Made by a program: the position numbers and the translations under genes | Assembly (NCBI GenBank): GCA_030835135.1 | Contig: JAUQWO010000031.1 | Coordinates: 1 to 47,771, forward strand | Direction: 5' to 3' | Source of the DNA: Bacteroidota bacterium | GTDB taxonomy: Bacteria > Bacteroidota > Ignavibacteria > UBA10030 > UBA6906 | Length of the DNA stretch: 47,771 nt | Shown here: positions 1 to 47,771 of the stretch, one piece after another | Layout of the letters: the number at the start of each line of letters is the position of its first letter | Position numbering within the stretch: position 1 is the stretch's first letter | The notes under the pieces: generated by a model | The model's input: only the letters and a program-made list of their open reading frames with translations | Database searches by the model: none | Told to the model about the DNA's origin: nothing

Positions 1-503
1 GCACGCGTCTCTTCCACGAGAGTGCGGATGTCCGTGCTCCGCGCACCACCGGTAGCGAAGACCACCCGGTCAGCTACGGCCATGGGCGCAATGCGGTTCA
101 ACGAGCCGTCCACGAGGAGATCGGCAATGCCCAATGAGAGCATCCTGTGGGCCACGGCGGCGAGATCCGCGGTCTTATTGGGGCCCGCAACGACGGCGAG
201 TCCGCCCTTCTCCACGTGGCAAATGACCACCTGACCGAGCGCGGTCTGAAGGCCGGTAGCATCGATGACGCGGAGGCGGGCGGTGGACGCGGCGAGGCAA
301 CGCTCGGACGTGGTGACGAGCATGCCTGGATGAACCGTGATACGGGGTTTGGGGAGAAGCGTCACGTTGTCTCGCTCTTCCCCGTCATACCCGATGCCCG
401 TCACGCCGGGAAGTCGACCACGCCGGTACGCTTCATCGATCAGCGCACACAGCGTCGTCGTCTTACCCGTATTCTTGGCCGTTCCCGCGACGCCGATGAT
501 CAT
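1..503 (-). CDS. P-loop NTPase, KamB-like (aminomutase reactivase candidate), 3' end missing
   Basis: Open from the ATG at 503 to the window edge, so only about 167 N-terminal residues are visible. The protein starts MIIGVAGTAKNTGKTTT, a Walker A loop of the GxxxxGKT type at residues 4-17, followed by a conserved-looking GYDGEERDNVT stretch near residue 40. The start lies 2 nt after the stop of the mutase gene, so the two are translationally coupled. From memory, lysine 5,6-aminomutase operons carry accessory reactivase genes (KamB, KamC), and the P-loop with the GYDGE segment fits KamB best. Inferred role: nucleotide-driven release of damaged cobalamin from the mutase. The family name is a memory-based call; the P-loop and linkage are directly seen. 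Other P-loop ligase or transport families cannot be excluded without the C-terminus. Confidence 0.68.
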   Translation of the reverse strand, partial: MIIGVAGTAKNTGKTTTLCALIDEAYRRGRLPGVTGIGYDGEERDNVTLLPKPRITVHPGMLVTTSERCLAASTARLRVIDATGLQTALGQVVICHVEKGGLAVVAGPNKTADLAAVAHRMLSLGIADLLVDGSLNRIAPMAVADRVVFATGGARSTDIRTLVEETR

Positions 504-505
504 GC

Positions 506-2308
506 CTACGCCACCGTACCCTTGCCGAACGTGCCGGGATAGGCACCATCTTCCCGGTCGCCGAGCACGCCTTCCGCGATCGCGGTCGGGAGGTCCGGGG
601 CCATGCGCACCCGGTCGAGGACATCTGCGATCTTCCTCTGCATGTCGGCCGTCATTGCATCGACGGCGGCAGTCGGCGCTACGGAAGCTGTGCCCATGAA
701 CCGCGCCGACTCATGGAGCCCTTGCAGACTGTCGATGCGGGATGCCATACAGATCGGGCCGCGTGAGTACGCTTCGTCCGTGGAGGCGATCGTCATGGCG
801 TCCACCTTCAGCGCAGTGCCAAGGGCGGCATGGAACGAGGACGCGGTCGCGGATTGCACCCGGTCTTCGGTCTGCGTCATGAAGGCGATCGGTTCACCCG
901 GCCAGATCGGACAATCCACGATCGAACGCAACGCAAGGATCTTCGCCGCGTTGTAATCGACGAACGTCTGCTCCATCAGCCGGTTGATGACGATGTGCGG
1001 GCCGTAGCAGAAGAGTGGCTTCAGGATCGCGCGTGCGCCAAGCCGCGTCCCGAGGTGGACGTTGATGAGGAGTCCCGCGAGCGTCTTCCACGCCGGCACG
1101 CCGCTGAGCTCGTCGTTCCCGGGGATGTCAAACGGCATCGTGAACTGCGCCGCGAGACGGATCGCTTCGACGCCGTCCACGGCGAGTCGTGCCGGATCTG
1201 TGCCCGCGCCGAGCGAACCGTAGACCAGATCGATCTTGGTCATGTCGGCTCCGGCATGGCCGGCGAGCAACACGGTCTCGGGCGTATTCAGCCCGCGGTG
1301 GGCGCGGACCGTCAGGAGCGTCGATGGTTCCAGCAGTTCCCGGACCAACCGGATGTTCTCACCGGAGGTCACGGTGCCATCGTTCTGGTGGGTCAGCGTC
1401 CCTTCCAGCAGGCCTTCGTAGCGGGCCTCCCATGAGGGGTTGATCAGCAGGAACCCATCCACACCCCAGCGTTCGCAGACCTTGGCATGCATGATGTCCA
1501 TGACCGGACAGCCAGAACCGAGGAACTTGAAGAACAGGGGGCGGTCCCCCGCATGGCGGAGCGACACCGGCCGGTGCTGATGGCGCCCGGCGAGCATCTC
1601 CTTCAGCCGCGACAATTCTTCGCCCGACACAACGCGCACGCCCTTCGGCATGAGTCCATTGCGGAAGGCGTCGGCGATGACGGGATCGGAGATCGCAAGG
1701 TAGCGGTCCAGGAGTGCCGCGCGGCGTGACGGGTCCCTCTCCTCGAATATGCCGGCACGCAGCTGCGCGCGGCGGGTCCCCGGTGTGCTCTTTCCTTCGG
1801 TCCACCGCAGCAGCTTGTCCACGATCTCATCCAGGGCGGCAGCGATCCGGGCATCGTGCACCCTGTATGAATACCCTGCCGTGATGTCCGGCTTCGGTTT
1901 CACCACTGCGGAAGCGCCGCTTGAGGCGGGGAGCCCTTCCAGGTACGCGACCACGTCCTCGATGCGCGCGTGCTCATCGAACCCGCGGTCGAAGCCCAGC
2001 TCCGCGGCCAGTTCCGCCGTGATCGCCTTCCCGCCGAGTGTCACACGGGAACGTGACCGCACCCCAGCCGCGTCGAGAAGGTCGACGAAGCGTCCGAGCA
2101 ATTCGGCAACCCCGTAGCCCAGGGTCCGGCTGACGAGGATCTCGTCGTACGAACCCTGCGCGGCACGCTGCACAACGTCTTCCAGCGGGAGGTCCGGGGA
2201 GAGGAGTTCGGTATCGAACCCCCGTTCCGCGAGAGCGTTCCGGATGATCTTGATCCCGACATCATGCACGGGATCGAGGGGGACGCAGAGGATGCGTTTC
2301 TTCTTCAC
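506..2308 (-). CDS. B12-dependent aminomutase-like protein: KamE-type Rossmann domain fused ahead of KamD-type barrel
   Basis: 600 residues. Residues 1-128 look like the cobalamin-binding domain of the lysine 5,6-aminomutase beta subunit (KamE): a DPVHDVG loop at 12-18 with His15 as the probable cobalt ligand, ILVSRT at 57-62, LGGK at 91-94 and ELGFDRGF at 103-110. From about 150 to 600 it resembles KamD, the barrel subunit (a TSGENIRLVREL segment, LNTPET, and a C-terminal SRGPICMASR region). The known ornithine aminomutase OraE is also a fusion but has the barrel first, so the order here is reversed. The lysine that holds PLP in KamE, 11 residues after the cobalt His, is Leu26 here; Lys20 is the nearest lysine. 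The start is GTG with GGGAGG upstream, overlapping the previous gene as GTGA. Substrate unknown; beta-lysine, D-lysine, D-ornithine or a related diamino acid are candidates. Confidence 0.8.
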   Translation of the reverse strand: MKKKRILCVPLDPVHDVGIKIIRNALAERGFDTELLSPDLPLEDVVQRAAQGSYDEILVSRTLGYGVAELLGRFVDLLDAAGVRSRSRVTLGGKAITAELAAELGFDRGFDEHARIEDVVAYLEGLPASSGASAVVKPKPDITAGYSYRVHDARIAAALDEIVDKLLRWTEGKSTPGTRRAQLRAGIFEERDPSRRAALLDRYLAISDPVIADAFRNGLMPKGVRVVSGEELSRLKEMLAGRHQHRPVSLRHAGDRPLFFKFLGSGCPVMDIMHAKVCERWGVDGFLLINPSWEARYEGLLEGTLTHQNDGTVTSGENIRLVRELLEPSTLLTVRAHRGLNTPETVLLAGHAGADMTKIDLVYGSLGAGTDPARLAVDGVEAIRLAAQFTMPFDIPGNDELSGVPAWKTLAGLLINVHLGTRLGARAILKPLFCYGPHIVINRLMEQTFVDYNAAKILALRSIVDCPIWPGEPIAFMTQTEDRVQSATASSFHAALGTALKVDAMTIASTDEAYSRGPICMASRIDSLQGLHESARFMGTASVAPTAAVDAMTADMQRKIADVLDRVRMAPDLPTAIAEGVLGDREDGAYPGTFGKGTVA

Positions 2309-2550
2309 TGCGGTCCTCCCTTCTCCGCGGCCGGCACGAGCCAGCGGTACGGATCGCCAGGCTTGTGCACATATTTGCGGAGCCGTACCCGCACGCCGTA
2401 GCCGTCGAACTCGCAGTACATCACATCCACCTGTCCGAGCCCGAGTTCCAGCCCCAGCCTGATCGCGAGATCCTTCCCCTCCTGCTCACTGCCGCACAGG
2501 AGATAGGTCTCGATATCGAGGCCGTCCATCACTGCATCGAGTGCTTGCAT
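2305..2550 (-). CDS. Small protein resembling the N-terminal domain of KamE
   Basis: 81 residues, ATG start. Residues 20-60 (EGKDLAIRLGLELGLGQVDV and the following alternating hydrophobic stretch) resemble the region of KamE that precedes its Rossmann domain and forms the subunit interface. Here this domain is encoded separately from the B12 domain, which begins in the next, overlapping gene (GTGA). The protein probably forms a complex with the mutase, replacing the covalently linked segment of the standard beta subunit. A strong 11-bp hairpin sits just upstream of its start and its own ribosome binding site is weak. The resemblance is short and read by eye, so the homology is tentative; the operon position is firm. 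Confidence 0.6.
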   Translation of the reverse strand: MQALDAVMDGLDIETYLLCGSEQEGKDLAIRLGLELGLGQVDVMYCEFDGYGVRVRLRKYVHKPGDPYRWLVPAAEKGGPQ

Positions 2551-2562
2551 GGCTGCTCATCA

Positions 2563-2588
2563 GCGGGGCGGCCCGCAGGCCGCCCCGC
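2563..2588 (-). other. Intercistronic hairpin in the aminomutase operon
   Basis: GCGGGGCGGCC at 2563-2573 pairs perfectly with GGCCGCCCCGC at 2578-2588 (11 bp, 4-nt loop). It lies between the PLP enzyme stop and the KamE-like start, 12 nt before that start codon. No U-tract follows on the minus strand, so it is not a standard terminator. It could limit translation or stabilise the upstream mRNA part. Confidence 0.6.
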
Positions 2589-2598
2589 CGGTGTCCTG

Positions 2599-4065
2599 TT
2601 ATTCGAAGATACCTGCTTCGTTGCAGACGATCTCGATCAGCATTACGAGTCCGCGGATGATCATGCGGGCCCGTTCCGGGATCACCTGGCCGTGCTCGTC
2701 GGTCGTACCGAGGCCCGGGGAAATGAAGAAGTTTGCGTCGTACGCGATTGTCGGGATGATGCCCATCTGCGACATGCCATCCTGGAACAGATGCGAACCG
2801 GAGTACATGTCCTCGATCGAGAAGATCGGGATGCCCAGCTTGCCGTCCTTCCAGCTGTCTTCGTAGTTGATCTCGACCGTGCCGGAGTTGTAGCTCTTCG
2901 CGAACTGGAAATCGCCCCGGATGCGGCTATCGATGCGGCTGAACTCGTCTACCACGATGGCATACAGATCGTCGACGGGCTTCTTCATCAGTTCCGGCTT
3001 GTCGCGGAGGACCTTCAGCGCCGCCACCTGCCCGGAGAGACCTTCCTTGCCCGGATCCTGACCGACGTACGCAGCCTTGCCGTACGACGAGGTCGTGCCA
3101 TAGCGGGCGCCATGGTACCCGAGTCCGCGGCGGACCGCGACCATGACGTCCTCACGGCCGATGATGAGCGCGCTGGTCGGTGATCCCGTGGCCTTGTCCA
3201 TGCTGAAGATCATGCAGTCCGCACCGACCTTCTTGATGCTCGTGCCGATGAACGGCATGCCCCACGCATTGTCGATGATATACGGGACGTCGTAGGAGCG
3301 CGCGATCTCGGCGATGCCCTTCTGGATGAGTGGTGTGCCCTCGGCATCCTTCGCACTGTAGCCGTAGCCCGGCGTGTCGTACCCCAGCGATGCGAAGCCT
3401 CCCAACAGGACCTCGTGCTGCTTTGCGGCGGTCCGCAGTGCGGCGATCGCACCCTTGGCATCCGTGTTCTTCATGAGCGGTACCGGGTGGTAATTGATAC
3501 CGTGCACGGGGTACGCGGCACCGGGGAGCGGGACATACACGACATCCAGGTTGTTCTGGCGTTTGCCGGAGAAGCCGAGTTCGCCGGCGGTGCTGCCGCG
3601 TTCGGCGAGGATGTCCTTGTACTTCGGCGGATACGGACGGCCGTAGCCACCCTGGTGGTGGATGTGGCGCTCGTAGGGAGCGATGTAGCGCGTGCGGTAG
3701 TTGTCGCCACGGCCGGTGATCGGCGGCGTCACGAGCGTATCGAAGCAGGTCCAGAGGCCGCCTTCACAGGTGTTCACCGGGGCTGCATCATAACCGTCGC
3801 CATACACGTCCTTCACGATCTCACGGATCTGGTCCACGTACACCGTAAGGGGGACGACCTTCCGTGATTCGACCGCCATCACCTTCTCGATGTCCTCGCG
3901 GAGCGGCGACGGGCAGCCGGAGATCGCTCCGGTGAGTCCGATGGCGCCCTTGAGCTCGGCGGGCATGTTCAGGGACTCTGCGGCCTTCTTCGCGGCGGCA
4001 TAGATCTTCGGAGTGTTCACCTGGAGACGCTTATACATCTGGAACTTATACGCTGGCTTTGCCAT
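2599..4065 (-). CDS. Fold-type-I PLP-dependent enzyme, SepSecS/SelA-like, unknown reaction
   Basis: 488 residues, ATG preceded by AAAGGA at good spacing. Residues 261-270 read PYIIDNAWGM, giving the aspartate (D265) that pairs with the PLP ring nitrogen, and SMDKATG at 288-294 gives the Schiff-base lysine K291. The pair NA(W/Y)G followed by a serine-x-aspartate-lysine motif recalls O-phosphoseryl-tRNA:selenocysteinyl-tRNA synthase and related enzymes. The N-terminus holds CPSPLREDIE near 51 and a Cys/Gly/Trp-rich TCEGGLWTC segment near 100. No tRNA-binding extension or selenium gene is nearby, so the role is more likely catabolic: cleavage or transamination of the product made by the mutase and dehydrogenase. 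It is not the OrtB type (a threonine-synthase-like fold). Substrate unknown. Confidence 0.72.
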   Translation of the reverse strand: MAKPAYKFQMYKRLQVNTPKIYAAAKKAAESLNMPAELKGAIGLTGAISGCPSPLREDIEKVMAVESRKVVPLTVYVDQIREIVKDVYGDGYDAAPVNTCEGGLWTCFDTLVTPPITGRGDNYRTRYIAPYERHIHHQGGYGRPYPPKYKDILAERGSTAGELGFSGKRQNNLDVVYVPLPGAAYPVHGINYHPVPLMKNTDAKGAIAALRTAAKQHEVLLGGFASLGYDTPGYGYSAKDAEGTPLIQKGIAEIARSYDVPYIIDNAWGMPFIGTSIKKVGADCMIFSMDKATGSPTSALIIGREDVMVAVRRGLGYHGARYGTTSSYGKAAYVGQDPGKEGLSGQVAALKVLRDKPELMKKPVDDLYAIVVDEFSRIDSRIRGDFQFAKSYNSGTVEINYEDSWKDGKLGIPIFSIEDMYSGSHLFQDGMSQMGIIPTIAYDANFFISPGLGTTDEHGQVIPERARMIIRGLVMLIEIVCNEAGIFE

Positions 4066-4079
4066 GGGGCATGTCCTTT

Positions 4080-4526
4080 CTAAGGTTGAAGTGATGAAAA
4101 ACCGGGGATGGCGACGGGGTCGCCGGGACGGAGACCCAGTTCGTCGCCCGGAACGCGTTTCTCCACGCGGAGAATGGTATTCTGGTGATTCGGCACGTGC
4201 GTATCGTCGAACCCGACGATCGTGCCGACCTCTGCATCATTGATGAGTACCCTGTCCCCCGCCAGCAGCACGCCGCCGTCGAGCAGCTCCACGAACGCGA
4301 TGTACGCGATCCGCTGCACGCTGGCCCCCGGCCCGGCATCCTGTTCATCGGTACCGATGAGTTCGATGATGCTCCCTGCCGGGAATGCACGGGAGATCGG
4401 TGCGATGAGCGAGAGACTGCGGTTCTCGAGCATGCCGCGCAGGACCACGACCACCCGCCCCCGCATCGGGGTCTTTCCCGCGAAGAAGGATCGATTGGTC
4501 AGCTTCTGGGTGTACGGATCGGCCAT
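4080..4526 (-). CDS. Conserved-looking 148-residue protein of unknown function in the aminomutase operon
   Basis: 148 residues, lying 7 nt after the dehydrogenase stop and 14 nt before the PLP enzyme start, so almost certainly co-expressed with both. It has no signal peptide or membrane segment. The sequence is rich in beta-strand patterns with a GDRVLINDAEVGTIVGFD stretch near 100 and a HVPNHQN motif near 116 that could bind metal or substrate. Its position between dehydrogenase and PLP enzyme mirrors small OrtA in ornithine pathway operons, but I see no convincing sequence match to OrtA. It may be a small subunit of the PLP enzyme. No function is claimed. Confidence 0.7.
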   Translation of the reverse strand: MADPYTQKLTNRSFFAGKTPMRGRVVVVLRGMLENRSLSLIAPISRAFPAGSIIELIGTDEQDAGPGASVQRIAYIAFVELLDGGVLLAGDRVLINDAEVGTIVGFDDTHVPNHQNTILRVEKRVPGDELGLRPGDPVAIPGFSSLQP

Positions 4527-4533
4527 GGGGTCC

Positions 4534-5457
4534 TCAGACGAAGCGCGTCACGAAACTATCCACATCGCCGTATAGAAAGTCCACCACCGGCAGTTCGATC
4601 ATCGTATAGCACCCCGGCTGTTGCCGCATGGCGGCGCGGGCGGCGGAGACCATCACCTGCGCGGTGAGGGCCGGGTTGTTCACCTTGAGCTGAAAGCGCA
4701 TCGACTGGTTGTGCGTCACGCCCGAGACGCCGTTGCGTTCCAGGAGCACGCCGTGACCGGTGTCCATGAGCGAGGCGACATCCTCGACCTCATAGACATA
4801 GGTGCGGTCCTTCACGAAGTACGGATCGGCTTTGATGCGCTGCTCGACCTCCTCGAACTTCGCGCCCGGTTGCAGCTGCACGTAGACCATGCGACGGTGG
4901 ATGCCCATGCCGGCGGGAACGGTGATCGAAATGGCGTCCTTCACGCCGGCGATGGCGCGGACCGCGACCGAATGTCCCATCGACATGCCCGGACCGTAGT
5001 TCGTGTAGGTGATGCCGCGCGGTGCCATGGCCTGAAACCATCCGCGCATGACGGAGTCGATGCCCGGGTCCCAGCCCGCGGAGAGGATCGACACGGTGTT
5101 GTGCTCTGTGGCGATCGCGCCGAGTTCTTTCCGCACGGCGGGAATATCGTGATGGATGTCGAAGCTGTCGACCGTGCGGATGCCGTAACGGAGGATCTTG
5201 CTTGCGGTTTCGCGGACGACGCGGGATGGGCAGGAGAGGATGGCGACGTCGATCGACTGGAGTTCCCGCACATCGGAGACGATACGCACGGAGCGCAGGG
5301 CCATGGGGTCGCGTTCCGAATACGGGCAGTCTTTCGAGACCACTTCCGCCACTTCCACGATCCCGACCAGTTCCATATCGGGTTCGACGAGGATGGATTC
5401 CACTGCACAGCGTCCGACATTGCCATAACCGAGGACGGCGACGCGTGTCTTGTTCAT
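4534..5457 (-). CDS. Diaminopimelate-dehydrogenase-like NAD(P)-dependent amine dehydrogenase
   Basis: 307 residues. The ATG at 5457 overlaps the regulator stop (ATGA) and has GGAG 7 nt upstream. A Rossmann GYGNVG motif lies at 10-15. SAGWDPG near 148 and GPGMSMGHS near 175 match the active-site blocks of meso-diaminopimelate dehydrogenase (Ddh), and the distal GHGVLLER and NPALTA segments also align. Compared with the Corynebacterium enzyme as I remember it, about 17 residues are missing after the TVP segment, where the substrate lid and an arginine lie. That suggests a different substrate. In this operon it probably oxidises the amine newly placed by the aminomutase, the job done by 2,4-diaminopentanoate or 3,5-diaminohexanoate dehydrogenase in the known pathways. 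A role in lysine synthesis is less likely given the neighbours. Confidence 0.8.
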   Translation of the reverse strand: MNKTRVAVLGYGNVGRCAVESILVEPDMELVGIVEVAEVVSKDCPYSERDPMALRSVRIVSDVRELQSIDVAILSCPSRVVRETASKILRYGIRTVDSFDIHHDIPAVRKELGAIATEHNTVSILSAGWDPGIDSVMRGWFQAMAPRGITYTNYGPGMSMGHSVAVRAIAGVKDAISITVPAGMGIHRRMVYVQLQPGAKFEEVEQRIKADPYFVKDRTYVYEVEDVASLMDTGHGVLLERNGVSGVTHNQSMRFQLKVNNPALTAQVMVSAARAAMRQQPGCYTMIELPVVDFLYGDVDSFVTRFV

Positions 5458-6194
5458 CGGGTGCTCCGTTGACGTTCCTGGGGTTGATGTCCGCCCGCCT
5501 GGGAGTCGATGTAGGCGCACAGGGCCTTCCCGGCCGCATCGCCATGGGCACGGACGAGGCGCTCGACGAGCGCGGCATCGCGTTTGGCGAGCGCGGCGAG
5601 GATCCGCTCGTGTTCCTTCATCGATGGTGTCAGGTGGGACAGCACGGACAGGTAGATGTAGTTGTAGCGGAGGGCCTGGGCGCGGAGTGAGCGGACATAG
5701 CCGGCAAGTTTCTCGTTGCCCGAGGCATCGCTGAGTGTCTGGTGGAACTCTGCGTTGAGCTGCAGAAGTGTGCGGACGTCCTTGGTGCGCGCGCCGGCGA
5801 TGCGGCACATGCGCTCGTGCAGATCATGCAGCGCCTCCATCGTCGCCGGCAGCAGATGTGCACACGCCAGCCGGGCAGCATAGGCCTCGAGCACGCCCTT
5901 CACCTGGTACGTCTCGGCGGCATCCGCATGAGAGAGCACGCTCACGACGGCCCCGCGGCGCGGGGTGACGCGGACGAACCCTTCGGAGTCGAGCTGGAGC
6001 AGCGCTTCGCGCAGCGGGGTGCGGCTCACGCCGAGCCGCGTGGCGAGGTCAGGTTCCACGAGCCGGTCGCCCGGGGTCAGGCCGCCGTCAATGATGAGTG
6101 TGCGGATCCGGTCGGCGATCCGGTCGCGCAGCGTCCGGACCTCCTCCCGGTCGAATGCCAGCCCTTCGGGCCGGCCCGCCTCCTCCTGCCGCAT
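5454..6194 (-). CDS. GntR-family regulator, FCD (FadR-like) subfamily
   Basis: 246 residues from the ATG at 6194, which has GGAGGAGG directly upstream; longer in-frame starts would read through the operator. A winged helix-turn-helix covers about 15-85 (LGVSRTPLREALLQLDSEGF is the recognition part). The C-terminal all-helical FCD domain shows spaced histidines in EFHQTL, KEHERIL and AHGDAAG, the pattern of metal-binding FCD domains that sense carboxylic acids. It is the first gene of the aminomutase operon and is coupled to the dehydrogenase by ATGA. A perfect inverted repeat upstream is the likely autoregulatory site. The ligand is probably a substrate or intermediate of the pathway (inference). 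Confidence 0.9.
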   Translation of the reverse strand: MRQEEAGRPEGLAFDREEVRTLRDRIADRIRTLIIDGGLTPGDRLVEPDLATRLGVSRTPLREALLQLDSEGFVRVTPRRGAVVSVLSHADAAETYQVKGVLEAYAARLACAHLLPATMEALHDLHERMCRIAGARTKDVRTLLQLNAEFHQTLSDASGNEKLAGYVRSLRAQALRYNYIYLSVLSHLTPSMKEHERILAALAKRDAALVERLVRAHGDAAGKALCAYIDSQAGGHQPQERQRSTR

Positions 6195-6208
6195 ACCTCC
6201 TCCAATCT

Positions 6209-6235
6209 GCATATTGTATACAATATACAATATGC
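6209..6235 (-). promoter_or_regulatory. GntR operator, 12-bp perfect inverted repeat
   Basis: GCATATTGTATA at 6209-6220 and TATACAATATGC at 6224-6235 are exact inverted repeats around a 3-nt centre, and include the TTGTATACAA core typical of GntR/FCD operators. The site lies 15 bp upstream of the regulator start and covers the predicted transcription start of the minus-strand operon. It is AT-rich against a GC-rich background. Probable autorepression site. Confidence 0.8.
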
Positions 6236-6236
6236 A

Positions 6237-6265
6237 AATATCGGGAACGGGCACCAGAAAGTCAA
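6237..6265 (-). promoter_or_regulatory. Predicted sigma-70-like promoter of the GntR-aminomutase operon
   Basis: On the minus strand TTGACT (6265-6260), a 17-nt spacer and GATATT (6242-6237). Expected start near 6230 falls inside the operator, consistent with repression. The -35 shares a 9-bp inverted repeat (6257-6279) with the -35 of the divergent met promoter. Confidence 0.55.
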
Positions 6266-6270
6266 GGGCA

Positions 6271-6299
6271 TTGACTTTCACCCCCCTGTTTCGTATGGT
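6271..6299 (+). promoter_or_regulatory. Predicted sigma-70-like promoter of the met operon
   Basis: TTGACT (6271-6276), a 17-nt spacer and TATGGT (6294-6299). The predicted start near 6306 lies about 13 nt before the first paired base of the SAM riboswitch, a normal arrangement for riboswitch leaders. Confidence 0.65.
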
Positions 6300-6318
6300 A
6301 CGTCACGGTCAGGACATA

Positions 6319-8957
<2,639 letters not shown>

Positions 8958-8961
<4 letters not shown>

Positions 8962-10352
8962 GTCTTATCGTCATGAAGTTCGGCGGCACCTCCGTGGAAA
9001 GCGCGGAGGCCATGCACCGCGTCCGGGATATCATCCGGAACAGCCCGGGTGCGTCCACCTGTGTCGTTCTCTCTGCCTGCTCCGGCATCACAAATCAGCT
9101 CCTGCGTACCGGCAAAGTGGCAGCGGAGGGGAACGCCGAGGAGGCCGCGGGCATTGTCCGCGCCATCATCACCCGCCACACCGGGATCATGGAAGAGCTT
9201 CTCCCCCCGGAGAAGCGCACGGAAGTGCAGGCGGCGATCGATGTCTGGTCGCGTGAGTTGCTTGCCCTCGTCCGGGGCATCAGCATCCTGGGCGAACTCA
9301 CCCACCGGTCGCTGGACATCCTCGCATCCTACGGGGAGCGCCTCTCAACGCTCATTTTCGAGGCGTACCTTCGTCACGACGGCACCCCCTCGGTCCTGGT
9401 GGATGCGCGCACGTTCATGATCACCAACGCCCAGTTCACCAGGGCCATCCCCGACCTCGTGGCCACGGCGGAGCGCCTGCAGCAGATCGTCCGCCCGCTG
9501 CTGATCAGTGGCAAGGTCGTGGTGACCCAGGGCTTCATCGGATCCACGCCCACGGGGATCACCACCACCATCGGACGCGGCGGCTCCGACCACTCCGCGG
9601 CGCTCGTGGGTGCGCTGCTGGATGCCGGCGAGATCCAGATCTGGACCGATGTGGACGGCATCCTCACGGCCGACCCTTCGATCATCAAGAATGCGCGGCG
9701 CATCCGGATCATGTCGTTCCGTGAGGCATCCGAGCTCGCCTATTTCGGCGCGCGGGTCCTGCACCCGGAGACGATCCTCCCCGCGATCGAAAAGAACATC
9801 CCGGTCCTGGTGCTCAACTCGCGCCGGCCATCGTCACCCGGCACGCGCATTGTCGCCCGCCCGGACACAGCCCAGCATTGCACGGTCAAATCGGTCGCGT
9901 ACAAGGAGAACATCTCCCTGATCAGCATCGTCTCCACGCGCATGTTCATGGCCCATGGGTTTCTGGAGAACATCTTCGATGTCTTCCACAAGTACCGTAC
10001 CGTCGTCCACACGGTGGCCACATCCGACGTCAGCGTGTCGGTGACGGTGAACGATGTCTCCCACCTCGCCGAGATCCTGGAAGAACTCCGCCAGTTCTCC
10101 ACCGTCACGGTGGACAGCGGCAAAGCGATCGTGTGCGTGGTGGGTGATAATCTGCGCAACAGCATCGGTGTGGCCGCGCGCATCCTGTTGCCGCTCAGCC
10201 GCCTCAATGTGAACATCAACATGATCTCCCAGGGAGCGTCGGAGATCAATCTGAGCTTTGTGATCGACGAGAGCAATGTCCCGACCGCGGTACAGGCATT
10301 GCATGCGGAATTCTTTGACAACGGTAACGTGGACCCGGAGATCTTTGACTGA
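8958..10352 (+). CDS. lysC: Aspartate kinase, monofunctional
   Basis: 464 residues. Phosphorylates aspartate at the head of the aspartate amino acid family. MKFGGTS at 6-12, GERLST near 131, TIGRGGSDHSA near 207 and TDVDGILTADP near 231 are the kinase motifs. The C-terminal 150 residues form two ACT domains (SISLISIVSTRM-like start near 315), so allosteric control by lysine, threonine or SAM is possible. There is no homoserine dehydrogenase domain. Placement under the SAM riboswitch suggests this isozyme serves methionine synthesis; other isozymes may exist elsewhere. Starts within the metX stop (ATGA). Confidence 0.93.
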
Positions 10353-11374
10353 TGGAAGCGAACGGCTATACAGTGATCGTTGCCGGTGCGACCGGCATGG
10401 TGGGACGGACCATGATGCAGGTCCTGGAGGAACGGCGTTTCCCCGTCGGGAAGCTCATCCCGCTCGCATCGGCCCGTTCGGCCGGACACACGGTGACATT
10501 CCGGGGACAGGAGATCGCCGTCCAGGAATTGTCCGAGGCATCGCTCCGCGATGCGCACGCCGAGGTCGCCCTCTTCTCGGCCGGCGCTTCGGTGAGCCGC
10601 ACATACTCACCCATCGCGGCGAAGTACGGCACGGTGGTCATCGATAACAGCAGCGCGTTCCGCACGGACCCGGAGATCCCGCTCGTGGTCCCCGAGGTGA
10701 ATCCCGGTGCCCTCACGCGCCACCACGGCATCATCGCCAATCCGAACTGCTCCACGATCCAGATGGTGGTGGCCCTGAAGCCGCTCCACGATGCATTCAG
10801 GATCACGCGCATCGTCGTGGCCACGTATCAGTCCGTCACCGGAGCCGGGCAGCGGGGCTATGAGCAGCTCATGGCGGAGATGCGTGGTGAGACCGTGCAG
10901 CCACCGAAGTTCCCCCATCCGATCGCGCTGAACCTGATCCCGCACATCGATGAGTTCGAAGCGGATGGGTACACGAAAGAAGAGATCAAGATGATGCGGG
11001 AAACCGTGAAGATCATGGAAGACCCGTCGATCAGGGTCAATGCCACGTGTGTCCGGGTGCCTGTCGTGGGCGGACACAGCGAGGCGGTCACGATCGAGTG
11101 CGCGCGCCCCCTCACGCTGGCGGCCGCGCGCGACTTGCTCCTGACCGCGCCAGGGGTTATCTTGCAGGACGACCCCTCGCAGAAGCACTACCCCATGCCC
11201 CGGAACGCCAAAGGCAAGGACGAGGTGTTCGTTGGGCGGCTCCGTCTGGATCCGACCGTTCCCAACGGACTCTCGCTGTGGATCGTATCGGACAACCTGC
11301 GAAAGGGGGCGGCCACCAACGCCGTCCAGATCGCCGAAGCCATGGCCGCACAGGGCCTGCTCCGGAGACCCTGA
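10352..11374 (+). CDS. asd: Aspartate-semialdehyde dehydrogenase
   Basis: 340 residues; the start shares one base with the lysC stop (TGATG). Reduces aspartyl phosphate to aspartate semialdehyde with NADPH. GATGMVG at 12-18 binds the nucleotide; NPNCSTIQ at 130-137 contains the catalytic C133; VVGGHSEA near 235 holds the catalytic histidine. Length and motifs fit the bacterial Asd family well. Last gene of the riboswitch operon. No U-tract terminator is visible in the 150 nt that follow, only a weak CCCCCG/CGGGGG pairing at 11382-11414. Confidence 0.95.
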   Translation: MEANGYTVIVAGATGMVGRTMMQVLEERRFPVGKLIPLASARSAGHTVTFRGQEIAVQELSEASLRDAHAEVALFSAGASVSRTYSPIAAKYGTVVIDNSSAFRTDPEIPLVVPEVNPGALTRHHGIIANPNCSTIQMVVALKPLHDAFRITRIVVATYQSVTGAGQRGYEQLMAEMRGETVQPPKFPHPIALNLIPHIDEFEADGYTKEEIKMMRETVKIMEDPSIRVNATCVRVPVVGGHSEAVTIECARPLTLAAARDLLLTAPGVILQDDPSQKHYPMPRNAKGKDEVFVGRLRLDPTVPNGLSLWIVSDNLRKGAATNAVQIAEAMAAQGLLRRP

Positions 11375-11524
11375 CGGCTCTCCCCCGCAGGCCCGAGCGG
11401 TACCGGATCGGGGGAACATCCGAGTCAGGATCGCTGTTCACATGGCGGGGGCGTAGTGAGGCTCCCGCCTGCACCACCTGTTCAAGCCATCACCCATTCC
11501 CTCACACCAGACAGGAGAAACCCC

Positions 11525-11758
11525 ATGCCTCCTCACCCCGGATCCGATGGTCCCATCGATTTTTCCGATGTGACCAGCGGCGCGACAACGTCCGGCGAAC
11601 CGCGGACGTACGTGGTCAAATCGGGCGACTCGCTTTCCAAGATCGCCAAGGTGATGTACAATGATGCCAAGCAGTGGAAGAAGATCTACGAGGCGAACAA
11701 GGACCAGATCAAGAATCCGGATCTGATCCGTCCCGGACAGAAATTCATCATCCCCTAA
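11525..11758 (+). CDS. Small LysM-domain protein
   Basis: 77 residues from the ATG at 11525 (AGGAG upstream). Residues 28-77 form one LysM domain: YVVKSGDSLSKIAK, then a NDAKQWKKIYEAN helix and IRPGQKFIIP. LysM binds peptidoglycan or related N-acetylglucosamine polymers. The N-terminal 25 residues are polar and there is no signal peptide, as in YgaU-type stress proteins. Short gap to the next lipoprotein gene. Confidence 0.85.
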   Translation: MPPHPGSDGPIDFSDVTSGATTSGEPRTYVVKSGDSLSKIAKVMYNDAKQWKKIYEANKDQIKNPDLIRPGQKFIIP

Positions 11759-11787
11759 CCACGTTGTCTCTCACAGAAGGTGATGCT

Positions 11788-12237
11788 ATGACCCGCTCAC
11801 TCGTATTCCTCATGATCATCGCCCTCACGGCGACGGTCGCATTCGTTGGTTGCGGCAAGAAGGAAGAACCGAAGCCCGTTGTGCAGGAAGCTCCGCCACC
11901 GCCGCCGGCACCCTCCGTCGCGGACGTGGTCCTCGCGAAGGGATTCGATGCCTCATGGAATGCAGTAGACCCCACCACCGTGTTCACGCCGAAGGACCGG
12001 ATCAACGTGCTCGTCAAGACCGCGAATGCCCTGCCGGGGAACAGCGTGGTGGCGACATGGTGGTATGTGAAGACGAACCAGGTGATCAAGTCGGATACCA
12101 TCGCTCTCCGCGAGGCCGGCGCGAACAACACGCAATTCTTCATTGAGCGGGCGAAGGGATGGCCGACGGGCGAGTATCGCGTCGACGTCACCCTCAATGG
12201 TGGTGCACCGCGTTCAACGGCGTTCCAGGTACACTGA
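11788..12237 (+). CDS. Lipoprotein of unknown function
   Basis: 149 residues, ATG with AGAAGG upstream. Hydrophobic signal at 4-20 and a lipobox FVGC with C22 as the lipidated residue. A proline-rich linker follows (APPPPPAP near 39-46), then a domain of about 95 residues with beta-sandwich character (TANALPGNSVVATWWYVK, then GEYRVDVTLNGG near the end), similar in pattern to small Ig-like or DUF-type extracellular domains. It is probably an outer-membrane-anchored periplasmic protein. A strong hairpin lies just after the stop. Confidence 0.75.
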   Translation: MTRSLVFLMIIALTATVAFVGCGKKEEPKPVVQEAPPPPPAPSVADVVLAKGFDASWNAVDPTTVFTPKDRINVLVKTANALPGNSVVATWWYVKTNQVIKSDTIALREAGANNTQFFIERAKGWPTGEYRVDVTLNGGAPRSTAFQVH

Positions 12238-12247
12238 TGCGCGTTCC

Positions 12248-12295
12248 TCTCCGTCCGTCCCGGTGCAGGGGACGGACGGAGATCTCACCATTTTT
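12248..12295 (+). terminator. Hairpin with trailing T-run after the lipoprotein gene
   Basis: TCTCCGTCCGTCCC (12248-12261) pairs with GGGACGGACGGAGA (12269-12282), a 14-bp perfect stem with a 7-nt loop. A T5 run (12291-12295) begins 8 nt later. A likely terminator or 3'-end stabiliser between the lipoprotein and DUF937 genes. Confidence 0.6.
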
Positions 12296-12312
12296 CGACG
12301 GGAGTATATGAC

Positions 12313-12900
12313 ATGAGTGCATTGCTTGAGATCCTCGCCGGATCACTCGGTCGCGGCGCGGTCGACCAGATCAGCGCAAAACTCGGACTCAATCCGAATA
12401 CCACCGGCCGCATCGTGCAGGCCGCGATCCCGTTACTCGTCGGCGCCCTCGCCCGGAATTCATCATCGGACTCCGGTGCGACCGCTCTGCAGAGCGCGCT
12501 GAGCAAGGACCATGACGGTTCGGTGCTGGAGGATGTCCTCGGATTCCTCGGGTCCTCGCAACAGGGGCCGGGCGCAGGCATCCTGCGCCACGTGCTTGGC
12601 GATCAGCGTTCCGATGTGCAGTCCACCATCGGCTCCGCTGCCGGCGTGGATGGCGCGCAGGCTGGCCAGGTGCTCGAGATGCTCGCCCCGCTGGTGATGG
12701 GTGCCCTCGGGAAGAAGTCGGCGCAGGAAGGCCTCGATGCCGGCGGCCTGTCGCAGTTCCTTCAGGGTGAGGCGAAGGCGGTGCAGCAGCCACAACCGGA
12801 CCTGATGGGTTCACTCCTGGGGATGCTCGATCAGAACAAGGACGGCAACGTGGTGGATGATGTGGGCAGTCTGCTCGGCAAGTTGCTGAACAACAGGTGA
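12313..12900 (+). CDS. DUF937 (YidB-like) protein with an EF-hand-like loop
   Basis: 195 residues. The pattern LLEILAGSLGRGAVDQISAK, then NTTGRIVQAAIPLLVGALARN and APLVMGALGKKSAQEG, with repeated glycine- and leucine-rich helices, fits the DUF937/YidB family, whose function is not known. Near the C-terminus DQNKDGNVVDDV has the D-x-N-x-D-G-x-V-x-D spacing of a calcium-binding EF-hand or dockerin loop, often seen in this family. No signal peptide is visible. Confidence 0.8.
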   Translation: MSALLEILAGSLGRGAVDQISAKLGLNPNTTGRIVQAAIPLLVGALARNSSSDSGATALQSALSKDHDGSVLEDVLGFLGSSQQGPGAGILRHVLGDQRSDVQSTIGSAAGVDGAQAGQVLEMLAPLVMGALGKKSAQEGLDAGGLSQFLQGEAKAVQQPQPDLMGSLLGMLDQNKDGNVVDDVGSLLGKLLNNR

Positions 12901-12918
12901 TCAGGAAGGGTCCGATCG

Positions 12919-13500
12919 GTGGAAACAGCGCTGAGCATGGCACTTGGCATCGCCCTGAGCGCAGCGGCGGGGTTCCGGGTCTTCGTCCCCCTTCTCGCAC
13001 TGAGCATTGCCGGCTACACGGATATCGTTCACCTCACGCCGGGGTTCGCGTGGATCGGAACGATCCCATCGATGATCGCCTTCGGCACGGCAACGATCGC
13101 TGAGGTGGCGGCGTACTATGTCCCGTGGGTGGACAACGCGCTCGACACGATCGCGGCACCGGCTGCGGTCATCGCCGGCACGGTGATCTCGGCATCGGTG
13201 ATCACGGACCTGCCGCCGCTGGTCCGCTGGTCGCTCGCGCTCATGGGCGGCGGTGGCATCGCAGGGATCCTGCAGGGGGCCACGGCATTCCTCCGCCTCA
13301 AATCGTCCACGCTCACCGCGGGCCTCGGCAATCCGGCCCTGGCGACCATGGAGCTGGGCGGCTCCGTCATCACGGTGATCATGGGGATCCTGGTGCCGGC
13401 GATCGCGGCGGGAGTCATGGCATTGCTGGCGATCGGGGTGTTCCTCGTGGCGCGCCGACTTCTGTTCCGCAGGCCGGCGCGCGGGGCAAACGCAGCATAG
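12919..13500 (+). CDS. DUF4126 integral membrane protein
   Basis: 193 residues with a GTG start, preceded by AGGAAGGG. Strongly hydrophobic with about five membrane segments. The N-terminal ALGIALSAAAGFRVFVPLL and the central WVDNALDTIAAPAAVIAGT match what I know of the DUF4126 family. No function is known. The stop codon is directly adjacent to the stop of the convergent M48 gene with no space for a terminator. Confidence 0.8.
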   Translation: METALSMALGIALSAAAGFRVFVPLLALSIAGYTDIVHLTPGFAWIGTIPSMIAFGTATIAEVAAYYVPWVDNALDTIAAPAAVIAGTVISASVITDLPPLVRWSLALMGGGGIAGILQGATAFLRLKSSTLTAGLGNPALATMELGGSVITVIMGILVPAIAAGVMALLAIGVFLVARRLLFRRPARGANAA

Positions 13501-14307
13501 CTACTTCTTGTAGTACTTCATCGCTTCGGGGATGAGATTCGTCAGATTGTTGATGCGGGTCTCATCCGACGGATGGGTGCTCATGAATTCCGGCGGTGCC
13601 TGCCCGCCACTGGCGGCGGACATCCGCTGCCAGAACGAGACCGCTTCGTGCGGGTCGTAGCCGGCCATCGCCATGAAGACCAATCCGAGGTGGTCCGCTT
13701 CGCTCTCCTGTGTCCTGCTGAACGGCAACAGCGCACCATACTGCGCCCCCACCCCGTAGACCGTCATCCACAGATTCTTCGTTTCCTCCGGCTTCTTCGC
13801 CAGCGCCGCCGAGAGCGCGGCGGCACCATACTGGGCGAGGAGCCCCTGGCTCATGCGTTCATTCCCGTGCTCGGCGATCGCATGGGCGACCTCGTGACCC
13901 ATGACCACGGCGATCCCCGTCTCGGTCTTCGTGACCGGCAGGATGCCCGTATAGAACACGACCTTCCCGCCGGGCATGCACCACGCATTCACCTCGTTGC
14001 TTTCCACGAGGTTGAATTCCCACTTGTACTCCTTCAAGGCGTCGCCATACCCGTTCTGCTGCATGTAGGTCTCGACGGCATGCTGGATCTTTGCGCCGAC
14101 GGCGCGCACCATGGCGGTCTGCTGTTGGTTCGTGCTCAGCTTATTCGACTTCAGGAACTCGCCGTACTCCTGATAGCTCATGCCGAGCATCTCCCCCGAG
14201 GGGATGAGACTGAGCTGCTTCCGTCCGGTGAGGGGCACGGTACTGCACGCCACAATGATCAGGGCAAGCAGGGTGACGACGAGAACGCCTTTCGTGAACA
14301 CGCGCAT
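13501..14307 (-). CDS. M48-family metallopeptidase lipoprotein
   Basis: 268 residues from the ATG at 14307, chosen for its AAGGAGA site and because the signal then starts properly. A signal segment ends in the lipobox IVAC, so it is probably an outer-membrane lipoprotein. The zinc motif HEVAHAIAEH and the downstream ESEADHLG (third ligand) are both present, and STHPSDETRINNL near the C-terminus is typical of the periplasmic M48 peptidases LoiP/YcaL. Likely role: turnover of misfolded or misassembled envelope proteins. Confidence 0.92.
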   Translation of the reverse strand: MRVFTKGVLVVTLLALIIVACSTVPLTGRKQLSLIPSGEMLGMSYQEYGEFLKSNKLSTNQQQTAMVRAVGAKIQHAVETYMQQNGYGDALKEYKWEFNLVESNEVNAWCMPGGKVVFYTGILPVTKTETGIAVVMGHEVAHAIAEHGNERMSQGLLAQYGAAALSAALAKKPEETKNLWMTVYGVGAQYGALLPFSRTQESEADHLGLVFMAMAGYDPHEAVSFWQRMSAASGGQAPPEFMSTHPSDETRINNLTNLIPEAMKYYKK

Positions 14308-14336
14308 GAGATGGTCTCCTTGTTCCATCGCCGCGA

Positions 14337-14948
14337 CTACTCGGTCAGATGGAGCTTCTTGAGTTTGGGTTGGATGACGAATCGGCAATACGGAGCATCA
14401 GGGTGGTTGCGGAAGTAGTCCTGATGGTAAGTTTCCGCCGGATAGAACACATCGAGATCCCGGATCTCTGTCACGATCGGGTCATCGAAGTCCTTCTGGG
14501 CGGCAGCGCGCGACCTCTCCGCCGCCGCGCGTTGTGCGGGCGAATGGACGAAGATCGCCGAGCGATATTGCGTGCCGTGATCTGCGCCCTGCCTGTTCAA
14601 TGTCGTCGGGTCGTGCGCATGCCAGAACATGTCCAGCAGCTTCTCATACGTTATCTTCTTCGGGTCGAACGTTATCTCGGCGACTTCCGCATGGCCTGTC
14701 GTCCCGGTGCTCACCTGCTCATACGTCGGATCCTTGACTTGCCCGCCGGCGTAGCCGGCCATCACCGCCTGGACCCCATCGAGGCGTTCAAAGACCGCTT
14801 CCACGCACCAGAAACAGCCCGCACCAAACGTCGCTTTTTCCATGGCCCCATGCCCCGTTGGTTGCCCCGGTACCTGCACTGGGAGGACCAGGATCGCAAG
14901 GATACAGATCAGTGTTTTCATACACCTGTAACACCTGTCCGTGGTCAT
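14337..14948 (-). CDS. msrA: Peptide-methionine (S)-S-oxide reductase, exported
   Basis: 203 residues if it starts at 14948, where ATG overlaps the preceding stop (ATGA); a second ATG at 14921 would start directly at the signal segment MKTLICILAILVLP. GAGCFWCVEAVF carries the catalytic cysteine; the HAEVAEI, GADHGTQYRSAIF and YHQDYF blocks complete the MsrA family pattern. The leader suggests a periplasmic enzyme repairing oxidised methionine in envelope proteins, fitting its neighbour, the M48 protease. Confidence 0.93.
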   Translation of the reverse strand: MTTDRCYRCMKTLICILAILVLPVQVPGQPTGHGAMEKATFGAGCFWCVEAVFERLDGVQAVMAGYAGGQVKDPTYEQVSTGTTGHAEVAEITFDPKKITYEKLLDMFWHAHDPTTLNRQGADHGTQYRSAIFVHSPAQRAAAERSRAAAQKDFDDPIVTEIRDLDVFYPAETYHQDYFRNHPDAPYCRFVIQPKLKKLHLTE

Positions 14949-15775
14949 GAGTTCATCGTACGGAAACAGGACACGGCCTCATTGGGCTCATGCCGGTGGG
15001 TTTCCAGAACGCGAACGCCTTCCGCACCGTGGTCGCGCAGGGCGAGCGCCATCGACTCCACCGCACGGGCGTTGGTATTGCAGTCCTTGCTGACGTGCGC
15101 GAGCATCACGGCCTCGGGATAGAACGAGGAGGCCGCGAGAATGTCGCGCACGAGTTTCCCGGATTGCTCATTGGAAAGATGCCCGATCGTCCGGATACGG
15201 TCCTTCAGCCAGTCCGGCCGCGATGAGGCAGCAAGCATCACGGGGTCGTGGTTCGATTCGACGACGAGAACGTGGGAATTCGCGCAATGGGCCGCGAGGC
15301 CATCCGGCACATACCCGAGATCCGTCGCGATCGTCGCCTTCGCGCTGCCGGTGAGGGAATCCAGATGCACCGCATACGCGAAGCACCCTCCCGGCGCATC
15401 GTGGGGGACCGGGAACGCATTCACGAGGAAGGGACCAATCTCGGTGCTCACGGTGCGCATCGACCGGAGGAGCGGGGTCCCTTGTACCTTCCGCACATCG
15501 CGACACTGTTCGGCAAGCACCTGAAGGATCGAAGGCGGTGCATGGACCGGGATCCGCAGGGCAAGGAATCCGACGAGCGTTTGCGGCAGGACATGGTCCG
15601 CATGGGCGTGGGTGATCACCACGCCTTCCACCTCCCGCAGCGTGAGGCCGAGGGGCCGCAAATGCCGGCTGATGTACCGCTGGCTGAATCCGCAGTCGAC
15701 GAGCAAGGCACGGTGCTCTTCCCAGATCACCGTGCAATTGCCGGCACTCGAACTCCCGAGGACACACACGTGCAT
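14945..15775 (-). CDS. Metallo-beta-lactamase-fold hydrolase, YycJ/WalJ-like
   Basis: 276 residues. ITHAHADH near 55-62 is the HxHxDH metal motif; VESNHD near 172 and LAHVSKDCN near 225 supply further ligands. Length and the opening VLGSSSAGNCTVI match the YycJ/WalJ subgroup of single-domain MBL hydrolases, proposed to be 5' exonucleases involved in repair or cell wall coordination. GGAG lies about 9 nt upstream of the start. Overlaps msrA by ATGA. Confidence 0.88.
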   Translation of the reverse strand: MHVCVLGSSSAGNCTVIWEEHRALLVDCGFSQRYISRHLRPLGLTLREVEGVVITHAHADHVLPQTLVGFLALRIPVHAPPSILQVLAEQCRDVRKVQGTPLLRSMRTVSTEIGPFLVNAFPVPHDAPGGCFAYAVHLDSLTGSAKATIATDLGYVPDGLAAHCANSHVLVVESNHDPVMLAASSRPDWLKDRIRTIGHLSNEQSGKLVRDILAASSFYPEAVMLAHVSKDCNTNARAVESMALALRDHGAEGVRVLETHRHEPNEAVSCFRTMNS

Positions 15776-15814
15776 CAGCGTGCACTCCGGACGACGATGC
15801 TACCACCGGACGGC

Positions 15815-16195
15815 TTACGCGCCACGCTGACCTCCCCGCCGTGGCGCCTGGAAACTCGGCCCACGGGCACCCTGTCCACGCGCACCCCCGCGCGCACCGC
15901 CCTCGGTCTTCTTCCCGTGCCCGCTCACACCAGCGTGATGCTTGTCGTCCGACTTGGGCTCGGTGATGTCCTTCAGCGAGAGCGGGTAGTCGGTCAACTT
16001 CGTCCCATGCAGGCCTTCGATCGCCTTCTTTCCCTGTTCGTCGTCCGCGATCTCGACCTCGGCGAAGCCGGTCGGCTTACCGGTCACGCGGTCCAGATCG
16101 ATGCGCGTGGAAGCCAGTGGTCCATACGGCTTGAACAGGTCCGCAAGCTTCTTTTCGTCGATCTCCCGTGGAAGATTGGCAACATGGATATGCAT
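15815..16195 (-). CDS. RNA-binding protein with one RRM domain and a glycine/arginine-rich tail
   Basis: 126 residues, AGGAG upstream. Residues 1-78 form an RRM: HIHVANLP (RNP2) and GFAEVEIAD (RNP1-like, with the first aromatic position lost to G-F-A). The tail from 88 is rich in Gly, Arg and Lys (GGARGGARGQGARG), as in cold-inducible small RRM proteins of cyanobacteria and FCB bacteria. Possible RNA chaperone. Confidence 0.9.
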   Translation of the reverse strand: MHIHVANLPREIDEKKLADLFKPYGPLASTRIDLDRVTGKPTGFAEVEIADDEQGKKAIEGLHGTKLTDYPLSLKDITEPKSDDKHHAGVSGHGKKTEGGARGGARGQGARGPSFQAPRRGGQRGA

Positions 16196-16231
16196 ACGTG
16201 TACTCCTGTGTTGAACGTAGAAAGGACCGCT

Positions 16232-16960
16232 TCAGCTCTTTTCTGCGGGCGGATCCGGCAGTTTGACCGGTGGCGGGGCGTAGCCCACGACCGAGCCGGC
16301 CCGTACCCTTGCAAGATACGGAGAAATCGTCGTCCCCGGTAGTGTCCTGACGTTATCCTCGATCCGGACAGGCCCGATCCCGGTGCCCGCTCCTATGGTA
16401 CAGTGTGCGCCGATCTCAATCAAGCCATACCTGAACTTTCCACAACCCTCGTAGGCATGGACCGTCAGCCGGCTGAACGCGCCGATCAAGGTGTTATCCC
16501 CGACGAACACCAGCTCGGGACGGTAGTGGTCCAGCCAGACCATCTGCATGATCTCAACGTTCTTCCCGATGTGAGCCCCCATCCAGCGGTACAGCTTGTT
16601 CTTGAGCGGGGTCCCCTTCATGAAGAACGAAATGCCCACCTGGAACAAGACAAGGATGCGCCGGCCGAAGGGCAGATTGATCTGACGCCAGTTGATCGCA
16701 TTCGGCTCTTCGGGAGCACCGAGTCCCGAGAAGGTGTAGTACCGCTGCCCCGTGCTCAGGTACGCATGCAGGCGTTCGGCTCCCTCCGCCGTCGCGGGAT
16801 CCAGCGTCGCAATATCCACGCCCTTCCCATTCGCGGTCTTCGAAATGTGGATGGTTCTCCCCTTCTTGCGGGCGAGCCGCAAGGCGCGGATGATCATATC
16901 GGTGGTCACATCGCGCATGATCCGGTCGGGGTCCGGCAGGCGCTCATCATGCGATGTCAT
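16232..16960 (-). CDS. Hexapeptide-repeat (left-handed beta-helix) acyltransferase-like protein
   Basis: 242 residues. The C-terminal part (about 135-225) shows hexapeptide periodicity: VGDNTLIGAFSRLTVH, IEIGAHCTIGAGTGIG, VRIEDNVRTLPGTTI. The N-terminal half has a helical segment and a WMGAHIGKN stretch. Such folds are usually acetyl- or acyl-CoA transferases acting on sugars or cell envelope precursors. It overlaps the nuclease gene by 14 nt, so it shares its mRNA. Substrate not evident. Confidence 0.75.
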   Translation of the reverse strand: MTSHDERLPDPDRIMRDVTTDMIIRALRLARKKGRTIHISKTANGKGVDIATLDPATAEGAERLHAYLSTGQRYYTFSGLGAPEEPNAINWRQINLPFGRRILVLFQVGISFFMKGTPLKNKLYRWMGAHIGKNVEIMQMVWLDHYRPELVFVGDNTLIGAFSRLTVHAYEGCGKFRYGLIEIGAHCTIGAGTGIGPVRIEDNVRTLPGTTISPYLARVRAGSVVGYAPPPVKLPDPPAEKS

Positions 16961-18431
16961 ACGGGTCTTCCTCGCTGTGCTCCGCCGCGATCGTCTCCGG
17001 CTGCCATGCGAACAGTTCCGGTTCGTCCATCATGCCCCCGGGAACAGGCATGAGGTTCTTCCGGTTCGATGGTTGGGAGAGATAGCGCAACAGGATCTTG
17101 TACGTATCATAATCGAATCGCACGGCCTTCGAACGCTGCACCAGTTCCATATCGCCCCCGGATCGGGCAGAACCGACCAGACACCAGTTGTCGACGAAGA
17201 ACACCTCGACATCGCCGCCACCCGGATCCATCTCTTTGATCGCGACGGTCCCTCTGAACGGCCACGCGACCACGCGGCGGCGGCTGAAGGCGGTCTCGAC
17301 GCGGTGATTGTACGCCGCCGCCGGCTCCTCCCCCACACAGGCGCCGTGACACTGATGCAGGTGATACGCGAAACACGCCCCCTTCGATCGCTCCAGTCCC
17401 AGCAGTTTCGAACACAGGTCGTGCTCCTGCATCGCCGTGTGCAGGAATTCCTCCGCCTGCTTGCGCGACTTGAAGACCGCCATGATCGTTGCGCTGTCGT
17501 CCGCGGCGATCGACTCGGTCTCCTCGAGCTTCACGCTCAGATATCCCTGCGCACTTGTCGATCCACGGGCAAGCAGGATCCGCCGGGTCCGGCGCGACAT
17601 CACGTTGTAGATCGGGTGCAGATCCTTGATGAGGGACGATTCCAGCAGCAATGCCCCCAGCTCGCCGGGTGTCGGACGTGTTTCGATCCGGACGACGCTC
17701 CGGCTGAGTTCCATTTCCTTGACCGACCGTGTATCGGCGGAGAAGTGGCTCAGTACCCGTGTCCGGATGTTCTTGCTCTTCCCGACATACAGCAGTTCGC
17801 CCTTCGCCCCATAGAACAGGTACACGCCACAACAGTCAGGGATCTTCTTCACATCCGCGCGGTCGATATGCGGCGGCAGCCGCATGTCCTTCACCACGTG
17901 CTTGTACGCACCGGACAGACGTTCCTCCGGTTCATGTTCACGGAGATACTCCAGGAAGGCGAGGACAGCACGCGCGTCGCCCAGCGCCCGGTGGCGCGCG
18001 GGGCATGCGAGACCATACCGCTCGATGATGCTGCCGAGATCATGGCGGCGGTGTTCCGGAAAGAGCCGCCGGGAGAGCTTCATGGTGCACAGACTGCGCG
18101 GTGTGAACGAGCGGCCGACGCGGGCGAATTCCTGCTTGAGGAACCCCTCATCGAATCGCGCGTTGTGCGCCACGAAGATGGCGCCCTCCAGCAGCTTCGC
18201 CACCTCCCGCGAGATCTCGGAGAACACGGGCGCTCCGACGACGTCACGGTTCGAGATCCCCGTGAGTTGTTCGATCATGGGATGGATATAACACTCGGGG
18301 TTCACCAACGATTCATACACGCGTTTCACCTTCCCACGTTCCACGCGGATGATCCCGATCTCGATGATGCGTCCGTACGTCGCACTCGTTCCCGTGGTCT
18401 CGAGGTCCACGATCGCCATTGGCGCGTTCAT
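16947..18431 (-). CDS. DnaQ-like exonuclease fused to GIY-YIG (Cho/UvrC N-terminal) nuclease
   Basis: 494 residues. Residues 5-170 are a DEDDh exonuclease: VDLETTG at 8-14, HNARFDEGFL near 108 and HRALGDARA near 148. Residues from about 195 hold a GIY-YIG domain (CGVYLFYGAKGELLYVGKS) like that of UvrC and the UvrC homologue Cho. The fusion exists in other bacteria (for example actinobacterial DnaQ-Cho) and should cut and trim damaged DNA. There is no UvrB-binding or helix-hairpin-helix part typical of full UvrC. It overlaps dinB by ATGA, linking incision/trimming to lesion bypass synthesis. Confidence 0.9.
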   Translation of the reverse strand: MNAPMAIVDLETTGTSATYGRIIEIGIIRVERGKVKRVYESLVNPECYIHPMIEQLTGISNRDVVGAPVFSEISREVAKLLEGAIFVAHNARFDEGFLKQEFARVGRSFTPRSLCTMKLSRRLFPEHRRHDLGSIIERYGLACPARHRALGDARAVLAFLEYLREHEPEERLSGAYKHVVKDMRLPPHIDRADVKKIPDCCGVYLFYGAKGELLYVGKSKNIRTRVLSHFSADTRSVKEMELSRSVVRIETRPTPGELGALLLESSLIKDLHPIYNVMSRRTRRILLARGSTSAQGYLSVKLEETESIAADDSATIMAVFKSRKQAEEFLHTAMQEHDLCSKLLGLERSKGACFAYHLHQCHGACVGEEPAAAYNHRVETAFSRRRVVAWPFRGTVAIKEMDPGGGDVEVFFVDNWCLVGSARSGGDMELVQRSKAVRFDYDTYKILLRYLSQPSNRKNLMPVPGGMMDEPELFAWQPETIAAEHSEEDPYDIA

Positions 18432-19597
18432 GCATTCCCCACATGGATCACGGCGTCGCCGAACTTCGCCCGGAGGTCATCCACGGCCTTGAGCATCTTC
18501 TCCCGGTTCCCGTCGCGTTCCGAGAACTGCAATGTCAGTTGTTCGCCCGCGGAGAAGTTGGACAGGTGCACACCGATCAGCCGCACCGGGCGGCCGTCAT
18601 GCAGGCCATGCAGGAGCTCGCGCGCGGTGCGGAACACGACCGTGTCGTCATTCGTCGGCTCGATCGTCCGCGCCGTGGAGTGCGTGGCGAAGTCCTGATA
18701 GCGGACCTTCACCTGGACCGTGCCGGTATTCCAGCCCTTCGCCCGGAGCGTGGAGCACACGTCTTCAACGAGGGTGAACATCTCGCCCTCCAGGTCGTCC
18801 TTCCGCTGCAGGTCCCGGGAGAATGTCTCTTCCCGGCTGATGCTCTTCCGCACCCAGTGCGTCACCAGTTCATCCGATCCCCCGCCCTGGGCGACGTCCA
18901 GGAGCCAATTGCCGTGCATGCCGAGCAGCGCCGTGGCCTGTTCACGGCTCAGACCCTGCAGATCCGCCACGGTACGGATGCCGCGCGAATGGAGCCGGGC
19001 CTCGGTCTTTGCGCCGACCCCGGGAATGACACCCACGGGCAGGGGTGCCAGGAACGCCTTCTCTTCACCCGGAGGGACGATGCACACACCGGATGGCTTC
19101 ACGGTCCCCACGGCGATCTTTGCCAGCGTCTTCCCCGTCGCCAGTGCGATGGAACATGGCAGCGACAACTCCTTCAGGACGATGTCTTTGAGCGAGCGGA
19201 TGAACCCGGGGAGATCGTTATTGTACAGCCCTTCGCAGCCGGTGAGATCGAAGTAGAATTCGTCGATCGATGCGCGCTCCACGACGGGCGCAAGCTGCAT
19301 CAGGCGTTCGTGGAGCCGGTCCGAGTATTCACCATACTCATGGTGCCTGCCGCGGACCATGATGAGCTGCGGACAGAGCTTCAATGCCCGGGCGGCGGAC
19401 ATTGCGGAACGCACGCCGAACGCACGGGCTTCATAGGATGCCGACGCGACAACGCCGCGGCCTTGCGGCGACCCGCCGACGGCCACGGGCTTCCCCCGGA
19501 GGGACGGGTCCTTGATGCGCTCGACAGAGACGAAGAAACAATCGAGGTCCAGATGCGCTATGTGCTTCGGGCGGTCGTTCATCGGAGAGACTGACAT
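18428..19597 (-). CDS. dinB: DNA polymerase IV (Y-family, translesion)
   Basis: 389 residues from the ATG at 19597; an ATG at 19582 is an alternative. Neither has a good Shine-Dalgarno site. LDLDCFFVSVE supplies the first metal aspartates and RASIDEFYFDLTG the second acidic site. GVIPGVGAKTEARL is the helix-hairpin-helix of the thumb, and the little-finger domain fills the C-terminus. Only 28 nt separate it from the glycosyltransferase gene upstream. No LexA box was recognised in that short gap. Confidence 0.93.
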   Translation of the reverse strand: MSVSPMNDRPKHIAHLDLDCFFVSVERIKDPSLRGKPVAVGGSPQGRGVVASASYEARAFGVRSAMSAARALKLCPQLIMVRGRHHEYGEYSDRLHERLMQLAPVVERASIDEFYFDLTGCEGLYNNDLPGFIRSLKDIVLKELSLPCSIALATGKTLAKIAVGTVKPSGVCIVPPGEEKAFLAPLPVGVIPGVGAKTEARLHSRGIRTVADLQGLSREQATALLGMHGNWLLDVAQGGGSDELVTHWVRKSISREETFSRDLQRKDDLEGEMFTLVEDVCSTLRAKGWNTGTVQVKVRYQDFATHSTARTIEPTNDDTVVFRTARELLHGLHDGRPVRLIGVHLSNFSAGEQLTLQFSERDGNREKMLKAVDDLRAKFGDAVIHVGNA

Positions 19598-19625
19598 AAA
19601 AAATACCAACTTCCACCAGCAAATG

Positions 19626-21143
19626 CTACCTTCCTCTGCGTGTACGCCGGCAGATCGTATAGCCCCCGAAACGCCGCACAACCTCGTAGTGATGATCGAC
19701 AAGGAGGCGATCGTAGAGGCCCGCACCGAAGGTGCCAATGATCAGATAGCGCGCATCCACGGACGCCAGATCATAGTGCATCGGCTCCATACCCTTCAGC
19801 CAGTTCTTTCTGATGAATTCCACATTCAACTGCGCGGGCGGCATGTGCACGGGCCGCTCCAGGAGAAAGAGCAATTCACTTTCGTAGGTCTCTATGGTGG
19901 AACCGGGCGGCGTGACATGATTGACGAATGATGCCGTTTCCTCCAGTCCGGACCGTTGCTGAGGTTCCGCGATCGCCCGGGCCCCGATCCACACCTGCCG
20001 TCCGGTCATCGTGCTGAAGAAGAGCAACAGTGCCACGCCCCCGATCCGGTATGTCGATGCGCGCGGAGTGCCCATCCGTGTCCGCACCAGCCGGAACAAC
20101 CGGACAATGAGATCCGCGGTGAACGGGGCCGCCAGGAACAACGCAGGGAATCCGTATCGCCCCCAACCGATCGAGAGCGTGACGTACCAGATGAACCAGC
20201 TCCCCGCGATGACGGCCAGGAGCGTGCGCGCAGCCTCGGTCCAGTGGTCTTCCACGGGATGCAGGGTAGAACGGAATATCCGGAGCGCCGCGATGCCCAG
20301 CGCACACGAAACGGATGCCCCTCCGAGCAGGGCGAACCGAATCGTGGAACGCCGGATCTCCGGATCGAAGACCATCGCTGTCGCCTCCGTCAGTCCGACG
20401 ACGGGGTCGGCAGGCGTTCCGGGCGACACCAGCATGACCGTCTTGAACCAACCGATGACGTACATCACCAGGAGAGCGACCGCCAGGACCCCTCCAGTAC
20501 GGATCGCTGCACGTTGTTGGCGGACCATCTGGATGCCGGCAGTGATCCCCAGACCCGACACGACAAAGGGAAGGACCTGGGATTTGGTGGCAAGAGCCAG
20601 TCCGAACAGGATCGCCGACAGAATGATCCGTGTCCAGCGGGTACCATCGCTGCTCAGATAGAGAAGGACCGCAAGCAGAATGAACAGCACTGCCGGGATC
20701 TCCCCGAGCACATTCCTGCCGACCACCAGGGCAGAGAGGTCCCATTGCGCCGGTGCAGCGCACACCAGCACCACGGCGATCAGGGCAGTGGCGCGCGAGA
20801 ACAGACGTCGCGTGACGAGATACAGGAGGACGAGGGTGATGGCGGTGCAGAAGACCATCGCCATGCGAGCCTGTACGAGCCCCACGCCAAACGCCAGGAA
20901 GGATGCCGCGATGATCGACACGACCGGAAGATGTGCGGACAGTGACGGCCCGGCAGGTGCACCATTCAGCACATGGCCATAATGGCCGTGGGTCACCCAG
21001 TTCTTTGCCACGCTGAGCGTCCACCCTTCGTCCCACCACGGGAGCGGGAACTGCGTGATCCCGAACGATGAGAGAACGACGACGAATACAGCTCCCGTCA
21101 GAAGCAGTATTCTCTCTGACCGTGGGATCCGATCAGCGACCAT
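19626..21143 (-). CDS. Membrane glycosyltransferase, GT39/ArnT-like (GT-C fold)
   Basis: 505 residues from the ATG at 21143 (GGAG about 9 nt upstream), overlapping the previous gene by 11 nt. About nine to eleven membrane segments. The first periplasmic loop has PWWDEGW, the acidic motif that binds the divalent ion and lipid-phosphate sugar in GT-C enzymes such as ArnT and PMT. A polar C-terminal domain follows (from about 400). It probably transfers a sugar from a polyprenyl phosphate carrier. The adjacent GT2 with a DPM-like fold could make that donor. Confidence 0.82.
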   Translation of the reverse strand: MVADRIPRSERILLLTGAVFVVVLSSFGITQFPLPWWDEGWTLSVAKNWVTHGHYGHVLNGAPAGPSLSAHLPVVSIIAASFLAFGVGLVQARMAMVFCTAITLVLLYLVTRRLFSRATALIAVVLVCAAPAQWDLSALVVGRNVLGEIPAVLFILLAVLLYLSSDGTRWTRIILSAILFGLALATKSQVLPFVVSGLGITAGIQMVRQQRAAIRTGGVLAVALLVMYVIGWFKTVMLVSPGTPADPVVGLTEATAMVFDPEIRRSTIRFALLGGASVSCALGIAALRIFRSTLHPVEDHWTEAARTLLAVIAGSWFIWYVTLSIGWGRYGFPALFLAAPFTADLIVRLFRLVRTRMGTPRASTYRIGGVALLLFFSTMTGRQVWIGARAIAEPQQRSGLEETASFVNHVTPPGSTIETYESELLFLLERPVHMPPAQLNVEFIRKNWLKGMEPMHYDLASVDARYLIIGTFGAGLYDRLLVDHHYEVVRRFGGYTICRRTRRGR

Positions 21144-21978
21144 AGCGGAGCACTCCCCAGACGTAGCCTGCACCCTGGAATTTTTCGGCCACCCAGTGGA
21201 TCACGTAGTGCCTCCGCTGTTGAAAGGCGGAGGCGTTACACGGCCCCAGCACCTTCGCCTTCACGGCTCCCAGTACCCGGGCAGCCCGGGAGCGTTCGGG
21301 ATCCCATATGATACTCTCCTGAGGTGACGTGGCCAAGCCGTGTCGACGGATGGCCCGATGCAGAAGCGCGACACCGACGCCGCGGTTGAATTGGTGACGC
21401 ATGTAGCCTGTCACGGTCACCCTGCGCAGATGCCGGACGTGCGTTGGGACGTAGACCAACCGGAAGCCGGCACCTGTGATCCTCATGATCAATTCCCAGT
21501 CCTCCGATCCGTAGCGTCCCCATGATTCAACGAACACATGGCCATCACGGCGGCGCATGGCTTCCAGCACTGTGGAGCGGAGGACGAGGTTGCCGGTGTT
21601 GCCAACGAGTCCCGCTCCGTCGAGGACACGCTCCCGCGGCAGTGGCCGTGTGGTGCGGATCGCGTTGAGCAACGGATCGGTTTCGATGAATGAACCACCT
21701 GCACCATCGGCTCCGGTCTCATCGAGCGCGGCAACCATGGACGCAAGCCATTCCGGAGGAGGCACGGTATCATCATCGAGCAACGCGATGATGTCGCCGC
21801 GCGCCTGTTCGATCCCACGGTTCCGCGCCCAGCCGGGGCCGCGACGGTCGCGGTCCTCGATGACGCAGACCTCATCCGGTGCGAGCGTCTGTGCCGCGAT
21901 GCCCTCCTTCACAGACTGCAGTGACGTCCGTCCGGAGGTGGGGATCACGATCGTGATACGATGATTGTGCATGGTCAT
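21133..21978 (-). CDS. Family 2 glycosyltransferase
   Basis: 281 residues from the ATG at 21978 (21972 also possible; neither has a good ribosome site). Residues 6-100 form a GT-A nucleotide-sugar domain: TIVIPTSGR, IEDRDRRGPGWARNRG and LLDDDTVPP with the DxD metal motif. SEDWEL near 175 is the catalytic acidic region. Likely transfers a sugar in assembly of the surface polysaccharide. The in-frame extension to 22125 uses TTG and shows no family similarity. A 150-nt gap with hairpins precedes it. Confidence 0.85.
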   Translation of the reverse strand: MTMHNHRITIVIPTSGRTSLQSVKEGIAAQTLAPDEVCVIEDRDRRGPGWARNRGIEQARGDIIALLDDDTVPPPEWLASMVAALDETGADGAGGSFIETDPLLNAIRTTRPLPRERVLDGAGLVGNTGNLVLRSTVLEAMRRRDGHVFVESWGRYGSEDWELIMRITGAGFRLVYVPTHVRHLRRVTVTGYMRHQFNRGVGVALLHRAIRRHGLATSPQESIIWDPERSRAARVLGAVKAKVLGPCNASAFQQRRHYVIHWVAEKFQGAGYVWGVLRYGR

Positions 21979-22038
21979 GGAGTTCTCGGGTCGAGCCGTT
22001 GCCGCGGTGGGAGCAGCAAAGGCGCAGTGGAGAAGAAT

Positions 22039-22107
22039 GCGACCCCTGGGGTCGCGTCGGATCGCCGTGGAGTGATCGAACCGTGCGGCGTGGCTTTGTC
22101 GCACGGT
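22039..22107 (-). other. Two hairpins and an imperfect tandem repeat in an intercistronic gap
   Basis: The 150-nt gap (21979-22128) carries a perfect palindrome GCGACCCCTGGGGTCGC (22039-22055), and ACCGTGCG (22080-22087) pairing with CGCACGGT (22100-22107). GTGGAG..GATCGAAC occurs twice (near 22067 and 22106). No T-run is present. It may shape translation of the downstream GT2. Confidence 0.45.
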
Positions 22108-22128
22108 GGAGAGGATCGAACGCAAGCG

Positions 22129-23676
22129 TCACGCATCTCCCCCCCTCCTTCCCGCGCAGGCAAGCATCAGCGGACGGATGTGGACGAAGACGGGGCGCGC
22201 GACGGACGCCATAGACGGGGGGAGACTGGCCAGGACCTCGTCGAGTTCAGCGACATGCACGAGTCCCAGCCGCAGCACCATCACCACGAAGGCGATACCG
22301 CCAAGCAGTCCGCCCAGGATCACGCGTAGCCCCGGCATCATCGGAATGGCGGCGATCGCTGCCATCAGCGCGCCGGTCGCACTGAAGAGCAGGAGTTGGC
22401 GTCCCGGGAGGAATCCGTGAAACGCCGCGACTCCACATCCCCGAAGGAAGACCGCGTACGGCACCACGACCAGCGCGTAGGCCGTTCCGGTCGACACGGC
22501 AGCACCCATGATGCCCCACAGGGGTACAAGCAGGAATGCCAGGAGAGCATTCAGTGCGGTGGCGGCGCCGACAACTCCGGCCAGCCGCAACACCCCCCCG
22601 CGCGCATGGAGGACGGGACCGAGAAGCCTGCCGAGAGAGAAGCTGAATACGCCCGGGATCAGCACGCGGAGGATCGGCGCAGCGCCGACGAACGGCCGGC
22701 CGAAATACAGAGCAAGGAGATCGACTGCGAACACGAACACGAAGGTCAGAAGGAAGCCGGTCACGAGCGACACCGAGCGTACGGCGCGGCTGACGAGCAC
22801 ACCGATCTCCGCGGCGCGTCCTTCGACCCACAGCCGCGCGGTGGACTGAAGCATGACGCCCTCGACGGCGATCACCAGCACCCAGACGAATTCCGCCATC
22901 TGTAGTGCGGTCGCAAAGAGCCCCGTTGCCGTGTTGTCGCCGGTGAGATGGTGCACCAGCACCACTCCCGACCGGTAGAGCATCATGCTCAGGGAGGCGT
23001 ACAGCATGGACATCAGGGTGAACCCGAGCAGATCGCGCGGCCGGGGGTCGTCCGATGTCAGCGCGGCACGCACGGTGGTCCGGGGCACCAGGCGGCGCGC
23101 GGCGCCGAGCGACCGGAGAGCCATGTACGCATTGCCGAGGAGCAATCCGAAGAAGACGCCGGAGATCCCGTACCCCACCACCGCCAATATCGCACTCACC
23201 ACGGCGGTCAGAACCGCTGCGGCGGAACCCGCCATGCCCGCGACATCCTCCCTGTGCATTCCGTACAGTATACCACGCGCATAGAACCAGACCACATCAA
23301 AGCCGAGACAGCCGAGGAGTATGGCGATCAGCGGCCATCCTGCAGCGGCAGGGATCCCGGGCGCGATGATCCACCCCATGAGCGATCCCGCCAGGACGAA
23401 GCCCAGGAAGCAGATCCACCCGCTCAAGAGTGCGACGCGTGCACGGCGGTCCTGGTCGGGATGCTCCGCGACAAAGCGGGAGAGCGACTGCAGGGTCCCG
23501 GCGTTCGCAAGGGGCGCCGCGAGGAACAGCACTGACAGGTAGTAGGCATAGTGCCCGTAGCCCTCGGTCCCGAGCGCGCGGGAGATGAACGGCGTGGCCA
23601 GCATCGACGCACTGACGCGCGTGATGGTCCACATCCCGACCGACAGGACACCTCTAGAGATGTTTGAGGGCGGCAT
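22129..23676 (-). CDS. Polysaccharide flippase (Wzx/oligosaccharide transporter, MOP superfamily)
   Basis: 515 residues from the ATG at 23676, with GGGAG about 10 nt upstream; it overlaps the previous gene by 23 nt. About 12 to 14 hydrophobic segments. The N-terminus (SVGMWTITRVSASMLATPFISRALGTEGYGHYAY) has the R-LG-x-E-x-YG signature of the polysaccharide synthesis family. It should flip lipid-linked repeat units across the inner membrane. The tail is rich in Arg and lies in the cytoplasm. Confidence 0.88.
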   Translation of the reverse strand: MPPSNISRGVLSVGMWTITRVSASMLATPFISRALGTEGYGHYAYYLSVLFLAAPLANAGTLQSLSRFVAEHPDQDRRARVALLSGWICFLGFVLAGSLMGWIIAPGIPAAAGWPLIAILLGCLGFDVVWFYARGILYGMHREDVAGMAGSAAAVLTAVVSAILAVVGYGISGVFFGLLLGNAYMALRSLGAARRLVPRTTVRAALTSDDPRPRDLLGFTLMSMLYASLSMMLYRSGVVLVHHLTGDNTATGLFATALQMAEFVWVLVIAVEGVMLQSTARLWVEGRAAEIGVLVSRAVRSVSLVTGFLLTFVFVFAVDLLALYFGRPFVGAAPILRVLIPGVFSFSLGRLLGPVLHARGGVLRLAGVVGAATALNALLAFLLVPLWGIMGAAVSTGTAYALVVVPYAVFLRGCGVAAFHGFLPGRQLLLFSATGALMAAIAAIPMMPGLRVILGGLLGGIAFVVMVLRLGLVHVAELDEVLASLPPSMASVARPVFVHIRPLMLACAGRRGGDA

Positions 23677-24778
23677 GCCGATCGTACTCCCGGATGTGCG
23701 CTGCAAGGGCAGCCGACTTCTCATACGTTGCAAGGACATACGCACGCGCCGCGGCGCCTCGCGCGGCGGGACCTGCATCGAGGATCCGGCGGACACCTGC
23801 GGCGAAATCATCGTCATCGACACGGACCCCGTACCGCCCGGCGAATCCATCGGGATCGACGGCACTGAGGATCGCGCACCCATGCGCGGCGGCTTCCAGA
23901 AATGTGAGCGGCAGACCTTCACGTACGGCAGTATTCACGAAGACGTGTGCCCTGCAGAGAAGCGCATGCATCCGTTCCGGCTCCGTGAAGCGATTGATGA
24001 AGCCCGGCATCTCGAGGTTCGGGATGCCCTCGTAGCGTTTGCGCAGCGAGGCATCGTACGAACTCTCGGCCGATGCGCTCCCGCGCCCCACGGCAACGAA
24101 CTGATACGCCGGGAATGCGGCAGCGAGATCCAGGAACAACTCCGGACGCTTGCGCCGGTCCCACCGGGCCACCGAAACGAAGACCGGGGGATCCGCTCGC
24201 GCAGGGAGCGATGCGGGTACGTCGATGAGGTTTGGCATGAAGCCGGCGGGTTCCGGCAGCCGGAACATGCGCTGCACTTTCGTCCGGAGGAAGTGCGCCG
24301 GAACGTACACGCCGTCGACGCGGCCAAGGGCTCCGGCGATCACGGGTCCCGACTCCGACAGATAATTGAACGGTGTGATCACCCGCCGCGCCGGCGTTGC
24401 GTACAGGAACTCCGTCCACCAGTCGTGGAGATCCCGGGGATCGCGACACGTCACCAGGTGGACGAGTCCGGGATGGATCGCACGTGCGGCCGCGGTGAGA
24501 AGCGTGGGGTCCTGCGAATGGAATATCCGTGCGCGGGATGAACGGATGAGCCGGTATGCCTCGACGGGGCGCGAGATCGGAAAGCTCCTCACGCACACTC
24601 CATTGATGATCTCGCGGGGTTCCTGTCCGGCCCTGCGCGGGACAATCACCTCGACCTCGCATCCGGAGGCAACGAGGGATTCTGCCAGCATACGCGACAT
24701 GCTGCCGAAGCCGCCATAGATGCCCCATCCAAAGTACTGGCTGGCGAGGATACAGATCGGGACGGAAGGGTGCGACAT
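23654..24778 (-). CDS. Family 4 glycosyltransferase
   Basis: 374 residues; start codon shares one base with the previous stop (TGATG). GT-B fold: YGGFGSMSRMLAESLVASG near 20, then the donor half with VFVSVARWDRRKRPELFLD near 185 and REGLPLTFLEAAAHGCAIL near 300, which contains the E-x7-E motif. Acts on a nucleotide sugar, retaining mechanism. Part of the polysaccharide operon; acceptor unknown. Confidence 0.9.
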   Translation of the reverse strand: MSHPSVPICILASQYFGWGIYGGFGSMSRMLAESLVASGCEVEVIVPRRAGQEPREIINGVCVRSFPISRPVEAYRLIRSSRARIFHSQDPTLLTAAARAIHPGLVHLVTCRDPRDLHDWWTEFLYATPARRVITPFNYLSESGPVIAGALGRVDGVYVPAHFLRTKVQRMFRLPEPAGFMPNLIDVPASLPARADPPVFVSVARWDRRKRPELFLDLAAAFPAYQFVAVGRGSASAESSYDASLRKRYEGIPNLEMPGFINRFTEPERMHALLCRAHVFVNTAVREGLPLTFLEAAAHGCAILSAVDPDGFAGRYGVRVDDDDFAAGVRRILDAGPAARGAAARAYVLATYEKSAALAAHIREYDRHAALKHL

Positions 24779-25941
24779 CACACCGCCCCCCGGGATGCGG
24801 GGGGCGAGGCGAGGACGCGCTCCAGAAGATCGAGGTACTCCCGGGTGATCGCCGCCCACGAGAATCGGCCCGCACGGGAGCGCGACACGTTCCCCATCGC
24901 CCGGAGCGTGGCGGGCACACTGAGACACTCACGCAGGGCAGCATGGAGCCCGTCCACATCAGCCCACCGCACAATGCGGCCATTCACCCCATCGTCCACG
25001 AGTTCTTCGGATCCCCCGGTATCGGTCACGATCACCGGAAGGCCGGATGCCATGGCCTCCAGCAATGCCATCGACATGCCTTCGCTTTGCGACGGCAACA
25101 CGAACAGATCGGCGGCGGCGTACACCGAGGGCATGCGTTCGCGTTCGACAAACCCCAGAAAGGTCACGTGATCTGTCAGGCCGGCCTGCCGACATTGTTC
25201 GTGGAGTTTGGCTTCCCTATCGCCGGTCCCAGCGAACACGAGATGCACATCGCTCTGACCACCCTGCCGGAGCCGCGAGAACGCTTCGAGGAGATGGTGC
25301 TGGCCTTTCCGTTCGATGAGCCGGCCGGAGCAGAGAATCCGCACGGGGCCATCGCGCCGTCCTGACCGATCCGCCGCGAACGCGTGAAGATCCACACCGT
25401 TGTGGATGATCCGGATAGGGATGTCGGACATGAATGCCGTTGCAAGGGCACGGTGCGCCGCGCTGATCGCGATCACCGCACGGGCTTCACGCCAGACCTT
25501 CCGGAGGAGAGGAGTGAGGAAGGGGTACAGTCGCGCGTAGCGGGCTTCGAAGCCCGGGACGTCGGGGCCTTGCAGCGACACCACGTACGGCACACGGTAC
25601 AGCTTCCAGAGCGCAAGGCTCATCGCGCCCGCGGGGACACCGGCGAAGGCGAACGAAATGTCGAACTGCTGCGATCGCACGAGCCGTCGCGCCATCCGGG
25701 AACCACGCAGGACATACCGGACGAGTTCCGGATTGGTCGCGTGGTGAATATTGTGGTTGTCAACGGGAACCTTGTGGATCCGGATGCGCGACGAGAAGTC
25801 CTCGTACTCGTACGTCGATCGCGTGCGCGACGACGTCACGAGATCGACGTGCACATCCGGATATGCGGCGAGTTCCTCGAAGAGGTGGAAATTGACCACC
25901 CCGGTTCCCCCGCCGAGGGGCGGGAACTCGTTGTCGAACAT
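24778..25941 (-). CDS. Family 4 glycosyltransferase
   Basis: 387 residues starting MFDNEFPPLGGGTG at 25941, where TGATG couples it to the previous gene. The opening matches GT4 enzymes that bind the acceptor phosphate with a glycine-rich loop. GRLIERKGQHHLLEA near 210 and PSQSEGMSMALLEAMASGLPV near 292 (E-x7-E) define the donor domain. The in-frame region upstream (to 26457) overlaps another gene and is not coding in this frame. Confidence 0.9.
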   Translation of the reverse strand: MFDNEFPPLGGGTGVVNFHLFEELAAYPDVHVDLVTSSRTRSTYEYEDFSSRIRIHKVPVDNHNIHHATNPELVRYVLRGSRMARRLVRSQQFDISFAFAGVPAGAMSLALWKLYRVPYVVSLQGPDVPGFEARYARLYPFLTPLLRKVWREARAVIAISAAHRALATAFMSDIPIRIIHNGVDLHAFAADRSGRRDGPVRILCSGRLIERKGQHHLLEAFSRLRQGGQSDVHLVFAGTGDREAKLHEQCRQAGLTDHVTFLGFVERERMPSVYAAADLFVLPSQSEGMSMALLEAMASGLPVIVTDTGGSEELVDDGVNGRIVRWADVDGLHAALRECLSVPATLRAMGNVSRSRAGRFSWAAITREYLDLLERVLASPPASRGAV

Positions 25942-27002
25942 CAGGATGGTGATACGCCACCCCCGCGGAAGACCCGCCGGACGACGAACACCGGACGACG
26001 CTTCACCTCGTCGGAGATCCGGCCGACGTATTCCGCCATGACGCCGATGGTGATGAGTTGCACGCCAGCGAGAAAGAACACTGCAACGATCAGCGTGGCG
26101 AAACCCGGAGGGTCGAGGGCGAACAGCAATTTCTTCATGAAGTAATACGCCGCCAGTGCAAGGGAGAACACCGAGACCCCCATGCCCATCACGGAGATCA
26201 GCCGCAGGGGCATGTAGCTGAACGACAGCAGACCGTCGGCGGCAAGATAGATCAGCTTGCGCAGAGTGTACTTGGGCTTGCCGGCACCGCGCGCATGCCG
26301 CTCGTAGGCGAGTCCGACCTGCTTGAATCCAAGCCAGCTCCTGATACCGCGCAGAAACCGGTTCCGCTCGGGCATGCGCACGAGCAGATCGACCACCCGC
26401 CGGTCCATCAGGCAGAAATCGCCGGAGTCCAGCGGCATGTTGACGTGCGCGATCCACTGGAGGACCCTGTAGAACGCCGCATAGGCGAATCGCTTGAAGA
26501 TGTTCTCTTTCCGCTGCTGCCGGATGGCATACACGACATCATACCCTTCGCGCCAACGTTCGACGAACGCAGGGAGGACCTCCGGCGGATCCTGCAGATC
26601 GCCGTCCATGATGATGACGGCTTTCCCCCGTGAACACTCCAGCCCCGCGCTGATCGCCACCTGGTGGCCGAAGTTCCTCGAGAGGTCCACCACGACGAAC
26701 CGGTTGTCGGCCCGCGCAACGGCTTCGAGCATCGCCACGGACCGGTCCGTACTCCCATCGTTCACCAGGATCACTTCAAAGGTGATCCCTGATCCCGTGA
26801 GGGTGGTGGAGAGCCGGGACGTGAGTTCCGGGATATTTTCTTGTTCGTTGAAGACCGGGATGACCACGCTGAGCTCGGGAGGCGGAGGTGCTTCTCCCCC
26901 TTCGACAGGCCAGCGCAGTGCCTGTTCCTCTGACACTGCGCTGGCAAGTCTTCTGCAGAATTCGAGCGCGGCAGCCGGATCATGAGTTGGAATGGTCGCC
27001 AC
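25941..27002 (-). CDS. Family 2 glycosyltransferase with C-terminal membrane segments (DPM/GtrB-like)
   Basis: 353 residues from a GTG start at 27002, supported by GAGGGGG upstream; no ATG is better placed. VVIPVFNEQENIPEL near 47 begins the GT-A domain; NDGSTDRS and MDGDLQDPPE give the metal-binding acidic residues, and LDSGDFCLMDR the catalytic region. Two hydrophobic helices near 275-330 anchor it in the membrane, as in bactoprenol-phosphate glucosyltransferases (GtrB, ArnC). It likely makes a polyprenyl-phosphate sugar. First gene of the polysaccharide group, 25 nt after the lipoprotein gene. Confidence 0.9.
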   Translation of the reverse strand: MATIPTHDPAAALEFCRRLASAVSEEQALRWPVEGGEAPPPPELSVVIPVFNEQENIPELTSRLSTTLTGSGITFEVILVNDGSTDRSVAMLEAVARADNRFVVVDLSRNFGHQVAISAGLECSRGKAVIIMDGDLQDPPEVLPAFVERWREGYDVVYAIRQQRKENIFKRFAYAAFYRVLQWIAHVNMPLDSGDFCLMDRRVVDLLVRMPERNRFLRGIRSWLGFKQVGLAYERHARGAGKPKYTLRKLIYLAADGLLSFSYMPLRLISVMGMGVSVFSLALAAYYFMKKLLFALDPPGFATLIVAVFFLAGVQLITIGVMAEYVGRISDEVKRRPVFVVRRVFRGGGVSPS

Positions 27003-27027
27003 GGGATCGCTGCCCCCTCGTTGCCGG

Positions 27028-27621
27028 TCAGTTGGTCGTTGGGGCAGGCTGCTGTTGCTGCTTCTTCCACTCTTCGTACCGCTGCACTTCGGCGTCGAGA
27101 TCCTTGAACGCTTCGGTCGCACGGAACCGTGTGTACAGTTCCTTGTTCTTTTTGATCTCATCCATCAGGGTCGCATTCGCGGCACCCAGAGGAAGCTCCA
27201 TCAGCACGTAGGCACGCCACATCGCGCCATCACGTACGGTCTTCTGGTCCTTCATGCGGCTTCCGTTCAGCGTGGTCGACACGACCAGCTTGGTGGCCTG
27301 CGTGAACTGCTGGATGAGGGTCGCTTCCTGGGCCGTCCCCGTTTCCTCCTCGAAGCGCTTCTGCATCGTATTCACTTTCGTCTCGACGAGGCGCCCGAGC
27401 TCGGCACGGGCACCGGTGCTGGCCTTGTCCACGGCGATCTGCAGGTCCTGCGAGACCGCGGTGTTCGCCGCACGTGCATACAACGGGTCCTGCGGTGCAT
27501 TCGGATACCAATCAGGGATATCACCGGTCTTTGACGCCTGGAGCGTCTCCGGACTGCCGCCGCATCCGGCGAGCATCACCAGTGAGAACAGGATCACCGC
27601 GGTGAAAGCAACGAAACGCAT
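27028..27621 (-). CDS. LPP20-like lipoprotein
   Basis: 197 residues with a signal peptide and lipobox LAGC (C20). IPDWYPNAPQDPLYARAANTA and DKASTGARAELGRLVETKV fit the LPP20/FlgT-N-like family of envelope lipoproteins. The C-terminal 30 residues are charged with a Gln-rich end. It probably works with the two larger envelope proteins encoded just upstream on the same strand. Confidence 0.85.
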   Translation of the reverse strand: MRFVAFTAVILFSLVMLAGCGGSPETLQASKTGDIPDWYPNAPQDPLYARAANTAVSQDLQIAVDKASTGARAELGRLVETKVNTMQKRFEEETGTAQEATLIQQFTQATKLVVSTTLNGSRMKDQKTVRDGAMWRAYVLMELPLGAANATLMDEIKKNKELYTRFRATEAFKDLDAEVQRYEEWKKQQQQPAPTTN

Positions 27622-27673
27622 GACTGCCTCCTTCGGTTGTGAACGTGTGCGTGTGTCCAGCGTGAATTGACTG

Positions 27674-29200
27674 TCATTCCAAAGCGTTCTTCATCTCCTG
27701 GCGAACCTGTTCGGACGCGCTGCGCGCCATCTTTTCCAGCAGCTTCCTCCCCGCTTGCTCGTAGGTCGGCCCACCCTCCTTCTGGTCCTCCATCACGACG
27801 CTCCCCAGCACGCGGCCGGTCTTGCAGTCGAGGATCCGCAACAGAACGCGACCGGCCCCGAAGTACATCTGCGGGAATGGATTGCTCCGCTCGGCTGCCG
27901 ATGCCTCCCCGACGATCACCACATCCGCCCGTGTGCGCACGGTGGCAAGGATCGACCGGTAATCGCCGCTCGCGAGGGCGCCGTGGATCTGCTCCTCCGA
28001 CATGTTCTCGAGGGCCTCGGAATCGTCGAGGATGCTGTACTGACTCCCGAGCAGACCCTTCTGGATCGCCTCCTGCACGGAGGATTTCGGACGTGGCGTA
28101 CCCATGTTCGTTTCCATCACCCTGATCGCCAGCGTGATGTTCGTCCTGCTCTTCATCTTGAATGTGAAGTCCAGATATGCCGTGGCCCAGCAGCGCGCAA
28201 GATCGGGCGATTGTGCTTTCAACACCGCGGCACCCGCCACGCCCGGAGCGATCCGGACCCTGTTCACCGATTCACCGTTCTTCACTTCGATCACATCCAG
28301 CGTGAAGGCGCCCGTGGCATCGGTCCGGATATCATCGGGAACGCGCCCCGAGGCAGGCGCGACGACCGATGCGGTGAGAATGGCATTCTTCACCGGAGAG
28401 ACGCCGTGATCCGACTTGAATGACAGCCTGCCACGCAACGGGGCATCGAGCCCCTTGCCGCGCTCGGCCTGCTGATCGTTGCCATCGATGATCTCGAACT
28501 GCAGTTTGCTCAGGATGCCACACAACTGCGTCTGCAGCACGGGCAGCACCGGCGCGGGGGCTCCGCCGTCGTCCAGGGCAGCGGTCAGCGTGCGGTCCAG
28601 GGCACCTTCGGCGAGTGCGACGACAAGCATGGCCTCGGAGAGCTGTCCGAGCGCAGTGAAGGGATCGTTGCGTTCGAGTGCCCGGCGCGCACCGGCATGA
28701 TACACGCGGGCAGACGCGACGGCATCCTCCATCTTCTCACGGAAGCGGCGCTCAACCTCGGCCTGGGAGATCGCACCATAGGCATACAGGATCCCCGCAT
28801 CCTCATCGAACCAGCGCTCCAGAACGATCCCTTCGAGAGATGCCGTCGTGATCTGATCGGTCGTTGAGGCATAGGCCTCGGCCACGGTAATGTCGGATCC
28901 CGACGCGGTCTCCTGAACGGCACGCGACACGGTATTGGAGACACGGACGCGGATCTGCGACGAGATCTGCGCCCGTGCCTTCCCCGATGCATCATTCCAA
29001 CCGGCCGAGCCGTCGGAGGTCACCGTGGTGATCCCGAGTCCCTGGTAGTAGCCCTGTCGCTGCGGCAGGTTCGGAAGATCGTCCGCCCACCGCGGCTTAT
29101 CCTGTGCCTGCGCACCCATGATGCCCATGCCGGTGAGGAGGAACACCGCGATGCACGCGGCAACGGTCGATGATGAACGAGCGGTCATGCGCATGGTCAT
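27674..29200 (-). CDS. Large secreted LPP20-like protein
   Basis: 508 residues; start overlaps the previous stop (ATGA). A signal peptide of about 33 residues ends near AQAQD. The next 130 residues (PRWADDLPNLPQRQGYYQGLG, then AGWNDASGKARAQISSQIRV) carry an LPP20/SIMPL-like domain as in envelope stress proteins; a helical part and a carboxypeptidase-regulatory-like beta region follow (about 255-330). The last 170 residues resemble a FlgT/CsgG-type assembly domain (IVGEASAAERSNPFPQ, RILDCKTGRVLGS). Function unknown; secreted partner of the WD40-CsgG protein is the most likely role. Confidence 0.78.
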   Translation of the reverse strand: MTMRMTARSSSTVAACIAVFLLTGMGIMGAQAQDKPRWADDLPNLPQRQGYYQGLGITTVTSDGSAGWNDASGKARAQISSQIRVRVSNTVSRAVQETASGSDITVAEAYASTTDQITTASLEGIVLERWFDEDAGILYAYGAISQAEVERRFREKMEDAVASARVYHAGARRALERNDPFTALGQLSEAMLVVALAEGALDRTLTAALDDGGAPAPVLPVLQTQLCGILSKLQFEIIDGNDQQAERGKGLDAPLRGRLSFKSDHGVSPVKNAILTASVVAPASGRVPDDIRTDATGAFTLDVIEVKNGESVNRVRIAPGVAGAAVLKAQSPDLARCWATAYLDFTFKMKSRTNITLAIRVMETNMGTPRPKSSVQEAIQKGLLGSQYSILDDSEALENMSEEQIHGALASGDYRSILATVRTRADVVIVGEASAAERSNPFPQMYFGAGRVLLRILDCKTGRVLGSVVMEDQKEGGPTYEQAGRKLLEKMARSASEQVRQEMKNALE

Positions 29201-30759
29201 TGTGCGATGGTGGATACGAGCATGTTGATGGCGTCGTACATGTCCTGGTCACGGCATTCTTCGCAGATCACCTCCCGCCCCTTCAACACCTTTCCCGTCT
29301 CCACCGAGATCAGCTTCGCGGAGAACACGACACTGCTGCCGAGCTTGCCGGCATTCCCGATGAGGATCACGTCCGCTTCCACGAGCTTCCCGACATTCAC
29401 GCTCTGGGCCTCGGTCAGGCCGCTGAGCTGGAGCTGCTGTTCCTTGAGGATCGATTCGATCTGCCGCCGTTCGACGAGGGTGATGTAATCGAAATTCGCG
29501 AGCGCGTTGGAGAGCGAGCTCATGGCGACATCCGCGACATCCTGGGAGACTCCCTTCGCCTCGAACGCGACGATCGCGAGCTTCACCGGCTGCCCGGGTG
29601 TGAGCGCCGGCTGCGTGGATCCCCGGGCACGAATGCGCCCGGCAAGCGAGGGCGTGCCCGCAGTGGCCACGCTCGCATCGCCCTTGTACTGCAACGACCA
29701 CACGGTCACGGTGCCGTCACTCCCGCCACCGGCAAGCCAGCGGTTGTCATCGGCCACCGCCAGCACCTTCGGTGGCTCGGTCATGGTGACCACACTCCCC
29801 GTTTCGCCTTTGCGGAGGTCCACCATCGTGATCGTGTTGGCATCATCGCCCGCGACCGCCAGATGATCATTCCCGGGTCCCATGGCCATGCGTTCGACCG
29901 ACTCCGGGATCTTGACCCGCTTCAGCTCCGTGCCCGTGGACCAGTCGTAGGCGATCAGCATGGCGCGACGTTCCAGATCGCGTGCTCCCTGGATGCCTCC
30001 CTTGGGGATCGCCACCTCTTCGAGCGCCGCGGCAAACACATTCGTCGCGCGGTTCGTGGCCGCCGCGTGGATCACCGTACGCGATCCGTGGAGTTCACCC
30101 CCGGCAAGGACGAAGGAACGGAGCGGCTTGAGGGTGGCGGGATTCCAGCTGTGGACATCGCCATAGGCGAGCACCGCGACCAACTGTTGTCCGAGCCGGT
30201 CGAACCCGAGGAACAGGATATCGTCAACCTTCTCGCCCGCCGCGATGGTCCCCGCGGGCATCATCGCTTTCAGATCGAAGATCTCGATCGCGCCGTCGGT
30301 GTTCGCCACGGCGAGATACTGCCTGCCGGCATCCACCGTCGTGCGCGCGGGTTTCCCGCGCGATGCGAATGTCGCGACCGCGGTGCGCTTCATCGGATCG
30401 AAGACCTGCACCGTGCCGGCATTGTCCACGGCAACAAAACTCTGGTCATTGGACAGGAACGACAGGAACTGGACGCCGTTCTCCATGTGTGCCGTCATGA
30501 GGGGGACGCGGCGAGAGAGGTCCCAGCAGGTGACCGCACCGGCATCATCACCGGACAGCAGAGAGGTTCCTTTGGAGGAGAACGCCAGGGCGGTGACGTC
30601 GTCACCATCATCCATTGTCAGCATACCATGGGCAGTGAGGCGCATATCCTGCCCGGGAGCGGCGACCGTACAAAGGATGACGAGGGCGAGGATGACACCC
30701 GGGACCAGGGTCAGCCGGGCATGCCTGCGTGCAAGGATGGAGAACACTGTCTTCATCAT
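29197..30759 (-). CDS. WD40 beta-propeller fused to a CsgG-like domain, exported
   Basis: 520 residues from the ATG at 30759, with GGAGC at 8 nt. A hydrophobic leader (residues 13-36) precedes WD40-type repeats from about 45 to 385: ALAFSSKGTSLLSGDDAGAV, FLSNDQSFVAVDNAGTV and VADDNRWLAGGGSDGTVTVW are clear blades. Residues 395-520 are CsgG-like (VKLAIVAFEAKG, TLVERRQIESILKEQQLQ, EADVILIGNAGKL). CsgG-type domains form or assemble outer-membrane channels; here one is joined to a propeller. Three-gene unit with two LPP20-like proteins. Confidence 0.85.
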   Translation of the reverse strand: MMKTVFSILARRHARLTLVPGVILALVILCTVAAPGQDMRLTAHGMLTMDDGDDVTALAFSSKGTSLLSGDDAGAVTCWDLSRRVPLMTAHMENGVQFLSFLSNDQSFVAVDNAGTVQVFDPMKRTAVATFASRGKPARTTVDAGRQYLAVANTDGAIEIFDLKAMMPAGTIAAGEKVDDILFLGFDRLGQQLVAVLAYGDVHSWNPATLKPLRSFVLAGGELHGSRTVIHAAATNRATNVFAAALEEVAIPKGGIQGARDLERRAMLIAYDWSTGTELKRVKIPESVERMAMGPGNDHLAVAGDDANTITMVDLRKGETGSVVTMTEPPKVLAVADDNRWLAGGGSDGTVTVWSLQYKGDASVATAGTPSLAGRIRARGSTQPALTPGQPVKLAIVAFEAKGVSQDVADVAMSSLSNALANFDYITLVERRQIESILKEQQLQLSGLTEAQSVNVGKLVEADVILIGNAGKLGSSVVFSAKLISVETGKVLKGREVICEECRDQDMYDAINMLVSTIAQ

Positions 30760-30794
30760 CGTGAAAGCTCCTGGCACAGGTACGGTCGAGATCC

Positions 30795-30824
30795 CCGCAG
30801 ACGCCGTGCGGGCGGCGTCCGCGG
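30795..30824 (-). other. GC-rich hairpin between beta-barrel and WD40-CsgG genes
   Basis: CCGC-A-GACGCCG (30795-30806) pairs with CGGCGTC-C-GCGG (30813-30824) with one A-C mismatch and a 6-nt loop. No T-run on either strand. It may attenuate read-through from the upstream gene. Confidence 0.5.
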
Positions 30825-30849
30825 ATGAGCAATGGAGAAGAACGGATGA

Positions 30850-31398
30850 CTACAACAGGAAGCTGAGGCCGACGGCGAAGTACAGCAAGCCGCCTTCCTG
30901 GCCCTCGTTCAACGTGAAGAGATAGTTGCCGCTCAGGTCGAATGCCGCCTTCTTGCTGAAATAGAACTTCACTCCGGCGTTGACGCCAACACTCCCCTTG
31001 TCGTCAGAGTCGCTGAAATCCTGCTTGAAATACTGGGCGCCCACGTATGGCACCGCCTTGGCACCCCGGGTCAGGAACGATGCGACGATGAACATGGTGG
31101 AACCGAACGTGGTCGTCGTCTCCGATGACTTCTCCAGCTCGAAGGTCGTCGGGTTGAAATTCTGCGTCGTGGTGGTCGTGATCGACAGCGTCGGTCCGAT
31201 ACCCACCTGGAGCCAGTCCGTCAGGTAGGGACCGATCTTCCCTGCCAGATTTCCCATCCCGAACTCGAGGTCAGACCCTACACTCCGGAAATAGTACCCC
31301 TGAAACTGCAGTTCAACGTCCCCCTTTTGCTGCTGAGCCACTGCCGGCACGGAAAGCACCACTGCGCACAGCACCAGGCACAAGATCAAGGACTTCAT
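30850..31398 (-). CDS. Small outer-membrane beta-barrel protein
   Basis: 182 residues with a signal peptide ending near AVAQQQ. The mature part shows alternating hydrophobic beta strands: VELQFQGYYFRS, LQVGIGPTLSITTTTT, KAVPYVGAQYFKQDF, GVNAGVKFYF, and ends LYFAVGLSFLL, a C-terminal aromatic/hydrophobic strand as recognised by BAM. It resembles OmpW/OmpA-type eight-stranded barrels. No ligand can be inferred. Confidence 0.82.
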   Translation of the reverse strand: MKSLILCLVLCAVVLSVPAVAQQQKGDVELQFQGYYFRSVGSDLEFGMGNLAGKIGPYLTDWLQVGIGPTLSITTTTTQNFNPTTFELEKSSETTTTFGSTMFIVASFLTRGAKAVPYVGAQYFKQDFSDSDDKGSVGVNAGVKFYFSKKAAFDLSGNYLFTLNEGQEGGLLYFAVGLSFLL

Positions 31399-31504
31399 GG
31401 GTTCCTCTTCATAGATATTGGTCGATCATCCGGAACCAGCAAAGCACCGGGTTGACGCTGAGAATGTACTGGATTTCGATTCAAGTAGCAAACCCGCCAA
31501 AAGC

Positions 31505-31533
31505 TTGCGTCTTTTCAACGGAAGACGTATGTT
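31505..31533 (+). promoter_or_regulatory. Candidate promoter of the cyclase operon
   Basis: TTGCGT (31505-31510), a 17-nt spacer, TATGTT (31528-31533). The start codon at 31542 lies only 8 nt beyond the -10 element and lacks a ribosome site, which would make a leaderless mRNA. Confidence 0.35.
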
Positions 31534-31541
31534 TGATACCG

Positions 31542-33719
31542 ATGATAGCACTCCGGCCGCTTGCCGAACAGCTCCAAAAGAACCGCCAGGTCCTCGTACT
31601 GGCCATTGCGCTCGTGGGAACCCTCGGCGCCCTGGGGCTCTCCACCCTCACGCTCTTCGATACGCTTGAACGCAAGACCCTGGACCTCAGGTTCCGCACG
31701 GCGGCACATACCGAATGGGCCGATACCTCCGTCGTGCTGATCGCGGTCGATCAGAACAGTCTCGACTTCGTCGAGCGCCAGTGGCAGATGAAGTGGCCCT
31801 GGCCCCGCGAGTACTACGGCTTGCTCCTCCAGTATCTGCGCGAAGCCCGCCCCCGCCTGGTCGCATTCGACTATGACCTCTCGCAACACGATGCCAACCG
31901 CCTGGAAGTTGATGGCGCGGAGTCGGACCGTGCGTTCGCGGACGCCATTGCCGCCTCCGGCAACGTCCTCCTCGGCGTCAACCTGAGCATTCAGGAGCAA
32001 GGAGACCTTGCCGGCGACTCCGTACATGTACGCCACCTGATCGGACACACCGCAGTGCGTCGGGCCCGGACCATCTATGACCGTGCGGCCGCCCCGATCC
32101 CGGAGTTTCAGAGTTCCGCGGCTGCTCTCGGTGTCACGAATTTCGGCGTCGACGATGATGGCATTGCGCGCCGCATCACGCCGGTGTACCCGTACCGGTC
32201 GGATGCGCTCTACCAGTTCTCGACGGCGTGCTACGCGCTCGCACGGAACGGGCTCCACGATCCGCCGGACACACTCCTTGCGCGTGTTCCCCGGACCACC
32301 GACGGGTCGATCCTGATCTACTGGTATGGACGCGGGGGCCCCGCGGGTGTGTTCACGTACTACTCTGCGCACAGCCTTCTCGTCAGCTCCGTGAAAATGC
32401 AGCAGGGCATGCTCCCGGATGTCCCACCGGAAGTGTTCCGCGACAAGATCATCATCGTGGGGGGTTCCGCTGCGGGACTCTACGATTTCAAACCAACGCC
32501 CTTCACCTACCTCGAGCAGTATCCCGGGATGGAGATCCAGGCGACCGTCCTGAGCAACCTTCTGAACGGACACCACCTCCATGAGACCCCCGCATGGCTC
32601 ACGGTGCTCCTGATCTTCATGATCGCCCTGGCAACCGCCTGGCTCTTCTTCCGGATCCGGCGCCCGGCGATCTCTTCGTTGCTCATCGCCGTCATCGGCA
32701 TCATCTTTCTCGCGGCCGTGTACGCCGCATTCCGGTCGGCCAGTGCGTGGATACCGGTCATCGCCCCCATGCTCGCCCTCGTCGGCACCTTCGCTCTCTC
32801 GGCCGTGGTGAGTTACGCTTCCGAAGGACAACAGAAACGCGTGCTGCGACGGGCGTTCAACCGGTATTTCAGTCCGCACGTCGTCACGGACATCCTGAAC
32901 AACGCCGGCGAGGTGGAACTCGGAGGAAAGACCATCGAGGCAACGGTGTTCTTCTCCGACATCAAGGACTTCACTTCGATCGCCGAGAAGTTCACACCGA
33001 AGGACCTCGTCCACTTCCTGAATGCATATTTCTCGCTGGCGAGCGACATCATCCTGACGAACGAGGCGATGCTCGACAAGTACATCGGCGATGCGATCAT
33101 GGCGATCTTCGGCGCCCCGATCCCCCGTCCCGACAACGCGAAGGTCGCCTGCCTGACAGCACTCGAGATCCAACGCGCCCTCGCCGAGGAACACAGCCGT
33201 CCGGACCGCGACCCGAACATGCCGACGTTCGTGACGCGTATCGGCCTGCACACCGGGAAGATGGTGGTGGGCAATATCGGGAGTTCGAGCCGGCTCGACT
33301 ATACGGCGATCGGCGACACGGTGAATCTCGCTTCGCGCCTGGAGGGCGTCAACAAGGTCTTCGGGACGAAGATCATCATCAGCGAAACGACGTACGAAGG
33401 AGCGAAGGACTGGATCGTTGCCCGCCCGCTCGACTTCCTGCGCGTAAAGGGAAAGGCCATCCCCGTCCGCATTTTCGAACTTGTCGGTGTCCGCGGCACG
33501 ATCGCGCCGGAGGTCGAGCAGAAGATCGCACGCTTTGAACAGGGGCTTGCCCTGTATCACCGGAAGTCGTTCGCGGAGGCACGGCTGATCTTCGAAGCGA
33601 TCCTGGCGGGTGATCCGACCGACGGGCCGTCATCAACCTACGTTACACGGTGTCAGGAACTTTCACAGGTGTCACTCCCCGATGAGTGGGACGGTGTTTA
33701 TACATTGACGTCGAAATAA
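31542..33719 (+). CDS. CHASE2-domain adenylate cyclase (class III)
   Basis: 725 residues from the ATG at 31542. A membrane segment near 15-35 is followed by an extracellular CHASE2 domain (about 40-320; FDYDLSQHD, GVTNFGVDDDGIARRI), then three membrane helices (about 350-440) and the cyclase domain (470-640). FFSDIKDFTSIAEKF and YIGDAIMAIFG give the metal-binding Asp residues. The Lys in LDKYIGD and Thr in DYTAIGD are the ATP-type specificity pair, so cAMP is the expected product. A helical tail (ARFEQGLALYHRKSF) follows. It senses something outside the membrane and heads the gene block with the M48 and ABC genes. Confidence 0.92.
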   Translation: MIALRPLAEQLQKNRQVLVLAIALVGTLGALGLSTLTLFDTLERKTLDLRFRTAAHTEWADTSVVLIAVDQNSLDFVERQWQMKWPWPREYYGLLLQYLREARPRLVAFDYDLSQHDANRLEVDGAESDRAFADAIAASGNVLLGVNLSIQEQGDLAGDSVHVRHLIGHTAVRRARTIYDRAAAPIPEFQSSAAALGVTNFGVDDDGIARRITPVYPYRSDALYQFSTACYALARNGLHDPPDTLLARVPRTTDGSILIYWYGRGGPAGVFTYYSAHSLLVSSVKMQQGMLPDVPPEVFRDKIIIVGGSAAGLYDFKPTPFTYLEQYPGMEIQATVLSNLLNGHHLHETPAWLTVLLIFMIALATAWLFFRIRRPAISSLLIAVIGIIFLAAVYAAFRSASAWIPVIAPMLALVGTFALSAVVSYASEGQQKRVLRRAFNRYFSPHVVTDILNNAGEVELGGKTIEATVFFSDIKDFTSIAEKFTPKDLVHFLNAYFSLASDIILTNEAMLDKYIGDAIMAIFGAPIPRPDNAKVACLTALEIQRALAEEHSRPDRDPNMPTFVTRIGLHTGKMVVGNIGSSSRLDYTAIGDTVNLASRLEGVNKVFGTKIIISETTYEGAKDWIVARPLDFLRVKGKAIPVRIFELVGVRGTIAPEVEQKIARFEQGLALYHRKSFAEARLIFEAILAGDPTDGPSSTYVTRCQELSQVSLPDEWDGVYTLTSK

Positions 33720-33732
33720 ACGGAGGACCATC

Positions 33733-34971
33733 ATGAGATATGTGCTCGCATGCTGCATCGCACTGGCCACGGTCGCCGCGGCGATCATGCCCGGACCATC
33801 GTACACGAAGCGCGCGGACAACTACATCCGTGAGGGCCCGGGGTCCTATTTCGGGCTCATTGCCGTTGTCCCGGAGAATACGCAGGTCAGCGTCCTTGAA
33901 ACCAAAGGCACCTGGCTGAAGGTCCGGCTGTCCGACAGCAAGAGCGGCTGGATGGCTGCGAACTCTCTCACGGAGACGAAGCCCGCGGGCGCCCGCGTCC
34001 TCCCCGTCGAGAACGTGTGGAGCTCCGCAAAGGCATCCCGCGCCGGCGTGTCGGCTGCTATCAGGGGCTTTGCGGAGAAGCGTGACAAGACGCCTCCCGG
34101 CAGCGTGGAGACCGTCCTCAAGAACGCGGTCAAGAATTTTTCTGAGGCGGACATCGCCGCCATCCGCCGGCCGCTCCTGGCCTCACGCGAGCCCCTTGCC
34201 GGGATCATGTCCTTCGATGACCTGGACCTGGGAGAGATCTCCTACGACGCAGGCATCAGCGAGCAACAGGTCGGGCTCGGCGTCGCGGCCCGGCTCGCAT
34301 CACACGGGTTCGTACAGAGCAGGACCTTGACTGCCTATGCGAACATGCTCTGCGCGGTCCTTGCCGAGAACTCCCCGGCATACGATTGGGACTTCACCGT
34401 CTTCGTGCTGAACGACCCGACCATGAATGGCTTCGCGCTCCCGGGCGGCTATATCTTCATCACCCGTGGCGCACTCGCGATGTGCGCGGACGAATCGGAA
34501 GCCGCCGCGATCATCGCCCATGAGATGGCGCACGTCATCCGCAAACACGGCGTGCAGGAGATGAGCAAACGGAAGGTGCATATCAAGGCCGACGATGCTT
34601 TTGCCGAACTTGAGGAAGAGACCGGCGAGAAATCGGCCGACGAGGCCGACCTGGACGACCTGGTCCATAAGACCTACGAGAACATCGTCGCACCGCGTCT
34701 GTTCGCGTATGAGCTCGAGGCCGACCGGTATGCCACGGTGTTGCTGGCGAAGGCCGGCTACGACCCCTTCGGGCTCGTCCGCATCGGACGCAAGGCCGCG
34801 CTGATCCCGAAAGAGAAGCCGGGGCTCTTCGATCCGGGCTACATGTCGCCTGACCATCTGGCGGAACGCGCCAAAGCCACCGAAGAGTTCGTGCGCTCCC
34901 ACTACGCCGACGCAACGAATGGCGCTCGTGTGCGCGAGCGGTTTGTGGACAAAACCTCAGCACTCAGGTAA
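33733..34971 (+). CDS. SH3-domain M48 metallopeptidase
   Basis: 412 residues, GGAGG upstream. A short signal (residues 1-17) leads into a bacterial SH3-like domain (about 25-80: NYIREGPGSYFGLIA, KGTWLKVRLSDSKSGWM). The peptidase half has IIAHEMAHVIRKHG with the HExxH motif and YELEADRYA for the third ligand. Related to the envelope-quality proteases of the M48 group; a second such enzyme is encoded at 13501-14307. Encoded 13 nt after the cyclase and 11 nt before the ABC genes. Confidence 0.92.
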   Translation: MRYVLACCIALATVAAAIMPGPSYTKRADNYIREGPGSYFGLIAVVPENTQVSVLETKGTWLKVRLSDSKSGWMAANSLTETKPAGARVLPVENVWSSAKASRAGVSAAIRGFAEKRDKTPPGSVETVLKNAVKNFSEADIAAIRRPLLASREPLAGIMSFDDLDLGEISYDAGISEQQVGLGVAARLASHGFVQSRTLTAYANMLCAVLAENSPAYDWDFTVFVLNDPTMNGFALPGGYIFITRGALAMCADESEAAAIIAHEMAHVIRKHGVQEMSKRKVHIKADDAFAELEEETGEKSADEADLDDLVHKTYENIVAPRLFAYELEADRYATVLLAKAGYDPFGLVRIGRKAALIPKEKPGLFDPGYMSPDHLAERAKATEEFVRSHYADATNGARVRERFVDKTSALR

Positions 34972-34982
34972 CAGGGAGTTCC

Positions 34983-35918
34983 ATGCACGCACTCGAATGC
35001 GACCATCTCTCCAAGACCTATACGAGCGGCGTCCGGGGCCGGCGCGAGATCCAGGCGCTTCAGGACCTCACGCTGACTATCGGCCGGGGAGAGATCTTCA
35101 GCCTGCTCGGACCGAACGGCGCGGGAAAGACGACCTGTGTGAAGATCCTGCTCTCACTGGTCCACCCCACCACAGGATCCGCCTCCCTGCTCGGCCTGCC
35201 GGTCAGCAACCCACACGCACGGCGGCGCATCGGTTACCTTCCGGAGAACCATCGGTTCCCCGGCTATCTGACCGGTGAGCAGGTCCTGTCATCGTTCGGA
35301 GCACTGACCGGCGTCCGCGGCCCGGAACTCGCGACGAGGACAACGCAGCTGCTCGGGATGGTGGGGATGCAGGACTGGCGGAAGGTGAAGGTGAAGCGGT
35401 ACTCCAAGGGCATGATGCAACGGCTCGGCCTCGCCCAGGCGTTGATCAACGATCCGGAGGTCCTGTTCCTGGATGAACCCACCGATGGCGTGGATCCCGT
35501 GGGCCGCAAGGAGATCCGCGACGTGTTGCGTACGCTGAAGGCGGCGGGCAAGACCATATTCCTGAATTCTCATCTCCTCTCGGAGGTGGAACTCGTGTCC
35601 GACCGCGTGGCGATCCTCGATCACGGGAAGCTCCTCAAGGTGGGGACGGTGGATGAACTTACAACGACCGACTCGTCCTATCACATCGGCATCGAAGGGA
35701 CGGTTCCGGCGGCATTCGTCACGGAAGCGACCGCACGCGTTCTGGGCGTCACGGCGGGCGCGGACGGGCTGACCGCGCGAGTCGCCGACGTCCCGGCACT
35801 CAACACCGTGATCGATCTCCTCCGCGCGCATGGGGTCAGCATCACCTCCGTGCAGAAGCAACGGAACACGCTCGAAGAATCGTTCATCGATCTTATCACG
35901 CGGGAGGTGCAGTCATGA
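34983..35918 (+). CDS. ABC transporter ATP-binding protein (ABC-2 type)
   Basis: 311 residues. GPNGAGKTT (Walker A) near 44-52, YSKGMMQRLGLAQAL (signature) near 140, VLFLDEPTDGVDP (Walker B and D-loop) near 160, and the NSH switch histidine. An additional C-terminal domain of about 90 residues is typical for NosF/CcmA-type exporters. Overlaps the permease by ATGA. Substrate unknown; lipid, polysaccharide or copper-centre maturation types share this architecture. Confidence 0.92.
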   Translation: MHALECDHLSKTYTSGVRGRREIQALQDLTLTIGRGEIFSLLGPNGAGKTTCVKILLSLVHPTTGSASLLGLPVSNPHARRRIGYLPENHRFPGYLTGEQVLSSFGALTGVRGPELATRTTQLLGMVGMQDWRKVKVKRYSKGMMQRLGLAQALINDPEVLFLDEPTDGVDPVGRKEIRDVLRTLKAAGKTIFLNSHLLSEVELVSDRVAILDHGKLLKVGTVDELTTTDSSYHIGIEGTVPAAFVTEATARVLGVTAGADGLTARVADVPALNTVIDLLRAHGVSITSVQKQRNTLEESFIDLITREVQS

Positions 35919-36754
35919 CGCTCCTTGCCATTGTGCGCCTGACGCTCCGCGAACTTGCCTCCAAGGCGACGATGTATATCCTTGCGGGCATTTCCACCGT
36001 CGTCCTCATCGGTACCGCCTTTGCGGTCTCGGCATCACAGACGGATGCGGGCTCCCTCGTGACCATGTTCGGCCAACCCCTCATGGAGGTCCCGATCCCC
36101 CAGGATGCTCTCGTCCATTTTGTCCGGCAGATGCAGGCCGGCCTTGCAGGCGGACTGTTCACCGGCATCATGCTCTTCGGCGTCTTCGCCACCGCCGGCA
36201 TCGTCCCGGATATGCTGGAACGCGGCACGGTGGACCTTTACTTGTCGAAACCGATCGCGCGGTGGGAACTCCTGCTCGGGAAATATCTCGGCGGCGTCGC
36301 AGCGATCGGCGTGAACATCCTGTACTTCCTCGTGGGCGCATGGCTCGTGTTCGGGATGCGCACGGGCGTCTGGGACCCCACGCTGATGCTGACCGCTCTG
36401 ATCATGATCTTCATGTTCGGCTGCCTCTTCGGGCTGGTCACGTTCATCGGTACGTGGACACGCAATACGGCGACGACGATCGTCCTGACCTTCCTGTTCC
36501 TGTTCATCATTGAAGGGCCGCTCCTCGCCCACCGGGAATCGACACTCTTCCGGCTCTCCGAGAACACTATCTATCGGACGGTCATCGACGGACTCTTCTA
36601 CCTGTTCCCGCAGATCTCCGGGATGCAAGCCGGGGCAGCGGCACAGCTGAGCGGGCAGACGGATATCGATTGGAAACCGTTCCTGCAGGCGTTCCTGTCG
36701 GGCACCGCATTCTTCCTTGGCGGAGCGGTCCTGCTCAAGAAACGGGATTTCTGA
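35915..36754 (+). CDS. ABC-2 type permease
   Basis: 279 residues with six hydrophobic helices (first at about 20-42, last ends near 270). The cytoplasmic segment MLERGTVDLYLSKPIARWELLLGKYLGG is typical of ABC-2 permeases of the NosY kind. It forms the transporter with the ATPase encoded upstream. Its stop overlaps the next start (TGATG). Confidence 0.9.
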   Translation: MTLLAIVRLTLRELASKATMYILAGISTVVLIGTAFAVSASQTDAGSLVTMFGQPLMEVPIPQDALVHFVRQMQAGLAGGLFTGIMLFGVFATAGIVPDMLERGTVDLYLSKPIARWELLLGKYLGGVAAIGVNILYFLVGAWLVFGMRTGVWDPTLMLTALIMIFMFGCLFGLVTFIGTWTRNTATTIVLTFLFLFIIEGPLLAHRESTLFRLSENTIYRTVIDGLFYLFPQISGMQAGAAAQLSGQTDIDWKPFLQAFLSGTAFFLGGAVLLKKRDF

Positions 36755-37200
36755 TGCAAGGGCGGGGGTGGTGCCGGGCGATCGCAACGGTGCTGATCAT
36801 GATCCTTGCCGACATCGCTCGCGCACAGGACGCGGACCCCCGCTTCTCGGTCACCGACTCCGCGGCGGCGGCATATCGCACGGCGATCGCGCGATTGACC
36901 TCCCCCGAATTCGAACAACGCAAGGCGCGACGCCTCACCCTCCAGCGACGCGGCTACGCAGCGATGCTCCACAACACACTCGCGCGCGATGCCTGGGGCG
37001 CGGTGTTCGCCCTGCTCAAGATGGGGGCACAGCTGGATTTCCACCTGCCGGCCAATACCCTTGTGACAACGGTGTACATCGAGCAGCCGGCGACCGTTGC
37101 GCGCGGGCCCGCATCGCTCGCCGCTCCGCCACCCACGAAGTACGTGCAGTTCCCACTGATCGAAGACCGCCGCTTCCCCCGGGACCCATGGAACAAGTGA
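36754..37200 (+). CDS. Secreted protein of unknown function in the ABC operon
   Basis: 148 residues; start codon shares a base with the permease stop (TGATG). A hydrophobic leader ends near DIARAQD, probably a signal peptide. The mature part has a helical region rich in Arg and Ala (AYRTAIARLTSPEFEQRKAR) and a proline-rich C-terminus. No family recognised. Its position suggests it is a periplasmic partner of the transporter. Overlaps the next gene by 13 nt. Confidence 0.7.
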   Translation: MQGRGWCRAIATVLIMILADIARAQDADPRFSVTDSAAAAYRTAIARLTSPEFEQRKARRLTLQRRGYAAMLHNTLARDAWGAVFALLKMGAQLDFHLPANTLVTTVYIEQPATVARGPASLAAPPPTKYVQFPLIEDRRFPRDPWNK

Positions 37201-37910
37201 CCGTCCCTTCCGCGCTGGGCCTCATGCTCGAGGCCGACCACCGGCGCCAGACCCGGCACTCGGCATGGTGGACCATCGGGGTCGCCGCACTCGGACTCCT
37301 CAATCTGTTCGCATGCGCATATCTTGAACGGTTCATCGGGTCGGACCGCAGCGGCGAGGGATTCATCCTGTTCCTGGCCACGGAGTCCTTCTTCGCGTTG
37401 TTGACCGGCGCGGCGGTCGCCAATAGCGGACTGGAGACACTGGCGCGCCGGACGCGGGTCCTCCCTCTCGCGGCGGCAACCCGCTTTGATTTCGTCCTCC
37501 TCGCTCTGGTCCGGCACCGGGCCCTCCTCATGCTCACGGGCACAGCGGTCTTCGCCGGCGCTCTCCTGGGCCCCGCGACCGTTCCCGGAGTCGGAGGACG
37601 GGTCGTGATGATGACGCTCCTGATGCTCTTGCTGATGGTTCTCATGAGCACGCTCCTGATCCTCCGGATCCGCCCGGGTGCCGCCGGCCGTTCGATCCTC
37701 GCTTCGGCCGGCCTTGCCGCCGCCGCGTTCCTCATCGCGACCGCGGTGATGTCGCCGGGCCCCGTGCTCAGGATACTCCTCCCCCTCCGCTGGGTGGCCT
37801 CAGGGGTGGCGGAAGTCGAACAAGGCAACATCATTCCCGCGCTCTCTAACGCGATGTATCTCGCCATTGCCGCCGCCGCATGCGCATGGATCGGTCGCCG
37901 GTATGCGTGA
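37188..37910 (+). CDS. Multi-pass membrane protein, ABC-2-like
   Basis: 240 residues, ATG at 37188 within the previous gene. About six hydrophobic helices; the charged segment ARRTRVLPLAAATRFDFVLLALVRHRALL between helices is like the coupling region of ABC-2 permeases. It may be one half of a second exporter together with the following gene and the second ATPase. No reliable family motif. Confidence 0.65.
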   Translation: MEQVTVPSALGLMLEADHRRQTRHSAWWTIGVAALGLLNLFACAYLERFIGSDRSGEGFILFLATESFFALLTGAAVANSGLETLARRTRVLPLAAATRFDFVLLALVRHRALLMLTGTAVFAGALLGPATVPGVGGRVVMMTLLMLLLMVLMSTLLILRIRPGAAGRSILASAGLAAAAFLIATAVMSPGPVLRILLPLRWVASGVAEVEQGNIIPALSNAMYLAIAAAACAWIGRRYA

Positions 37911-38571
37911 CCTCCGAATGATCGCCCTCGAGCTCCGCGGCATGATCGCCACCGGCCACCTCCTGCGGATCGCACCGCTTGCGATCATCGCCCCCGTGCT
38001 CTCCCTGTGGCCGTATATCGGCTCGATCTTCGCACCGGCCATGGTCGCCACACTGGTCACGCTCGAACCATTCTATAATAATGCGTTGAATCTCTGGCAC
38101 GGACAGACGACATCTGGCGTGCTCTTTCCCGTGGACGGTGCACGGATGCTGCGCGCGAAGAATGCCGCGCTGATCATCCTCACGTGGGGATGCGCGTCCT
38201 TCTTTGTCACGCTGGTCTGCTATGTGCAACCCGAACCACCAGGGGCCCCGCAGATCACTTCGTCTGCGCTGTATCTGGCCGCGGTCCAGTTCCCCCTGCT
38301 CATGCTCGGGAACAGCTTCTCCTGGCAACAGCTCCGGCCCCGGTCGCGCTGGACCCTCGAGGATGCTGCGGGAGCGATCCTCATGCTGATCGGCGGTGGA
38401 CTGGTCTCCGTACCACCGCTCGTGCTGGGCGAACTCCCGGGGAGTCAGATCATGCTTGTGGTGTACACTCTTGCGATGGGCGCGGCGTGGTGGGCCGTCG
38501 CGATACCGCATGTGGCACGGGTCATTCAGGAACGACGGACGGATCTATGGCAGCAGACACATCTGACATAG
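37903..38571 (+). CDS. Multi-pass membrane protein, ABC-2-like
   Basis: 222 residues, ATG at 37903, overlapping the previous gene by 8 nt. About six helices with the intervening loop SGVLFPVDGARMLRAKNAALIIL. It lies between another membrane protein and an ATPase whose start falls within it, and probably functions as a permease subunit. Family not recognised with certainty. Confidence 0.65.
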   Translation: MRDLRMIALELRGMIATGHLLRIAPLAIIAPVLSLWPYIGSIFAPAMVATLVTLEPFYNNALNLWHGQTTSGVLFPVDGARMLRAKNAALIILTWGCASFFVTLVCYVQPEPPGAPQITSSALYLAAVQFPLLMLGNSFSWQQLRPRSRWTLEDAAGAILMLIGGGLVSVPPLVLGELPGSQIMLVVYTLAMGAAWWAVAIPHVARVIQERRTDLWQQTHLT

Positions 38572-39335
38572 TGCTGGAGCATGTGACGAAGAGCTATGAG
38601 AACGGTCATCGGGCACTCACGGGTCTGAGCCTCACGGTCCCGCGGGGATCGATCATGGGATTCGTCGGTCTCAATGGCGCGGGAAAGTCCACGACGATCC
38701 GACTTCTCGCCGGTCTGGAACACGCGGATGATGGGAACATCGTGGTCCTCGGGCACCCCGCGCTCACACGTCCGCCTGCGGTCGCTGCACGGATCGGGTT
38801 CGTCCTGGATGATCCGTTCTACTTCGAGTGGCTCTCCGGACGGGAGTATTGCATCTGGACGGGGATGATGTACGGAGTGCCCGGGGCGGAATGTGAACGC
38901 CGGACGGCGGAGTTGCTTACACTGCTCGACCTTCCGGGAGACGACCGCATGCTGATCGGCACCTACTCGACCGGGATGAAGAAGAAGATATCGCTGGCAG
39001 CGGCACTGATCCACGCACCCTCGCTGCTCATCCTGGACGAGCCGTTGGAAGCCGTGGATGCCGTTGCGGCCCGGACCATCAAGGACATCCTGTCGGATCT
39101 TGCGTCCCGCGGGACCACCGTGTTCATCACCTCTCATGCGCTCGACACTGTAGAGCGATTCTGCACGGACGTCTGTATCATTCACGAGGGTCGCGTCATC
39201 GTGCAAAGCCCGATGGCAACACTGGCGGACGCTGTCCGCCCTCTCCTGGGAGAGCAGGCAGGAGCGACGCTGGAGGAGAACTTCGTATCGCTCGTTGCCC
39301 CGACCTCCACCCGCAAGCGGCTCTCGTATGTTTGA
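38547..39335 (+). CDS. ABC transporter ATP-binding protein
   Basis: 262 residues, ATG at 38547, overlapping the permease-like gene by 25 nt. GLNGAGKST (Walker A), YSTGMKKKISLAAALI (signature), LLILDEPLEAVD (Walker B) and TSHALDTVERF (switch) are complete. It is shorter than the first ATPase and lacks the C-terminal extension. It likely pairs with the two preceding membrane proteins as a second export system. Confidence 0.92.
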   Translation: MAADTSDIVLEHVTKSYENGHRALTGLSLTVPRGSIMGFVGLNGAGKSTTIRLLAGLEHADDGNIVVLGHPALTRPPAVAARIGFVLDDPFYFEWLSGREYCIWTGMMYGVPGAECERRTAELLTLLDLPGDDRMLIGTYSTGMKKKISLAAALIHAPSLLILDEPLEAVDAVAARTIKDILSDLASRGTTVFITSHALDTVERFCTDVCIIHEGRVIVQSPMATLADAVRPLLGEQAGATLEENFVSLVAPTSTRKRLSYV

Positions 39336-40023
39336 CCACTCTGCCGCGCTGATACTCCCCTTCCTGCCGGCACGCACCGCGTCCCGCATTGCACGCGCAC
39401 CTCGCTGGGTCGTGCCGCTCATAGCCATCGTGGCGGTGCAGATACTCCTTGAGATCGTGGCCCATCCGATCCATGTCGACCGGACCATCGCCCACATCCC
39501 GCCATCCGCATCCCGGGACGAGCTGCGTGTGGTGCACGCGGAGCTTGATGCGGCGTTGCCGTGGGAGCTGGCGATCCTGCCGATCAAGGAGTCGGCGGGA
39601 GCGGCAGCGGGTGCGCTCCTCCTGGGACTGATCGTGGCGGCGTTCAGTGGCGGTCAGCGCCCCCGGTTTGCATTGCTTTTCACGATATGCATAGGTCTTG
39701 CCGTGATCGGGGTCATGGAAAAGGGGGCGGAAATAGCGTTTCTATCGGGTTCCAGGGAGATGCAAGCCCTGCCCATCTATCCATGGAGCGCACTGGCATT
39801 CACGGGGCCGGCGGCGCTGTCGTATCCCGCGGCACTTTTGCTTACCATCATTAATCTCTTTACATTATGGTACGTAAGTGCGCTTGCCAGGGCACTCGCC
39901 GTTCTCTGCAACATACGCATAGCACACGCCGTCCTGATCGCGATCGTGTTCAGGGCGGTCACCGCAGGTTGTGCCATCGCTGTCCTCCATCTCCTCCGGA
40001 ATGCCTACGTGTTCACACTCTGA
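39328..40023 (+). CDS. Multi-pass membrane protein of unknown function
   Basis: 231 residues, ATG at 39328 overlapping the ATPase stop. Five or six hydrophobic helices; a large soluble loop (HIPPSASRDELRVVHAELDAAL) follows the first. The size, fold and a proline near a central helix are compatible with Yip1-like proteins, but this is not certain. Last gene of the ABC block. Confidence 0.65.
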   Translation: MFDHSAALILPFLPARTASRIARAPRWVVPLIAIVAVQILLEIVAHPIHVDRTIAHIPPSASRDELRVVHAELDAALPWELAILPIKESAGAAAGALLLGLIVAAFSGGQRPRFALLFTICIGLAVIGVMEKGAEIAFLSGSREMQALPIYPWSALAFTGPAALSYPAALLLTIINLFTLWYVSALARALAVLCNIRIAHAVLIAIVFRAVTAGCAIAVLHLLRNAYVFTL

Positions 40024-40099
40024 CCCCGTCTGGCGCGGCAGGAGCAACTGCTGGTGCGATGCGCGACCGCGGCATGGATAGTGATCGAAAAGGAACGTC

Positions 40100-41032
40100 A
40101 TGGCACAAAAACTCAGATTTGAGGACCTCGAGTCCCCGATCGTGCGGAAGCGCACGGGGGACGACAAGTTCCACCAGGTCGGCGTCATCGGCCTGGGGGT
40201 AATGGGACAGGGCATCGTGGAGACCATTGCCAGCGCCGGGATCGAGGTCATCGGCGTCGAACGTGATGAAGCATCATTGAAGGCCGGCATGGACGGCCTG
40301 AGCAAGGCGATGGACATCGAGATCAAGCGCTGGGGGAAGACCGCATCCGAAAAGCGCGCCGTCCTCTCCCGCGTGAAGGGCACCGTGAACATCGCTGATC
40401 TCAAAGGGTGCGAGGTGGTCATCGAAGCGGTGGATGAGAACTTCGGCCTGAAGCAGAAGCTCATTGAATCCTTCTATGCCATCGGCAAAGAAGACGCGGT
40501 CTTCATCTCCAATACCGCAACACTCAGCCTCTCGAAACTTGCCGAGACCGCCCGTCACCCCGAGCGGATCATCGGGATGCATTTCCTCAACCCCGTACCG
40601 TTCGTCCCGCTCGTCGAGATCGTCCGCGGTATGAAGACCTCGAATGAGACCTTCGCGCTGGTGAAGGCCTTTGCCACACGGATCGGCAAGACCCCGGTGG
40701 AGGTCTTCGAGTACCCCGGGTTCATCACCACCCGTACCATCCTGCCGATGCTGAACGAAGCGATGCACGCGCTGATGGAGGGGATCGCCAGTGCGGAGGA
40801 CATCGACACCGCCATGCGCCTCGGGTACGCGATGCAGAACGGCCCGCTGGAGATGTCGGACAATATGGGTCTGGACGAGGTCCTGATGTGGATGGAAACA
40901 CTCTGGCACGAACTCGGTGAACCGCGCTATCGCCCCTGCCCCCTGCTCCGCCGGATGGTGCGTGAAGGCAAACTCGGCAAGAAAACCGGCGAAGGTTTCT
41001 TCAAGTACAACGAGGACGGCAAACGGCTATGA
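40100..41032 (+). CDS. 3-hydroxyacyl-CoA dehydrogenase
   Basis: 310 residues, AAAGGA upstream. GVIGLGVMGQGI near 28-39 is the NAD-binding loop; EAVDEN, SNTATLSLSKLA and MHFLNPVPFVPLVEIV (catalytic His) are the family blocks, and the C-terminal helical domain contains LGYAMQNGPLEMSD. Oxidises 3-hydroxybutyryl-CoA or longer 3-hydroxyacyl-CoA. It overlaps ackA by ATGA, a pairing that suggests fermentative or acyl-CoA to acetate energy metabolism. An N-terminal extension of about 25 residues precedes the Rossmann loop. Confidence 0.93.
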   Translation: MAQKLRFEDLESPIVRKRTGDDKFHQVGVIGLGVMGQGIVETIASAGIEVIGVERDEASLKAGMDGLSKAMDIEIKRWGKTASEKRAVLSRVKGTVNIADLKGCEVVIEAVDENFGLKQKLIESFYAIGKEDAVFISNTATLSLSKLAETARHPERIIGMHFLNPVPFVPLVEIVRGMKTSNETFALVKAFATRIGKTPVEVFEYPGFITTRTILPMLNEAMHALMEGIASAEDIDTAMRLGYAMQNGPLEMSDNMGLDEVLMWMETLWHELGEPRYRPCPLLRRMVREGKLGKKTGEGFFKYNEDGKRL

Positions 41033-42237
41033 ATATCCTGGTCCTGAATTGCGGCAGCTCATCGGTCAAATACCAGCTCATCGACGATACGGCTCGCAAA
41101 CGCCTCGCGGGCGGCTCCGTCGAACGCATCGGCATGTCCGGTGCCACCCTCTCCAACACACGCTTCGACGGTGACGAGATCAAGATCGCCGGCGAGATCG
41201 TGGACCATACGGTCGCGATCGAATACATCCTCGCCATTCTCCTGAGCAGGAACCACGGCGTCATCAGCGACAAGTCGGACATCCATGCGGTCGGGCATCG
41301 CGTGGTGCACGGCGGCGAAGCGTTCGCAGGCGCGGTCCTGATCACGGACGAGGTGACCAAGACGCTCCGCGAGAACATCGAGCTCGCGCCGCTCCACAAC
41401 CCGCACAACCTTCGTGGGATCGCTGCATGCGAGGCGAACCTGCCGGGGATCCCGCAGGTGGGCGTGTTCGACACCGCGTTTCATCAGAAGATGCCGAAGA
41501 AGGCGTATCTGTACGGCATCCCCTACGCACTGTACTCGCAGTACAAGATCCGGCGCTATGGCTTCCACGGTACCTCGCACCGCTATGTCGCGGAACGCGC
41601 CGCGGCAATGCTCGGCAAGGACCTGTCGTCGCTCAAGTTGATCACCACCCACCTCGGGAATGGCTGCAGCATGGCGGCCGTGGACCGCGGCGTGTCCGTC
41701 GATACCTCGATGGGGTTCACGCCGCTGGAAGGGTTGTTGATGGGGACCCGCTGCGGTGACATCGACACCTCGATCATCCTCTACATCATGGCCAAGGAAG
41801 GTCTGACGATGAACGAGGCGGGGACGCTCCTCCAGAAGCATAGCGGACTGCAGGGGATCTCGGGCATCAGCAGCGACATGCGTGAGATCATCGCGGAGAT
41901 GAAGAACGACGACCGGAAGGCACGGTATGCGTTTGAAGTGTTCACGTACCGCGTGAAGAAGTACATCGGGGCATATGCGGCCGCAATGGGCGGCGTGGAT
42001 GCGGTGGTCTTCACCGGCGGGATCGGCGAAAACAGCTCCGAAGTGCGCACAGCAAGCTGCGAGAACATGGCGTTCCTCGGCATCGACATCGATGAGGCAA
42101 AGAACACCGCGGGTCCGAAGGAGAAGAACATCTCCAGGGACGGCACCCGGACGCAGGTCCTGGTGGTCCCGACCAACGAAGAGCTCGTCATCGCTCTCGA
42201 TACGGCAGAGATCGTCAAGGCCCGGCAGCACGCCTGA
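41029..42237 (+). CDS. ackA: Acetate kinase
   Basis: 402 residues. Converts acetyl phosphate and ADP to acetate and ATP. LNCGSSSVKY at 5-14 is the phosphate-binding start; VFDTAFH, GFHGTSHRYV, THLGNGCSM and DTSMGFTPLEGLLMGTRCGDID are the second signature region; FTGGIGEN near 325 closes the site. The start overlaps the previous stop (ATGA). No phosphotransacetylase gene is seen in the window. The gene ends 5 nt from the convergent yigZ. Confidence 0.96.
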   Translation: MNILVLNCGSSSVKYQLIDDTARKRLAGGSVERIGMSGATLSNTRFDGDEIKIAGEIVDHTVAIEYILAILLSRNHGVISDKSDIHAVGHRVVHGGEAFAGAVLITDEVTKTLRENIELAPLHNPHNLRGIAACEANLPGIPQVGVFDTAFHQKMPKKAYLYGIPYALYSQYKIRRYGFHGTSHRYVAERAAAMLGKDLSSLKLITTHLGNGCSMAAVDRGVSVDTSMGFTPLEGLLMGTRCGDIDTSIILYIMAKEGLTMNEAGTLLQKHSGLQGISGISSDMREIIAEMKNDDRKARYAFEVFTYRVKKYIGAYAAAMGGVDAVVFTGGIGENSSEVRTASCENMAFLGIDIDEAKNTAGPKEKNISRDGTRTQVLVVPTNEELVIALDTAEIVKARQHA

Positions 42238-42242
42238 GCGGT

Positions 42243-42857
42243 TCACACTGGTGACGGCGGATCGACCGTAAGCTGCCCGTGGGTGGCTTCGATCAGGTCC
42301 GCCGTCAGTCGTTCCAGCCCTCCCCGACGCACCTCCAGACACATCCGTACCAGGGCATCGTACTCCGTCGTCAGGATCTTCACCTGCCGCGCAGAACACA
42401 GACGCATCACCGTGCTGATATGGGCGTGCGGGAACCGGACGATGCATGTGGCGGTCAGATAGCACGTGAGCATACCGGCACCCGCCAGAGCCGCCGCGGC
42501 AGCATCGCCATAGGCACGCACAAGCCCCCCGACCCCGAGTTTGGTCCCCCCGAACCAGCGGGTCACCACCACGATCACGTTGGTCAACGACCCGTGGTCG
42601 ATGGCGGCCAGGATCGGCCGGCCGGCGGAGCTGCCGGGTTCCCCATCGTCATGGATCCGGTACGTTTCCCCGCCAGGCCCGAGCCGGTATGCGTAACAAT
42701 GATGGGTGGCATCATAGTGCCGCTTGCGGATATCCTCCAGAACGGCTTCGGCGGACTGCCGGTCTTCGACCGGAACGGCATCCGCAAGGAACCGCGAGCC
42801 CCGTATCTTGGTTTCAACGGTATGACGGCGGGCTATCGTGTGGAACGTATCGACCAT
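42243..42857 (-). CDS. yigZ: YigZ/IMPACT-family protein
   Basis: 204 residues. ATHHCYAYRLG near 50, DDGEPGSSAGRPIL near 70 and VVVTRWFGGTKLGVGGLVRAYG near 96 are the family signature. Members are linked to translation regulation and stress responses, but the bacterial role is not settled. The C-terminal ferredoxin-like half is present. Divergent from bshA. Confidence 0.93.
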   Translation of the reverse strand: MVDTFHTIARRHTVETKIRGSRFLADAVPVEDRQSAEAVLEDIRKRHYDATHHCYAYRLGPGGETYRIHDDGEPGSSAGRPILAAIDHGSLTNVIVVVTRWFGGTKLGVGGLVRAYGDAAAAALAGAGMLTCYLTATCIVRFPHAHISTVMRLCSARQVKILTTEYDALVRMCLEVRRGGLERLTADLIEATHGQLTVDPPSPV

Positions 42858-42895
42858 GCTGTAATATATTCAATCCCCCCGCGTGTTCAAAGTGC

Positions 42896-42924
42896 TTGCG
42901 CCTTAATACCACCTTGATTATCTT
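42896..42924 (+). promoter_or_regulatory. Candidate bshA promoter
   Basis: TTGCGC (42896-42901), a 17-nt spacer, TATCTT (42919-42924). The bshA ATG at 42934 lies only 9 nt past the -10, with no ribosome site, which points to a leaderless transcript. Confidence 0.4.
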
Positions 42925-42933
42925 CCTCCGACC

Positions 42934-44067
42934 ATGAAACGACCGTTGAAGATCGGCATCGTCTGCTACCCGACCTATGGGGGCAGCGGCGTTGTTGCCA
43001 CGGAACTCGGCAAGGCGCTCGCCGGACGAGGCCATCAGATCCACTTCATCAGCTATGCCCTGCCGATGCGGTTGGATTCCTATGAGGGAAACATCTTCTA
43101 CCATGAAGTAGAGATGTCCAGCTACCCCCTGTTTGAATTCCCGCTGTACACGCCGGCCCTGGCGAGCAAGATCGTGGAGGTGGCGCAGTTCGAGAAGCTC
43201 GACATCCTGCATGCTCACTACGCCATCCCGCATGCCACGAGCGCATACCTCGCACGCGAGATCCTCGGCGGGAAACCGAAGGTGATCACGACCCTGCACG
43301 GGACCGATATCACGCTGGTGGGTCTGGAGCCAAGCTTTCTGTCCGTGATGAAGTTCAGTATCGAGCGGAGCGATGGCGTCACCGCGGTCTCCCGGTTCCT
43401 GAAGGAAAAGACCCTGACGAATTACGGGATCGACAAGGACATCCGGGTGATCCCGAACTTCGTGGACACGGACAAGTACCGCCGTGTGGAATGCACCCAG
43501 GTCCGCGAGCGCTTCGCTCCCCCGGAGGAGAAGATCCTGATCCATGTCTCGAACTTCCGCGCGGTCAAACGGGTGGCCGACGTGATCCGGGTTTTCAACG
43601 AGGTGCAGAAGAAGGTGCCGTCGCATCTGATCCTGGCGGGCGACGGCCCCGACCGGTCGGCGTGCGAACTGCTGGTCCGGGAACTCGGGATCCAGGACAA
43701 GGTCCGCTTCCTCGGCAAGCAGACCGAACTTGTGCGCATTCTGTCAGCCGCCGACCTCATGCTGATGCCGAGCCAGTCCGAGAGTTTCGGCCTTGCTGCG
43801 CTGGAGGCCATGGCGTGCGGTGTCCCGGTGATCTCCACCAGCGTGGGCGGATTGCCGGAACTTCAAGTGCACGGACAGACCGGCTACATCGCGGAGATCG
43901 GCGATATCGAGCGGATGGCGAAGTATGCGGTGGATCTGCTGACCAACGATACACGCATGGCGATGTTCCGTCAGGCGTGCCGCGCGCGCGCGGTGGACCA
44001 CTTCGATGTGGGTAAGATCGTGTCGATGTATGAGGAGTACTACTGGGAGAGTTGTTCAGAAACGTGA
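42934..44067 (+). CDS. bshA: N-acetyl-alpha-D-glucosaminyl L-malate synthase (bacillithiol synthesis)
   Basis: 377 residues, GT4 fold. The N-terminal KIGIVCYPTYGGSGVVATELG, HAHYAIPHATSAYLAR and TLHGTDITLVG are characteristic of BshA, and PSQSESFGLAALEAMACGVPV carries the E-x7-E donor motif. It makes GlcNAc-malate from UDP-GlcNAc and L-malate, the first step of the low-molecular-weight thiol bacillithiol. BshB and BshC are not in the window. Occurrence of this gene supports an FCB-group or related origin. Confidence 0.9.
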   Translation: MKRPLKIGIVCYPTYGGSGVVATELGKALAGRGHQIHFISYALPMRLDSYEGNIFYHEVEMSSYPLFEFPLYTPALASKIVEVAQFEKLDILHAHYAIPHATSAYLAREILGGKPKVITTLHGTDITLVGLEPSFLSVMKFSIERSDGVTAVSRFLKEKTLTNYGIDKDIRVIPNFVDTDKYRRVECTQVRERFAPPEEKILIHVSNFRAVKRVADVIRVFNEVQKKVPSHLILAGDGPDRSACELLVRELGIQDKVRFLGKQTELVRILSAADLMLMPSQSESFGLAALEAMACGVPVISTSVGGLPELQVHGQTGYIAEIGDIERMAKYAVDLLTNDTRMAMFRQACRARAVDHFDVGKIVSMYEEYYWESCSET

Positions 44068-44088
44068 TCGACAGTGAGGAGTGCCGCT

Positions 44089-44391
44089 ATGCTGGATGTC
44101 ATCCGGTGGAATAAGCCCAAGAAGCCAACGCTCGAAGAGCTGCAGAAGTCGCTCAGCGCGGAGGGGCTCGAGCACGATCTGTATTCCGACAGCCCGGGCA
44201 CCAAATACGGGCGCCACAAGCACGCCTTCGACGATTTCATCGTGATCGTATCGGGAAAGATGCGCATCGTGACCGACACGCAGGATTGGGTGATGAAGCC
44301 CGGAGACCGGCTCAATCTCCCGGCGAACACTGCACACTCGGCCGAGGTGGTCGGACGTGAGGAAGTACACTACCTTTCCGCGGCGAAGTAG
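44089..44391 (+). CDS. Small cupin-domain protein
   Basis: 100 residues from the ATG at 44089 (GAGGAG upstream; an in-frame GTG at 44074 is less likely). One cupin barrel: GRHKHAFDDFIVIVSGKMRI (metal-binding His pair and a Glu replaced by Asp/Phe), then PGDRLNLPANTAHSAEV. It could bind a metal and sense or isomerise a small sugar. It follows bshA by 21 nt but no specific role is evident. Confidence 0.88.
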   Translation: MLDVIRWNKPKKPTLEELQKSLSAEGLEHDLYSDSPGTKYGRHKHAFDDFIVIVSGKMRIVTDTQDWVMKPGDRLNLPANTAHSAEVVGREEVHYLSAAK

Positions 44392-44428
44392 CCCGGCCGC
44401 TCCACCCTTCCTCCCCCCTGCCGGGTCC

Positions 44429-44980
44429 CTACCCGATCAGCCGCCGCTTCGCCAGCACATGGTCCGCCCAGAGGAACAGCGGCACCACCAGCATCACGGC
44501 CAGAGTCACCTGCACGGCCTCAGCGCTGAACAGTTGTGGCACCATTCCGGTGATCCACCCCGACACGGCTTCCGCGAGCACGCCGATGCCCCGGTACGAC
44601 CCGCCCAGCACCCGCTCCCATGCGACCGGCAGACCGTTCCCGGGAACCTCCAGTGATGCCGTGAGGATCGCGCCGGCACCACCAACCGCCCCGAACAGGA
44701 CCAGCACACCGCCAGCCAGAACCCGTGGCCGGAGCATCCGGTCGAGGAGTGTCGCTTTGCGGGGGAGCATGATGCGGGCAAGAACGGTCTCTGTCATGTG
44801 CCGACCCGCCTGTTCACGCGGGATGGTGCGCAGGATCCCGTCCACCACCACAACGCCCCGGTGGAGCGCTGCACACGCCGGGCATATATCCAGATGCATC
44901 CGGAGTGCGACACGCGCAGCGCCGGACAATCGTCCATCGACATACTCGTGGATCGTCTGCTCATCATAGTGACCGGTCAT
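44429..44980 (-). CDS. Anti-sigma factor, zinc-finger type
   Basis: 183 residues, ATG overlapping the sigma gene stop. Residues 5-45 hold HEYVDGRLSG and LRMHLDICPACAAL, the H-x3-C-x2-C of a ZAS anti-sigma domain. Two or three hydrophobic helices follow (AGGVLVLFGAVGGAGAIL near 88, LAVMLVVPLFLWADHVL near the end), placing the ZAS domain in the cytoplasm and the rest in the membrane. Should bind and inhibit the ECF sigma factor encoded in front of it. Confidence 0.88.
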   Translation of the reverse strand: MTGHYDEQTIHEYVDGRLSGAARVALRMHLDICPACAALHRGVVVVDGILRTIPREQAGRHMTETVLARIMLPRKATLLDRMLRPRVLAGGVLVLFGAVGGAGAILTASLEVPGNGLPVAWERVLGGSYRGIGVLAEAVSGWITGMVPQLFSAEAVQVTLAVMLVVPLFLWADHVLAKRRLIG

Positions 44981-45552
44981 GCTGCCCTCACATTCTTGTC
45001 CACATCACGGGCAAGGAGAGACTTGAGCCGTGCCCGCCCACGGAACAGATAGGTCTTCACGGTACCGAGTGGAATATCCATGATGTCCGCGATCTCTTCA
45101 TAGGACTGCTCCTGCAGGTAGAACAACTCCACAGCGATGCGGTGCCCATCCGGAAGCGCCTTCATGACCCGGTCCAGCCGCTGCACCTGTTCATCACGCT
45201 CCATCTTGTCCAGGACATCCATTCCCTCGCCGTCGAGCACGGCGGGACACTCATCATCGGTCAGGAGGTCCAGGCTTTGTGCCGGCCGCTTTCTCCGGGA
45301 CACCCGGGTCATGCTCAGATTGAACACGATACGATAGAGCCACGTGCCGAACCGGGATTCCCCGCGGAAAGACGCGAGACCCTGGTACGCCCGCAGGAAC
45401 GCATCCTGCACCACTTCCTCCGCTTCCTCCCGCGATCCCAGGATCCGCACGGCAAGCGTGAAGGCGCCATCCTTGTGAAGTTCAATGAGCAGGCCGAACG
45501 CGCGGGCATCCCCGGCTCGTACCCTCTCGAGTATGGCGTGTTCGGTTTCCAT
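44977..45552 (-). CDS. ECF-type RNA polymerase sigma factor
   Basis: 191 residues. Region 2 covers about 20-95 (AEEVVQDAFLRAYQG, FRGESRFGTWLYRIVFN), region 4 covers 125-180 (LPDGHRIAVELFYLQEQSYEEIADIMDIPLGTVKTYLFRGRARL). Its gene is coupled to the anti-sigma gene (ATGA). A TGAAAC / CGTC promoter directly upstream suggests it transcribes its own operon. No Shine-Dalgarno site precedes the start. Confidence 0.95.
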   Translation of the reverse strand: METEHAILERVRAGDARAFGLLIELHKDGAFTLAVRILGSREEAEEVVQDAFLRAYQGLASFRGESRFGTWLYRIVFNLSMTRVSRRKRPAQSLDLLTDDECPAVLDGEGMDVLDKMERDEQVQRLDRVMKALPDGHRIAVELFYLQEQSYEEIADIMDIPLGTVKTYLFRGRARLKSLLARDVDKNVRAA

Positions 45553-45562
45553 GGACTACTCA

Positions 45563-45592
45563 TTGGACGACACGCCGGCTGTGGATGTTTCA
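45563..45592 (-). promoter_or_regulatory. Candidate ECF-type promoter of the sigma/anti-sigma operon
   Basis: On the minus strand TGAAAC (45592-45587), a 17-nt spacer and CGTCCAA (45569-45563). It is the mirror of a promoter on the plus strand. Predicted start only a few nt from the ATG at 45552. Confidence 0.55.
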
Positions 45593-45602
45593 CTGTGCCC
45601 GG

Positions 45603-45632
45603 TGAAACAAACCTCCGGAGGATGCGGTCTAA
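45603..45632 (+). promoter_or_regulatory. Candidate ECF-type promoter of the small membrane protein gene
   Basis: TGAAAC (45603-45608), a 16-nt spacer and CGGTCTAA (45625-45632), ahead of an ATG at 45661 with GAGG. Together with the minus-strand promoter it explains the inverted repeat GTTTCAC/GTGAAAC (45587-45608). Confidence 0.55.
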
Positions 45633-45660
45633 CTGACACACAACCACACACGAGGTCATC

Positions 45661-46011
45661 ATGCAAGACATCGCGATCGTTTCCATCGTCTTCCTGTCCA
45701 TCACCCTTGTCATCGGCACATTCCTCCTGACGCGCCACCGTGAACGGACATTGATCATTGAAAAGGGCCTGTCGTCCGAGGAGATCCGCGCGCTCGCCGG
45801 CACCGGAGCATTCCGGACCGACCCCCTGTCGTCTCTCAAGTGGGGCATGGTCTTCGTCGGCGTGGGGTTGGCGGCGCTGATCGGTGTATGGCTCGAATCC
45901 ATGTACCACAATGATGGCGGGTACATACCGGGACTGATCGCCCTGTTCGGGGGAGCGGCATTGGTGCTGTTCTACGTGATCGCCAACAGGAAGGGACGAG
46001 CGGCCGCCTGA
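45661..46011 (+). CDS. Small membrane protein (DUF6249-like)
   Basis: 116 residues, ATG with GAGG upstream. Three hydrophobic segments: about 4-22 (IVSIVFLSITLVIGTFLL), 62-78 and 89-108. A conserved-looking cytoplasmic RHRERTLIIEKGLSSEEIRAL lies between the first two. It resembles small membrane proteins that are often encoded next to ECF sigma genes in FCB bacteria. Divergent from the sigma gene, probably under its control. Confidence 0.75.
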   Translation: MQDIAIVSIVFLSITLVIGTFLLTRHRERTLIIEKGLSSEEIRALAGTGAFRTDPLSSLKWGMVFVGVGLAALIGVWLESMYHNDGGYIPGLIALFGGAALVLFYVIANRKGRAAA

Positions 46012-46033
46012 GAGCGGGTCGGAAGGGTACACC

Positions 46034-46061
46034 ACCGGGGCCGGCTGTCGCCGGCCCCGGT
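46034..46061. terminator. Strong hairpin between convergent genes
   Basis: ACCGGGGCCGGC (46034-46045) pairs perfectly with GCCGGCCCCGGT (46050-46061), 12 bp with a 4-nt loop. It lies between the stop of the small membrane protein gene and the stop of the oxidoreductase gene. No long T-run on either side; probably a shared transcription end. Confidence 0.65.
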
Positions 46062-46067
46062 CACATT

Positions 46068-47030
46068 CTACACATACACTGCTGCGCGCTTGATCTCCTC
46101 GAGTACCCGGATATTCGACAGACTCCCCTGTTCACTGCTCTCGGGCCGCGTACCCTCCTCGATGCACCGGGCAAAATAGTCCATCTCCGCAACGTAGGGA
46201 TTCTCCGCGGGGAAGACTTCTTCCGAGCGTTGGTCGTTCTCGAAGAGGTGCATCTGCACCGCATTCGGAACGACACGGCCGGCAAGCGAGCCGGACACAT
46301 AGACCGACCCCTTCTCGCCTCCCAGCGCATAATAGTTCGCGTCGCACGAGAATCCGGCGGTCAGGGCCATGAGTGTGGAGCCGGACCGGAGCACGACATG
46401 TGCGAAGCTGTCGACGCCATCGCCCCCGTGGCGCTCGATCGTGGCATGGACCACCGTCGGGACTGGCATGCCGAGGTAGCGGAGGAAGTCCACGCCATAG
46501 ATGCCGAGATCGTTCAGCGCACCTCCCCCGTGCGAAGGGTCCAGCCGGAACAGACTGCGCTTGAGCGCTTCGATGTTGAAACACCAGCTGAAGTCGATGA
46601 AGCGGAGCGGGCCCAGCGTTCCTCCATTGACCAGGTCCCGCACGTGGCGGTGAATGGCCTTGAAGCGGTACATGAATGCTTCCATATAGAGGACGCGGGT
46701 GGAGGCGCACGCCTCGAGCATGCGTTCGACGTCGGCCGACGATGGGGCCGCCGGCTTCTCAAGCAGCACATGCTTGCCGGCGCGGGCGGCACGGATGGTC
46801 CACTCGGCATGGAGCGAGGGTGGAAGCGGAATGTACACGGCATCGATCGCGGGATCGGCGAGCAATGCGTCATAGCTCCCGAAATGGGCGGGGATGCCAA
46901 ACTCTCTGGCAAATGCTGCGGCCTGCGAGGAGCTCCGGCTTGCGATCGCCGTGATGGTCGCGTGGCGCAACGGCGCACCGAAGAACGGGCGCGCGATAGC
47001 CGCGGTACCCAGAATGCCAATGCGGACCAT
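46068..47030 (-). CDS. Gfo/Idh/MocA-family oxidoreductase
   Basis: 320 residues, start shared with the upstream stop (TGATG). NAD(P)-binding GILGTAAIARPFFG at the N-terminus, AVYIPLPPSLHAEWTIRAARAG near 63, and EKPAAPS near 95 (the conserved Glu-Lys-Pro). C-terminal alpha/beta domain with LNDLGIYGVDFLRYLG near 190. Oxidises or reduces a sugar or inositol derivative; trans-dihydrodiol and glucose-fructose types share these blocks. Substrate not predictable. Confidence 0.92.
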   Translation of the reverse strand: MVRIGILGTAAIARPFFGAPLRHATITAIASRSSSQAAAFAREFGIPAHFGSYDALLADPAIDAVYIPLPPSLHAEWTIRAARAGKHVLLEKPAAPSSADVERMLEACASTRVLYMEAFMYRFKAIHRHVRDLVNGGTLGPLRFIDFSWCFNIEALKRSLFRLDPSHGGGALNDLGIYGVDFLRYLGMPVPTVVHATIERHGGDGVDSFAHVVLRSGSTLMALTAGFSCDANYYALGGEKGSVYVSGSLAGRVVPNAVQMHLFENDQRSEEVFPAENPYVAEMDYFARCIEEGTRPESSEQGSLSNIRVLEEIKRAAVYV

Positions 47031-47287
47031 CAGGCGTCCGCATCCGGACCGGACTTCTCATCGTTGCCGCTGTCGGCACTCTGTTGCCCCTGCTGCTCCA
47101 TCCGCGCCTGGCGGGCGAGGAGAAGACGGAGCGTGATGCGCACCAGGTACAATGCCAGCGCCACCGCGAAGAGCGGCATGTGCCAGGATTGCGGGACGGC
47201 CTTGAGCAGGACCATGACCAGCAGTGCGAACATCAGCGCGATGGCGATGTAACCATAGGTGTTTGCCGCCTTATGCGTGATCCTCAT
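47030..47287 (-). CDS. Small membrane protein
   Basis: 85 residues from the ATG at 47287, chosen because the further in-frame extension (to 47431) has no family features. Two hydrophobic helices (YIAIALMFALLVMVLL near 10-25 and a second near 32-49) followed by a charged tail rich in Gln, Asp and Ser. No function evident. Its stop overlaps the next start, so it is co-translated with the oxidoreductase. Confidence 0.7.
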   Translation of the reverse strand: MRITHKAANTYGYIAIALMFALLVMVLLKAVPQSWHMPLFAVALALYLVRITLRLLLARQARMEQQGQQSADSGNDEKSGPDADA

Positions 47288-47602
47288 GGCACGTTTCTCG
47301 TCCTTCGATGTGGTACCCTTGCGAACGTGTTCGCGTTCTGTCCCCCCGAATCCGATACTGATCGTTGCATCGAATGCGCTTCGTGCGGGCTGCCCGGCAC
47401 GGCCAGGGTCACGCACACCACAAAGTAGCAAATCTGTGCGACCTTCACAAGGTCGACCAACGGAGACTCAGAACCGCAGAATTCACGCGAGGGGGGGATA
47501 TCGGGGTCCAACCAGGGTTCAGCTGGTCTGGCGTTTCACCTCAGGAATTCGTATATATTAAGGTAATACAAACAGCACCGAAGAAATGTTGACCGTCCAT
47601 CG
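47288..47602. other. Intergenic region with a palindrome and an AT-rich stretch
   Basis: 315 nt without a convincing gene. It holds a CGACCTT-CAC-AAGGTCG palindrome (47439-47455), which could be an operator, and an AT-rich segment (47551-47569, TATATATTAAGG) that may be a promoter for the gene beginning near 47603. The left part precedes the minus-strand small membrane protein gene and likely holds its promoter. Confidence 0.5.
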
Positions 47603-47771
47603 ATGAGATCATCCCCCCTTCACGAGCGAGACCATCAATCGCAGACTACCCCGGAGGAGGACGATCCAGCCCCTTCCTCAGACCAAACAGCAAGGCGGTT
47701 GGTTGAGGTAGAGCTCCCATCCCTCGAGGTGTCCCCGATACGCGCCAGGTACCAGGCCAACGAGAAGCAGG
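47603..47771 (+). CDS. Possible partial gene, 5' end only
   Basis: An open frame from the ATG at 47603 to the window edge, 56 codons without a stop. The first 30 codons are mixed in composition, but the last 25 show strongly G/C third positions like the neighbouring genes and a plausible sequence (RRLVEVELPSLEVSPIRARY). Too short to assign a family, no clear ribosome site upstream, and the start could differ. Confidence 0.35.
   Translation, partial: MRSSPLHERDHQSQTTPEEDDPAPSSDQTARRLVEVELPSLEVSPIRARYQANEKQ

Follow-up and report, generated by a model that had tools for sequence, protein, structure and literature searches.

The window, as we call the whole 47,771-nucleotide stretch analysed (an entire contig, from a 4.9 Mb genome), carries a real, widespread and so far undescribed AdoCbl-mutase module. 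We found no description of this system in the open-access literature, which agrees with a preliminary description of the operon as undescribed. Its mutase is a KamDE relative without the known PLP site, and the module therefore probably belongs to an undescribed B12-dependent amino-acid pathway. We put at about an even chance the reading in which it is a regulated, self-contained unit through which an amino acid is utilised and which includes the oxidation of a D-amino acid. We infer that the mutase uses AdoCbl, that it is independent of PLP and that the pathway runs in the catabolic direction.

In the scheme we propose, an 81-residue subunit and a large fusion of a B12 domain with a TIM barrel would form the holo-mutase, which would draw on AdoCbl for a carbon- or nitrogen-skeleton rearrangement of a free amino acid. 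Conserved Arg, His and Glu residues at the barrel top would hold the substrate, with no counterpart of the Rossmann-domain PLP aldimine of lysine 5,6-aminomutase (LAM) and ornithine 4,5-aminomutase (OAM), and a KamB-type P-loop protein would exchange damaged cobalamin. A D-amino-acid dehydrogenase, or a flavoprotein, would oxidatively deaminate the D-centre of a meso-diaminopimelate (meso-DAP)-like substrate or intermediate, a PLP enzyme and a DUF6917 protein would carry out a further lyase-, aldolase- or epimerase-type step, and an FCD regulator would control the operon through ATTGTATACAAT. To our knowledge, few adenosylcobalamin-dependent mutases have been found. The present one is a distinct lineage with reordered domains. 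Its hosts span at least two phyla and include cultured Firmicutes (Sporomusa, Desulfotomaculum and Thermosediminibacter), and the system is therefore testable. If the scheme is true, it would provide a function for DUF6917 and for a PLP family outside the curated families, reveal the way in which a B12 enzyme can shed the site of its PLP partner, and bring a further B12-dependent step into models of how amino acids are turned over anaerobically.

Seven minus-strand genes, all co-directional, occupy positions 3-6194 (Table 1). All seven were found as the preliminary description had them, adjacent and with an FCD regulator of their own. Their junctions, which it had called mostly overlapping, overlap in only two of six cases, by 4 nt each; the remaining gaps are 2-48 nt.

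Table 1. Features of the mutase operon in the window.
Feature	Position	Strand	Remark
KamB-like P-loop reactivase, N-terminal half, 167 aa	3-503	-	3' end lost at contig end
AdoCbl mutase large chain, B12 domain + KamD-like TIM barrel, 600 aa	506-2308	-	GTG start
Small subunit, 81 aa, KamE N-terminal (dimerisation) domain counterpart	2305-2550	-	
Fold-type-I PLP enzyme, 488 aa	2599-4065	-	
DUF6917 protein, 148 aa	4080-4526	-	
Type-II meso-diaminopimelate (D-amino acid) dehydrogenase, 307 aa	4534-5457	-	
GntR-type regulator with FCD domain	5454-6194	-	Operon's first gene
Probable operator, inverted repeat, core ATTGTATACAAT at 6213-6224	6205-6239		Just upstream of regulator start

The fusion consists of an N-terminal B12 domain (approximately residues 1-128, with the motif DPVHDVG) and a TIM barrel (approximately residues 145-600). 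The B12 domain matches Pfam PF02310, the Pfam match of the barrel to lysine 5,6-aminomutase is sub-threshold, and in NCBIfam and PDB searches the first 120 residues are nearest to LAM beta and OAM. Against the NCBIfam model for lysine 5,6-aminomutase beta (NF052385) the fusion scores 42.7 bits, under the curated equivalog cut-off of 280. Profile comparison by hhalign, using KamD, KamE and OraE sequences drawn from genomes, gave E values of 6e-23 against KamE, 6e-16 against OraE and 4e-8 over 400 columns against KamD. The AlphaFold2 model of the fusion (pLDDT 87.7) has LAM alpha as its best match (VIA Z 33.5, rmsd 3.4, 386 residues), followed by glutamate mutase E (Z 26.9) and OAM (Z 26.6). By profile, PDB and structure comparison alike, the fusion thus scores best with the aminomutases among B12 families. 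The B12 domain has an invariant H15, G18 in 45 of 46 mutase sequences and, compared with the DxHxxG axial-histidine pattern of LAM and OAM, an Asp three residues before the His in all 46. In the barrel, R296, R335, H337, R338, N341, R374, N398 and E400 are invariant in 46/46.

The 81-residue protein, whose gene adjoins the mutase gene in the loci examined, shows a weak resemblance to the KamE N-domain (hhalign E 8e-5) and to OraE (0.0017). The P-loop protein scores 172 bits against the NCBIfam reactivase_KamB model NF052386, covering model positions 1-167 of 326 in a copy that ends at the contig end; full-length homologues score 178-235 bits against a cut-off of 210 (Ignavibacteria 178-196, Firmicutes 235). 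A cobalamin adenosyltransferase is encoded in the source genome. Judged by these sequence relationships, the mutase is made of KamDE parts in a new arrangement, with the KamE N-domain as a separate gene and the B12 domain ahead of the barrel. The likeness to KamDE of C. sticklandii and T. tengcongensis with KamB thus covers the TIM barrel, the B12 domain, the KamE-N-like small protein and the P-loop protein, whereas the window operon differs in having its B12 domain N-terminal on the barrel and the KamE N-domain counterpart as its own gene, in having no Kdd, Kce or KamA, and in the loss of the PLP-lysine loop and most PLP contacts. Two side observations concern this part of the operon: in some Ignavibacteria operons the small-subunit and mutase genes are separated by a gene that, by eye, resembles a CorA-type transporter (L024:10386-11306, L026:10652-11566), and one mutase gene (G255:C4:726559-728371) is spread across two reading frames, contains the in-frame stops TAG and TAA and is probably a pseudogene or a sequencing error.

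The preliminary description had called the system a B12/PLP aminomutase, of which the KamDE-type B12 mutase homology stands; the PLP part is doubtful, as the PLP-lysine loop and most PLP contacts are missing from the alignments. The PLP of LAM is bound by Lys144 from the B12 subunit together with Ser238, Tyr263, Asn299, Arg184, Arg268, Ser189 and Tyr236, and this site is highly conserved in OAM (PMC3958899). In the profile alignment, the loop bearing the PLP lysine (K144/K629) is deleted in the fusion family, which is here 8 residues shorter than KamE and 4 shorter than OraE. Only one of the eight LAM contacts, Y263 (Tyr363 in the fusion), is kept in this residue mapping, which comes from sequence profiles at approximately 20% identity. 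At the same level of identity, the barrel contacts R184, S189, Y236, S238, R268 and N299 are replaced or deleted, with Ser238 aligned to Arg338, Arg268 to Ala368 and Asn299 to Glu400. The LAM phosphate loop RTTGQS is deleted in the fusion-KamD alignment. Relocation of the PLP lysine to the small subunit was rejected, the 81-residue protein having no invariant lysine. By these PLP-site criteria, as read from aligned sequences, the fusion appears to fall outside the LAM/OAM aminomutases, although the module as a whole would follow the logic of the known amino-acid pathways that first rearrange and then oxidise.

We consider it rather unlikely that the fusion is nevertheless a true B12/PLP aminomutase that acts on a diamino acid, for example D-lysine, by shifting its terminal amine, with the Ddh-like enzyme oxidising the new amine and the PLP enzyme and DUF6917 cleaving the ketone in parallel to the ornithine pathway. 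LAM and OAM are its closest relatives, the PLP-stacking tyrosine is kept with a glycine-rich loop after it (Y363-GSLGAGT), and PLP could bind through one of the other invariant or near-invariant lysines (K358, five residues before Tyr363, or K20, K408 or K456). The gene logic is also like that of the ord-ortAB-oraSE ornithine cluster, which is present in some of the same genomes; the two share the order of rearrangement, oxidation and PLP step as well as a related B12 domain. Against this stand the deleted Lys144/629 loop and the change of six more PLP contacts; moreover, the window operon has no OraS, its Ddh pocket is of the unchanged meso-DAP type, and OrtA and OrtB are not recognisably homologous to DUF6917 and the PLP enzyme. 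Genomes that have KamD and OraE also carry the cluster, so that lysine and ornithine are already served there.

Glutamate mutase (GlmE/GlmS) offers a second comparison, as a B12 mutase barrel fold without PLP, the absence of PLP being our inference in the case of the window mutase. The two barrels have no significant sequence relation (hhalign of the entire barrel against GlmE gave E values of 0.04 or worse), in contrast to the fold similarity given above, and the window reactivase is KamB-type, not GlmL-type. A glutamate-mutase-like active site was also considered on the basis of a visual VR-H...TP likeness and was not upheld at the sequence level, where neither hhalign nor sliding-segment controls supported it. 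The invariant Arg/His/Asn/Glu set could, from its conservation pattern, bind a free amino acid through the carboxylate and the amine. We put at somewhat less than an even chance the full reading in which the fusion, together with the small subunit, represents a new, PLP-independent AdoCbl mutase branch from the LAM lineage that opens an undescribed amino-acid pathway common to Ignavibacteria and Firmicutes, and in which a new PLP enzyme family has DUF6917 as its obligate partner.

The seven genes co-occur in other genomes. In a set of 100 relatives, 16 genomes carry the full-length mutase, the PLP enzyme occurs in precisely these 16, and DUF6917 in 15 of them (Fisher 7e-19, uncorrected for kinship, with a distribution that is patchy inside genera and families). 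In 250 genomes of the class to which Sporomusa belongs, DUF6917 exceeds its cut-off in 19; the mutase is present in 18 of these 19 and in none of the other genomes. Of 18 genomes that encode the PLP enzyme, 17 also encode the mutase, even where the two are unlinked; in one MAG (G127) the PLP gene is present but a full-length mutase is missing. A scan at one genome per species, in which the best 80 of 161 PLP-enzyme relatives were kept, gave Ignavibacteria/Bacteroidota MAGs as the closest named records among those 80. The seven-gene order is the same in the intact Ignavibacteria loci (about 20), and in Firmicutes a five-gene core (DUF6917, PLP enzyme, small subunit, mutase and KamB) recurs in many loci. 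Because the gene order recurs, the arrangement is not due to chance, and in Ignavibacteria the seven genes are passed on together.

Trees of the mutase and of the PLP enzyme are congruent, and where a genome has paralogous copies both trees separate them alike, as if, from the sequences, there were two parallel versions of the pathway. Several Firmicutes have two divergent cassette copies in separate clades (L077/L078, L085/L115, L060/L088), which suggests two substrates. Several genomes carry both LAM-type and OAM-type genes (KamD, OraE) alongside the cluster, and its presence beside both known aminomutases suggests that it serves a third substrate or route. The Firmicutes clusters lack Ddh and instead have a different FCD regulator, a GidA-like flavoprotein, RidA and a permease. 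This multi-spanning permease (L102:12787-14163, L075:12767-14179 and 11 other loci) has a conserved GLDGSGFSxLPL motif; it matches no Pfam or NCBIfam family, and relaxed Pfam and PDB searches were also unhelpful.

The PLP enzyme had been described as SepSecS-like. A weak likeness holds, but the protein reaches no curated family in Pfam and NCBIfam searches. Its AlphaFold2 model (pLDDT 84.8) has fold type I, with K291 (SMDKATG) as the predicted internal-aldimine lysine and D265 predicted to pair with the pyridine nitrogen. Threonine aldolase, SHMT, PhnW and SepCysS match this model within approximately 1 Z unit of one another, and because the structural neighbours are tied across several fold-type-I groups the reaction cannot be read from the fold. 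The neighbouring 148-residue protein, previously listed as an unknown, belongs to DUF6917 (Pfam PF21891, 139.2 bits against a cut-off of 27), with the conserved motif GFDxTHxPNHxN; relaxed Pfam and PDB searches were of no further help in identifying it. Its gene regularly adjoins the PLP gene in Ignavibacteria and in Firmicutes, and the two proteins are probably subunits of one enzyme. Homology to OrtAB, the 2-amino-4-ketopentanoate thiolase of the ornithine pathway, was rejected, as neither DUF6917 against OrtA (hhalign E 0.048, probability 1%) nor the PLP enzyme against OrtB (E 0.34, probability 0.2%) is significant.

The Ddh-like amine dehydrogenase of the preliminary description is confirmed by family score and pocket as a type-II meso-DAP dehydrogenase (Ddh); Ord of the ornithine pathway is weakly related to it. 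It scores 302.5 bits against TIGR01921 (cut-off 180.6) and matches PDB 3wb9 with an E value of 2e-117, and the cluster dehydrogenases are 55.7-63% (about 58%) identical to the S. thermophilum enzyme. The equivalents of D92, W121, D122, T171, R181, H227 and N253, which we take to be the meso-DAP-binding residues of S. thermophilum Ddh, are kept, with D92 changed in 1 of 15 sequences; pocket residue F146 is Tyr in most. The suggested route from D-lysine to 2,5-diaminohexanoate is therefore disfavoured: that compound has no second carboxylate, and as Ddh keeps the meso-DAP pocket it is not an expected substrate. Compared with S. thermophilum type-II Ddh (3WB9), the window enzyme differs in lying in a mutase operon and in organisms that also have DapF. 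DapF was present in 11/11 of the Ignavibacteria checked; lysine synthesis therefore does not depend on Ddh, and we rejected Ddh as a missing lysine-biosynthesis enzyme.

A Ddh that is normal by family score and pocket despite the presence of the LL-DAP route (DapF) could point to degradation or recycling of meso-DAP from peptidoglycan, or of a close diamino-dicarboxylate, in which Ddh first oxidises the D-centre and the mutase and PLP enzyme act on the resulting 2-amino-6-oxo acid; lysA adjoins the regulator in two genomes, in line with this. We regard this as decidedly unlikely. Firmicutes clusters have this mutase and this PLP enzyme but no Ddh, type-II Ddh enzymes are generally known to take other D-amino acids too, and we know of no chemistry that connects a 2-amino-6-oxo acid to a B12 mutase. 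The Ddh position is filled in Firmicutes by the GidA-like flavoprotein and RidA, and in an Atribacteria MAG by a ThiO/DadA-like flavoprotein with a BFD-like subunit, an Asp/Glu-type racemase (PRK07475) and a TRAP transporter. The common denominator of these variant clusters is D-amino acid oxidation, as the mutase-module reading has it. Among the clusters examined, we recognised no enzyme that depends on CoA. The Atribacteria variant (L110:8303-16907 and L165:6672-10667) is possibly one operon broken between two contigs.

Aspartate-family genes are frequently near the loci (lysC, asd, lysA, hom and thrB, and also dapA-dapB): metY-metX-lysC-asd adjoin the operon in the window, and hom-thrB, lysA or dapA-dapB do so elsewhere. 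This could reflect a biosynthetic side branch of the aspartate family in place of a catabolic pathway, which we think very improbable, since the operon has its own FCD regulator and operator-like site and is patchy within genera, its Firmicutes partners are a permease and flavoprotein electron-transfer proteins, and a separate SAM riboswitch precedes the divergent met genes. The riboswitch (RF00162, 73 bits, 6324-6436, plus strand) lies before, and faces, the divergent metY operon, for which reason control of the mutase operon by methionine or SAM was rejected. The metY-metX-lysC-asd genes are probably unrelated to the operon.

The proposed catabolic module would be controlled by its own regulator, which has both a PF00392 (67 bits) and a PF07729 (86 bits) domain and is preceded by an inverted repeat with 16-nt arms that are 94% complementary. 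The palindromic core ATTGTATACAAT is found at a single place in the 4.9 Mb genome, before the regulator, and once in each of four related operon-bearing genomes, always in the same place. Being single, conserved and before the regulator, it makes the operon probably autoregulated by the FCD protein through this candidate operator, and the regulator's sole target. With at most 2 mismatches, the core is found near the regulator start in 21/21 Ignavibacteria loci examined.
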